Shown here piece by piece: positions 1-40,665 of a DNA stretch of 40,665 nt. Positions within the stretch are counted from its first letter, which is position 1; each line of letters begins with the position of its first letter. Source of the DNA: Balneolaceae bacterium (GTDB lineage: Bacteria > Bacteroidota > Rhodothermia > Balneolales > Balneolaceae); contig RECI01000102.1 of assembly GCA_007694095.1 (NCBI GenBank), forward strand, positions 1 to 40,665, given 5' to 3'. The notes below the pieces were generated by a model, which was not told the DNA's origin, did no database searches, and saw only the letters and a program-made list of their open reading frames with translations. Both the position numbers and the translations under genes were made by a program.

Positions 1-15
1 GTCGGCCCGGAGGGC

Positions 16-38
16 AAAAAAGGCCTAACGGCTTTTTT
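16..38. terminator. Terminator-like hairpin at left edge
   Basis: A run of six A (16-21) pairs with a run of six T (33-38). GCC (23-25) pairs with GGC (30-32) around a TAAC loop, with G22 bulged. The T-run on either strand would fit a bidirectional intrinsic terminator. It could serve a gene to the left of the window or the minus-strand small ORF that ends at 70. No U-tract extends beyond the stem, so this is a moderate call. Confidence 0.4.
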
Positions 39-69
39 GGGTTTAAAAGATATTCATTACCTGTGCTTT

Positions 70-288
70 TTACATGCAGCTGTATACCGATGTATTCAAG
101 TCACGTTGTATATTCACAGATATAGGCTTCATATTCACTAGTATATCGGTCATAATGATGATTGCCGGTTTTTCAAGTTCTTGACTCATTCCGGTGAGAC
201 TGCCAATGCCTTTCTGTGCATTAGCCGGGTGAATACAAGCCAATGCGATCTCGATTTCCATTATCATAAGCTTCTGATATTGTTTCAT
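70..288 (-). CDS. Possible small protein, 72 aa, unrecognised
   Basis: I do not recognise this protein. The longer frame runs back to 411, but the ATG at 288 is preferred because a GGAGG Shine-Dalgarno sequence (plus-strand CCTCC at 295-299) lies 6 nt before it. The peptide begins MKQYQKLMIMEIEIALACIH and has a mildly hydrophobic start but no clear signal-peptide cleavage site, motif or transmembrane segment. A terminator-like hairpin lies downstream at 16-38. The ribosome-binding site and hairpin support expression; the composition does not strongly support a folded protein. It may equally be a chance frame or the remnant of a larger gene. Confidence 0.25.
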   Translation of the reverse strand: MKQYQKLMIMEIEIALACIHPANAQKGIGSLTGMSQELEKPAIIIMTDILVNMKPISVNIQRDLNTSVYSCM

Positions 289-659
289 TTCATGCCTCCG
301 CTTTACTAAATACCGTGGCATTGCCCCATTTTTCTGATAGATGCAAATAGAAAAGATTAGTGATTCATTTTTGGCAGAGGTAGAAATGATCAAATTAAAT
401 CGTGTTGACATTTGAATAAGATCTTTATTACAAGTTGATACTATTTTCCTGTGAGCGTCCTATTAATACCGGGATTTGTCTGTAAAACGTATTGTTGAAC
501 ATTTATGCAAACCGAAAACAGTATATCTATGTCTATAGCTGGTAGTTGATACCATATATTAATAGACCAACCGATCCGGTTTTCAATCATGAAAATTTTG
601 AAACAAATCTGTAAGGATACGTATCAGTGATACGTTTCGGATAGAATTAAAATCAAATC
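289..659. other. Intergenic stretch upstream of the hydrolase gene
   Basis: About 370 bp without a supported gene. It holds the ribosome-binding site of the possible small ORF at its left end and a GATAC palindrome cluster at 616-635 at its right end. I saw no RNA gene, IS end or clear promoter core between them. Confidence 0.5.
616..635 (+). promoter_or_regulatory. Palindromic operator-like site before the hydrolase
   Basis: The sequence ACGTATC-AGT-GATACGT (619-635) is a perfect 7-bp inverted repeat with a 3-nt centre. GATACGTATC (616-625) is itself a perfect 10-bp palindrome, so GATAC/GTATC occurs three times in 20 bp. It ends 24 nt before the ATG at 660, a position suited to a repressor operator or a leader hairpin. 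No regulator gene lies next to it. The site is seen directly; its function is inferred. Confidence 0.35.
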
Positions 660-2087
660 ATGTTCAAATTTATCTTGACTTTTCTACTCATAACCTATCT
701 TTTCTTGCCAGAAAACGGGTGTAATATGAAACCCGCACCGCAGAGTTATTCATTAATTCAAGATTCTTATGAAGAGGAGAGGGTTAAATTTGGGACTCTT
801 GCAGTTCCCGAAGATCATGAAAATCCCGGCGGTAAAACCATCGAAATTGCCTGGGCGGTTATCAGTGCGAAAGATGCCTCCGTACAAAAACATCCACTCA
901 TCTTTTTAACAGGCGGGCCGGGAGGGGAAACCCTTCCTATTGTACCCTTTTTCATGGATTTGCCTCTTGCTGAAGACCGCGATCTTATACTTTTTGACCA
1001 AAGGGGGATCGGGCGTTCAAGTGCCTTGCCTGACTTTGGAGAGGGTTTACTGGAAATTCTGGCTGCTGATCTAACACCAGAACAGGAAAAGGAGGAATTC
1101 AACCGTCTCCTGCAATTATATCGTGAAAAAGCGCGAGAACAAGGTGTTGATCTGCATCATTATAATACTTTTCAGAATGCACAGGATGTGGGAATGTTGA
1201 TGGAACATCTCGGTTATGGGAGATATAATATCATGGGGGGCTCTTATGGGTCAAGATTGGCAAGGGTTATTATGGATAAATTTCCGGAATTTATTGAAAC
1301 TGCCGTTTTAGATTCCCCTAATCCATTTGAAAACGACTTTATAACTTCACGAATTAAAAGTTATGCGCAGTCGCTTCAACTCATATTTAATCAGTGCAAA
1401 GTTGACATCAGTTGCAATTCAGAATATCCAAACCTCGAAAAGGAATACTTTGAAGGAATTGAAACACTACACGATGATCCATTAAAAATCGATTTAGAAG
1501 ATTTCAACTTCTATGTGAATCCGCAGGATGCAATATACATTCTCCGGTATCAGCTTTACAGGGGTGATGCACTTTCCGGCGCTCCGGCACTTATCAGGGC
1601 ATTATATTCACGCAATAAAGATCATGTGAGGCAAAACATCGAAACGGCACTTCCAATGATTGCTGACGGAAATTATTCTATGTTTCTTTCAGCTGAACGT
1701 TTCGAACATTATGATTCATCAATTGACAAGGAAATGCTTGATCAGTTATACCGGGAATTGGATCTTTTTCCTGCCCCGATAGCCTTATTTACATCACTCT
1801 ATCTGGCTGCAGGAAGCTGGCACCACCATTCAGTGGATCCCTCAAAAAAAATATTCAATCAATCCGGTATTCCAACCCTTATTTTTGTCAATAAATATGA
1901 CCCGGTAACACCACCAGAAAATGGTCGAATCATGATGGAGCACTTAAACAGGGGGTACTTGTTTATTCTTGATGAAGGAGGGCATGGCGAGGGAAATCTG
2001 GAGTGTAAAATTGAGGTTATCCGTAATTTCTTTGATTACCCGAACAGCCCCCCTGACCCCGGCTGCCTGAATATCGCTGATCGCTGA
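660..2087 (+). CDS. Exported TAP-like alpha/beta hydrolase (peptidase-type)
   Basis: A 475-aa alpha/beta-hydrolase of the proline-iminopeptidase/tripeptidyl-aminopeptidase kind (family S33, with a TAP-like C-terminal part). Visible signatures are the oxyanion motif GGPGG (85-89), DQRGIGRS (113-120), the nucleophile elbow GGSYGS with Ser195, Asp414 in NKYDP and His442 in EGGHG, so the triad is complete. The N-terminus has a hydrophobic segment (about 4-17) and a Cys at 21, suggesting export; the lipobox around Cys21 is weak. The likely role is hydrolysis of short peptides or esters in the periplasm; the substrate cannot be read from sequence. It is a single gene, convergent with the susCD operon. 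A palindrome lies just upstream. Confidence 0.85.
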   Translation: MFKFILTFLLITYLFLPENGCNMKPAPQSYSLIQDSYEEERVKFGTLAVPEDHENPGGKTIEIAWAVISAKDASVQKHPLIFLTGGPGGETLPIVPFFMDLPLAEDRDLILFDQRGIGRSSALPDFGEGLLEILAADLTPEQEKEEFNRLLQLYREKAREQGVDLHHYNTFQNAQDVGMLMEHLGYGRYNIMGGSYGSRLARVIMDKFPEFIETAVLDSPNPFENDFITSRIKSYAQSLQLIFNQCKVDISCNSEYPNLEKEYFEGIETLHDDPLKIDLEDFNFYVNPQDAIYILRYQLYRGDALSGAPALIRALYSRNKDHVRQNIETALPMIADGNYSMFLSAERFEHYDSSIDKEMLDQLYRELDLFPAPIALFTSLYLAAGSWHHHSVDPSKKIFNQSGIPTLIFVNKYDPVTPPENGRIMMEHLNRGYLFILDEGGHGEGNLECKIEVIRNFFDYPNSPPDPGCLNIADR

Positions 2088-2167
2088 AAGCAAAAAAACA
2101 ACATCTGTATCCTGCACCTTGTGCCCTGTACCCATACAACGTAGCGATGACTCTCAAATTTGTTTAC

Positions 2168-2199
2168 AAAAAAAAAGAGGCACGCCGAAGCGTGCCTCT
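2168..2199 (-). terminator. Intrinsic terminator of the susCD operon
   Basis: A perfect 9-bp GC-rich stem, GAGGCACGC (2177-2185) with GCGTGCCTC (2190-2198), closes on a 4-nt loop. Read on the minus strand it is followed by nine U (plus-strand A run 2168-2176). It lies 32 nt after the susD stop codon and, through the flanking A/T pair, may also slow the convergent hydrolase transcript. Confidence 0.85.
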
Positions 2200-2229
2200 C
2201 CATTTAACCAAGGGAACTGTATGGCTTGC

Positions 2230-4143
2230 TTAGTAACCCTGATTTTGTTGTAATTGAGGTACTCCGCCCACAGTACTCAGGTCAATCTGACGCTGTGGTA
2301 TCGGGAAGTATTCATTCTTGTTCGATGTGTAACGTCCCTCATTCAGGTAAGAAGCAGGGAAGAAAGCACCTTCATAGTCCATAAACCTGTTGATTTCGTC
2401 CTGGCCAATACCCCATCGGTTCAGATCGAAGAAGCGGTGTCCTTCGAGTGAAAGTTCCAGCTTACGCTCGAACCTGACGATGTTTCTTGCCTGTGCCTGG
2501 TTGCCCAGGTCTGTATAGAGGGCGATCTCATAATTTGGAACCTCATACTCATTCCAGTTACTGATATTTGCAGCACCTCCGCCAAGGTAAACAAAAGTTG
2601 TTCCCGTATCGGTGCGTACAACCCAGCTTCCTGAAGATGGTGTAAGTGCAAGCATTTCAGCCTGGCTTCCCACTACCTCATGGGCAAACTCCTCGTTAAA
2701 TTCATTGCGAACCCAACCCGCAGGATTTGCAGCACGTGCACGAACCCTGTTGATGTATTGCAACGCTTGCCCGAGGCTTCCCACTTCGATTTCAGCCTCA
2801 GCAGCCATCAAAAGAACGTCTGCAAAGCGGATAATCGGAATGTTGTAGGATGTGCCCGGAGCCCATTGGCTTGGATTGTTTACATCCTGGTCATCTTTTT
2901 GCCACCATATATGTTTTTTGGCAGCATAAGGGCCGGAGTAGGCCTGGTCACGGATCCAGCGTTCGCCGGGATGCGGACCCCAGTCGTGGAATGGAACACC
3001 ACGGCGGCCAACAGTATAGTCAAGTCGGGGATCGAGGGCTCCTTCATGCGGGGTAAACTGCTGGTTTGACAGAATTCCCATGTCCCATCTGACATTGGTT
3101 GCAAGGTGGTTGCCTACCATCGGCAATCCGTCTACTGTTTGATAGGCATTTACCAGGAATTGTGTTGGCTGGTAAAATCCACAGCAGCGGAATGGGCTGT
3201 TATACGGATAGTTCAGCATCATGCCGGGGTTGGCATTTTGAATCGTACCTGTACCATCATTCGCAGATGCCTGGATTGCAAATATAGACTCCGCATGGTT
3301 TTTATGCACCGGGTTATGTATCTGGTCGAGCTGCACCAAATCATAAGCCAGGCCATTGGATGTGCGGCCATTTGGTATGATTTGATCGTACAGTGCCTTA
3401 GCATCAGAGAACTTATTCTGATACATATATGACTTGGCAAGATAAGATGCTGCTGCCCAGCTGTTAGGCCGGCCAACCTGGCCTTGTGTCTCTGGAAGAT
3501 TGTCGAAGGCAAACCTGAAGTCAGCCTCAATCATTGGCCAGACATCCTGGTCGTTGGGCTGAGGGGTAAGAGCATCGGTATTTTCATCAATCCATGGTAC
3601 CCGATTGAAGAACCGGGCCAGTTCAAAATAGAAGTGGCCGCGAATAAACCGTGCTTCAGCTTCAAAGCGGGCTCGGTCAACTTCGGTAAAAGTACCTTCT
3701 ACAATTGGAACGTTTGGAAGAACTTTAAGAACAGAGTTTGCTCTTGCAATTCCCTCGTACAATCCTCTCCATTTCAGGTTAATAAATCCTGTAGTTGGAG
3801 AAACATTCATGCCGCCAAGGGTATTCATTTGCGGCTGATCACCAGCGTCACTACCTTTGTGCGCTTCTGTTCCCATAACACTGCCGTATAACCAGTTGCT
3901 TGGGCATACGATCCAGGCACCGTCGGTCGGCAGCCCGTCTCCCCATCCCTGGTCACCGGTTTGGCTAAGGGCAGCATAAGCACCCAAAAGCAGTGTTTCA
4001 ACGCCTGTACGGTCGTTCAGTACATCCTCACTTAATGAACCCATGGAGGGCCGGGTGAGGAAGTCATCACCGCAAGCTTTCGTAAATATGCCTGCCATCA
4101 TCAGCAGTGCAAGAATAACTACTATATTTCTTGAGTTTTTCAT
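2230..4143 (-). CDS. SusD/RagB-family outer-membrane nutrient-binding lipoprotein
   Basis: A 637-aa SusD/RagB homologue. It begins with a signal peptide leading to Cys24 (context FTKACGDDFL), the expected lipidation site in this family. The early FLTRPS motif, the helical TPR-like body and the C-terminal block with RFERKLELSLEGHRFFDLNRWG are typical of the SusD family. It would sit on the cell surface as the ligand-capturing lid over its SusC partner, whose gene ends 27 nt upstream. An AGAGG ribosome-binding site lies 6 nt before the ATG. The ligand is unknown: no glycoside hydrolase, sulfatase or anti-sigma gene adjoins. A strong terminator follows the gene. Confidence 0.93.
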   Translation of the reverse strand: MKNSRNIVVILALLMMAGIFTKACGDDFLTRPSMGSLSEDVLNDRTGVETLLLGAYAALSQTGDQGWGDGLPTDGAWIVCPSNWLYGSVMGTEAHKGSDAGDQPQMNTLGGMNVSPTTGFINLKWRGLYEGIARANSVLKVLPNVPIVEGTFTEVDRARFEAEARFIRGHFYFELARFFNRVPWIDENTDALTPQPNDQDVWPMIEADFRFAFDNLPETQGQVGRPNSWAAASYLAKSYMYQNKFSDAKALYDQIIPNGRTSNGLAYDLVQLDQIHNPVHKNHAESIFAIQASANDGTGTIQNANPGMMLNYPYNSPFRCCGFYQPTQFLVNAYQTVDGLPMVGNHLATNVRWDMGILSNQQFTPHEGALDPRLDYTVGRRGVPFHDWGPHPGERWIRDQAYSGPYAAKKHIWWQKDDQDVNNPSQWAPGTSYNIPIIRFADVLLMAAEAEIEVGSLGQALQYINRVRARAANPAGWVRNEFNEEFAHEVVGSQAEMLALTPSSGSWVVRTDTGTTFVYLGGGAANISNWNEYEVPNYEIALYTDLGNQAQARNIVRFERKLELSLEGHRFFDLNRWGIGQDEINRFMDYEGAFFPASYLNEGRYTSNKNEYFPIPQRQIDLSTVGGVPQLQQNQGY

Positions 4144-4170
4144 AATAGACCTCTGTCTAAATAATTTCTT

Positions 4171-7100
4171 TTAAAATCCAAGGTTAATACCAAACAGGAA
4201 CTGCCTGGATGTCGGATAAGCTCCTTCATCTACACCAAAACTGGTTGTACTGGCGTTTGCTGACTGGGTATTTCCTATTTCAGGATCAGGTCCGGAATAT
4301 CCGGTAATTGTAAACAGGTTTTGTGCCTGAACATAAACCCTGAGCCTGCTCAAACCTACTTGTGAGAGTAAATCAGGAGAGAATGTGTATCCTACTTGTA
4401 CGGTTCTCAATCTAAGGAATGAGCCGTCTTCAACGTAGTAGGAATTCGGTACAAGGTTGGTGGCTGTTGAACCTGCATTCTCCTGAATCGGAGCAGTTGC
4501 GTTTGTTCTTTCCGGTGTCCAGGAATCATAGAGAGCGGTTTTGCTCTTGGCACCCTGGAATGAAGGGAAGAAATCGGTCCACCATTTTACCTGATTCCAA
4601 ACATCATTTCCTTGAGATCCATAAAAGAATGCACTGAAATCAAAGCTTTTGTAGTTCACCAACAAGTCGAGCCCGTATGTAAAATCGGGGTGAGGATCAC
4701 CCAGACGTGTACGGTCGGCAGCGGTTACGCGGCCATCACCAGTAACATCAGCATAGCGGAATCGGCCCGGTGCTGCTTCAGACTGATATACACCACCCGG
4801 AGCGGATGCATTAGCTGCATCTATTTCAGCCTGACTATTCCAGAATCCTTCTATTTGGTATCCAAAGAAAGTGGAAATCGGCCATCCTACCTGGTTTCGA
4901 ATGATGGGGTTGCCACCACCAAATCGTCTTGTGGTACCGTCAAAATTTTCAACACCTTCAGCAATTTTCTTCACTTCATTGCTATATGTAGTGAAGTTAA
5001 GCGTTGCCGTCATGTTGAAATCATTACTGAAATACCTTCTTCCGGTTACGGATAAGTCCAAGCCCTGGTTTTGAACATTACCTACGTTAATAAACGGCTG
5101 AGCTGCAAGGCCTGCCTGTCCCGGAAGTTCAGGGTTGAATAAAAGATCCCTGACATCGTTTCTGTAAAAATCGATGTCGAATTCGAGATTACCTTCAAAC
5201 AACATGGCATTCAAGCCAATATTCATTGAATGTGCTTCTTCCCAACGGGCTGCAGGGTTACCAATACGGGTTTGTCTGAAACCCTGGAATATGGCTGGCC
5301 CGCCGGTAATCGGGTAGAATGAATTTAGCTGGTTACCGCCAAAAAGAGAAAATGCGTTATCAGGTGCAACATTTAATTGATTACCCATAACACCATAACC
5401 GGCACGCAACTGTAGGTTCGTAATCCAGTCAACATCTCTCATGAACTCTTCCTGAGAAATACGCCAGCCGATACTTCCGGCAGGGAATATACCATAACGG
5501 TTATCGAGGAATCGAGAAGATCCGTCGCGACGAACTGTTGCATTTAACAGGTATCTGTTGTCATAGTTGTATTCAACACGCCCAAAAAGTGAGAATAGGG
5601 CGTTTTCATATTTCCAGCTGTAATTGGTGGGGTCACCTGCACCGGTACTGAGGTTCACATAATTGGGATTGAATGAGAAGTAATCCGTACGTGTTCCGCC
5701 TCTTTCCCTTCCAGTGTCTTCATTGGCTTCAGTTCCGATCACAACTGTTACATTGTGAACCTCTGCCAGCAAGTCGGAGTAGGCAAGTGTATTGGTCCAG
5801 GTCCAGTTTGTACCGTTCCATGCACCTTCACCATAAAGGTTAACTACTGCATTTTCAGCATTTTCATATTCCGGGAACTGGAACCAGCTCCAATTGCTTG
5901 TGCCATAACTGCCACCAAAATTTGTGCGGAATGTAATGTTTTCGAGTAAATCTACCTCACCGAAAATATTACCGAAAATACGGTTGTTTTGACCGGTATT
6001 GTTCATGGTTCGCTCGCGTTGTGCAACAGGGTTGCTCGCATTTCCAAGCGGTGCTCCAAAGTTTCCGGCAAAATTCCCTGCTATATCATAAACCGGGATA
6101 ATTGGCTGTTGCCGATACACCATACCGGTTGCAGTGCCTTCGTTTAAAGATCCCGATTGCGGGTTTTCCCAAATCGAAATCGATGCATTTTGGCCAATTC
6201 GAATATTGTCATTGAGATTAAACTGCGTATTAACCCTGAGCGTATAACGTTCATTGTACGTTCGCAGCAGTGTTCCTTCCTGGTTAACATAGTTTAAGGA
6301 AAGTAAATAGGTAGCATCATCACCACCACCACTTACAGAAAGTGTAGAGTTGGTTGAGTATGCAGGTTTAAATATTTCCTGGAACCAGTTCGTACCTTGT
6401 TGATTCGCAGGTGTTATCCTGAAAAAGCTTCCAAGGTCTGAGGTGCTTGTATAAAATGGATTTACATAATAATCATCATGATTAACCTGACCGCTCATCG
6501 CCCCGGCAGGGGAGATATAATCCGGGAGCCTGGGTGTTGCCCCGCTTCCGTATAATGGTGATGAAGGGGTGAGGCCAGAGTTTCTGTATGCAAGCCATTC
6601 GATTTCAGCCATTTCCTGGGGTGAAGCAATATTGTATGGGTTGCCATGATGCTTTGGTGTTTCATAACCAACATATGAGTCAAACGATACATTTAAACCA
6701 GGACGGCCTTGTTTGGTGGTAATAATAATCACACCATTCGAAGCGCGCGCTCCATAAATGGATGCTGCTGACGCATCTTTTAATACCTGTAATGATTCAA
6801 CATCACGCGGGTTTAAATCTCGGATGCTACCCGTAGGCATGCCGTCTACAACATACAGCGGGCTTACGTTGCCAAAGTTTCCAACACCACGGATTCGTAC
6901 CATGGGTTCGTCACCTGGCTGACCAGACTGGCTTACTGTAACGCCAGACACTTGTCCCTGTAGCTGTCGGGTAATTGATGATTCTGCAATTCTCTGCATT
7001 TGAGGTACATTTGCAACACTGATTGAACCTGTAAGGTCGATCCTGCGCTGTGCAGAATAACCTGTTACTACAAGATCTTCACCAAGAATTGCCGAAGATT

Positions 7101-7440
7101 GCATTATAACATTGATGACTGACCTTCCTTCAACGGCTATTGTTTGAGTGGTGTAACCGATATAGGAAAACCTGAGTTGAGCATCGGGACCTGGTACAGT
7201 TAAACTGTATTCACCATTTAAATCGGTTGTGGTACCAAGAGTGGTTCCCACAATCAGGATATTCACTCCAATAAGAGTTTCACCGGTAAATTCGTCCGTA
7301 ACTGTTCCGGTTACTTCCAATTGCTGCCCGTAAGCAAGATTGCTGAAAGACAATAGAAGTAACATGCACATCCCCGCCGTTAAAGAATGGCGAAGAGGTA
7401 CCTTCCAGAATAAAAGCGTATTGTATAATAATTTTATCAT
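4171..7440 (-). CDS. SusC/RagA-family TonB-linked outer-membrane transporter
   Basis: A 1089-aa TonB-dependent transporter of the SusC/RagA type. In order: a signal peptide cleaved near residue 38 (LAYGQ), a carboxypeptidase-regulatory-like beta domain (about 41-115, with GVNILIVGT and DLNGEYSL), a TonB-box-like segment EDLVVTGYSAQ (121-131), the plug (about 135-245) with the SusC-type LYVVDGMP and a TTKQG close, then a long 22-strand-type barrel ending FGINLGF. It uses proton motive force through TonB to import what SusD captures. It is the first gene of a two-gene operon; AGAAGG lies just before the ATG. A candidate TAnnTTTG promoter lies 68 nt upstream. There is no N-terminal extension for anti-sigma signalling. 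Confidence 0.95.
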   Translation of the reverse strand: MIKLLYNTLLFWKVPLRHSLTAGMCMLLLLSFSNLAYGQQLEVTGTVTDEFTGETLIGVNILIVGTTLGTTTDLNGEYSLTVPGPDAQLRFSYIGYTTQTIAVEGRSVINVIMQSSAILGEDLVVTGYSAQRRIDLTGSISVANVPQMQRIAESSITRQLQGQVSGVTVSQSGQPGDEPMVRIRGVGNFGNVSPLYVVDGMPTGSIRDLNPRDVESLQVLKDASAASIYGARASNGVIIITTKQGRPGLNVSFDSYVGYETPKHHGNPYNIASPQEMAEIEWLAYRNSGLTPSSPLYGSGATPRLPDYISPAGAMSGQVNHDDYYVNPFYTSTSDLGSFFRITPANQQGTNWFQEIFKPAYSTNSTLSVSGGGDDATYLLSLNYVNQEGTLLRTYNERYTLRVNTQFNLNDNIRIGQNASISIWENPQSGSLNEGTATGMVYRQQPIIPVYDIAGNFAGNFGAPLGNASNPVAQRERTMNNTGQNNRIFGNIFGEVDLLENITFRTNFGGSYGTSNWSWFQFPEYENAENAVVNLYGEGAWNGTNWTWTNTLAYSDLLAEVHNVTVVIGTEANEDTGRERGGTRTDYFSFNPNYVNLSTGAGDPTNYSWKYENALFSLFGRVEYNYDNRYLLNATVRRDGSSRFLDNRYGIFPAGSIGWRISQEEFMRDVDWITNLQLRAGYGVMGNQLNVAPDNAFSLFGGNQLNSFYPITGGPAIFQGFRQTRIGNPAARWEEAHSMNIGLNAMLFEGNLEFDIDFYRNDVRDLLFNPELPGQAGLAAQPFINVGNVQNQGLDLSVTGRRYFSNDFNMTATLNFTTYSNEVKKIAEGVENFDGTTRRFGGGNPIIRNQVGWPISTFFGYQIEGFWNSQAEIDAANASAPGGVYQSEAAPGRFRYADVTGDGRVTAADRTRLGDPHPDFTYGLDLLVNYKSFDFSAFFYGSQGNDVWNQVKWWTDFFPSFQGAKSKTALYDSWTPERTNATAPIQENAGSTATNLVPNSYYVEDGSFLRLRTVQVGYTFSPDLLSQVGLSRLRVYVQAQNLFTITGYSGPDPEIGNTQSANASTTSFGVDEGAYPTSRQFLFGINLGF

Positions 7441-8241
7441 GGTATACCTTCTGTTTATGTTTAAATAAAGGTTTCACCATTCTCTGGGAGCTTAGATAAA
7501 GACCTGCACAAACATATCTCCCGGCGACGAGCCACTGAAAAGTGAACTTGTCTCAGCGTAGAATCGTAAGCATTGAAGTCGTAACGTTATTTATCAATGA
7601 GTCGAATTTGCGTTTTGTGGAAAATGACGTAAAAAACGTGTTTGTATCAGATATATATTAAGTATTACTGAAGTGACCCCATCTAATGAGATACACCTCA
7701 TCCGGAAAATGAATGATCCTTAGGTAGAATTTAGATGAAATCAAGGTCACTGCGAATGAGACGGGCTACTACCATACTGTAATGAAAATTCCTAATGAAC
7801 AGTAATGAAAAGTCTTAATAATTGTATAAGGGAAATCCTGATACTTTTATAAAAATTATTCTGATTTTGTATATTTTTACAACTATTTTAACAATTTTAC
7901 AAACATAAGTAAAAATGTAAATTTTGCATCTTATAATTAACAGTAATATGGATTAATTACATATAAATACAGTATATTATATTTAAGCTATTAATAATAC
8001 TGTTAATATTAAAAATTTAAATAAAAGTTTATTTGTAAAAAGCAATTTACAGTTCTTGTTTTAAGATACATATGTCTTTTAATCAAAAATTGGTTTTCTT
8101 GTTCGAAGAAAACGCTTTTCTTTTGATTATCTGTCAAAACAGAATCTAGAAATTCGTGTAAGGTTCATAAAATTTCTGTTAATCCCCGGATCAAATACCT
8201 ATTTTAAAGTTTCAGGTTCATAACTGTGAAAAATATTGCTG
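7441..8241. other. Long AT-rich intergenic region between susC and the AsmA-like gene
   Basis: About 800 bp between two divergent genes. The first 120 bp hold the susC leader and promoter. Positions 7850-8060 are very AT-rich with no frame worth reporting. Around 7778-7812 a short GTAATGAAAA block occurs twice. At 8093-8113 an 8-bp hairpin (GTTTTCTT/AAGAAAAC, 5-nt loop) precedes a T-rich stretch and resembles a weak terminator for a plus-strand transcript. I saw no RNA gene, IS end or repeat shared with the other intergenic elements. Confidence 0.5.
7509..7516 (-). promoter_or_regulatory. Candidate Bacteroidota-type -7 element for susC
   Basis: On the minus strand the sequence reads TATGTTTG, an exact match to the TAnnTTTG -7 core of Bacteroidota sigma-70 promoters. 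A TTTT in place of the TTTG -33 box lies 21 nt upstream. The core is 68 nt before the susC ATG, giving a leader of roughly 60 nt. The match is seen; promoter activity is inferred. Confidence 0.4.
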
Positions 8242-8910
8242 ATGAAGCTATTCAAGTATCTCTTAATCTCAATACTGGTTTTAATTGGAATTGCCATCCT
8301 GGCGATTTCAATGGCAATCGATTCAACAGTGAAAAATGCAATTGAAGAAAGAGGCAGCAGATTAGCAGGTACATCTGTCAGTGTTGACAGGGTTTCAATT
8401 TCACCTTTCACGGGCAAAGGAGAAGTGAATGGTTTCAAAGTGACAAATCCTGATGGTTTCCGGGATCCATATATTTTTACATCCGACCATTTTTTCATTA
8501 AACTCTCGTTGAGGTCACTTTTTTCAGATGAAATCATAATCAATGAAATCATTATAACGAATCCATCCGTTTTCGTTGAACAAAAACTTCCTGAAAATAA
8601 CCTCCACACCATTCTCAGAAACATTCAACGTGAAGCAACGGATCAAGTTGAAGGCAAAAATATGATGATAGGCCTTTTCAGGATGAGCGGGGCAACTGCC
8701 ACGCTATTTACTGAGATAGGTGGTGAACGTATTGTTGACATTGAGGTTGATACAATAGAATTATCAGATATCGGAACAGAAGATGGCAGAGAAGCCGTAG
8801 ATGAAGTGATTCAGCAAATTGCTGAAAGGGTTGTTCAATCAATTTTGCAGGATGCTGTACAAACCGGTGGCGGTCAAATACGAGATGCAATTCGAGGCCT
8901 ATTAGAATAA
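8242..8910 (+). CDS. AsmA/DUF748-like membrane-anchored protein
   Basis: 222 aa from the ATG at 8242. A TTG two codons earlier (8236) is in frame but less likely. One N-terminal transmembrane segment (about 4-25) is followed by a beta-rich part with ISPFTGKGEVNGFKVTNPDG, a pattern typical of the N-terminal domain of AsmA-like/DUF748 proteins. These proteins span the periplasm and are linked to lipid transport and outer-membrane homeostasis. It is far shorter than full AsmA proteins and ends in an amphipathic, acidic-then-basic helix, so it is a single-module version. No operon partner is obvious. The family call is fair; the function is unproven. Confidence 0.7.
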   Translation: MKLFKYLLISILVLIGIAILAISMAIDSTVKNAIEERGSRLAGTSVSVDRVSISPFTGKGEVNGFKVTNPDGFRDPYIFTSDHFFIKLSLRSLFSDEIIINEIIITNPSVFVEQKLPENNLHTILRNIQREATDQVEGKNMMIGLFRMSGATATLFTEIGGERIVDIEVDTIELSDIGTEDGREAVDEVIQQIAERVVQSILQDAVQTGGGQIRDAIRGLLE

Positions 8911-8944
8911 TTGCAAAAGTGAACCCGGATTTTGATTTGAGATG

Positions 8945-8992
8945 AACCGAATGACTAATTTACGAATAGGAGAAAAAATCGGTCATTCGGTT
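8945..8992. repeat. Intergenic inverted repeat after the AsmA-like gene
   Basis: AACCGAATGAC (8945-8955) and GTCATTCGGTT (8982-8992) are perfect 11-bp inverted repeats with a 26-nt loop. AACCCGGATT (8922-8931), just outside, resembles the ends of the intergenic elements described at 9.9 and 25.4 kb. The hairpin could end the upstream transcript, but it lacks a good T-tract. Confidence 0.4.
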
Positions 8993-9069
8993 TATCGGTT
9001 CTTCGGTCTTTCGCAAATCATTTAGACCCTTTAATTATTAAATCTGGGATATAAAAAATACAGTTCAAG

Positions 9070-9900
9070 GTGAAATCTGATTTTATAATTCTATTAATTG
9101 CCGGGATATGTCTGTATCAGACTTCTGCGGCACAACAACTGGATGTACCATTTGTTGCTACTCCGCCAGAGGTAGTTGAAGAGATGCTGAATTTGGCCGG
9201 TGTTGGCCCCGGGGATTATGTGATTGACCTTGGGTCGGGTGATGGAAGGATTGTGATAGCGGCTGCCAAACGGGGGGCAGTTGGGCATGGGGTTGACCTT
9301 GATCCGGAACTCGTGGAAGAATCCATAAAAAATGCACGGGAAGCCGGGGTTGATGACAGGGTTAGTTTCCGTGTTGAAAATGTATACGAGACCGATTACA
9401 CGATGGCTACCGTAATAACCATGTATTTGCTTACTTCCATCAACGTAAACCTGAAACCGCATTTTTTAAAGAAACTGAAACCAGGTACAAGGATTGTTTC
9501 ACATATTTTCGATATGCGAAACTGGCAGCCCGACAGGAGAGAACAGGTTAACTACCATAATATTTATTATTGGATAATTCCTGCAAATGTGGAGGGGGAA
9601 TGGCACTGGAAAAGTGACCAACAACCGGTGATCATGAGTATAGCACAAACATTTCAGAAAATCACAGACATTTCCATTCATAACAATGCATTGCAGGATG
9701 ATGAATGGAATATCAGGGAGGCGACAATCAATGGCGACCGTATCACCATCATTGCAGAAAATGATAATGGCACAACCCGCCATATCTATAACGGCAGTGT
9801 CGATAAAGATATAATTTCAGGAACCGTTCAGATCCATGAAGAGACAGGAAGTCAGCTTAAAACCTGGGAAGCACGGCGTAAATCGACCATCCAGCATTAA
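9070..9900 (+). CDS. Class I SAM-dependent methyltransferase with signal peptide
   Basis: 276 aa from a GTG start; no ATG fits the N-terminus. A hydrophobic signal peptide (about 5-20, ending TSAAQQ) precedes LDVPFVATPPEVVEEML and a Rossmann methyltransferase core: VIDLGSGDGR (motif I, glycine-rich SAM loop), GVDLDPE (acidic residue for the ribose), and the AGVDDRVSF and LKPGTRIVSH segments. The order and spacing match a known bacterial group of methyltransferases with signal sequences. The C-terminal 90 residues (WHWKSD onward) look like a separate small beta domain. The substrate is unknown. The signal peptide is odd for a SAM enzyme. The stop codon lies within the left end of an intergenic inverted element. 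Confidence 0.8.
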   Translation: MKSDFIILLIAGICLYQTSAAQQLDVPFVATPPEVVEEMLNLAGVGPGDYVIDLGSGDGRIVIAAAKRGAVGHGVDLDPELVEESIKNAREAGVDDRVSFRVENVYETDYTMATVITMYLLTSINVNLKPHFLKKLKPGTRIVSHIFDMRNWQPDRREQVNYHNIYYWIIPANVEGEWHWKSDQQPVIMSIAQTFQKITDISIHNNALQDDEWNIREATINGDRITIIAENDNGTTRHIYNGSVDKDIISGTVQIHEETGSQLKTWEARRKSTIQH

Positions 9901-10022
9901 TCAATAGAAGAAAAGACTTCCGAAGTCTTTTCTCAATTTTTAATATGAGTGATATTTTTTTTGAAAGGATTTCTAAATCAATTTTGTAAGACTTCGGAAG
10001 TCTATCACTTAAACCGGGTTTA
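9891..10022. repeat. Intergenic inverted-end element, family 2, copy 1
   Basis: The copy is bounded by GACTTCCGAAGTC-type palindromes. AGAAAAGACTTC-C-GAAGTCTTTTCT (9909-9933) is a perfect 12-bp arm palindrome, and GACTTCGGAAGTC recurs near 9990-10002. The right end, read in reverse, is AAACCCGGTTTAAGTGATAG; the left end has ATTAATCAATAG. Both match the opposite ends of the copy at 25.3-25.4 kb, so the two copies are in inverse orientation. The left palindrome followed by a T-rich run can act as a terminator for the methyltransferase gene. The outermost bases contain the stop codons of both flanking convergent genes. Confidence 0.65.
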
Positions 10023-12224
10023 TCCTTCGTATGGCAGGTCAAGCAGGTTTTTACATAGCATATTGAGCATAATTTTTGCCTCGGAAGGAGGGATGTTCCT
10101 CGCAAAATTATCCCACCCTTTATTCATCATTTCTTCAGCTTCTTTTTTAACACTTTCAAGTGCACCCGATTTATGAATTAAGGATATTGCTTCTGTGTGC
10201 ATATCCTTCTCTGTTCTGAGTTCGGAATTGCAGATAATTTCGATAAGCCTGTGCGAGTCATTCTGGCCGAGTGCACGGATTGCTTTTACTATCACATAGG
10301 TCAGTTTACCACCGGTAATATCTTCTCCTGAGGTTTTTGTCCATTTGGGTGATGAACTGTAATTTCGTATATCATCCAATAATTGAAAAGCAACCGAAAA
10401 GGAACGGGAAAATTCGATCGCTGTTTTTTCTCTCAATTCAGTGGTTTCGGAGAGCATGGCAGCGATCTTCGTTAATCCACAAGGCCCGGACGCAGTTTTG
10501 TAATCATACATCTGTAGTATTTTCGATTCAATATCTCCCTGAATCCAGTGCTTCAGGTTCTCTTCAGATAGTTCTTTCGACCAGTAAATATCCATAGTTT
10601 GTCCGAAATGGGATTGTACAAACGTATTCATCATGATTTCATGTATCCGGAGTTTTTGCCTGTCAGTAAGGTACTTATGGTGATATAATTCAACGGAAGG
10701 GAGAAAGTAAAGTGTATTGCCGGCATTTATGGCAACATCAAGGCCATATTGCAGGTGTAGTGTAGGTTTTCCGCGCCTTAGCTCAGAATTATCCTGTATG
10801 TCATCAATAATCAATGAGCCTGAATGAATAAGCTCTGAAAGACATACTCCTCTCTCATAGTTAACTGCAGGTTTGCCAAGAGCTTCCTGCATCCAGATAC
10901 CAAAGATGGGTCTCCATCTTTTACCTTTGCGCAGCATCAGTTCCCAAACCGGTTTACTGATCATTTCAGTTAGTGCAACAGGATCGTTTTTCCATGCTGG
11001 TTTGCCAACATACGTTTGAATGGTATTTTCACTAAAAGTTCTCGGGAAAAAGCCTTCAATATTTTTCTCAACCCGTGAAACCAGTTTATCAAGGTGCTCA
11101 TTGAAATCAAAGATGTACCCGTAACCATGGAATTCGCCCCGCGCCAGACCCTTTATATCAGCTCCCTTAAACGTGCCATCAACATATCCGGCACCTTCCC
11201 ACAGCGTTCTCTCCAGTCCAAAATAGGGTATCTCCTGGTTTTTATTTACCGGGCTGAACGTGAGTTTCAGTTCAGCCTCTGGAATCTCGAGTTTCCAATA
11301 TAGCGGAAAGTCTGTAAGTGTTTCCGGGCTTTGCCAATATTCAAAAGGTTCAGCAATGAAGTCATTGAAAAATTCAATTTCTTTGTTTTCTTTCAGAAGA
11401 AATGCCCTTTTCCTGATGATTTCGCCTGTTTTAATAAACTTCAGAATTGAAAAAATTGCATAAGTTCCGTTATTGAGTGATACACCGAACCAATCCCATC
11501 CTATAACTTCATTTTGACTGGAAGGAAAGATAAAATTTTTATTTTTTTTCCCCCACTGATGATCCATCCATGCCTGCCCGGCAACAGGATTTCCCCCGGC
11601 ACTGCCATGCAGTTTTAAATTTGGATAACAATGATAGGTTGTATAAGCCTTTTCATCGTTTTTTTCTGCTTCAGTTTCATACGTATACCTTGCTGTAACG
11701 GGTGTCAGATCTATTGTACATTCATCACCGTTTTCTCCAAAAGGAAATGTTAATCTGAAAATATTTTCTTTCTGTTCCAGTGAAAAATTTTCCCACTTGA
11801 TGTCAAGCTTTTCATTATCCAGGTCAACGTTTACTTTTTTAATTTTAAACGGCTCAAAACAACCATGCTCATTCATTTCATGTTTAAAGAGATCAAAAAG
11901 TTGGGAATCCATCACGGTATTCGAAACGTTTTGAACCAGTGAGTTATACTCTTCAAAATAAGTTTTGTCAATCTGGTTTAGTGCAATGTGCTCTCCCGTT
12001 TCACTATTTAGCAGAGAAAAAAGCAGCGAGTAACAATTTTTTTCTATGTGATGATTTTCGGAAAAATTATGACGGAAAAAACTGACCATAAAATAATACC
12101 GCGCTACTTTTTTCCCCTCAAAATAACCGTGATAAAACCACCACTCTATGTCATGGTCCGTATTCGGGGCTTCAATGGGAAGACTACTATCTGTAGTGAT
12201 TAATTCTATATTCTTGCGGTTCAT
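10020..12224 (-). CDS. CrtC/AttH-like lipocalin domain fused to GGPP-synthase-like prenyltransferase
   Basis: A 734-aa two-domain protein. Residues about 20-380 resemble the CrtC (carotenoid 1,2-hydratase)/AttH lipocalin-like family: DIEWWFYHGY (25-34), AWMDHQWG (218-225), GWDWFGVSL (242-250) and LWEGAGYVDG (341-350). Residues about 405-734 are a trans-isoprenyl diphosphate synthase: GKRWRP (434-439), first Asp-rich motif DDIQD (474-478) followed by NSELRRGKPT, DIYW (545-548), second motif FQLLDDIRN (613-621) and a GGK lysine near 640. The two-residue DDxxD spacing, the LRRG block, DIYW and Asn in place of the third Asp recall eukaryotic-type GGPP synthases. The protein probably supplies GGPP and may hydrate a carotenoid. 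The start is ATG at 12224; the gene lies opposite a lipoprotein gene and near a carotenoid desaturase. Confidence 0.85.
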   Translation of the reverse strand: MNRKNIELITTDSSLPIEAPNTDHDIEWWFYHGYFEGKKVARYYFMVSFFRHNFSENHHIEKNCYSLLFSLLNSETGEHIALNQIDKTYFEEYNSLVQNVSNTVMDSQLFDLFKHEMNEHGCFEPFKIKKVNVDLDNEKLDIKWENFSLEQKENIFRLTFPFGENGDECTIDLTPVTARYTYETEAEKNDEKAYTTYHCYPNLKLHGSAGGNPVAGQAWMDHQWGKKNKNFIFPSSQNEVIGWDWFGVSLNNGTYAIFSILKFIKTGEIIRKRAFLLKENKEIEFFNDFIAEPFEYWQSPETLTDFPLYWKLEIPEAELKLTFSPVNKNQEIPYFGLERTLWEGAGYVDGTFKGADIKGLARGEFHGYGYIFDFNEHLDKLVSRVEKNIEGFFPRTFSENTIQTYVGKPAWKNDPVALTEMISKPVWELMLRKGKRWRPIFGIWMQEALGKPAVNYERGVCLSELIHSGSLIIDDIQDNSELRRGKPTLHLQYGLDVAINAGNTLYFLPSVELYHHKYLTDRQKLRIHEIMMNTFVQSHFGQTMDIYWSKELSEENLKHWIQGDIESKILQMYDYKTASGPCGLTKIAAMLSETTELREKTAIEFSRSFSVAFQLLDDIRNYSSSPKWTKTSGEDITGGKLTYVIVKAIRALGQNDSHRLIEIICNSELRTEKDMHTEAISLIHKSGALESVKKEAEEMMNKGWDNFARNIPPSEAKIMLNMLCKNLLDLPYEG

Positions 12225-12416
12225 AACTTATTTATGCGTTGGTATGATCGAATTAAAAAACAAGTAATTGATAATTAATTAGTATAAGCCGTTTTTAGTA
12301 ATGATATAGTTCTTTTACACCTGGATGTTGAAATATGTGGTGGTATTATGTGTTAACAACTATATTAGACTATCAGGTATAATTTACATCTATTTTAATC
12401 TATTACATTCCAAATT

Positions 12417-12842
12417 ATGTTGTTAGATACAATTAAGAGATATAACGTATTACATTTATTGCTAATCATTGTGGCTTTTTTGTTCTCAGTATCCTGCAAT
12501 TCTGAAAATCGGAATCTTGAAGAGATAAATCAGGCTCTTTTTATTGCTGCTGAGGACCTGAATAATGTACTGCCTCAGCGCCAGGGGCTTGATCTGTTTT
12601 TAGACAGTGTAACTGTGAGCCCAAATCGGATGAATTATTATTATTCTCACTCCGGAATAACCGCTGAACAGTATAACGAAGAATCTATGCGTGATTCCCT
12701 CTATAATGCCGCTGTTGAAAGAATTCCCTGTTCGCTTTGGAGGCCCGAATACATGCAAAACGTGGATGTTACGTTTCTCTATTTTTCCAGTGAAGGGGAA
12801 GAGTTATACCAGTTTACCGAATCCCAGGCAACCTGCCATTAA
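12417..12842 (+). CDS. Small lipoprotein, unrecognised family
   Basis: 141 aa. The N-terminus is a lipoprotein signal: a basic stretch, a hydrophobic core LLLIIVAFLF, then SVSC with the probable lipidated cysteine at 27. The mature part is acidic and mixed alpha/beta with two further cysteines (CSLWRPEY and the near-terminal TCH) that could form a disulfide in the periplasm. I know no family for it. It is transcribed divergently from the lipocalin-prenyltransferase gene and runs tail-to-tail into the desaturase gene, with 17 bp between them. Its placement inside the carotenoid region is suggestive only. Confidence 0.7.
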   Translation: MLLDTIKRYNVLHLLLIIVAFLFSVSCNSENRNLEEINQALFIAAEDLNNVLPQRQGLDLFLDSVTVSPNRMNYYYSHSGITAEQYNEESMRDSLYNAAVERIPCSLWRPEYMQNVDVTFLYFSSEGEELYQFTESQATCH

Positions 12843-12854
12843 CTGAAAATGGCA
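12834..12854. terminator. Weak hairpin between convergent genes
   Basis: TGCCAT (12834-12839) pairs with ATGGCA (12849-12854) around a 9-nt loop, spanning the stop codon of the lipoprotein gene and ending 5 nt before the desaturase stop codon. There is no U-tract, so it is only a possible bidirectional terminator. Confidence 0.25.
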
Positions 12855-12859
12855 ACTTA

Positions 12860-14359
12860 TTAATTACTTCTGTTCATCAATTCAAGGGCATTAAATGCTG
12901 ATTGTATAACTAGTGGAATACCACCCCCGGGGTGAGTGCTGCCTCCGACAAGATAGAGATTATGGATACCTCTCAGTTTATTTTTGGGCCTTAAAAACGC
13001 AGAAAATTTGTTGTTTGATGAGGTTCCATATATACTTCCGCGGTTCGAGCGGTAAAGTTCAAGAAAATCTTTAGGATTGATAATTTCGAAAACTTCAATT
13101 GATTTCTCCAGCCCATCAAGGCCACGCCTTTCAAGTTCTTCAATAATAAAGCTGCTGTATTTCTCCGATAACTCTTCCCAGTTTTGGTTCCCATTTATAT
13201 ATGGAGCATTCACGAGAACAAATAAATTGGATGAATTTTCAGGAGCGTCAGCAGGGTCAGACCATGAAGTGTTGGCAATATAGATCGTGGGGTCCTGGGG
13301 AAGGTGTTTTTCATCAAATATTTCTTCAAATTCTTTCTTGTAGTCTTTCGAAAAGAAGACATTATGATGTCTCAATTGACTCCATCTTTTCCTGCACCCC
13401 ATCATCATCACAAAACCGGAGCAGGAGGGTTCAATTTTGGATTGTTTGGCTTTTCTTGAATTTGAAATGGCATCATCTGAAAGGAGATTCAGAATCGTAT
13501 CCGTAGCATCGGAATTTGCGATCACAGCATCAGATTCAACAAATGTACCGTTTTTTAAATTGATTCCTTTTACCCGGTCGTTTTCCACGCTTATTTGATG
13601 TACAATCTGGTTGAAGTGAAACTGAACCCCGAGTTTTTTTCCGAGTTTCACCAAAGCCTCAACGATCTGGATCATACCGCTTTTTACATAAAATCCACCC
13701 TGGTTCAACTCAACATGCGGAATCACGTTGAGCGTAGCGGGAGCTTTGTAAGGTGAAGATCCATTGTAGGTAGTAAATCTTTTAAAAAATTGCCTGAGAT
13801 GTGGGGAGGTGATTTTCTTATCTACTTTTTGTGCTACAGTTGAAAAGGCATTAATTCCAAGGAAATCAATGTATTTCAGTTTCTTGAAGTCCCTGAAGCT
13901 GTATAATGGATTGAACAGAAAAGCATGAGATGTTTTATGGTAAATTTTTTCGGCCCGTTTGAGAAATTTATTGTATTCATCCACACTTTCCGGGGCAAAT
14001 TTTTGAATTTCCCGGGCATTTTCCTCCTTATCAAGATAATTATCGAAAACCAGGCCATCCTGGAAAAAATATCTCGTAAGAGGTTTCAAATCCGTGTACA
14101 GCAGATAATTTTCAAGCTTCTCGCCGCACATGTCAAAAAGCGTTTCGAGCTGAAACGGCATCGTAAAAAGTGACGGGCCTGTATCAAAACGATACCCATT
14201 TTTTTTAAGTTGCTGCATCTTGCCGCCTGGGGTGCTGTTTTTTTCATAAACAGATACCCTATGTCCCTGTGCAGCGAAAAGACAAGCTGATGCAAGGCCG
14301 CCAATACCAGCGCCAATGACAATTATGCGCTTTCCTATATCTTTATTACTCAATGACAA
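12860..14359 (-). CDS. crtD: CrtI/CrtD-family carotenoid desaturase
   Basis: A 499-aa FAD-dependent phytoene-desaturase-family enzyme. The N-terminal dinucleotide motif IIVIGAGIGGLASACLFAA is followed by VYEKNSTPGGKMQ (38-50) and RFDTGPSLFTMP. The C-terminal LYLVGGSTHPGGGIPLVIQS (about 468-488) is the second family signature. The HHNVFFSKDYKKEFEEIF segment resembles the hydroxycarotenoid 3,4-desaturases (CrtD) of Bacteroidota more than CrtI, which fits a nearby CrtC-like domain: hydration, then 3,4-desaturation. A CrtI role cannot be ruled out. The start appears to be TTG, as no ATG fits before the FAD motif. It lies 12 nt after rlmD and is probably cotranscribed with it. Confidence 0.85.
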   Translation of the reverse strand: MSLSNKDIGKRIIVIGAGIGGLASACLFAAQGHRVSVYEKNSTPGGKMQQLKKNGYRFDTGPSLFTMPFQLETLFDMCGEKLENYLLYTDLKPLTRYFFQDGLVFDNYLDKEENAREIQKFAPESVDEYNKFLKRAEKIYHKTSHAFLFNPLYSFRDFKKLKYIDFLGINAFSTVAQKVDKKITSPHLRQFFKRFTTYNGSSPYKAPATLNVIPHVELNQGGFYVKSGMIQIVEALVKLGKKLGVQFHFNQIVHQISVENDRVKGINLKNGTFVESDAVIANSDATDTILNLLSDDAISNSRKAKQSKIEPSCSGFVMMMGCRKRWSQLRHHNVFFSKDYKKEFEEIFDEKHLPQDPTIYIANTSWSDPADAPENSSNLFVLVNAPYINGNQNWEELSEKYSSFIIEELERRGLDGLEKSIEVFEIINPKDFLELYRSNRGSIYGTSSNNKFSAFLRPKNKLRGIHNLYLVGGSTHPGGGIPLVIQSAFNALELMNRSN

Positions 14360-14371
14360 ACAGACAATTAG

Positions 14372-15781
14372 TTATTTTTTTCTATTACACTTTGCCACAG
14401 CCTCGATGTGATACGTTTGAGGAAACATATCTACAGGCTGAATCTCTTTAATATCATAAAAGTTTTTCAACGTAAGCAAATCTCTTGCCATGGTTGACGG
14501 GTTACAGCTCACATAAACAAGCCTGGGTACTTCGAGTTTTGACAGCTGTTCAACCACATCAGGGTGCATGCCGGAACGTGGCGGATCGGTGATGATGCAA
14601 TCCGGCTGTCCGCAATCAACAAGAAATTTATCATTAAAGGTATCCTTCATGTCGCCAAGAACAAAATCAACATTATGAACATTATTTTCTTTGGAATTAT
14701 ACCGGGCATTTTGAATCGCAATATCTACCAATTCAATGCCGGTTACTTTATCGAATGCATCCGCCATGTATAAAGATAATGTTCCTACTCCACAATAAAG
14801 ATCGAATAAATGTCTGTTTTTCGTACCATCACAATACAACCTGGCTACATTGTATAAAACTTCAGCCTGTTTGGTATTCGTCTGAAAAAAAGCATTTGCA
14901 TCAATTTTAAACGTATGCCTGCCTATACGGTCGGTTATATAACCGGGTCCAAAAAGGATATTTTCGTAGCGGCCTGTTGCGGTGGGATTGTGCTGATCAT
15001 TAATATTATTTACAATAGTAGTAATTTCAGGGAATTCATTTATCAGAGATCCCGCAAGAATTTCCATGATATCCGGCTGATCTTCGAATGTTACGATATT
15101 TACCATCAGATCACCCGTATAGTAAGAGTTCCTTACAACCAGGTGCCTGATAAACCCTTTTTTATGATAAGTATCGAAAGCTGGAATATTATTTGTGACA
15201 CAGTAATTGCGTACAAAGTCAAGAATTCTGAACGAAATTTTATCCTGAAGGTGACATTCCTTAAGATTCAGGATTTTATCGTACCTACCGGGTGCGTGTA
15301 AACCTGCTGCAAAAGCCTCATCATCTACATATTCATCAGAGCGGATTTCTTTTTCGGTGAGCCACCGGCGTGTACCGAAGCTGTATTCCATTTTGTTCCG
15401 GTAATAGAGATCATTTTCACAGCCTATTATGGGTTTAACAATATCGGCAGGCAAACCTGCAATCCGTTCTATAAGATCACGAACGTGCTGCTCCTTGAAT
15501 TTTAATTGTTCCTCATAGGGAATATGCTGCCAGGTACAGCCGCCACAAACATTCGCATGAGAACATACAGGCTGTTGCCGGAGCGATGAGGGTTTTATTG
15601 TTGTTAAGACTTTCGCTTCCAGGTATTTCTTCTTTTTTTTGATAATCCTGGCTTCAACTACATCCCCCGGTGCTGTGTTGGGTATAAATACCGCCTGTCC
15701 CTCGTAACGCGCTACTCCCTTTCCCTTAAAAGCGGTTGACTCTATGGAAAGCTGAACAACCTGCCCTTTTTTAATTCCCAT
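14372..15781 (-). CDS. rlmD: 23S rRNA (uracil-C5)-methyltransferase, RlmD type
   Basis: A 469-aa RNA m5U methyltransferase. An N-terminal TRAM domain (about 5-60, ending in a lysine-rich strand) is followed by a 4Fe-4S cluster motif with Cys73, Cys79, Cys82 and Cys176. The SAM-binding DLYCGVGTLSLYM block, the DPPRSGMHPDV motif and the catalytic Cys426 in VSCNPSTMARDL come next. The FFQTNTKQAEVLY segment is also typical. It methylates a uridine of 23S rRNA (U1939 in E. coli numbering); RlmD versus a dual-site RlmCD enzyme cannot be settled here. It lies 6 nt after the cNMP-binding gene and 12 nt before the desaturase gene, within a minus-strand gene cluster. Confidence 0.9.
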   Translation of the reverse strand: MGIKKGQVVQLSIESTAFKGKGVARYEGQAVFIPNTAPGDVVEARIIKKKKKYLEAKVLTTIKPSSLRQQPVCSHANVCGGCTWQHIPYEEQLKFKEQHVRDLIERIAGLPADIVKPIIGCENDLYYRNKMEYSFGTRRWLTEKEIRSDEYVDDEAFAAGLHAPGRYDKILNLKECHLQDKISFRILDFVRNYCVTNNIPAFDTYHKKGFIRHLVVRNSYYTGDLMVNIVTFEDQPDIMEILAGSLINEFPEITTIVNNINDQHNPTATGRYENILFGPGYITDRIGRHTFKIDANAFFQTNTKQAEVLYNVARLYCDGTKNRHLFDLYCGVGTLSLYMADAFDKVTGIELVDIAIQNARYNSKENNVHNVDFVLGDMKDTFNDKFLVDCGQPDCIITDPPRSGMHPDVVEQLSKLEVPRLVYVSCNPSTMARDLLTLKNFYDIKEIQPVDMFPQTYHIEAVAKCNRKK

Positions 15782-15787
15782 TAACGG

Positions 15788-16327
15788 TTAATTGGTTTCC
15801 TGTTCAAATTGGGATTTAAGCAATATGGAGAAAGCGGATTCGACCCCGATATGCTCAGTTAACTGCCGCATGGTTTGCTCCAATTGTTTCATGGTTTTTG
15901 TTGAGATGGCTTCTAGAAATTTGACAGCGGTTTCAGGGTGACGCTTTTTCAGAGTTTCGAAATCGGGTTTAAAAAAACCTAAAAGAATACAATCAGTCAA
16001 ACAAAGTGCGGACGACAATCGTCTGATTTCGTAGCCAATAGACATGGTTCCGAATTCAGACGGGGCATGAATATCAAGAATATATTTTTCGTTATTCTCA
16101 GCATCATTATTGTTCACCTGAAGCCGGACACTGCCTTCTTCAATAAAGTACATACCTGTGCCGGGATCATCCTGGTAATAGATAAATTCGCCTTCTTTAT
16201 ATTTCCGGCGATGGCAGAGCTGCAAAAGCTCATAACGCTCCATGGGGTTCAATTCCCGGAGCAATTTAGAATTAAATACGATACTGCCCTGATTTTTAAT
16301 CTTTCTGAATTCACTTTTTTTAAACAT
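15788..16327 (-). CDS. Cyclic-nucleotide-binding-domain protein without HTH
   Basis: A 179-aa protein with one Crp/cNMP-binding beta-roll: LLRELNPMERYELLQLCHRR, then KEGEFIYYQDDPGTGMYFIE, LQVNNN, and PSEFGTMSIGYEIRRLSSAL in the position of the phosphate-binding cassette. After the roll there is only one long helix (about 140-170) and no helix-turn-helix, so it is not a complete Crp/Fnr regulator. The cassette residues IRRLSSAL resemble the RxSA signature of cNMP binders, so ligand binding is possible. It may be a sensory or dimerisation module. It starts 11 nt after the BamA-family gene and lies directly before rlmD. Confidence 0.75.
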   Translation of the reverse strand: MFKKSEFRKIKNQGSIVFNSKLLRELNPMERYELLQLCHRRKYKEGEFIYYQDDPGTGMYFIEEGSVRLQVNNNDAENNEKYILDIHAPSEFGTMSIGYEIRRLSSALCLTDCILLGFFKPDFETLKKRHPETAVKFLEAISTKTMKQLEQTMRQLTEHIGVESAFSILLKSQFEQETN

Positions 16328-16338
16328 TAACCCGAGCG

Positions 16339-18747
16339 CTAAAATGAATGACCGATTCCAAAACTGAAATACATCAATTTGTTGTTAAACCATCCTACTT
16401 CAAGGTCGTGTGCCCTGAAGGTAAAATCAAAACGAAAAATAATGAATTCCCAATCGAGCCGAAGACCCAATCCTGTTCCAACGGCAATTTGCCGATAAAA
16501 AGAATCTAAGAAAAATTTTCCATCTCTCAGCAGGTCAACGTTATCTTCGTCACGAAATGTATTTCGTGGCCCATACCAAACGTTTCCGGCATCGGTATGC
16601 CATGCAATTTGCCATTGAGCGCCAAATATATCGTGCAAAACCACTTGCCTGAACTCTTTAAAAAGCGCAAGCTTGATTTCACCTCCCGGTATGGTTACTT
16701 CATCAGGGCTGATGCCGCCAGGACCAAGCCTGAAAGGATTCCAGCCCCTGATGTCGTTGCTTCCACCCGCAAAAAAACGTCTGTTTAAGGGGATATTTTC
16801 ACTCTGACCAATAGGTTGTGCCATCCCGGCAAATCCCCTCACCGCAAATACAGTATTTTGTGTTATTGGAATATAGCGGCGATAATCGGCAGAAATTTTG
16901 ACAAACCTGCTGTAGGATAAATCGTTAGAAGAAATACCAAAAGGGGAGGGGAGGGAGCCTTCTATTTCGCCGGGATTTACAAGATACCGGTCGAGAGCAT
17001 ATGGTATATTTCCTGCCAGTGCAATAGAATATTCGCTGAAATAACCATAATCGCGTTTAATCAAATTGGTATTCTGATTTCGGAAAATATACCGGATTAT
17101 GGATGAGAATTGGGGATTAAAGTCCTGCTCAATCCGTAAAAATTCAAAAGAGCCTTCCCCGAATTCATTGATGAGATTTTGCCTGAACTGGGCCGATGGA
17201 TTCGTATCGACAATGTCCATTTCAAGAAGGTCCACAAGGCTGGTAAAACGCCGGGAATGACGAAATTCATATCGGAGGTTGAAGCGTATATCCGAGTTAA
17301 TATCAAAAAATAACTGATTCGATTGGCTGTAGGTTAGCGCATACCGGGTACGTGCACTTTCAACCCATCTGCTGCCGGTAAAACGTGCAAACGGGAAATT
17401 GAGTCTTGGTACTGAATATTCTGCCCGAACCTCATAGCTTTGGAATATAGCTGCACCCGATGATGTTCTTCGGCCAAACTCGTCACGCGGCGAAATTTCA
17501 CTCAGTGTACGTGATGGTACATATTCAAAGCTTGTATTGATGCCAAGTGTAAAATTTTCAGCTTTTCCGAACAGATTGTTGTTATTATAATTACCGCCAA
17601 TACCTGTTCCAAAACCGTACCTTCTCATTCCAAAAAATTCTGCCCTGAGCGAATGCCGGGGTAGTGTTTGCATATCAAAATAGACCGGAATCTCCTGAAT
17701 GGAATAATCCGGAAGTGAACTGTCGCGGCTCAGGCCAAACCTGTTTATCAACACATTCCCCAAAACCTGGTATGAATTTATAGTACGTAAATAGGCGGAT
17801 TGATCGAATTTTTCACCGGGTGTAAAACGAATTTGCTCTTTAAGTAAATCAAAATGTGTCTGTGCTGCATCCTGTTTTTGAAGAGTGATCGTATAACCGG
17901 GCAATGTGTAGGGTTCACCTTCCAGAATTTGCTCATCATCAAAACTATTTTCACCCTCAGGGCCTAATAGATTAACATAAACATTTCCGAATGTGTAGAT
18001 TTCACCCGGACGAATAGTAAATAAAACATCCAGTTCATTCTGATTGTCGGTGCTTTTTTTTAGCAAAGCCCTGACAGAATCTCTTTGAATGGAAGCATAC
18101 CCGTGATTTTTTAGAAAGTTGATGATTCTTGTCTGCTCTTCCCGAAGCTCCTGTGCACGGTAATCACTACGATAACTGAAAGTTGAATCGTTCAGTCGCC
18201 GTCCTGAAAAATTGCTTTGACGGAAAAAATTGTTTCTAATTGATTCATCATCAAATTCCGGTAACCCGGTATATGAAATGGATTTTATGCGTGAAGACGG
18301 GCCCTCCCGGATTAAAAAAGAGACTTCATACCTGTTATTTCTGAATTCAATGATATTTGTATCTACTTCGGCTTCAAAAAAACCAAGATTTTCATAGTAC
18401 AGTCTGATGCGATCGATATCATTCGAAACAACATCCCGGTCCAGTAATCGCGGTTCTTCGCCTACACCAAAAACCTGCCATATATAATACCATGGTGTAA
18501 ACCGGCGAATGCCCAAAAATTCCCGGTTGCTGCGTGTCCTTACAAGGGTTGCCAAAGAACGGGCTGATACATTATTATTGCCTGTAAAACGGACCCTGCG
18601 AACAACTTCCATCTCGTCTTCAGAAATCTCTTCTATATTATTCCGGCTTGATTGTCCTGAGGTAGTTTCAGGTAAACCCAGGCAAATGGTTAAGAAAAGA
18701 AGCGGAAGAACGAGATATTTCACGCAGTCTATAGATTGTGAAAACAA
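16339..18747 (-). CDS. BamA/TamA-family outer-membrane protein (POTRA + barrel)
   Basis: An 802-aa Omp85-family protein. A signal peptide is followed by POTRA-like repeats: RRVRFTGNNNVSARSLATLV, SFLIREGPSSRIKSISYTGLP, and a segment with VLFTIRPGEIYTFGNVYVNL. The 16-strand-type surface-antigen barrel (about 400-802) contains RRFFAGGSNDIRGW, matching the conserved lid-loop R-G-W region, and ends in a C-terminal Phe. Members insert or translocate outer-membrane proteins; this is probably a second paralogue and not the essential BamA. The TTG at 18747 is the longest start. A GTG at 18723, giving MKYLVLPLLFL, makes a cleaner signal peptide, and a TACTTTGG promoter-like core just upstream (near 18761-18768) would leave a leader only for that shorter form. 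Confidence 0.85.
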   Translation of the reverse strand: MFSQSIDCVKYLVLPLLFLTICLGLPETTSGQSSRNNIEEISEDEMEVVRRVRFTGNNNVSARSLATLVRTRSNREFLGIRRFTPWYYIWQVFGVGEEPRLLDRDVVSNDIDRIRLYYENLGFFEAEVDTNIIEFRNNRYEVSFLIREGPSSRIKSISYTGLPEFDDESIRNNFFRQSNFSGRRLNDSTFSYRSDYRAQELREEQTRIINFLKNHGYASIQRDSVRALLKKSTDNQNELDVLFTIRPGEIYTFGNVYVNLLGPEGENSFDDEQILEGEPYTLPGYTITLQKQDAAQTHFDLLKEQIRFTPGEKFDQSAYLRTINSYQVLGNVLINRFGLSRDSSLPDYSIQEIPVYFDMQTLPRHSLRAEFFGMRRYGFGTGIGGNYNNNNLFGKAENFTLGINTSFEYVPSRTLSEISPRDEFGRRTSSGAAIFQSYEVRAEYSVPRLNFPFARFTGSRWVESARTRYALTYSQSNQLFFDINSDIRFNLRYEFRHSRRFTSLVDLLEMDIVDTNPSAQFRQNLINEFGEGSFEFLRIEQDFNPQFSSIIRYIFRNQNTNLIKRDYGYFSEYSIALAGNIPYALDRYLVNPGEIEGSLPSPFGISSNDLSYSRFVKISADYRRYIPITQNTVFAVRGFAGMAQPIGQSENIPLNRRFFAGGSNDIRGWNPFRLGPGGISPDEVTIPGGEIKLALFKEFRQVVLHDIFGAQWQIAWHTDAGNVWYGPRNTFRDEDNVDLLRDGKFFLDSFYRQIAVGTGLGLRLDWEFIIFRFDFTFRAHDLEVGWFNNKLMYFSFGIGHSF

Positions 18748-18877
18748 TTTAGTCTTGCTGCCAAAGTAGTGATCATACGATCAGCAAATGTTTACAGTTT
18801 CTTAATAAACAGTCTTATTATTTGACAGATATACCTGAAACGGCTTTCACTAATTAAAATTATTAAGAGATAACGGT

Positions 18878-19132
18878 TTAAACATCATCGTAGTCGAATC
18901 CTTCATCCTCTTCACCGTGAAAGAAATCTTCTTTTCTGATGTAATCAGGCCAGATGTCTTCTATTCCTTCGTAGATGGTTTCCTCTCCCTCTTCAATTTC
19001 ATCAAGTTCGTATAGATTATTAATGGCTTGCTGGGGCAACCCATTGCGTTCTGCCCATTCAATGAGTTCCTCCCGTGTTGCAGGGAAGGGTGCTTCATCC
19101 AATGCAGCGGCTAATTCTACGGTCCAGATCAT
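18878..19132 (-). CDS. DUF2795-family acidic small protein
   Basis: 84 aa, matching a small conserved family of Bacteroidota and relatives (DUF2795). It has a WT.ELA..L start, PFPATREELIEWAERNG, a short helical middle and the closing EDIWPDYIRKEDFFHGEEDE. The fold is thought to be a small helical domain; no function is known. It is strongly acidic at the C-terminus, which suggests a soluble cytoplasmic protein. It is transcribed alone, divergently from tatA, with a TAATTTTG promoter core 90 nt upstream. Confidence 0.8.
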   Translation of the reverse strand: MIWTVELAAALDEAPFPATREELIEWAERNGLPQQAINNLYELDEIEEGEETIYEGIEDIWPDYIRKEDFFHGEEDEGFDYDDV

Positions 19133-19222
19133 ATGCGAAATTATTTTAGATTATTTTTTTCTGTTATTGATTTCTGATTGTATTAAACTGTTGTTTCAGA
19201 AGATATGCAAATAAAAAGCATG

Positions 19223-19230
19223 CAAAATTA
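19223..19230 (-). promoter_or_regulatory. Candidate -7 element for the DUF2795 gene
   Basis: Read on the minus strand, TAATTTTG followed by C matches the Bacteroidota TAnnTTTG(C) -7 core. It lies 90 nt before the ATG at 19132. I found no clear TTTG -33 box at the usual distance. A related TATCTTGG on the plus strand (19275-19282) could serve tatA, which starts 44 nt further on. Confidence 0.3.
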
Positions 19231-19326
19231 CAACATTTTTTTCAACTACTGTAATAGGTGTAGGAAATATTTTTTATCTTGGCACTGTTACATAATTAAT
19301 AAATCAATTAAATAAAGGATTATTGT

Positions 19327-19551
19327 ATGAGTATGCCAGGCGGTTTTGAATGGATTATTATTGTTCTCGTAATTCTGCTTTTCTTCGGTGCCAAAAGAAT
19401 TCCTGAATTAGCCCGCGGTCTGGGTAAGGGTATACAGGAATTCAGGAAAGCTTCAGATGACATAAAAAAAGAAATTGACAAGGGAAAGGATGATATTGAC
19501 GAAGCAACCAGATATAAAGAAAAAGAAACAGCAGGAAAACCAGAAAATTAA
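19327..19551 (+). CDS. tatA: Twin-arginine translocase subunit TatA/E
   Basis: A 74-aa TatA-type protein. A short N-terminal membrane helix (WIIIVLVILLFFG) is followed by the hinge FGAKRIPELARGLGKGI and an amphipathic helix with the FRK segment, then a charged tail. This is the normal length and layout. TatA subunits oligomerise to move folded proteins across the inner membrane together with TatC, which is not in the window. AAAGGA precedes the ATG at a suitable distance. It begins a plus-strand operon with gatA, 13 nt downstream. Confidence 0.93.
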   Translation: MSMPGGFEWIIIVLVILLFFGAKRIPELARGLGKGIQEFRKASDDIKKEIDKGKDDIDEATRYKEKETAGKPEN

Positions 19552-19564
19552 TCAGCGATTTTAA

Positions 19565-21085
19565 ATGAATAATCTGCTCTCTGTCCAGGAGCAACTTAAG
19601 TCCGGGAAATTAAACCTGAGGGACATCTCAGATAATTACATTCAGACAATTAAAGATAAGAACCCGGAAATTAATGCAATTGTCCATTTTGATGAAGATG
19701 AGGTGAGGCGCGAAGCTTCACGTATTCAAAAAAAAATTGATGATGGCTTAGCCGGAAATCTTGCTGGAAGTGTTATTGCAATTAAGGATGTTATCTGTGA
19801 AAAAGGCAAAAAAGTTACCTGTGCAAGCCACATTCTCCACAACTTTGAAAGTGTTTATGATGCAACTGTCATAAAAAAACTCAGACATGAAGACGCTCTT
19901 TTTATCGGGCGAACAAACATGGATGAGTTTGCAATGGGCTCTTCGACAGAAAATTCGATTTATGGGCCATCTAAAAATCCCGTTAATACTTCGCATGTAA
20001 CGGGTGGTTCCAGCGGGGGAAGCGGTGCTGCGGTTGCAGCAGGCATGTGTGATGTGGCGCTTGGTTCCGATACAGGAGGCTCAATCAGGCAACCGGCTTC
20101 CTATTGTGGTGTAGTTGGATTGAAACCAACATACAGCCGTGTTTCCCGATACGGACTTGTTGCCTATGCATCATCGTTTGATTGTATCGGGCCATTTGCA
20201 AATAATGTTACCGATGCCGCACTCATTCTTCAAACAATTGCCGGACATGATGAAATGGACAATTCCTCATCTACTGTCCATGTGGATGATTATGTTTCAG
20301 CAATTGCTGAAGATGCCGGTAATCTTCGCATTGGTGTTCCCGCTGAATATTTCGGAGAAGGGCTTGACGAAGATGTGAGAAATATTGTAGAGGAAAAACT
20401 TGAGCAGCTTCAGAAAAAAAATGTAACACTGGTGCCTGTAAATCTTCCGCACATGAAGTATGGAATTGCCACCTACTACATCCTTGCTACTGCGGAAGCA
20501 TCGAGTAACCTGGCACGTTATGATGGCATTCGCTTCGGGCACAGGGCAAATTTTAAAAATGTGGAAGTAGAACTCAGCGAAGAAAAAGCCGCGCTTCAGA
20601 AAGAACTGAAAAACGGGAACTCTTCATCTCTGGATAAAGCTTTTGCCACAATCGATTCACCGCTGATTCGCCTGTATAAAAAATCACGAACGGAAGGTTT
20701 TGGAACCGAAGTTAAGCGAAGAATCCTTCTTGGAACCTATGTTCTCAGTGCCGGATATTATGATGCTTACTATGCAAAAGCACAAAGAGTAAGAAGGCTG
20801 ATCAAGCAGGATTTTGAAGATGCATTCCGCAATGTCGATGTGATTGTATCGCCTACAGCTCCAACTACAGCTTTTAAACTTGGCGAAAACATGGATGACC
20901 CTCTCCAGATGTACCTGAATGATGTTTACACCATATCAGCCAATCTTGCAGGAATATGTGGTATTAGTGTGCCGGCCGGGACACACCCGAACGGGCTTCC
21001 TGTAGGTATACAGTTTATGGGTAATGTATTCAGGGAAATTGACATCCTGAGGGCAGCCAAACGCCTTGAATCCCTTCAACAATAA
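19565..21085 (+). CDS. gatA: Asp-tRNA(Asn)/Glu-tRNA(Gln) amidotransferase subunit A
   Basis: A 506-aa amidase-signature protein with the catalytic Ser-cis-Ser-Lys set: Lys74 (VIAIKDV), Ser149 in the GGSSGGSGAAVAAG block and Ser173 in GSDTGGSIRQP. The GatA hallmarks TNMDEFAMGSSTENS and LKPTYSRVSRYGLVAYASS separate it from general amidases. As part of GatCAB it frees ammonia from glutamine to amidate Glu-tRNA(Gln) or Asp-tRNA(Asn) in the cytoplasm. gatB and gatC are absent here, a split arrangement that is common in this group. It sits between tatA and an SDR gene with 13- and 11-nt gaps, so the three are probably cotranscribed. Confidence 0.95.
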   Translation: MNNLLSVQEQLKSGKLNLRDISDNYIQTIKDKNPEINAIVHFDEDEVRREASRIQKKIDDGLAGNLAGSVIAIKDVICEKGKKVTCASHILHNFESVYDATVIKKLRHEDALFIGRTNMDEFAMGSSTENSIYGPSKNPVNTSHVTGGSSGGSGAAVAAGMCDVALGSDTGGSIRQPASYCGVVGLKPTYSRVSRYGLVAYASSFDCIGPFANNVTDAALILQTIAGHDEMDNSSSTVHVDDYVSAIAEDAGNLRIGVPAEYFGEGLDEDVRNIVEEKLEQLQKKNVTLVPVNLPHMKYGIATYYILATAEASSNLARYDGIRFGHRANFKNVEVELSEEKAALQKELKNGNSSSLDKAFATIDSPLIRLYKKSRTEGFGTEVKRRILLGTYVLSAGYYDAYYAKAQRVRRLIKQDFEDAFRNVDVIVSPTAPTTAFKLGENMDDPLQMYLNDVYTISANLAGICGISVPAGTHPNGLPVGIQFMGNVFREIDILRAAKRLESLQQ

Positions 21086-21096
21086 AAACATTTTCA

Positions 21097-21864
21097 TTGA
21101 ATCGCGTAAAAAACAAATGGGTTTTGATTACCGGTGCCACTTCCGGTATTGGGAAAGCCTCTGCTGAACTTTTTGCCGCATCGGGTGCCAATCTTGTAAT
21201 TACCGGCAGGAGGGAAGACAGGCTGGCCGAACTAAAGGAGAAACTCGCATCAAAATTTAACATCAGCATCGAAATGTATTGCTTTGATGTACGAGACCGG
21301 GATGCATGCAAAGAGTGCATAGATTCTCTCAAAAATCCGGTTGATATCCTCTTGAACAATGCCGGACTTTCAGCGGGCCTGGATCCTGTTGATAGTGCTG
21401 ACTTTGAAGACTGGGACAGGATGATTGACACCAATATCAAGGGTTTGTTATCCATGACACGTTTTGTTTCAGAAAAAATGCGTGAAAGAAATGAGGGGCA
21501 TATAATTAATATAGGCTCAATTGCAGGTTATGAGGTGTATCCGGGAGGTTCTGTCTACTGTGGAACCAAACATGCCGTTAAAGCGATTACACAGGGAGCC
21601 AAAATGGATCTTACGGGGACAAATATCAGGGTGAGTGCGGTATCGCCGGGAATGGTGGAAACTGAATTCAGTGAAGTCCGTTTTCACGGAGATAAGGAAA
21701 AAGCAACGAAAGTATATCAAAACCTGGAACCTCTCACAGCTGAAGACATAGCCGAAATTATTCTTTTTACAGCGAACAGACCCCCGCATGTAAACATTCT
21801 CGACACGATTGTTTTCCCTGTTCATCAATCTTCAGCTACAATTGTTTACAGGTCAAAAGATTAG
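21097..21864 (+). CDS. Short-chain dehydrogenase (YdfG-like NADP oxidoreductase)
   Basis: A 255-aa classical SDR. TGATSGIG (12-19) binds the cofactor, GRRED after strand 2 suggests NADP(H), and LNNAG (86-90), Ser141, Tyr154 and Lys158 complete the active site. The segments SVYCGTKHAVKAITQG and VSPGMVETEFSEVRF match the YdfG/serine-3-dehydrogenase subgroup, which reduces 3-hydroxy acids and malonic semialdehyde. The substrate here is not provable. The start appears to be TTG at 21097, since the nucleotide-binding motif begins eight codons later and no ATG precedes it. It follows gatA by 11 nt. Confidence 0.88.
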   Translation: MNRVKNKWVLITGATSGIGKASAELFAASGANLVITGRREDRLAELKEKLASKFNISIEMYCFDVRDRDACKECIDSLKNPVDILLNNAGLSAGLDPVDSADFEDWDRMIDTNIKGLLSMTRFVSEKMRERNEGHIINIGSIAGYEVYPGGSVYCGTKHAVKAITQGAKMDLTGTNIRVSAVSPGMVETEFSEVRFHGDKEKATKVYQNLEPLTAEDIAEIILFTANRPPHVNILDTIVFPVHQSSATIVYRSKD

Positions 21865-21984
21865 TTTTTATCTTCTCTGATTCTGGAAAAAGTAATTCAG
21901 ATTAACAGAAACTTTAAAAACCTAACCCGGATAAACCGGCTCATTGACAGAGATATCGGGACAGATGTGTTAACGAATTTCCCG

Positions 21985-22161
21985 CAAAGTGATCCCTTCG
22001 GGGCAAATCACAAATTCCAAATTCCAAAATGTTGGTATCATTTTTGTTTAGCTTTTTTGGTATATCGAGGTCAAAATTGTTAGATGAGAATGTTTGAAAT
22101 TTGGTGCTTGGATTTTGAAATTTCTGCCATATTTAGCCATAATTTAAATTTAAAGACACTA
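21985..22161. repeat. Intergenic element, family 1, copy A
   Basis: Part of the roughly 310-bp gap between the SDR and M28 genes. A core at 22008-22110 aligns without gaps to 38417-38519 over 103 nt at about 80% identity by hand count. It opens with tandem AAATTCC blocks and closes with TGTTTGAAATTTGGTGCTTG (22091-22110). The left flank CAAAGTGATCCCTTCGGGGC (21985-22004) reappears in reverse complement at the right side of the 38.5-kb copy. A further shared AGACACTAT lies at 22153-22161, 13 nt before the M28 start, so the element makes up most of that gene's leader. Confidence 0.7.
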
Positions 22162-22174
22162 TAAAAGGCGGGTA

Positions 22175-23149
22175 ATGCGAAGCAAAAAACTTTTGTATTT
22201 AGCAGCGGCTGTTTTCCTATTGATTGCAGGTTGCAAAAGCGATCCGGATTTCATGTTTAGCGATCAGGGCAGGTTTGTTCCTGAATTCTCATCTGAGCGT
22301 GCATTTCAATACATAGAAGAACAGGTTAATTTTGGACCGAGAGTACCCAACACCGAAGCGCACCGTGAGGCCATTCAATATTTCAACCGTCATTTTCGCG
22401 AAACTGCAGGAAACAGGTCGGTTTATGTTCAATCCTTTCAACGGGTAGTCTACGGAGATACACTGAATCTGTACAACCTGGTTGCCTCATTTGCCCCTGA
22501 GAAAAGCGACCGTATTCTGCTGGCTGCACATTGGGATTCCAGGCCCAGGGGAGAAGAAGACCCGGTTAATCCTGACCTGCCAATTCCCGGTGCCGATGAC
22601 GGTGCAAGCGGTGTTGGAGTGCTTATGGAATTTGCGAACATTTTTGCTGAACACGAGTTGCCAATCGGAGTGGATATCATCCTTTTTGATGGAGAAGATT
22701 ATGGTGAAGAAGGTGACCTGGATAACTATTTTTTAGGCTCACGCCACTGGGGAAACAACCCGCCGGTACCAGGATACAGCCCGCGCTTTGGAATACTTCT
22801 CGATATGGTTGGCGGACAAAATGCAACCTTTCCAAAAGAAGGGTATTCGATGAGGTTCGCTCCGCGCCTTGTTGATGAAATCTGGTCAATAGGCCGTGAA
22901 TTCGGGCATACAAACCTGTTTCTAAATGAAAGGGGCGGAATGATTGCAGACGATCACATTATCGTTGAGCAACTCACGGGAATACCGATGATTAACATAA
23001 TTCATCATCGTGTTGACCCAACTGGCCAGGTTCGTTTTCCACCCTACTGGCATACCCAAAATGATAACCTGGATATCATCGACAGAAATGTACTGCAGGC
23101 AGTAGGTGACGTTCTCCTTGAGCTCATTTACAACCGAATACCAACATAA
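22175..23149 (+). CDS. M28-family lipoprotein, glutaminyl cyclase-like
   Basis: 324 aa. A clear lipoprotein signal has lipobox IAGC with Cys20. The mature enzyme belongs to the M28/type II glutaminyl-peptide cyclotransferase fold: AAHWDSRP (117-124), GADDGASGVG with the probable zinc ligand Asp142, FDGEDYGEEGD with Glu174, GSRHW, the DDH segment at 259-261 and PPYWHTQNDNLD with His293. The HWDSRP..GADDGASG..DGEDYG order is that of periplasmic Bacteroidota glutaminyl cyclases, which convert N-terminal Gln of exported proteins to pyroglutamate. An aminopeptidase role is the alternative. It is membrane-anchored in the cell envelope. It is a single gene flanked on both sides by family 1 intergenic elements. 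Confidence 0.88.
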   Translation: MRSKKLLYLAAAVFLLIAGCKSDPDFMFSDQGRFVPEFSSERAFQYIEEQVNFGPRVPNTEAHREAIQYFNRHFRETAGNRSVYVQSFQRVVYGDTLNLYNLVASFAPEKSDRILLAAHWDSRPRGEEDPVNPDLPIPGADDGASGVGVLMEFANIFAEHELPIGVDIILFDGEDYGEEGDLDNYFLGSRHWGNNPPVPGYSPRFGILLDMVGGQNATFPKEGYSMRFAPRLVDEIWSIGREFGHTNLFLNERGGMIADDHIIVEQLTGIPMINIIHHRVDPTGQVRFPPYWHTQNDNLDIIDRNVLQAVGDVLLELIYNRIPT

Positions 23150-23177
23150 AAAATGGTAAGCCTGTAAAATAGGTTTT

Positions 23178-23427
23178 ACCTGATTAAGCTTTAGACTTCC
23201 AAATTCCAGGCACCAAATTCCAAGCATCAAATTCCAAGCATCAAATTCCAAATTCCAAACTGGAAACCATTTGGTTTTATCACCCGGTGCTATGCGCACT
23301 ACAATCAAGCGATACATAAATTAGCCCGGGATTAAAAATCCTTTTTGTAATTTGTGTTCAAACTTTAGCTCAATAAACGTTTGAAATTTGGTGCTTGGAA
23401 TTTGGAATTTCTGGCTTAAGCGGGCCA
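23178..23427. repeat. Intergenic element, family 1, copy B, with tandem 14-mers
   Basis: Fills most of the 330-bp gap before prmA. The left half has a 14-nt unit CCAAGCATCAAATT twice in tandem (23220-23247), then CCAAATTCCAAAC. The right half has GTTTGAAATTTGGTGCTTGG (from 23379) and GAATTTGGAATTTC, which are inverted relative to the left half. The outer ends ACCTGATTAAGC (from 23178) and GCTTAAGCGGGCCAGG (from 23414) are imperfect inverted repeats. The left end also resembles the ends of the family 2 elements, down to TTAGACTTCC. Confidence 0.65.
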
Positions 23428-23479
23428 GGATAAAGTAAACTTCAACGTCACAATATTATCTCTTCAACAAACGAACAAA

Positions 23480-24337
23480 ATGAAATACCTCAAATTCAAC
23501 TTTACCATCCCTGAACACCTACAGGAGTACTTCATCGCCGAGCTGATGGATCTCGATTTTTATGGGTTCGAACAATTTGATGAAAGGATGGAGGCGTATG
23601 TTGAACAAAGAAGGTATAATGATAGCCACCGGGAATTTATTGAACAGCTTGTATCGATTTTCCCGGATGTCTCTTTTTCGGAGGAAGAGGAAATAGAAGA
23701 ACAGAACTGGAATCAAACCTGGGAACAGTCAATTCAACCGCAGAGAATCGGCAGATTTTTGGTGAAGCCAACCTGGTCATCAGAAGTGGCTTCTGATGAC
23801 CAAATCCTTCTTGAAATTGACCCAAAAATGTCATTTGGGACTGGGTATCACCCTACTACCCGCCTTATTCTCCGTGAACTTGGAAAAATGCCCCTCAAAG
23901 GGAAAAAAGTGATGGATGCAGGTACGGGCACGGGAATTCTCGCAATTGCGGCCATAAAACTTGGGGCAGCGTATGCAATTGGTTTTGATACAGACCCATG
24001 GAGCAAGGATAACGCATTTGAAAATACATTGATCAATGATGTTCAGGACAGGATAGTGATTCGTTTTGGCGGGATTGAACAGGTAAGCCCGGAGGATTTA
24101 TTTGACATTTCACTTGCCAATATCAATCGTAATGTAATTTTGGAAATCATACCATTTTTAGTGGCACATACAAATATCGGCGGACAAATTTGCATATCCG
24201 GGCTGCTGTATAGCGATGAAGATATCATACGGGCAAAACTATCAGATCAACCGGTAAATATTCTCAACGTTGAACGGGAGGAAGAATGGATTCTTTTTCG
24301 CTTTGAAAAAATTGATACCATATCAGGACTGTCATGA
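23480..24337 (+). CDS. prmA: Ribosomal protein L11 methyltransferase
   Basis: A 285-aa PrmA. An N-terminal ferredoxin-like substrate-recognition domain (about 1-65) is joined by a linker to the methyltransferase domain. PKMSFGTGYHPTTRL (115-129) is the family signature, VMDAGTGTGILAIAA (144-158) is the SAM motif I, FDTDPW the acidic loop, and DISLANINRNV matches the N-I-L-type motif near the active site. It trimethylates L11 in the cytoplasm. Its last four bases overlap the ATG of the ppx gene (ATGA), so the two are translationally coupled. Confidence 0.93.
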   Translation: MKYLKFNFTIPEHLQEYFIAELMDLDFYGFEQFDERMEAYVEQRRYNDSHREFIEQLVSIFPDVSFSEEEEIEEQNWNQTWEQSIQPQRIGRFLVKPTWSSEVASDDQILLEIDPKMSFGTGYHPTTRLILRELGKMPLKGKKVMDAGTGTGILAIAAIKLGAAYAIGFDTDPWSKDNAFENTLINDVQDRIVIRFGGIEQVSPEDLFDISLANINRNVILEIIPFLVAHTNIGGQICISGLLYSDEDIIRAKLSDQPVNILNVEREEEWILFRFEKIDTISGLS

Positions 24338-25251
24338 ATTTGAAAAGCTCTATCGATATAGGTACCAATTCGGTACTGCTGCTTGTATGTGAAATGGAGA
24401 ATGGAATTATCAATGTTTTACATGAGAAGCAATCGGTTCCCCGGCTTGGCAAAGGGGTGGATGTTGAAAAAAAACTTCATCCTGAAAGTTGTAAAAGAGT
24501 TATGAATGTGTTGAGGGATTATCGGCAATTTTTGAATTCGATTGAATCAGGACTTGCTGAATATGCTGTTGTGACAGCAACAAGTGCTGTTCGGGATGCC
24601 GGGAATCGTGACGATTTTATCAAGCTGGTGAAAAAAGAGACCGGCTGGGATATCAGGCTATTGAGCGGTGCAGAAGAAGCTCAGATCACATACATAGGTG
24701 GATTGAGTGTACTTGAACACCGGCAATCGAACGGAAACCTGGTCATCGATATCGGGGGCGGCAGCACGGAAATTTCTTATGGGAAAGGTTATAAGCTGAT
24801 TCAGGCAAACTCAGTGGATATGGGAAGTGTCCGTTTTACGGAACGGTTGTTTAAAAATGATCCGCCATCACCGCATGAAATTCAAAATGCCCGTTCAGAA
24901 ATAAGGAAGTTATTGTTAAGCCTTGAAAAACCGCATGGAGATTTCGATGTGATTGGTGTTGCGGGAACGGTAACATCATTAGCTGCTATTCATTATAATT
25001 TAACTGATTACAATACCAACCACTTGAATAGCAGCATTTTAAGACGTGATACCTTGAATAATTCGATTGATGAGTTTTCGAAAATGCAATATCTTACGAT
25101 TGAAAATAAATACCCGGAATTTATGACCGGACGGGGAGAGGTAATTCTCGCAGGCGCCCTAATACTGGATGAGATCTTATCCTGGTGCGGAAGAGATTTC
25201 TGTCTCGTTTCAACTGGCGGCATACGTCATGGAATCATTTTGAACGGATAA
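24334..25251 (+). CDS. Ppx/GppA-family phosphatase (exopolyphosphatase-like)
   Basis: A 305-aa sugar-kinase/actin-fold phosphatase. SIDIGTNSVLLLV (6-18) is the first phosphate-binding loop, TSAVRDAGN and GAEEAQITYIGG are Ppx/GppA blocks, VIDIGGGSTEIS is the second loop, and DMGSVRFTERLF and VAGTVTSLAA follow. The length is that of the short, two-domain form lacking the C-terminal HD-like extension of E. coli Ppx. It would hydrolyse polyphosphate or (p)ppGpp-related pentaphosphate in the cytoplasm; which one is not decidable. It overlaps prmA by 4 nt. Confidence 0.88.
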   Translation: MNLKSSIDIGTNSVLLLVCEMENGIINVLHEKQSVPRLGKGVDVEKKLHPESCKRVMNVLRDYRQFLNSIESGLAEYAVVTATSAVRDAGNRDDFIKLVKKETGWDIRLLSGAEEAQITYIGGLSVLEHRQSNGNLVIDIGGGSTEISYGKGYKLIQANSVDMGSVRFTERLFKNDPPSPHEIQNARSEIRKLLLSLEKPHGDFDVIGVAGTVTSLAAIHYNLTDYNTNHLNSSILRRDTLNNSIDEFSKMQYLTIENKYPEFMTGRGEVILAGALILDEILSWCGRDFCLVSTGGIRHGIILNG

Positions 25252-25297
25252 CTTTTCATTGTTCTGCCATAATTTTTCCCTGGTGTCGCAGACACAA

Positions 25298-25437
25298 TTA
25301 AACCCGGATTAAGCTATAGACTTCCGAAGTCTTTCGGAGTTGTGAAAATAACCCTTACATATTAAAAAATCGAAGTTTTAATAAAATGAAGAGAGACTTC
25401 GGAAGTCTTTTTCGCCTATTGCTTAATTTGGATTAAA
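25298..25437. repeat. Intergenic inverted-end element, family 2, copy 2
   Basis: The outer 17 bp are imperfect inverted repeats: TTAAACCCGGATTAAGC (25298-25314) against the complement of 25421-25437, 13 of 17 matching. Inside, AGACTTCCGAAGTCT (from 25318) and AGACTTCGGAAGTC (from 25394) form a second inverted pair. The whole copy matches the element at 9.9-10.0 kb in opposite orientation, including an interior TTTTTTAATATG-like block. It lies in a gap of about 265 bp between ppx and a doubtful ORF. GTGTCGCAGACAC (25283-25295), a small perfect hairpin, precedes it. Confidence 0.65.
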
Positions 25438-25446
25438 CGACAAGTA

Positions 25447-25523
25447 AGTCATCAGAGGAGTCGTTCCGGGATCATCCCAATTATCTTAAACAGCTTATTT
25501 TTAGAAAAACTCGTCAGATGACT
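25447..25523. repeat. Imperfect inverted repeat around a doubtful start codon
   Basis: AGTCATCAGAGGAGT (25447-25461) is complementary to ACTCGTCAGATGACT (25509-25523) at 13 of 15 positions, with a loop of about 47 nt. The right arm contains the ATG of the doubtful 88-aa ORF. It could be a leader structure or the end of a decayed mobile element; no function can be assigned. Confidence 0.35.
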
Positions 25524-25784
25524 CTACGGCATTTTATCGATGAAAGACACCGGGCATTCCGTTGGGAAATGGAACATTTATATAAATATGGTGACAAGAG
25601 GTCCGAAGGACGAAGAGTGCTTATTTCTGAATTACAGGGTACTGAAGCCATCTGCAATGAACCGGTTTGGAAACATCATTACCGTATTCGGATGCCAAAG
25701 GGTGGAATAGTTAAACCAGTAATAATGGATGGTTCGGCTTCCGTATTAGGTCTTTTCAGATCTTTCCATTACATACAAAGTTGA
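25518..25784 (+). CDS. Doubtful ORF, 88 aa, unrecognised
   Basis: I do not recognise this frame. The product is basic, with no signal peptide, membrane segment or known motif; it includes ELQGTEAICNEPVWKHHYR and an odd C-terminal GLFRSFHYIQS. There is no ribosome-binding site before the ATG, and the start lies inside an inverted repeat. It fills an otherwise empty stretch between ppx and a terminator at 25806. It may be a remnant of a lost gene or a chance frame. Confidence 0.2.
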   Translation: MTLRHFIDERHRAFRWEMEHLYKYGDKRSEGRRVLISELQGTEAICNEPVWKHHYRIRMPKGGIVKPVIMDGSASVLGLFRSFHYIQS

Positions 25785-25805
25785 ACCATTTTAATATTGA
25801 CCAAA

Positions 25806-25838
25806 AAAAAGGGTAAGTACTTGGTACTTACCCTTTTT
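25806..25838. terminator. Strong bidirectional intrinsic terminator
   Basis: A perfect 15-bp stem, AAAAAGGGTAAGTAC (25806-25820) with GTACTTACCCTTTTT (25824-25838), around a TTG loop. A-rich sequence on the left and T-rich on the right provide U-tracts in both directions. It lies 19 nt after the stop of the minus-strand beta-barrel gene and so mainly ends that transcript. Confidence 0.8.
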
Positions 25839-25857
25839 ATCAATTCGCAAGTATTAG

Positions 25858-26373
25858 TTAAATAGGAATTCTCACACCTGCCGCGAGTTGAAGCTGGTCG
25901 AAACCGCTGAGGAAGAATCTCGGTTCAAAATAAAGTTTTACACCACCGAGATTGTACTCCAGGCCTGCGCCAATTCCAAGGCCGAGTTCTGTATCAGATC
26001 CGGATCCGCTAAAGAGTTCATCACCAAAATCGAAGCTGACTTTTGCATAGTGGATACCCAGTGTTCCTAAACCGTACACAATCAAATCATTTTCATTATA
26101 GAATATGTAGTTGAAATTGGCATTAACTTCGAGAAAAGTATACGAAATCGTTTCTCCAAAGAAACTGTCTGATCCGATAAGCCAGTAAACGATATCGGCT
26201 CCAAGCCTCATATTTTCGTTTAACTCATATGTACCACCTACTTGTATACCGATATCTTCTATATCTGTACCATAGGTCAGACCACCACCGATTGATATTT
26301 GAGCAATAGCCGATGAACTAAATACTGCAGTTAGCAAGAAGGCGAAAGCCAGGGTAGTTATTTTTTTCATCAT
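25858..26373 (-). CDS. Small outer-membrane beta-barrel protein
   Basis: 171 aa. A signal peptide (MMKKITTLAFAFLLTAVFSSSAIAQ) is followed by alternating-hydrophobicity strands typical of an eight-stranded barrel: SIGGGLTYGT, QVGGTYELNENMRLGADIVYW, LEVNANFNYIFY, YGLGTLGIHYAKV, LGLGIGAGLEYNLGGVKLYFEPRFFL and a closing LAAGVRIPI. This is the OmpA/PF13505-like barrel pattern with no C-terminal OmpA domain. It sits in the outer membrane; its role is unknown. An AGGA ribosome-binding site precedes the start. The gene is divergent from an ECF sigma factor, a common pairing for envelope stress regulation, but the link is only positional. Confidence 0.8.
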   Translation of the reverse strand: MMKKITTLAFAFLLTAVFSSSAIAQISIGGGLTYGTDIEDIGIQVGGTYELNENMRLGADIVYWLIGSDSFFGETISYTFLEVNANFNYIFYNENDLIVYGLGTLGIHYAKVSFDFGDELFSGSGSDTELGLGIGAGLEYNLGGVKLYFEPRFFLSGFDQLQLAAGVRIPI

Positions 26374-26496
26374 GATGTGATTCCTCGTATTTGGTTTATA
26401 ATTTTGGTTACAATATTTTGAAGTTACTGATGTTTGAAATCTCAGGTTAGCTTATTAGGATGATATGTATTTCTGTTTTAAAAAAAAATGATATAA

Positions 26497-27126
26497 ATGA
26501 GTTCCATTGAAAACTCTAAAGAAAATGTAAGTTTACGTGACAATGCTTCTCCAAGCAGCCTGGAGGATGATGAGTTTGTTCTGAATGCTATGAAGGGCGA
26601 CCAAAAAGCATATAAAATGCTGATGGATAAATATCAGAAACCACTATACTTCCATGTGCTAAAAATGGTTAAAGACCATGAACAAGTGGAGGATATTGTT
26701 CAGGAAGCATTCATGAAAGCTTTTAATAATATTCAATCCTATAATACCAACTATGCATTCTCCACCTGGCTGTATCGCATAACAACTAATCACACCATTG
26801 ATTACCTGCGAAAAAGAAAATTAAAAACGACTTCCATTCACGACCCTATAAGGACAAAGGATGGTGAAATTGAGATTGAGATCAGTTCACATTATGAAAC
26901 CGACAGGGGGATCATCAGGAAAGAGAGAAAAGCCATTATCCATGAGGCAATCCATAACCTGCCGGAGAAATACCGCCAGGTGATTGAGATGCGCCATCTT
27001 GATGAAATGAGTTATGAGGAAATAGCCAGCGAACTCAATTTACCTCTCGGAACAGTGAAAGCCCATATATTCAGGGCAAGGGAAATGCTTTACAAAGCAC
27101 TTATAGATAAAAAGGATAAGTTTTGA
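26497..27126 (+). CDS. ECF-type RNA polymerase sigma factor
   Basis: A 209-aa sigma-70-family protein. Region 2 covers about 27-110 with the KDHEQVEDIVQEAFMKAFNN core-binding segment and AFSTWLYRITTNHTIDYLRKRK for -10 recognition. Region 4 (about 150-205) has LPEKYRQVIEMRHLDEMSYEEIA and a helix-turn-helix ELNLPLGTVKAHIFRAREML. Sigma regions 1.1 and 3 are missing, as expected for the ECF class (RpoE-like). No anti-sigma gene follows; tex is convergent downstream. The first 25 residues are a polar, non-conserved extension. The regulon is unknown; the divergent beta-barrel gene is one candidate. Confidence 0.92.
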   Translation: MSSIENSKENVSLRDNASPSSLEDDEFVLNAMKGDQKAYKMLMDKYQKPLYFHVLKMVKDHEQVEDIVQEAFMKAFNNIQSYNTNYAFSTWLYRITTNHTIDYLRKRKLKTTSIHDPIRTKDGEIEIEISSHYETDRGIIRKERKAIIHEAIHNLPEKYRQVIEMRHLDEMSYEEIASELNLPLGTVKAHIFRAREMLYKALIDKKDKF

Positions 27127-27264
27127 GCAGGTACTGTATTCTTGTCCGTACCGAAGGCGTCCCGCCGGCACACGGACTTTAGGCCCGTACAACCCGATTC
27201 TACCACAGTATTCGTCATTTGCAGGTACACCATCCGGATAACGATGCTTATGAACAGTGACGCG

Positions 27265-29442
27265 TTACATCAATGCCAGCCCGATCCGGCCACGTTCTAC
27301 ATCAATACTGGTAATTTCAACATTGACGATATCGCCTACGGCAACCACATCATGAGGATCTTCAACACGTTTTCGGGCTTTCCCCATCTTTGAGATGTGC
27401 AGCAGGCCATCCTGTTTTACACCGATATCGACAAAGGCTCCAAAATCCACTACATTCCGAACAGTGCCTTCCAGTTTCATGCCCGGCGATAAATCTTCCA
27501 TTTTCAGTACATCTTGTCTAAGCAATGGTTTTGGCAGCGATTCCCTGGGGTCTCGTCCCGGTTTCAGAAGGTTTTCGATGATAAGCTCCAGGGTGGGAAC
27601 ACCAATGTTTAACTGCCCGGCAATATTTTTTTTGTCAATCCCGGAAAAAACGGATTCCATTTTATTCTGCTCTTTAGAAAGATTTTCAATATCGATGTTG
27701 AAAAGGTTACAAAGTTTTTCGGCAGCTTCATAACTCTCCGGATGAATTCCGGTATTATCAAATGGAAACTCACCTCCAGGTATTCTTAAAAATCCGGCAG
27801 CCTGCTGAAAACGAAAATCGCCCACACCAGATACCTGTCGCAGTTCTTCCCTGCTTGTAAACCGCCCCTTTTTTTCCCGGAATTCTATGATTTTACGCGC
27901 AACATTTCGGCTTAACCCGGAAATGTGTGTAAGCAGTTCAGAACTGGCAGTATTCAGGTTTACTCCAACCTCATTAACACAACTTTCCACAACGTCATCC
28001 AGTTTTTTGGAGAGAGAAGTTTGGTTGATATCATGTTGATAAAGTCCTACACCAATCGATTTTGGATCAATTTTTACCAGTTCCGCAAGGGGATCCTGCA
28101 CACGCCGAGCGATGGAAATATTACCGCGCTGAGCGGCATCCAGTTCGGGAAATTCCTCTCTTGCATTGGCCGAGGCAGAATAAACCGAAGCACCTGCTTC
28201 ACTGATAACAAGATAATTCAGCCTCTCAGCCGAATTTTTTTCCTTCCGGCTTTGAATTACCCCGGCAATAAATAATTCTGTTTCACGACTTCCTGTACCA
28301 TTGCCGATCGCAATCAGTGAAACACCGTATGTATCGATATATCGGTTTACAACTGCAGCACTCTCTTCAATTTTTTCCTGCGGTGGAGTAGGGTAAATGG
28401 TGCTGCCTGCGAGATAGTGACCCGTTTCATCAACAATTGCTATTTTGCATCCAGTTCTGTAGGCGGGATCTATTCCCATCACTACCTGGTTTTTTAATGG
28501 CGGCTGCAGCAAAAGATTTTTCAGATTAGTGGCAAAAGTTTCAATTGCGTGCTGATCAGCTATTTCTGTGAGCTCGTTGCGCAGTTCACGTTCCAGTGAA
28601 GGGGAAAGGAGGCGTTTGTAGGAATCTTCAACGGCATCCTGTAGCCAGACTGTAAAAATGGAATGATCATTTGTAATCACCACATCATCTATTCTTTCCA
28701 ATGTTCGCTCAGTGTTCAGGTCCAGGTTTACAAAAAGCACATTCTCACGTTCTCCCCGGTTCAGGGCAAGTGTCTGGTGCGGCTTGATGAATGATACACG
28801 GTTTCTGAATTCATAATAATCCTCAAAATTGGTCCTTCCGTCTGTAGCGGGATTTTTTATAGATGTGATGATACCATATTTCCTCATGATTGCACGCAGG
28901 GTATCACGCACATCCGTTGATTCGTTGATCCATTCAGCAACGATATCCAGAGATGTTTTCAGAGCTGTTTCGGCATCAGGTATACCCAACTCAGAATTGA
29001 TGAACCGGGCGGCAATTTCGATTGGATTTCCTTTTACGGTTTGCTGCTCCCAAATCAGATCTGCGAGAGGTTCGAGCCCTTTTTCTTTCGCAATATCGCC
29101 GCGTGTTTTTTTCTTTTTTTTGTAAGGCAGATAGAGGTCTTCGAGAGTTTTCAGATCTTTGCAAGCATTGATTTTCTCTTCAAGTTCGGGAGTTAATTTT
29201 TCCTGTTCGCGGATTGCATTGAGGATGGTTTTTTTACGGGCTTCTAGCGTACGGTGAAAATCTACCAGATCGCGCACTGCACGAAGCTGCTCTTCATCCA
29301 GGCCGCCGGTAGCTTCCTGCCGGTAACGTGCCAAAAAAGGGATGGTGGCGCCTTCATCAATAAATGAGGCAACAGTCTGAACTTGTTTCACTGAAAATTG
29401 AAGAGTTGTGGCAATATGGCTGAATATCTGAGAATCGGTCAT
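27265..29442 (-). CDS. tex: Tex-family RNA-binding transcription accessory protein
   Basis: A 725-aa Tex protein with the full domain order: an N-terminal helical part with EGATIPFLARYRQEATGGLDEEQ, the KTLEDLYLPYKKKKKTRGDIAKEKGLEPLA block, a YqgF/RNase H-like domain (VVMGIDPAYRTGCKIAIVDE), helix-hairpin-helix repeats (VNLNTASSELL and SGVGDFRFQQ, about 495-560) and a C-terminal S1 domain (GTVRNVVDFGAFVDIGVKQDGLLHIS, about 650-725). It binds nucleic acid in the cytoplasm and influences transcription and RNA turnover. The length is slightly short at the C-terminus, ending straight after the S1 fold. It is convergent with the sigma-factor gene. An 8-bp repeat array lies about 107 bp upstream of its start. 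Confidence 0.93.
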   Translation of the reverse strand: MTDSQIFSHIATTLQFSVKQVQTVASFIDEGATIPFLARYRQEATGGLDEEQLRAVRDLVDFHRTLEARKKTILNAIREQEKLTPELEEKINACKDLKTLEDLYLPYKKKKKTRGDIAKEKGLEPLADLIWEQQTVKGNPIEIAARFINSELGIPDAETALKTSLDIVAEWINESTDVRDTLRAIMRKYGIITSIKNPATDGRTNFEDYYEFRNRVSFIKPHQTLALNRGERENVLFVNLDLNTERTLERIDDVVITNDHSIFTVWLQDAVEDSYKRLLSPSLERELRNELTEIADQHAIETFATNLKNLLLQPPLKNQVVMGIDPAYRTGCKIAIVDETGHYLAGSTIYPTPPQEKIEESAAVVNRYIDTYGVSLIAIGNGTGSRETELFIAGVIQSRKEKNSAERLNYLVISEAGASVYSASANAREEFPELDAAQRGNISIARRVQDPLAELVKIDPKSIGVGLYQHDINQTSLSKKLDDVVESCVNEVGVNLNTASSELLTHISGLSRNVARKIIEFREKKGRFTSREELRQVSGVGDFRFQQAAGFLRIPGGEFPFDNTGIHPESYEAAEKLCNLFNIDIENLSKEQNKMESVFSGIDKKNIAGQLNIGVPTLELIIENLLKPGRDPRESLPKPLLRQDVLKMEDLSPGMKLEGTVRNVVDFGAFVDIGVKQDGLLHISKMGKARKRVEDPHDVVAVGDIVNVEITSIDVERGRIGLALM

Positions 29443-29548
29443 GGATGTTGTATCTTATAGTTTAATCGTTACAATGTAATGCAGAAGGTGGATGAAGAAT
29501 ATGTTCCTAAAGGTAATAAATGATTTGCGATAGACCGAGTGGCTGAGT

Positions 29549-29603
29549 GAGTGATGGAGTGATGGAGTGATGGAGTGATGGAGTGATGGAGTGATGGAGT
29601 GAT
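29549..29603. repeat. Octanucleotide tandem array, (GAGTGATG)n
   Basis: Six perfect copies of GAGTGATG (29549-29596) are followed by a seventh copy matching in seven positions. It lies in the 434-bp gap between the divergent tex (minus) and HisN-type (plus) genes, about 107 bp from the tex start and 270 bp from the other start. The rest of the gap is ordinary AT-rich sequence with no gene. A repeat of this unit length can vary in copy number by slippage. Confidence 0.85.
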
Positions 29604-29876
29604 TTTTCCCTAATTCTAAATCGGTTTATTGGTTCATGACAAATCAGATTGCCGTGGCGAAATATGGTTTTCGGTCTCCGGACCTCGTTCCATTTCCCAT
29701 CGGGATGGCGGTGTAAAATTTGTGGTAGAACCATCCTAAAAATGAAATATCAGTTAATTCTTGTTTAAAGTCAGGATTTTCTTGAAAGGGAAATAACCAT
29801 CATTCACCTCTTTGTTGTATTTTATGATTTTGGTAAAAAAAGGCTGAATAATAAACATCTGAGGGCACAAACCCAT

Positions 29877-30653
29877 ATGAAAATTTCATTAAATGAACTT
29901 GGTGAGGCAGCTGTTGAGTTTGCAAAAGCCGGGGGAGATTCCACACTAAACTATTTCAAAAAATCGTTCGAACTAGAAAGAAAAGCAGACCAGTCGCCGG
30001 TAACAAATGCAGACAGGGAAGCGGAAATGATTATCAGGAAAAAAATTCAGGATAATTTTCCCGGTCATGGAATCATTGGTGAAGAGTTTGGCAAAGAAAA
30101 TGAAAACAGTGAGATTGTATGGGTACTTGACCCGATCGATGGCACCAAGTCTTTCATTCACGGAGTACCATTTTACACAACTCTGATTGGAGTGTTGGTG
30201 CATAACAGGCCGGTAGCCGGCGTTATATATGCGCCGGCATTGGGAGAAATGGTATCCGCTGTAGTCGGTGGAGGTTGTTTTATGAATGGTGAAGTGGTAA
30301 AAGTTCGAGAATGCAACAAATTATCGGATGCCACATTCCTTACAACCGATGTTACAAGTTTTGAAAAATTTGGCTTACAGAAATCTATGGAGGAACTTAT
30401 TGGTAAAACAAGGCTTCACAGAACCTGGGGCGATGCGTATGGACATATGATGGTTGCCACAGGACGTGCGGATATAATGATTGATGCAATATTACATATT
30501 TGGGATGCGGCAGCCCTGATGCCAATTATAACCGAGGCGGGTGGATCTTATTCCGATTTAAATGGAAATAATTCAATTGAAACGGGCAATGCATTATCAT
30601 GCAATAAGTTATTAAAAAATGAGATACTTAATATATTTGATCAATACAGGTAA
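29877..30653 (+). CDS. hisN: Inositol-monophosphatase-family phosphatase, HisN type
   Basis: A 258-aa member of the lithium-sensitive phosphatase family. Metal-site residues are visible: the GEEFG motif (68-72), WVLDPIDGTKSF with Asp85 and Asp88, and IWDAAALMPIITEAGG near the C-terminus. The segment RTWGDAYGHMMVATGRADIM is characteristic of the HisN histidinol-phosphatase branch (last phosphatase step of histidine synthesis), which is why that name is used. An inositol- or other sugar-phosphate phosphatase is the alternative. No other his genes are in the window. The next gene starts directly after its stop codon, so they are probably cotranscribed. Confidence 0.8.
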   Translation: MKISLNELGEAAVEFAKAGGDSTLNYFKKSFELERKADQSPVTNADREAEMIIRKKIQDNFPGHGIIGEEFGKENENSEIVWVLDPIDGTKSFIHGVPFYTTLIGVLVHNRPVAGVIYAPALGEMVSAVVGGGCFMNGEVVKVRECNKLSDATFLTTDVTSFEKFGLQKSMEELIGKTRLHRTWGDAYGHMMVATGRADIMIDAILHIWDAAALMPIITEAGGSYSDLNGNNSIETGNALSCNKLLKNEILNIFDQYR

Positions 30654-30654
30654 T

Positions 30655-32955
30655 ATGAGCCATAAGGCAAGTTTTCTTCTACTCTTTTTTCTAATTTTCT
30701 CTTCCTGTCTTTATGCTCAAAACTGGGATTTTGAGAAATATCCGAGGCTTCAGGTAGACCTCACTCATATGGATGCTGAGATCAGGATTACTGATGGAGG
30801 ATTAATTGAGGGTGATATTCGTTACAGTGGCACAATGAGGCAAAGCCGCACAGACAGTATCAAATTGCATGCTATCGGGATGAACATTATTTCGGTTGCT
30901 GTTAACGGCCAAAATAAAGAATATCGGGCCGATGATGATAAAATGGTAATTATGCTAAACCAGACGCTTACCCGCGGCCAAACGGTTAACATCCGTATAC
31001 AGTATGATACTGAGCCCGGTTTTGGTGTTCATGTTAATTCGAACGGTACAATCTGGACGTCATTGCTGCCAAAAACTACACGGCACTGGTTACCTGTAAT
31101 TGATCATCCCAGGATAGCTTTCACCTCAGAAATTGCATTTACATATCCAACCGGGAAAATAATGGTTGCCTCAGGAAGGAGAGGGAGTTCTGAATTATTA
31201 AGTGTGGATGAAGAAATCACAACCTTCTCATCAACCCGTCCTGTTCCGGCGAGTGCTTTAAGCTGGGCGGTAGGTAATTTTCGTGATGTAAGTTCCACTA
31301 CTTCTCAGGCTGCCGGTTTTACGGCATTTCAAAGACGCTCAGACCCACAGATTTACATTTATTCTGAAACAGGTTCCAATAACACGGAACTTCTTGGGGC
31401 AGCAGCCGATGCTTTTCAGCGAGTACAGCGTGAACTTGGGTCCGAATTTCCATTTCGTGACCTTCATATCGTAGTACTTGAAGAAGATTACTGGGAAACA
31501 AAGAATTATGGAGCCGGTGTTATATTTGTACAGGGAAACTCCGGGGACCTTGTGCAACAGATCCAGATAGGTACTTTAGCGCAATGGATTGGTACACATA
31601 TCCGTGAAGAACAGTGGAGTGACGCCTCTGCCATTCACATGCTGCAAGCACTTTATGCGAACCGGTTATTCAGTTTTGACTTGAAAACTGATCCGGAAAC
31701 AGAGCCATATCATATGTTTTCAAATCGAAAACTTTCCGGCTGGCAAAGCTTTTTACAACAAGAAAATTCAAGCCAATTTGCCGATGATGCGGTATTGACA
31801 ATTACCGAAATATTGACACAAACAGGCCGAACACTTAGCTGGCATGATTTCGCCAAACTGGTTTATGATAAAACGGGGCAACCCTATTTTTCAGGGTTTG
31901 AACCTTCGGCGCCTGATATCCGGTCACTTCCGGCAGATTCCTATGATTACTCAGCAAGAATTGTTTGGCAGGAAGGTTCCGGTACAGCAGAAATACATTT
32001 TGAGGCACTTGGCAGACCCATTGATGAATTGGTAACAGTACGCGTAACTGAGGTCACTTTTACAGACACCCGAAGCCATGAAGTAACCTTTTCCGGACAA
32101 TCGGATGGCATGGTAATCAATATATCGGGAGGTGTTGAAAACCTGATTCTTCACATCGACAATAGGGACGATATAACGTTGCATGTTGATAAACCATTTT
32201 TATTTTGGGTTCACCAATTACGAAACGATGACAATCCCGCGAGGCGTGCCGATGCTGCAAGAGGGCTTTCCCGCTACACGGATAATCCGGATTTGCAGCT
32301 TGCCCTGAACGATTTGCTTCAATCAGAAACTGATTCGGACGTAATTGCGGAAATTGTACGTTCCATATCGAGAATAACATCTGGTGCATCGGGAACCGAA
32401 GAACGATTTATCCAGTTTACTTCGTCGCAACATCCAAATTCAGTTCAGCTGGCTGCCACGGAAGCTCTTTCCAATTTCAGAAATAATGAAAGGGTGATAA
32501 GCCGCATCAGGACGATCATTATCCAGACAAACAACCGGGATATTCGCCGTGAAGCGATTTATTCACTTGGTGAGGTTACAGATGAAACACAGTTTCAAAG
32601 TTTTGTCGAAGATTTTGTTACACGCGAAAATATATTGAGTGAGGTGCCATTATTGTTACGTCTACTTGCTGAAAAAGGGGGTGCTGAAGCTGCTGTTGAT
32701 ATAGCTCAAACTTTTATTTCTCAAGAATTTCCGTTTGATATCAGGTACCATGTTCTTGATGTTATGTTAGAATATGACCAATCACCGGCAAACTGGAACA
32801 ACAGGCTGCCCGATTTGCTGAGTGACCGGCACCCCCGGATTCGCTATAAAGCCGTCCAGTCGCTCGATAGGTTAAATCCCCAGCAACGTCGCCGGATAGT
32901 TGAACAACGGATTGATGATGAATATGATGAAAGGGTGAAAATGCTGCTGCAATAA
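30655..32955 (+). CDS. M1-peptidase-like protein lacking zinc site, with HEAT-like repeats
   Basis: 766 aa from the ATG at 30655, one base after the hisN stop; this start begins an evident signal peptide (MSHKASFLLLFFLIFSSCLYAQ). An in-frame ATG at 30619 lies inside hisN. Residues about 25-220 resemble the M1 aminopeptidase N-terminal saddle, including the HWLPVIDHP block (144-152). The catalytic-domain region has NYGAGVIFV (284-292) where GAMEN is expected and IGTLAQWIG (305-313) where HExxHxWxG is expected; the downstream NEGFA glutamate is also absent. It is probably inactive as a metallopeptidase. From about 525 to 766, alpha-helical HEAT/PBS-lyase-like repeats follow (RADAARGLSRY, IRREAIYSLGEV, IRYKAVQSLDRL). 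It may be a periplasmic scaffold or binding protein. Confidence 0.8.
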   Translation: MSHKASFLLLFFLIFSSCLYAQNWDFEKYPRLQVDLTHMDAEIRITDGGLIEGDIRYSGTMRQSRTDSIKLHAIGMNIISVAVNGQNKEYRADDDKMVIMLNQTLTRGQTVNIRIQYDTEPGFGVHVNSNGTIWTSLLPKTTRHWLPVIDHPRIAFTSEIAFTYPTGKIMVASGRRGSSELLSVDEEITTFSSTRPVPASALSWAVGNFRDVSSTTSQAAGFTAFQRRSDPQIYIYSETGSNNTELLGAAADAFQRVQRELGSEFPFRDLHIVVLEEDYWETKNYGAGVIFVQGNSGDLVQQIQIGTLAQWIGTHIREEQWSDASAIHMLQALYANRLFSFDLKTDPETEPYHMFSNRKLSGWQSFLQQENSSQFADDAVLTITEILTQTGRTLSWHDFAKLVYDKTGQPYFSGFEPSAPDIRSLPADSYDYSARIVWQEGSGTAEIHFEALGRPIDELVTVRVTEVTFTDTRSHEVTFSGQSDGMVINISGGVENLILHIDNRDDITLHVDKPFLFWVHQLRNDDNPARRADAARGLSRYTDNPDLQLALNDLLQSETDSDVIAEIVRSISRITSGASGTEERFIQFTSSQHPNSVQLAATEALSNFRNNERVISRIRTIIIQTNNRDIRREAIYSLGEVTDETQFQSFVEDFVTRENILSEVPLLLRLLAEKGGAEAAVDIAQTFISQEFPFDIRYHVLDVMLEYDQSPANWNNRLPDLLSDRHPRIRYKAVQSLDRLNPQQRRRIVEQRIDDEYDERVKMLLQ

Positions 32956-32994
32956 TTTAGGCAGTGTTTTGCAGATCATCTGAGGGGAAAGCAG

Positions 32995-33020
32995 GCTGGA
33001 TGGTTGATGCAACATCCAGC
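32995..33020. terminator. Hairpin between convergent M1-like and ABC genes
   Basis: GCTGGATG (32995-33002) pairs perfectly with CATCCAGC (33013-33020) around a 10-nt loop, about 40 nt after the M1-like stop codon. No T-tract follows, so termination is uncertain. Confidence 0.3.
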
Positions 33021-33088
33021 ATCCAATATCCCGAAACCCCTATCAGTCACAACGCCTGCCTTATCCACCAGGTTCCGGCTGAGTTATC

Positions 33089-34375
33089 TCACTGCCTGAT
33101 CCATTTTAATAAATCTTTATATCCTACTGTACTGCCATAGCTTAGTATACCTACTTTATAAATTTTTGAACTAAGCCACATAGTGCCTGCGAAGGTTAGT
33201 ATCATAAGTATTACTGACAGGCTGATTTGCCAGAATGGTACATCCGTGATTGCGATTCTTGTGATCATTAATATTGGGGAGAAAAAAGGGATCATTGAAC
33301 TTACTACTGAGAGAACACTGTCCGGGCTTCTCCACGTATGAAACATGATGAAATAGGCAATCATTATCGGTATTGTTACAGGCATCATCAGCTGTTGAGT
33401 ATCGGTGTCAGAATCGGCGGCTGAACCGATCGCGGCAAATAGTGAACTATAGAGCAGATACCCGAGAATAAAGAATAGAATGAAGTATATAATCAGCGAT
33501 GTTTCCAGGGTCGGAAGGTTGAATATTGCAGGCAATTCAGTTTCTGCAACTGCCATATCGCCCGCAAGCTGTCCGGGTTCCATAAATGACATAGCCAAAG
33601 GGCCTGCAATGCTGGATAATCCTAAAAACGCGAGAATCCAGATACTCAATTGTGTAATAGCCAAAGCACCAACACCTGCCATTTTCCCAGTAAGCAATTC
33701 AATAGGCTTCACAGAAGAGGCAATTACTTCAATGATACGGTTGGTTTTTTCTTCTATTACACCGCGGGTAATGTAACCGCCATAACTGAATATTGCTATA
33801 AAAATGATAATTCCGAGTATCATCCCAACAAAAGAAAGGAAGATCGTGTCATCATCCTGTTCTTCACCTTCCCTGGTGAGCCGGCGGGTATCCAGGGAGA
33901 TTCGCGCATCGTAAATCTGTTGAATTTCTTCGGATACATCAGCCCGCCGAAGTCTTTCTTCGCGAATAACCTGGCGAAAGTCCGACTCAACAGACATGAT
34001 GAATTCCATTCCACCACTGCCACTGTAAATCAGTTCCGGGTTTCTTCCCTCTGTAATATTATCTTCTGTAATTACGATATAACCGGTTACCAGCTCCCGT
34101 TGAACCATGGTGCGAAGAGAGTCAACTGCCAGGTGGGAATAATCCAGGTATCTGCGCTCATTCATTGCACGCAGGGATTCTGCCACATTGCCGGTTTCAT
34201 CTTTAATAGCTACCTCAAATGCCACATCACTTTCCCAAATGGCAATAAATACCATGATACCGATAAAAGCCGCAAACCCGACAGGTACCAAAATGGTTGC
34301 CCAGATAAACCCCTTGCTGCGTACCCTGGTGATATATTCGCGTTTCAGCACAAGAAAAATTTGACGCCAGTTCAT
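33089..34375 (-). CDS. ABC-2-type transporter permease (NatB-like)
   Basis: A 428-aa permease. TM1 (about 22-45) is preceded by a cytoplasmic FLVLKREYITRVRSKGF helix and followed by a large extracytoplasmic domain (about 50-180). Five further hydrophobic segments follow from about 183 to 415, including FVGMILGIIIFIAIFSYGGY and a TRGVIEEKTNRIIEVIASS stretch. This is the layout of ABC2_membrane_3/NatB proteins, which export sodium, drugs or lipids depending on the system. The gene overlaps the ATPase gene by 4 nt, so the two are translationally coupled. The substrate is unknown. Confidence 0.88.
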   Translation of the reverse strand: MNWRQIFLVLKREYITRVRSKGFIWATILVPVGFAAFIGIMVFIAIWESDVAFEVAIKDETGNVAESLRAMNERRYLDYSHLAVDSLRTMVQRELVTGYIVITEDNITEGRNPELIYSGSGGMEFIMSVESDFRQVIREERLRRADVSEEIQQIYDARISLDTRRLTREGEEQDDDTIFLSFVGMILGIIIFIAIFSYGGYITRGVIEEKTNRIIEVIASSVKPIELLTGKMAGVGALAITQLSIWILAFLGLSSIAGPLAMSFMEPGQLAGDMAVAETELPAIFNLPTLETSLIIYFILFFILGYLLYSSLFAAIGSAADSDTDTQQLMMPVTIPIMIAYFIMFHTWRSPDSVLSVVSSMIPFFSPILMITRIAITDVPFWQISLSVILMILTFAGTMWLSSKIYKVGILSYGSTVGYKDLLKWIRQ

Positions 34376-35298
34376 TTCAAAAGCTCATTTTGTTTGATAT
34401 TATCTTCACCCACGGTAGAGATGAAAATTTCATTCAGTGATGGTTCAACAAGTTGAAATTTATGAATTTCCGTCTTCTCCAATGCTTTACGGAGAATTTG
34501 CTGATGATTCAGCCCGTTCAGAATTCTGATTTCAGCAAAATTGGTAGACCTGTTATTGATGCGAACATCCGTGAGTTCGTCAAGAAAACCGGGATCACCC
34601 TCAAACTCGATGAGTACCGTATTTTTACCGAATTCTTTCTTTAATTGCCGAAGGTTGCCTGTCAGCACTACTTTACCGTTGTTAAACAGGCAAATGTCGT
34701 CGCACATTTGTTCTACCTGTTCCATTCGGTGAGTGGAAAAAAGGATGGTTTTTCCTTTTTCCCGCAGCTCAATGATAATTTCTTTCAGAAGCTCACTATT
34801 AATCGGATCAAGCCCGCTAAAAGGTTCATCAAAAATGTAGATATCAGGGTCATGTACAATTGTGGCGATAAACTGAATTTTTTGACTCATTCCTTTCGAC
34901 AGTTCACCAACAAACTTTGAGTGCCAGTCGTAAGCGCTGAATCGCTTCAGCCAGTACCGGATCTTTTCCCGGGCGTTAGCCACTTTCAAGCCTTTTAGCT
35001 GAGCCAGGTACAGCAGTTGTTCGCCAACTCTCATTTTCTTATATAATCCGCGTTCTTCCGGCATGTAGCCGATCCATTTTTGGGTTTTTGGACTTGCTTT
35101 TTCTCCATTGATGAGGATTTCTCCTTCATCCGGGGGCATGATATCGTTGATCATCCGAATTGTTGTTGTTTTGCCGGCGCCGTTTGGACCTAACAAGCCG
35201 AAAATTTTTCCTTTTTCTACATTAAAGGAGACATTTTCAACCGCCATGGTTTTTCCAAATGATTTGGATAATCTGATAACCTGAATGGGAAATGACAT
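34372..35298 (-). CDS. ABC transporter ATP-binding protein (NatA-like)
   Basis: A 308-aa ABC ATPase. Walker A GPNGAGKTT (37-45), Q-loop near IGYMPEERGLY, signature LSKGMSQ (133-139), Walker B IYIFDEP (153-159), D-loop SGLD and switch His190 are all intact. The C-terminal 90 residues (from about 215) match the DUF4162-type extension common in NatA-like exporters. It powers the permease encoded by the overlapping downstream gene. It is the first gene of the operon, divergent from glgA across 323 bp. Confidence 0.92.
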   Translation of the reverse strand: MSFPIQVIRLSKSFGKTMAVENVSFNVEKGKIFGLLGPNGAGKTTTIRMINDIMPPDEGEILINGEKASPKTQKWIGYMPEERGLYKKMRVGEQLLYLAQLKGLKVANAREKIRYWLKRFSAYDWHSKFVGELSKGMSQKIQFIATIVHDPDIYIFDEPFSGLDPINSELLKEIIIELREKGKTILFSTHRMEQVEQMCDDICLFNNGKVVLTGNLRQLKKEFGKNTVLIEFEGDPGFLDELTDVRINNRSTNFAEIRILNGLNHQQILRKALEKTEIHKFQLVEPSLNEIFISTVGEDNIKQNELLK

Positions 35299-35621
35299 TA
35301 AACAATAATATATTTAATACTTATTTTAATAAAAAACAGCGTGTAAGGTAAGGAAAAAACTGCTTATAAAAGAACGTAATAATAATTTGACGCTGGTTTA
35401 ATAAAAAATATATAGGTTTGGTTTGCAGGCGAGGTTTAAGATAATTATTAAGAAAACATGATATAAATTGCAGATATTATACTATCTAAACGAAATTTTT
35501 AAAACACAGTAAGTGTATTATCAAAAAGTAAAGAGAATTGCAGGTGGTGCAATCTTTTTATTTCTTCAGACAAGGAAAAAGGGAAAAATTTTGTAATTAT
35601 TGAACCATATTTCCAGATGTA
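35299..35621. other. Divergent intergenic region between ABC operon and glgA
   Basis: 323 bp of AT-rich sequence carrying leader regions for both directions. I saw no RNA gene, repeat element or strong hairpin. The only promoter-like match is the plus-strand TAGGTTTG at 35413-35420. Confidence 0.5.
35386..35420 (+). promoter_or_regulatory. Candidate promoter for glgA-glgC
   Basis: TTTG (35386-35389) and TAGGTTTG (35413-35420) match the -33 and -7 cores of Bacteroidota promoters. The 23-nt spacer is a little longer than usual. It would give a leader of about 195 nt before the glgA ATG, so it is a tentative call. Confidence 0.25.
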
Positions 35622-37067
35622 ATGAAAATTATCCATATTACAGCAGAATGTTATCCTGTAGCAAAAGCGGGGGGGCTTGGTGACGTTGCGGGGGCGCTTC
35701 CAAAATACCTGAACAAGGCTGGGCATACTGCTTCCGTTATTTTGCCGCACTTTCATAACAAGTGGCTGCAGAAAGCACAAACTGAAATGATTTTTGAAGG
35801 GAGGGCGCCTTTTGGCCATTCTTCATTTGCATTTCGGGTAAGCCGCCTTGTGAAACCGGGACTCGGTTTCGAGTTGATACTCATTGATATTCCCGGCCGT
35901 TTTGACCGTCCGGGTGTCTACCTGGATCCGTGGTCAGGTTATCCGTATTGTGATGAAAAAGAACGTTTCTTCAGTTTCCAGATAGCAGCTCTGGAGTGGA
36001 TTCAGCAACAGGAAGATAAACCGGATGTGATTCACTGTCATGATCATCATACGGCTCTTGTCCCTTTTATGATGACTCAAAGCTATCATTTCAGTTCTCT
36101 GAAATCTCTGCCCACCGTACTCACCATACACAATGGTGAATACCAGGGCAGGTATGACATGGAGAGTGCAGGGCTGTTGCCGGATTTTGACCCGTTCTAT
36201 TCCGGCCTGCTGGACTGGGACGGAAAGCTTAATTCTCTGGCATCAGGAATTAAAACGGCCTGGAGGGTGAGCACGGTTTCCAAGGGTTACCTGAAAGAGC
36301 TGCAGGATTATTGTCATGGTTTGGAAATTCTTCTTCGTAAAGAATCAGGAAAATCAACAGGGATTCTGAATGGAATTGACAATGAAGTCTGGAACCCGGA
36401 AACGGATGAATTTCTTGTGGAAAACTATTCTATCACAAATTTTAAATCCGGAAAAGAGAAAAATAAAGCATACTTGTGTGAACAATTCGGTCTGAAAGAA
36501 GACCGGCCTCTTTTTTCGTTCATTGGCAGACTGGTTAGGGAAAAAGGAGCCGATATGATTCCTGATTTAATCAGGGAATGCAAATACCGCAAAATTGAAG
36601 CATCTTTTTTTGTGCTCGGTACTGGCGAACCCTACCTGCATTCGGTTTTTGAAGGCCTGCAGGGTGAGCATACCGGATACTTCGACTCACGTCTTGAGTA
36701 TAATGAACAACTCGCACACAGAATTTACGCGGGCAGTGATTATCTGCTGATGCCTTCGCGGGTGGAACCTTGCGGGCTGAATCAGCTTTATTCTATGAGA
36801 TACGGTACAATTCCTTTGGTAAGAAAAACCGGAGGTTTGGCCGATACGGTGATTGATGTTTCAAATGAAGACGGTTACGGACTGGTGTTCAATAATTTCA
36901 ATCTGAAAGAGGCTTTATCTGCTGTTGAAAGAGGTGTGGAATTGTTCAATAAAAAACGTTTATTTGACGCTACATGCAAGCGGATTATGACGCTTGATTT
37001 TTCATGGGAAAAAGCTGCGAAAAACTATATAAACATGTATCAATCAATGAAAAAAGGAGATAAATAA
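35622..37067 (+). CDS. glgA: Glycogen (starch) synthase, GT5 family
   Basis: A 481-aa ADP-glucose:alpha-glucan glucosyltransferase. The N-terminal ADP-glucose motif KAGGL (15-19) lies in AECYPVAKAGGLGDVAGALP. HCHDHHTALVPF and IHNGEYQGRYD are GT5 blocks. The C-terminal Rossmann half has FIGRLVREKGADMI, LMPSRVEPCGLNQLYSMRYG with the catalytic-site Glu, and VRKTGGLADTV. It extends alpha-1,4-glucan chains in the cytoplasm. The length is normal. glgC follows after 2 nt, so substrate-making and substrate-using enzymes are made from one transcript. Confidence 0.95.
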   Translation: MKIIHITAECYPVAKAGGLGDVAGALPKYLNKAGHTASVILPHFHNKWLQKAQTEMIFEGRAPFGHSSFAFRVSRLVKPGLGFELILIDIPGRFDRPGVYLDPWSGYPYCDEKERFFSFQIAALEWIQQQEDKPDVIHCHDHHTALVPFMMTQSYHFSSLKSLPTVLTIHNGEYQGRYDMESAGLLPDFDPFYSGLLDWDGKLNSLASGIKTAWRVSTVSKGYLKELQDYCHGLEILLRKESGKSTGILNGIDNEVWNPETDEFLVENYSITNFKSGKEKNKAYLCEQFGLKEDRPLFSFIGRLVREKGADMIPDLIRECKYRKIEASFFVLGTGEPYLHSVFEGLQGEHTGYFDSRLEYNEQLAHRIYAGSDYLLMPSRVEPCGLNQLYSMRYGTIPLVRKTGGLADTVIDVSNEDGYGLVFNNFNLKEALSAVERGVELFNKKRLFDATCKRIMTLDFSWEKAAKNYINMYQSMKKGDK

Positions 37068-37069
37068 CT

Positions 37070-38341
37070 ATGGAAGATACAACAATTGCGATTATTCTCG
37101 GAGGCGGAAGGGGCACCCGCTTAGATCCCCTTACAAGGCATAGAAGTAAACCGGCTGTACCTATAGCCGGCAAATACAGACTGGTTGACATTCCAATTTC
37201 CAACTGTCTTAATTCAAGAATCAGAAAAATATTTGTACTTACACAGTTTAATTCTGCTTCGCTCAACAGGCATATAAAAAACACCTATCACTTTGATAAT
37301 TTTTCTAATGGTTTTGTGGATATTCTTGCTGCTGAACAGACACCAAAAAGCCAGAACTGGTTTCAAGGTACCGCTGATGCCGTGAGGCAATCAATCCACC
37401 ATATTGCAAATTATGATTACAGCCATGTTTTAATCTTATCCGGTGACCAGCTCTATCAGATGGATTACAGAAAACTGCTGGAAGTGCATCAAAGAGATAA
37501 TGCTGATCTTACAGTTGCCACTATTCCCGTGGATGCTTCTGAAGCAACTGGCTTTGGAATCATGAAAACGAATGATGACGGGATGATCGAAAGTTTTGTG
37601 GAAAAACCATCGGCAGACGAGCTGGATAAATGGGCTTCAGAAACCGCACCGGAAATGCAGGCCCAGGGAAGGGTATACCTTGCATCAATGGGTATCTATG
37701 TATTCAGCAAAGATGTTCTGCTTAAGCTGTTTAAAGAGAATCCTGATGCTACTGATTTTGGAAAAGAAATTATTCCGAAAGCGATAGAGGAGGGGAAAAG
37801 AGTCTCAAGTTATTCTTTTAAAGGATATTGGACCGATATTGGAACCATCAGTTCCTTTTATGAAGCCAATCTTGAGCTGGCCGACCCGCTTCCCGCATTT
37901 AACCTGTATGATAATGAGCAGGTAATCTATACCAGGGCCAGATTGCTGCCCGCTTCAAAACTCACCGGTACTAACCTTGAAAGGGTTCTCGTTGCAGAAG
38001 GCTGTATCATAGAGGCAAGCCGGATTGAACGATCCGTTATCGGTATACGATCAAGGATTGGTAAGGGAACCACAATTGAAACATCTATCGTAATGGGTAA
38101 TGATCATTTTGCAACCCAGGAAGATTTTGAACAACAGTTACACGACCGGCCTCTTATGGGAATAGGGCAGAGGTGTTTTATAAGCAGGGCCATTATTGAT
38201 AAAAATGCCCGAATCGGCAATGATGTGAAAATTACCGGCGGAACACACCTTGAAGACGGTGAATATGAAAAACATTCCGTAGTTGACGGTATTGTCATCA
38301 TACAAAAAGGTGCAATTATACCGGACGGTTACAGCATTTAG
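37070..38341 (+). CDS. glgC: Glucose-1-phosphate adenylyltransferase
   Basis: A 423-aa ADP-glucose pyrophosphorylase. The nucleotidyltransferase core has IILGGGRGTRLDPLT (9-23), the KPAVPIAGKYRLVDIPISN block, ILSGDQLYQMDY, VEKPSADEL and TDFGKEIIP. The C-terminal third is a left-handed beta-helix with hexapeptide-type turns (IIEASRIERSVIGIRSRIG, FISRAIIDKNARIG). It makes ADP-glucose from glucose-1-phosphate and ATP, normally the regulated step of glycogen synthesis. It is in an operon with glgA (2-nt gap). No branching enzyme (glgB) is nearby. A roughly 470-bp gap with a repeat element follows. Confidence 0.95.
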   Translation: MEDTTIAIILGGGRGTRLDPLTRHRSKPAVPIAGKYRLVDIPISNCLNSRIRKIFVLTQFNSASLNRHIKNTYHFDNFSNGFVDILAAEQTPKSQNWFQGTADAVRQSIHHIANYDYSHVLILSGDQLYQMDYRKLLEVHQRDNADLTVATIPVDASEATGFGIMKTNDDGMIESFVEKPSADELDKWASETAPEMQAQGRVYLASMGIYVFSKDVLLKLFKENPDATDFGKEIIPKAIEEGKRVSSYSFKGYWTDIGTISSFYEANLELADPLPAFNLYDNEQVIYTRARLLPASKLTGTNLERVLVAEGCIIEASRIERSVIGIRSRIGKGTTIETSIVMGNDHFATQEDFEQQLHDRPLMGIGQRCFISRAIIDKNARIGNDVKITGGTHLEDGEYEKHSVVDGIVIIQKGAIIPDGYSI

Positions 38342-38384
38342 TAATGTGATTTTTACTTCTTAAGCAACCTTGCAGCGTCCGCAG

Positions 38385-38615
38385 GACCTCTGCCAAAGGC
38401 ATAGCTTCGGTGCAAATCTCAAATTCCACATTCCAAAACGTTGGTATAATTAACATTTGACTTTTTCGGTAGATCGAGGCCTAAATTGTGGGTAAAAAAT
38501 GTTTGAAATTTGGTGCTTGCGCCAAAGGCGTCCCGTTGGGAGAATTTGCCCCGAAGGGATCACTTTGTGGAATTTTTTACTATTTTTGTTCAGAAGTTAA
38601 CTTTATAGACACTAT
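38385..38615. repeat. Intergenic element, family 1, copy C
   Basis: Occupies the middle of the 468-bp gap between glgC and the serine hydrolase gene. Positions 38417-38519 align gaplessly with 22008-22110 at about 80% identity. A block of about 45-50 bp follows that is absent from copy A: GCGCCAAAGGCGTCCCGTTG and then AATTTGCCCCGAAGGGATCA, which is the reverse complement of the left flank of copy A. Homology then resumes to AGACACTAT (38607-38615). TGCCAAAGGCA (38390-38400) echoes CGCCAAAGGCG (38520-38530). Further right, GCGACA/TGTCGC (38624-38629/38651-38656) forms a small hairpin. Confidence 0.7.
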
Positions 38616-38809
38616 GTAAATCCGCGACAGTATTCCCGACGAGAATCCCGTGTCGCAGAACTTACAACCATAAAAAATTCATCGGATGGAGAGAAGGTTT
38701 ATTTTGAACCAGACTAAAATATTTGTTCAAAACTACTTTCTATTGGAGTCGGTTTTTTTGTATCCTTGATTATCAAATATATCAGAAACAGGAACCCCGT
38801 CTAAAGAAC

Positions 38810-40030
38810 ATGAATCGATTTTCTGTGATTCGAAATCTAACTGCAATTCTTTTACTGGCAGTGATTATCGGATCGTACATGGCTGTTACAAATATCACAT
38901 CGGAACCAGACATTTCCGAGTCTGAGCCCGAAGAATGGGTGATGGATCATTCCCTGTCGATATTCCTGGAAGAATTTGAAAAGAATTTTGAGGAAGGTCT
39001 ATACGGCGAACAAATCCCAGGCGGTGCTGTAGTTATCGTAAAGGATGGGCGGGTTGTATTTCAAAAAGGATTTGGTGTAAAAGAGAGAGGGAAGCCCGAA
39101 AAAGTGGATGAACATACCGTATTCAGATTGGGCAGCCTGTCTAAAGGCTTTGCCTCGGTTCTGTCGGGAGTTTTAGCGGAAGAAGAAGTAATTAGCTGGG
39201 ATGATCCGGTTTTCCGTTATGTGAATCACTTTAGGCTCAGTGATCCGTATCAAACCGACCGAATTCAAATCAGGCATTTACTGGCCCATACGCTGGGATT
39301 ACCGCGACATGCGTATACAAATTTGATAGAAGACGGAATGCCACTGGATTTGATTATTCCCCGATTTGAACAGGTTCCACTGATCACAAGAGAAGGCGTT
39401 CAGCACTCTTATCAGAATGCTGCTTTTTCAGTGATAGAAAAAGTGCTGGAAGTCAAGTCGGACAGCGACTTTAACACACTGCTACATGAAAGGCTATTAA
39501 AGCCTTTGGACATGAATCATTCCTCCATGGATTATGCCGGTATTATGAATTCAGGGAATAAAGCAATACCTCATTTGCATCATTCAAGTGCCCGGGGACG
39601 CGTACCTGTCCCAATTTCACATAGATATTACAACTCGGTTTCATCAGGTGGTATTAATGCTTCTGCCTCGGACATGGGGAAATGGCTGCTGTTGTTAACA
39701 GGGCATTATCCTGAAATTATATCTAAAGAGACACTCGCAGAAATATTTGAACCGATAGCTACCATCCGTAATAACCGATTTAGCCGGCATTGGGATGGAG
39801 TGAATATGTCTCATTATGCTATGGGCTGGAGGGTGCTTGATAATCATGGGCAGAAAATCGTTTACCACGGTGGATATGTAAATGGATTCCGCAGTGAGAT
39901 CGCTTTTGCTCCTGAAGATGGGACAGGAATCTGTATTCTGATCAATACCAACTCAAGCTATCCGTTAACCGTAATCCCGGGCTTTTTTAATCACTTTAAA
40001 TCGACTCCCTGGGACGTTATTTCAGAGTGA
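38810..40030 (+). CDS. Serine hydrolase, class C beta-lactamase/PBP4*-like family
   Basis: 406 aa from the ATG at 38810, which begins a normal membrane-anchor or signal segment (MNRFSVIRNLTAILLLAVII); a frame open back to 38723 adds an unlikely leader. The three active-site motifs are Ser109-x-x-Lys112 (GSLSKGFA), Tyr201-Gln-Asn203 (HSYQNAAF) and His353-Gly-Gly355 (YHGGYVNGF), with HTLGLPRH and YYNSVSSGGINASASDMGKW in the usual places. These make it a periplasmic or membrane-anchored esterase/D-alanyl peptidase-type enzyme. True beta-lactamase activity is not implied. It is a single gene whose leader contains a family 1 intergenic element. Confidence 0.88.
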   Translation: MNRFSVIRNLTAILLLAVIIGSYMAVTNITSEPDISESEPEEWVMDHSLSIFLEEFEKNFEEGLYGEQIPGGAVVIVKDGRVVFQKGFGVKERGKPEKVDEHTVFRLGSLSKGFASVLSGVLAEEEVISWDDPVFRYVNHFRLSDPYQTDRIQIRHLLAHTLGLPRHAYTNLIEDGMPLDLIIPRFEQVPLITREGVQHSYQNAAFSVIEKVLEVKSDSDFNTLLHERLLKPLDMNHSSMDYAGIMNSGNKAIPHLHHSSARGRVPVPISHRYYNSVSSGGINASASDMGKWLLLLTGHYPEIISKETLAEIFEPIATIRNNRFSRHWDGVNMSHYAMGWRVLDNHGQKIVYHGGYVNGFRSEIAFAPEDGTGICILINTNSSYPLTVIPGFFNHFKSTPWDVISE

Positions 40031-40042
40031 TGTATACCACCT

Positions 40043-40061
40043 TACAGGTGTTTTACCTGTA
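40043..40061. terminator. Short hairpin after the serine hydrolase gene
   Basis: TACAGGT (40043-40049) pairs with ACCTGTA (40055-40061) around GTTTT, 12 nt after the stop codon. The position suits a terminator, but no U-tract follows. Confidence 0.3.
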
Positions 40062-40274
40062 TGGCCTGGAATTCTCTTTTCAACTCCATTGTAGTGATTT
40101 CCCGCAAACCTAAACAGAGCCTCATCAGGCAATGTAGGGTTGAAATGTTTTGACGGCTAAGCCGCAGTCCGGTTCCACAATTTTTTTCGTGACATCATCA
40201 ATTGATTTTATTTCAGATCGAAAATTGATCACCCTTTTTTTCTCGCAGAGTTACGCAGTTAACCCAAGTTGCAG

Positions 40275-40665
40275 CTAACTATCATCAAAGCATTGTAAAA
40301 CAGTACTTTGATTTTTTTTGAGTACCGGTTTGTGTACTACGGATTTTCGTTTCACGAAGGGATAATTTCGATATCCCAGTGCCTGATAGATTTCTTTTAC
40401 CTTGGCTTTGGGCTGGGTGCATCGTCTTACGGAAACAATCTCATCAAAGGTATTTTGTCCGCACGTTGTAATCACCTTCTGAGTGTTGGTAATCCTGAGG
40501 ATCTCCTTCCAACTGTGGTTGATCCCCTTTTTTTTGAGTTGGTAACGAATGGTGTTTACCAGCCAATAGGCCAACAACCCCAGGTGAATGTGAGCAATGG
40601 CCGCATCATCGTTTTTGTGGTAGATTGGGCGAAGGTCCAGCTCTGTTTTCAGGCATCGGAAACTG
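40275..40665 (-). CDS. IS transposase C-terminal part, cut by window edge
   Basis: Reading from the window edge, about 130 residues are open to the stop at 40275, in one frame with no start needed inside: FRCLKTELDLRPIYHKNDDA, then AIAHIHLGLLAYWLVNTIRY and QLKKKGINHSWKEILRITNT. The LKT.L.LRPIYH...AHIHLGLLAYW..N.IRYQLK pattern is the C-terminal end of DDE transposases of the IS1634/IS4-like group, including the conserved Tyr/Arg region after the catalytic Glu. The N-terminal part and catalytic aspartates lie outside the window, so integrity cannot be judged. The IS end should fall within about 40150-40274, but I could not place the terminal repeat. A CGCAGAGTTACGCAG stretch near 40244 resembles common intergenic repeats. 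Confidence 0.8.
   Translation of the reverse strand, partial: SFRCLKTELDLRPIYHKNDDAAIAHIHLGLLAYWLVNTIRYQLKKKGINHSWKEILRITNTQKVITTCGQNTFDEIVSVRRCTQPKAKVKEIYQALGYRNYPFVKRKSVVHKPVLKKNQSTVLQCFDDS

Follow-up and report, generated by a model that had tools for sequence, protein, structure and literature searches.

Kievitone hydratase (7a0q) and 25-phosphosteroid lyase (9g4c) are single-domain proteins with a two-barrel lipocalin fold, and the isoprenoid or prenyl tail is where both enzymes act. Kievitone hydratase adds water to a prenyl group. The lyase belongs to a pathway that forms an alkene at the isoprenoid side chain of a steroid (PMC8449060). In CrtC catalysis, terminal isoprene units are protonated and hydrated, also in the linear C15-C20 terpenoids farnesol, geranyllinalool and geranylgeraniol, and W283 and W285 stabilize the cation (PMC12402844); H239, W241, Y266 and D268 are essential in this enzyme (PMC4717167). 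AttH (COG5621; NE1406, PDB 2ich) is likewise a single-domain protein, is secreted and belongs to a large family whose function is not established.

Among chain-making enzymes, the yeast type III GGPP synthase BTS1 (2dh4) has two Asp-rich motifs, small residues preceding the first of them, and a gate formed by Y107, F108 and H139, which stop the chain at C20; mutation of these residues to alanine lengthens the product (PMC9729869). In fungal bifunctional synthases such as PvCPS (6v0k, 8v0f), a prenyl synthase is joined to an alpha-helical class II cyclase, which places a chain maker and a modifier in one protein.

Here we describe a bacterial protein in which a related synthase domain lies behind a beta-barrel lipocalin. 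It is encoded in a 40,665-nucleotide stretch of Balneolaceae DNA (the window), and we computed its architecture, breadth, conservation, fold, motifs and gene context. The literature we searched contained no paper describing the lipocalin-prenyl synthase architecture, no assayed enzyme that has it, and nothing relevant on such fusions or on lipocalin-type terpene cyclases.

Architecture and distribution of the fusion

The gene lies on the minus strand at 10020..12224, where an unbroken frame of 734 amino acids runs from an ATG at 12224 to a stop at 10020; the plus strand has many stops across this interval. Three Pfam families match above their curated cut-offs, all on the minus strand: PF07143, the CrtC N-terminal lipocalin (residues 26-225, 11550..12149, 1.9e-12); PF17186, Lipocalin_9 (residues 239-368, 11121..11510, 3.5e-17); and PF00348, polyprenyl_synt (residues 420-674, 5.5e-49), within a synthase half at 10023..11039. 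The open frame and these matches confirm the original prediction of a lipocalin and a prenyl synthase in a single 734-residue protein. Assignment to the family 2 encapsulin cargo polyprenyl transferases (NF041169) was rejected, as the score is 105.8 bits against a curated cut-off of 450.

An interdomain helix (residues 374-392, RVEKNIEGFFP, 11049..11105, minus strand) is conserved in the fusions, and a stand-alone relative of the synthase half has it too. An alignment of 13 fusions covers their whole length, with the linker conserved. Relative to a homolog of 78% identity, dN/dS is about 0.12 for the lipocalin half and about 0.065 for the synthase half, with dS near saturation; purifying selection acts on both halves. 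An AlphaFold2 model of the full chain, with the 13 fusion sequences as input, has a mean pLDDT of 87.1 and a pTM of 0.87, and the lipocalin half modeled alone is weaker (pLDDT 76).

The fusion is present in 5/28 genomes of the genus and missing from the other 23. The four other genomes that have it carry full-length copies, at 78-80% and 48-50% identity. It is rare among sampled Bacteroidota genomes (5/394), and with 394 sampled from the phylum it was found in three genomes from two other families. Further copies occur in Candidatus Scalindua (Planctomycetes), in three Aminicenantes MAGs, in one Bryobacterales MAG (Acidobacteria), and on plasmids of Streptomyces canus and Tolypothrix, where the public annotation is merely ‘polyprenyl synthetase family protein’. 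The architecture thus recurs in congeners, in other Bacteroidota and in further phyla, spanning at least six bacterial phyla. Because it is conserved across so many genomes, a chance frame and an assembly error, the latter raised as a concern with the original prediction, are both ruled out. Balneolaceae MAGs from CSSed sediment samples are close relatives of the window host.

A single branch (support 100/99) has all fusion lipocalin halves to one side of it in a tree that includes 55 stand-alone relatives and contains some long branches. The synthase halves form a clade (100/100) that excludes the host-genome synthases, and stand-alone synthases of Acidobacteria and Streptomyces nest inside it. 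The nesting suggests that these synthases probably lost the lipocalin half, or that the fusion arose more than once. A split version, with a lipocalin gene beside a synthase gene, was not found among the stand-alone AttH loci (L041-L109).

The two halves and their closest relatives

By sequence profile, the lipocalin half is AttH-type and stands apart from authentic CrtC. A profile built from nine fusion lipocalin halves scores AttH-type proteins at 51-127 bits, whereas the one CrtC tested reaches -2.7 bits, even though the broad Pfam CrtC domain matches this half. That reference is from Roseobacter litoralis pRLO149_94, where it adjoins crtD and a polyprenyl synthetase gene; other plasmid clusters, located via the CrtD-like protein, contained no crtC. 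Among the groups tested, AttH is the closest known sequence group, and it shares with the lipocalin half the EWW, W-x-D, W-x-W, QE and WEG signatures. The closest solved folds are AttH (Z 30.6, 21% identity), kievitone hydratase (27.6), the Diels-Alderase CghA (20.2) and 25-phosphosteroid lyase (19.8), and the two-barrel AttH fold is recovered by both structure (Z 30.6 to 2ich) and hmmsearch (4.8e-30). Kievitone hydratase and the lyase differ from the fusion in acting on other substrates and in having no prenyl synthase.

CrtC belongs to the same superfamily, and part of its active site has counterparts in the fusion. Residue D221, in W219-M-D221 (11562..11570, minus strand), corresponds to the CrtC proton donor D268 and also matches an aspartate of AttH and of kievitone hydratase; W243-D-W245 (11490..11498, minus strand) is the counterpart of the W283/W285 pair. 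The aspartate is, however, the only one of the four essential CrtC residues that the fusion keeps. W219 occupies the Tyr266 position, and the HxW motif is missing, with YxxYP in its place. The domain had been proposed to be carotenoid-hydratase-like, which the profile scores and the missing HxW do not support. The W-x-D plus W-x-W signature is intact in this half, as are the two Asp-rich motifs in the synthase. The Streptomyces fusion has a glutamate where the window protein has D221. An important caveat is that D221 and the tryptophans are kept equally in AttH-type proteins, so these residues do not prove catalysis.

The fusions also differ from AttH in apparent location. The AttH proteins compared carry a signal peptide, whereas none is obvious by eye in the fusions, and the window has no ABC gene next to the fusion, whereas AttH is a secreted protein encoded beside an ABC ATPase and an FtsX-type permease. 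An ABC-transporter context nevertheless recurs for AttH and for some fusions.

The synthase half resembles the type III GGPP synthases. On the minus strand it carries the Asp-rich motifs DDIQD (residues 474-478, 10791..10805) and DDIRN (residues 617-621, 10362..10376), with the small residues Gly and Ser at positions -4/-5 of the first motif, as in type III enzymes. Y506-F507 (10704..10709) and H539 (10608..10610) are the counterparts of Y107/F108 and H139 in the yeast enzyme, matched by counting with an offset of five residues in the solved chain. None of the three varies across the 13 aligned fusions. In these Bacteroidota, the remaining synthases have different residues at these sites and mostly Phe at -5. 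From this gate and the small residues before the first motif, the predicted product is C20 GGPP.

Gene neighborhoods and the carotenoid question

In the window, the fusion is flanked by a divergent 141-aa lipoprotein-like ORF (12417..12842, plus strand) and by a convergent SAM-dependent methyltransferase gene with a signal-peptide-like start (9070..9900, plus strand). The ORF is found at 3/13 fusion loci, the closest ones, and is unmatched in the other congener loci tested; the methyltransferase is shared with one close fusion locus, and another is cut off at this point. Next but one to the fusion is a CrtI/CrtD-family desaturase gene (12860..14359, minus strand). A SusC/SusD pair lies at 2230-7440 of the window, and SusC/SusD or SusD matches occur near crtD at three congener loci (L155, L158 and L161) that have no fusion next to them.

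Other lineages place export genes beside the fusion. In Scalindua it is followed by HlyD, an ABC ATPase and two MacB/FtsX permeases; in Bryobacterales an ABC ATPase and a MacB/FtsX permease precede it and a LolA-like protein follows; in Aminicenantes the genes after it encode an MMPL transporter, LolA, an aldehyde dehydrogenase, a protein resembling epimerases and 3beta-HSD, and a short-chain dehydrogenase. The S. canus fusion adjoins a divergent ABC pair. On the plasmid of Tolypothrix sp. PCC 7601 (NZ_CP064882, L150:7637-12166), HlyD, DevC and an ATPase surround a 1509-aa protein, in which a first half made of a sulfotransferase and a GT28/UDPGT-like glycosyltransferase precedes the CrtC/Lipocalin_9 and polyprenyl synthetase domains. 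By plain count, export genes adjoin the fusion in five lineages, half of about ten, a pattern that fits a lipid that is decorated and exported. The Bacteroidota fusion loci, the window included, have no exporter within about 5 kb.

The desaturase gene and the Pfam CrtC match could suggest a bifunctional carotenoid enzyme, in which a GGPP synthase and a carotenoid 1,2-hydratase feed the adjacent CrtD-like protein. The window's own lineage has the genes for such a pathway, as CrtI-family genes are present in 28/28 genomes of the genus and a CrtB-family gene in 25/28; CruF (PF04240) was found in none of the 28, so CrtD would otherwise have no hydratase. Judged from genes only, the C40 carotenoid route is present in the window genome but was not detected in all fusion hosts. 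Phytoene/squalene synthase (SQS/PSY) was not detected in any of the four fusion-bearing Scalindua and Aminicenantes genomes (4/4). Neither was CrtI detected in a fusion-bearing Bacteroidota genome that is 99% complete (G092) or in the Bryobacterales genome (G435), although completeness is unstated for some of the MAGs in which these genes were not detected. It is therefore hard to see carotenoid synthesis as the general role of the fusion.

Comparison with congeners bears on the window's own lineage. The block of crtD, an RlmD-like methyltransferase, a cNMP-binding protein, Omp85 and an amidase also occurs in fusion-less congeners, and in two genomes (G007 and G013) it is present while the fusion is located elsewhere. 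The crtD-like gene is thus not part of the fusion system, which rules out a carotenoid operon with crtD. The fusion is also missing from 23/28 congeners, whereas nearly all keep the CrtD-like gene. Together with the non-CrtC profile score and the missing HxW motif, these observations make a bifunctional carotenoid enzyme improbable, and a carotenoid role is unlikely even in the window's own lineage. What stands of the original prediction is a bifunctional isoprenoid protein with a GGPP-synthase-like half; its carotenoid link gives way to the AttH-type profile, the hosts without SQS/PSY and the crtD block. As a separate observation, a CrtD-like desaturase occurs in nearly all 28 genomes of the genus, and Lipocalin_9 matches occur in only five, all being the fusions.

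A candidate isoprenoid-lipid synthase and its rivals

The fusion is spread broadly, including four genomes without detectable SQS/PSY, and so looks less like a carotenoid enzyme than like a self-contained source of an isoprenoid lipid that is often exported. We favor, with a probability of about 0.5, a cytosolic bifunctional synthase. The C-terminal type-III-like (E)-prenyl diphosphate synthase would make C20 GGPP, and the lipocalin barrel would take up the C20 chain, its diphosphate or its alcohol. D221 and the surrounding tryptophans may then carry out proton-started tertiary-cation chemistry on the isoprene tail, whether hydration, cyclization or elimination, to give a C20-derived lipid. 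Several lineages may decorate this product, Tolypothrix with its glycosyltransferase and sulfotransferase and Aminicenantes with an aldehyde dehydrogenase and short-chain dehydrogenases, and in several the neighboring ABC/MacB, DevC or MMPL-LolA system would export it. Counting against this reading, the stand-alone synthase relatives of Acidobacteria and Streptomyces manage without a lipocalin half.

The main rival, which we consider possible but rather unlikely, is that the lipocalin half carries lipid without catalyzing a reaction, passing the hydrophobic synthase product to a membrane exporter. AttH may do the same beside its ABC transporter; its genes come directly after those for a LolD-like ATPase and an FtsX-type permease (PMC2954199). 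Similar exporters beside the fusions of Scalindua, Bryobacterales, Tolypothrix and Streptomyces fit this role, as does the same kind of neighbor beside a stand-alone Streptomyces synthase relative. However, AttH is secreted by means of a signal sequence, whereas the fusion has no obvious one and its synthase half requires cytosolic substrates. The Bacteroidota fusions have no adjacent exporter, and related proteins of this fold are enzymes wherever their function is known. An accidental fusion, whose halves act separately on unrelated substrates, might be suggested by the existence of stand-alone synthase relatives, but a single clade of fusion lipocalin halves has been maintained across phyla, the linker is conserved and both halves are under purifying selection; we regard this account as improbable too.

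If the lipocalin half of the favored bifunctional synthase is catalytic, a beta-barrel fold joins the bacterial means of modifying prenyl chains, which hints at a role for the large, unexplained AttH family. More tentatively, the fusions could represent a new class of terpene synthase, in which an AttH-type barrel performs class-II-like, protonation-started chemistry on C20 chains and is permanently joined to a GGPP synthase of its own. Such a class would span at least six phyla and would, in some, belong to a pathway of glycosylation, sulfation and export of a terpenoid lipid. The fusions of the anammox Scalindua and of Aminicenantes, where no carotenoid or squalene route was detected, point to an isoprenoid lipid of the membrane or outer membrane that has yet to be described.

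Several related loci depart from the full-length form. In the Bryobacterales MAG (L039:5521-7744), the fusion gene is in two overlapping frames, which reflects a frameshift that is either genuine or introduced by the assembly. On five S. canus plasmids (L154:6004-6717 and four others), only the last ~220 residues of the synthase half match, at 90-94% identity to the S. canus fusion, and these copies are apparently decayed. The plasmid of Streptomyces sp. NBC_01431 (L151:6151-9092) has a stand-alone synthase relative beside a divergent ABC ATPase/permease pair, a layout that matches that at the S. canus fusion. Finally, a Nitrosomonas stercoris plasmid encodes a 649-aa ‘hypothetical protein’ (L153:7359-9308) with no Pfam match in its N-terminal 340 residues and a related synthase at its C-terminus, and the gene is followed by an FMO-like monooxygenase and then an LCM-family methyltransferase.
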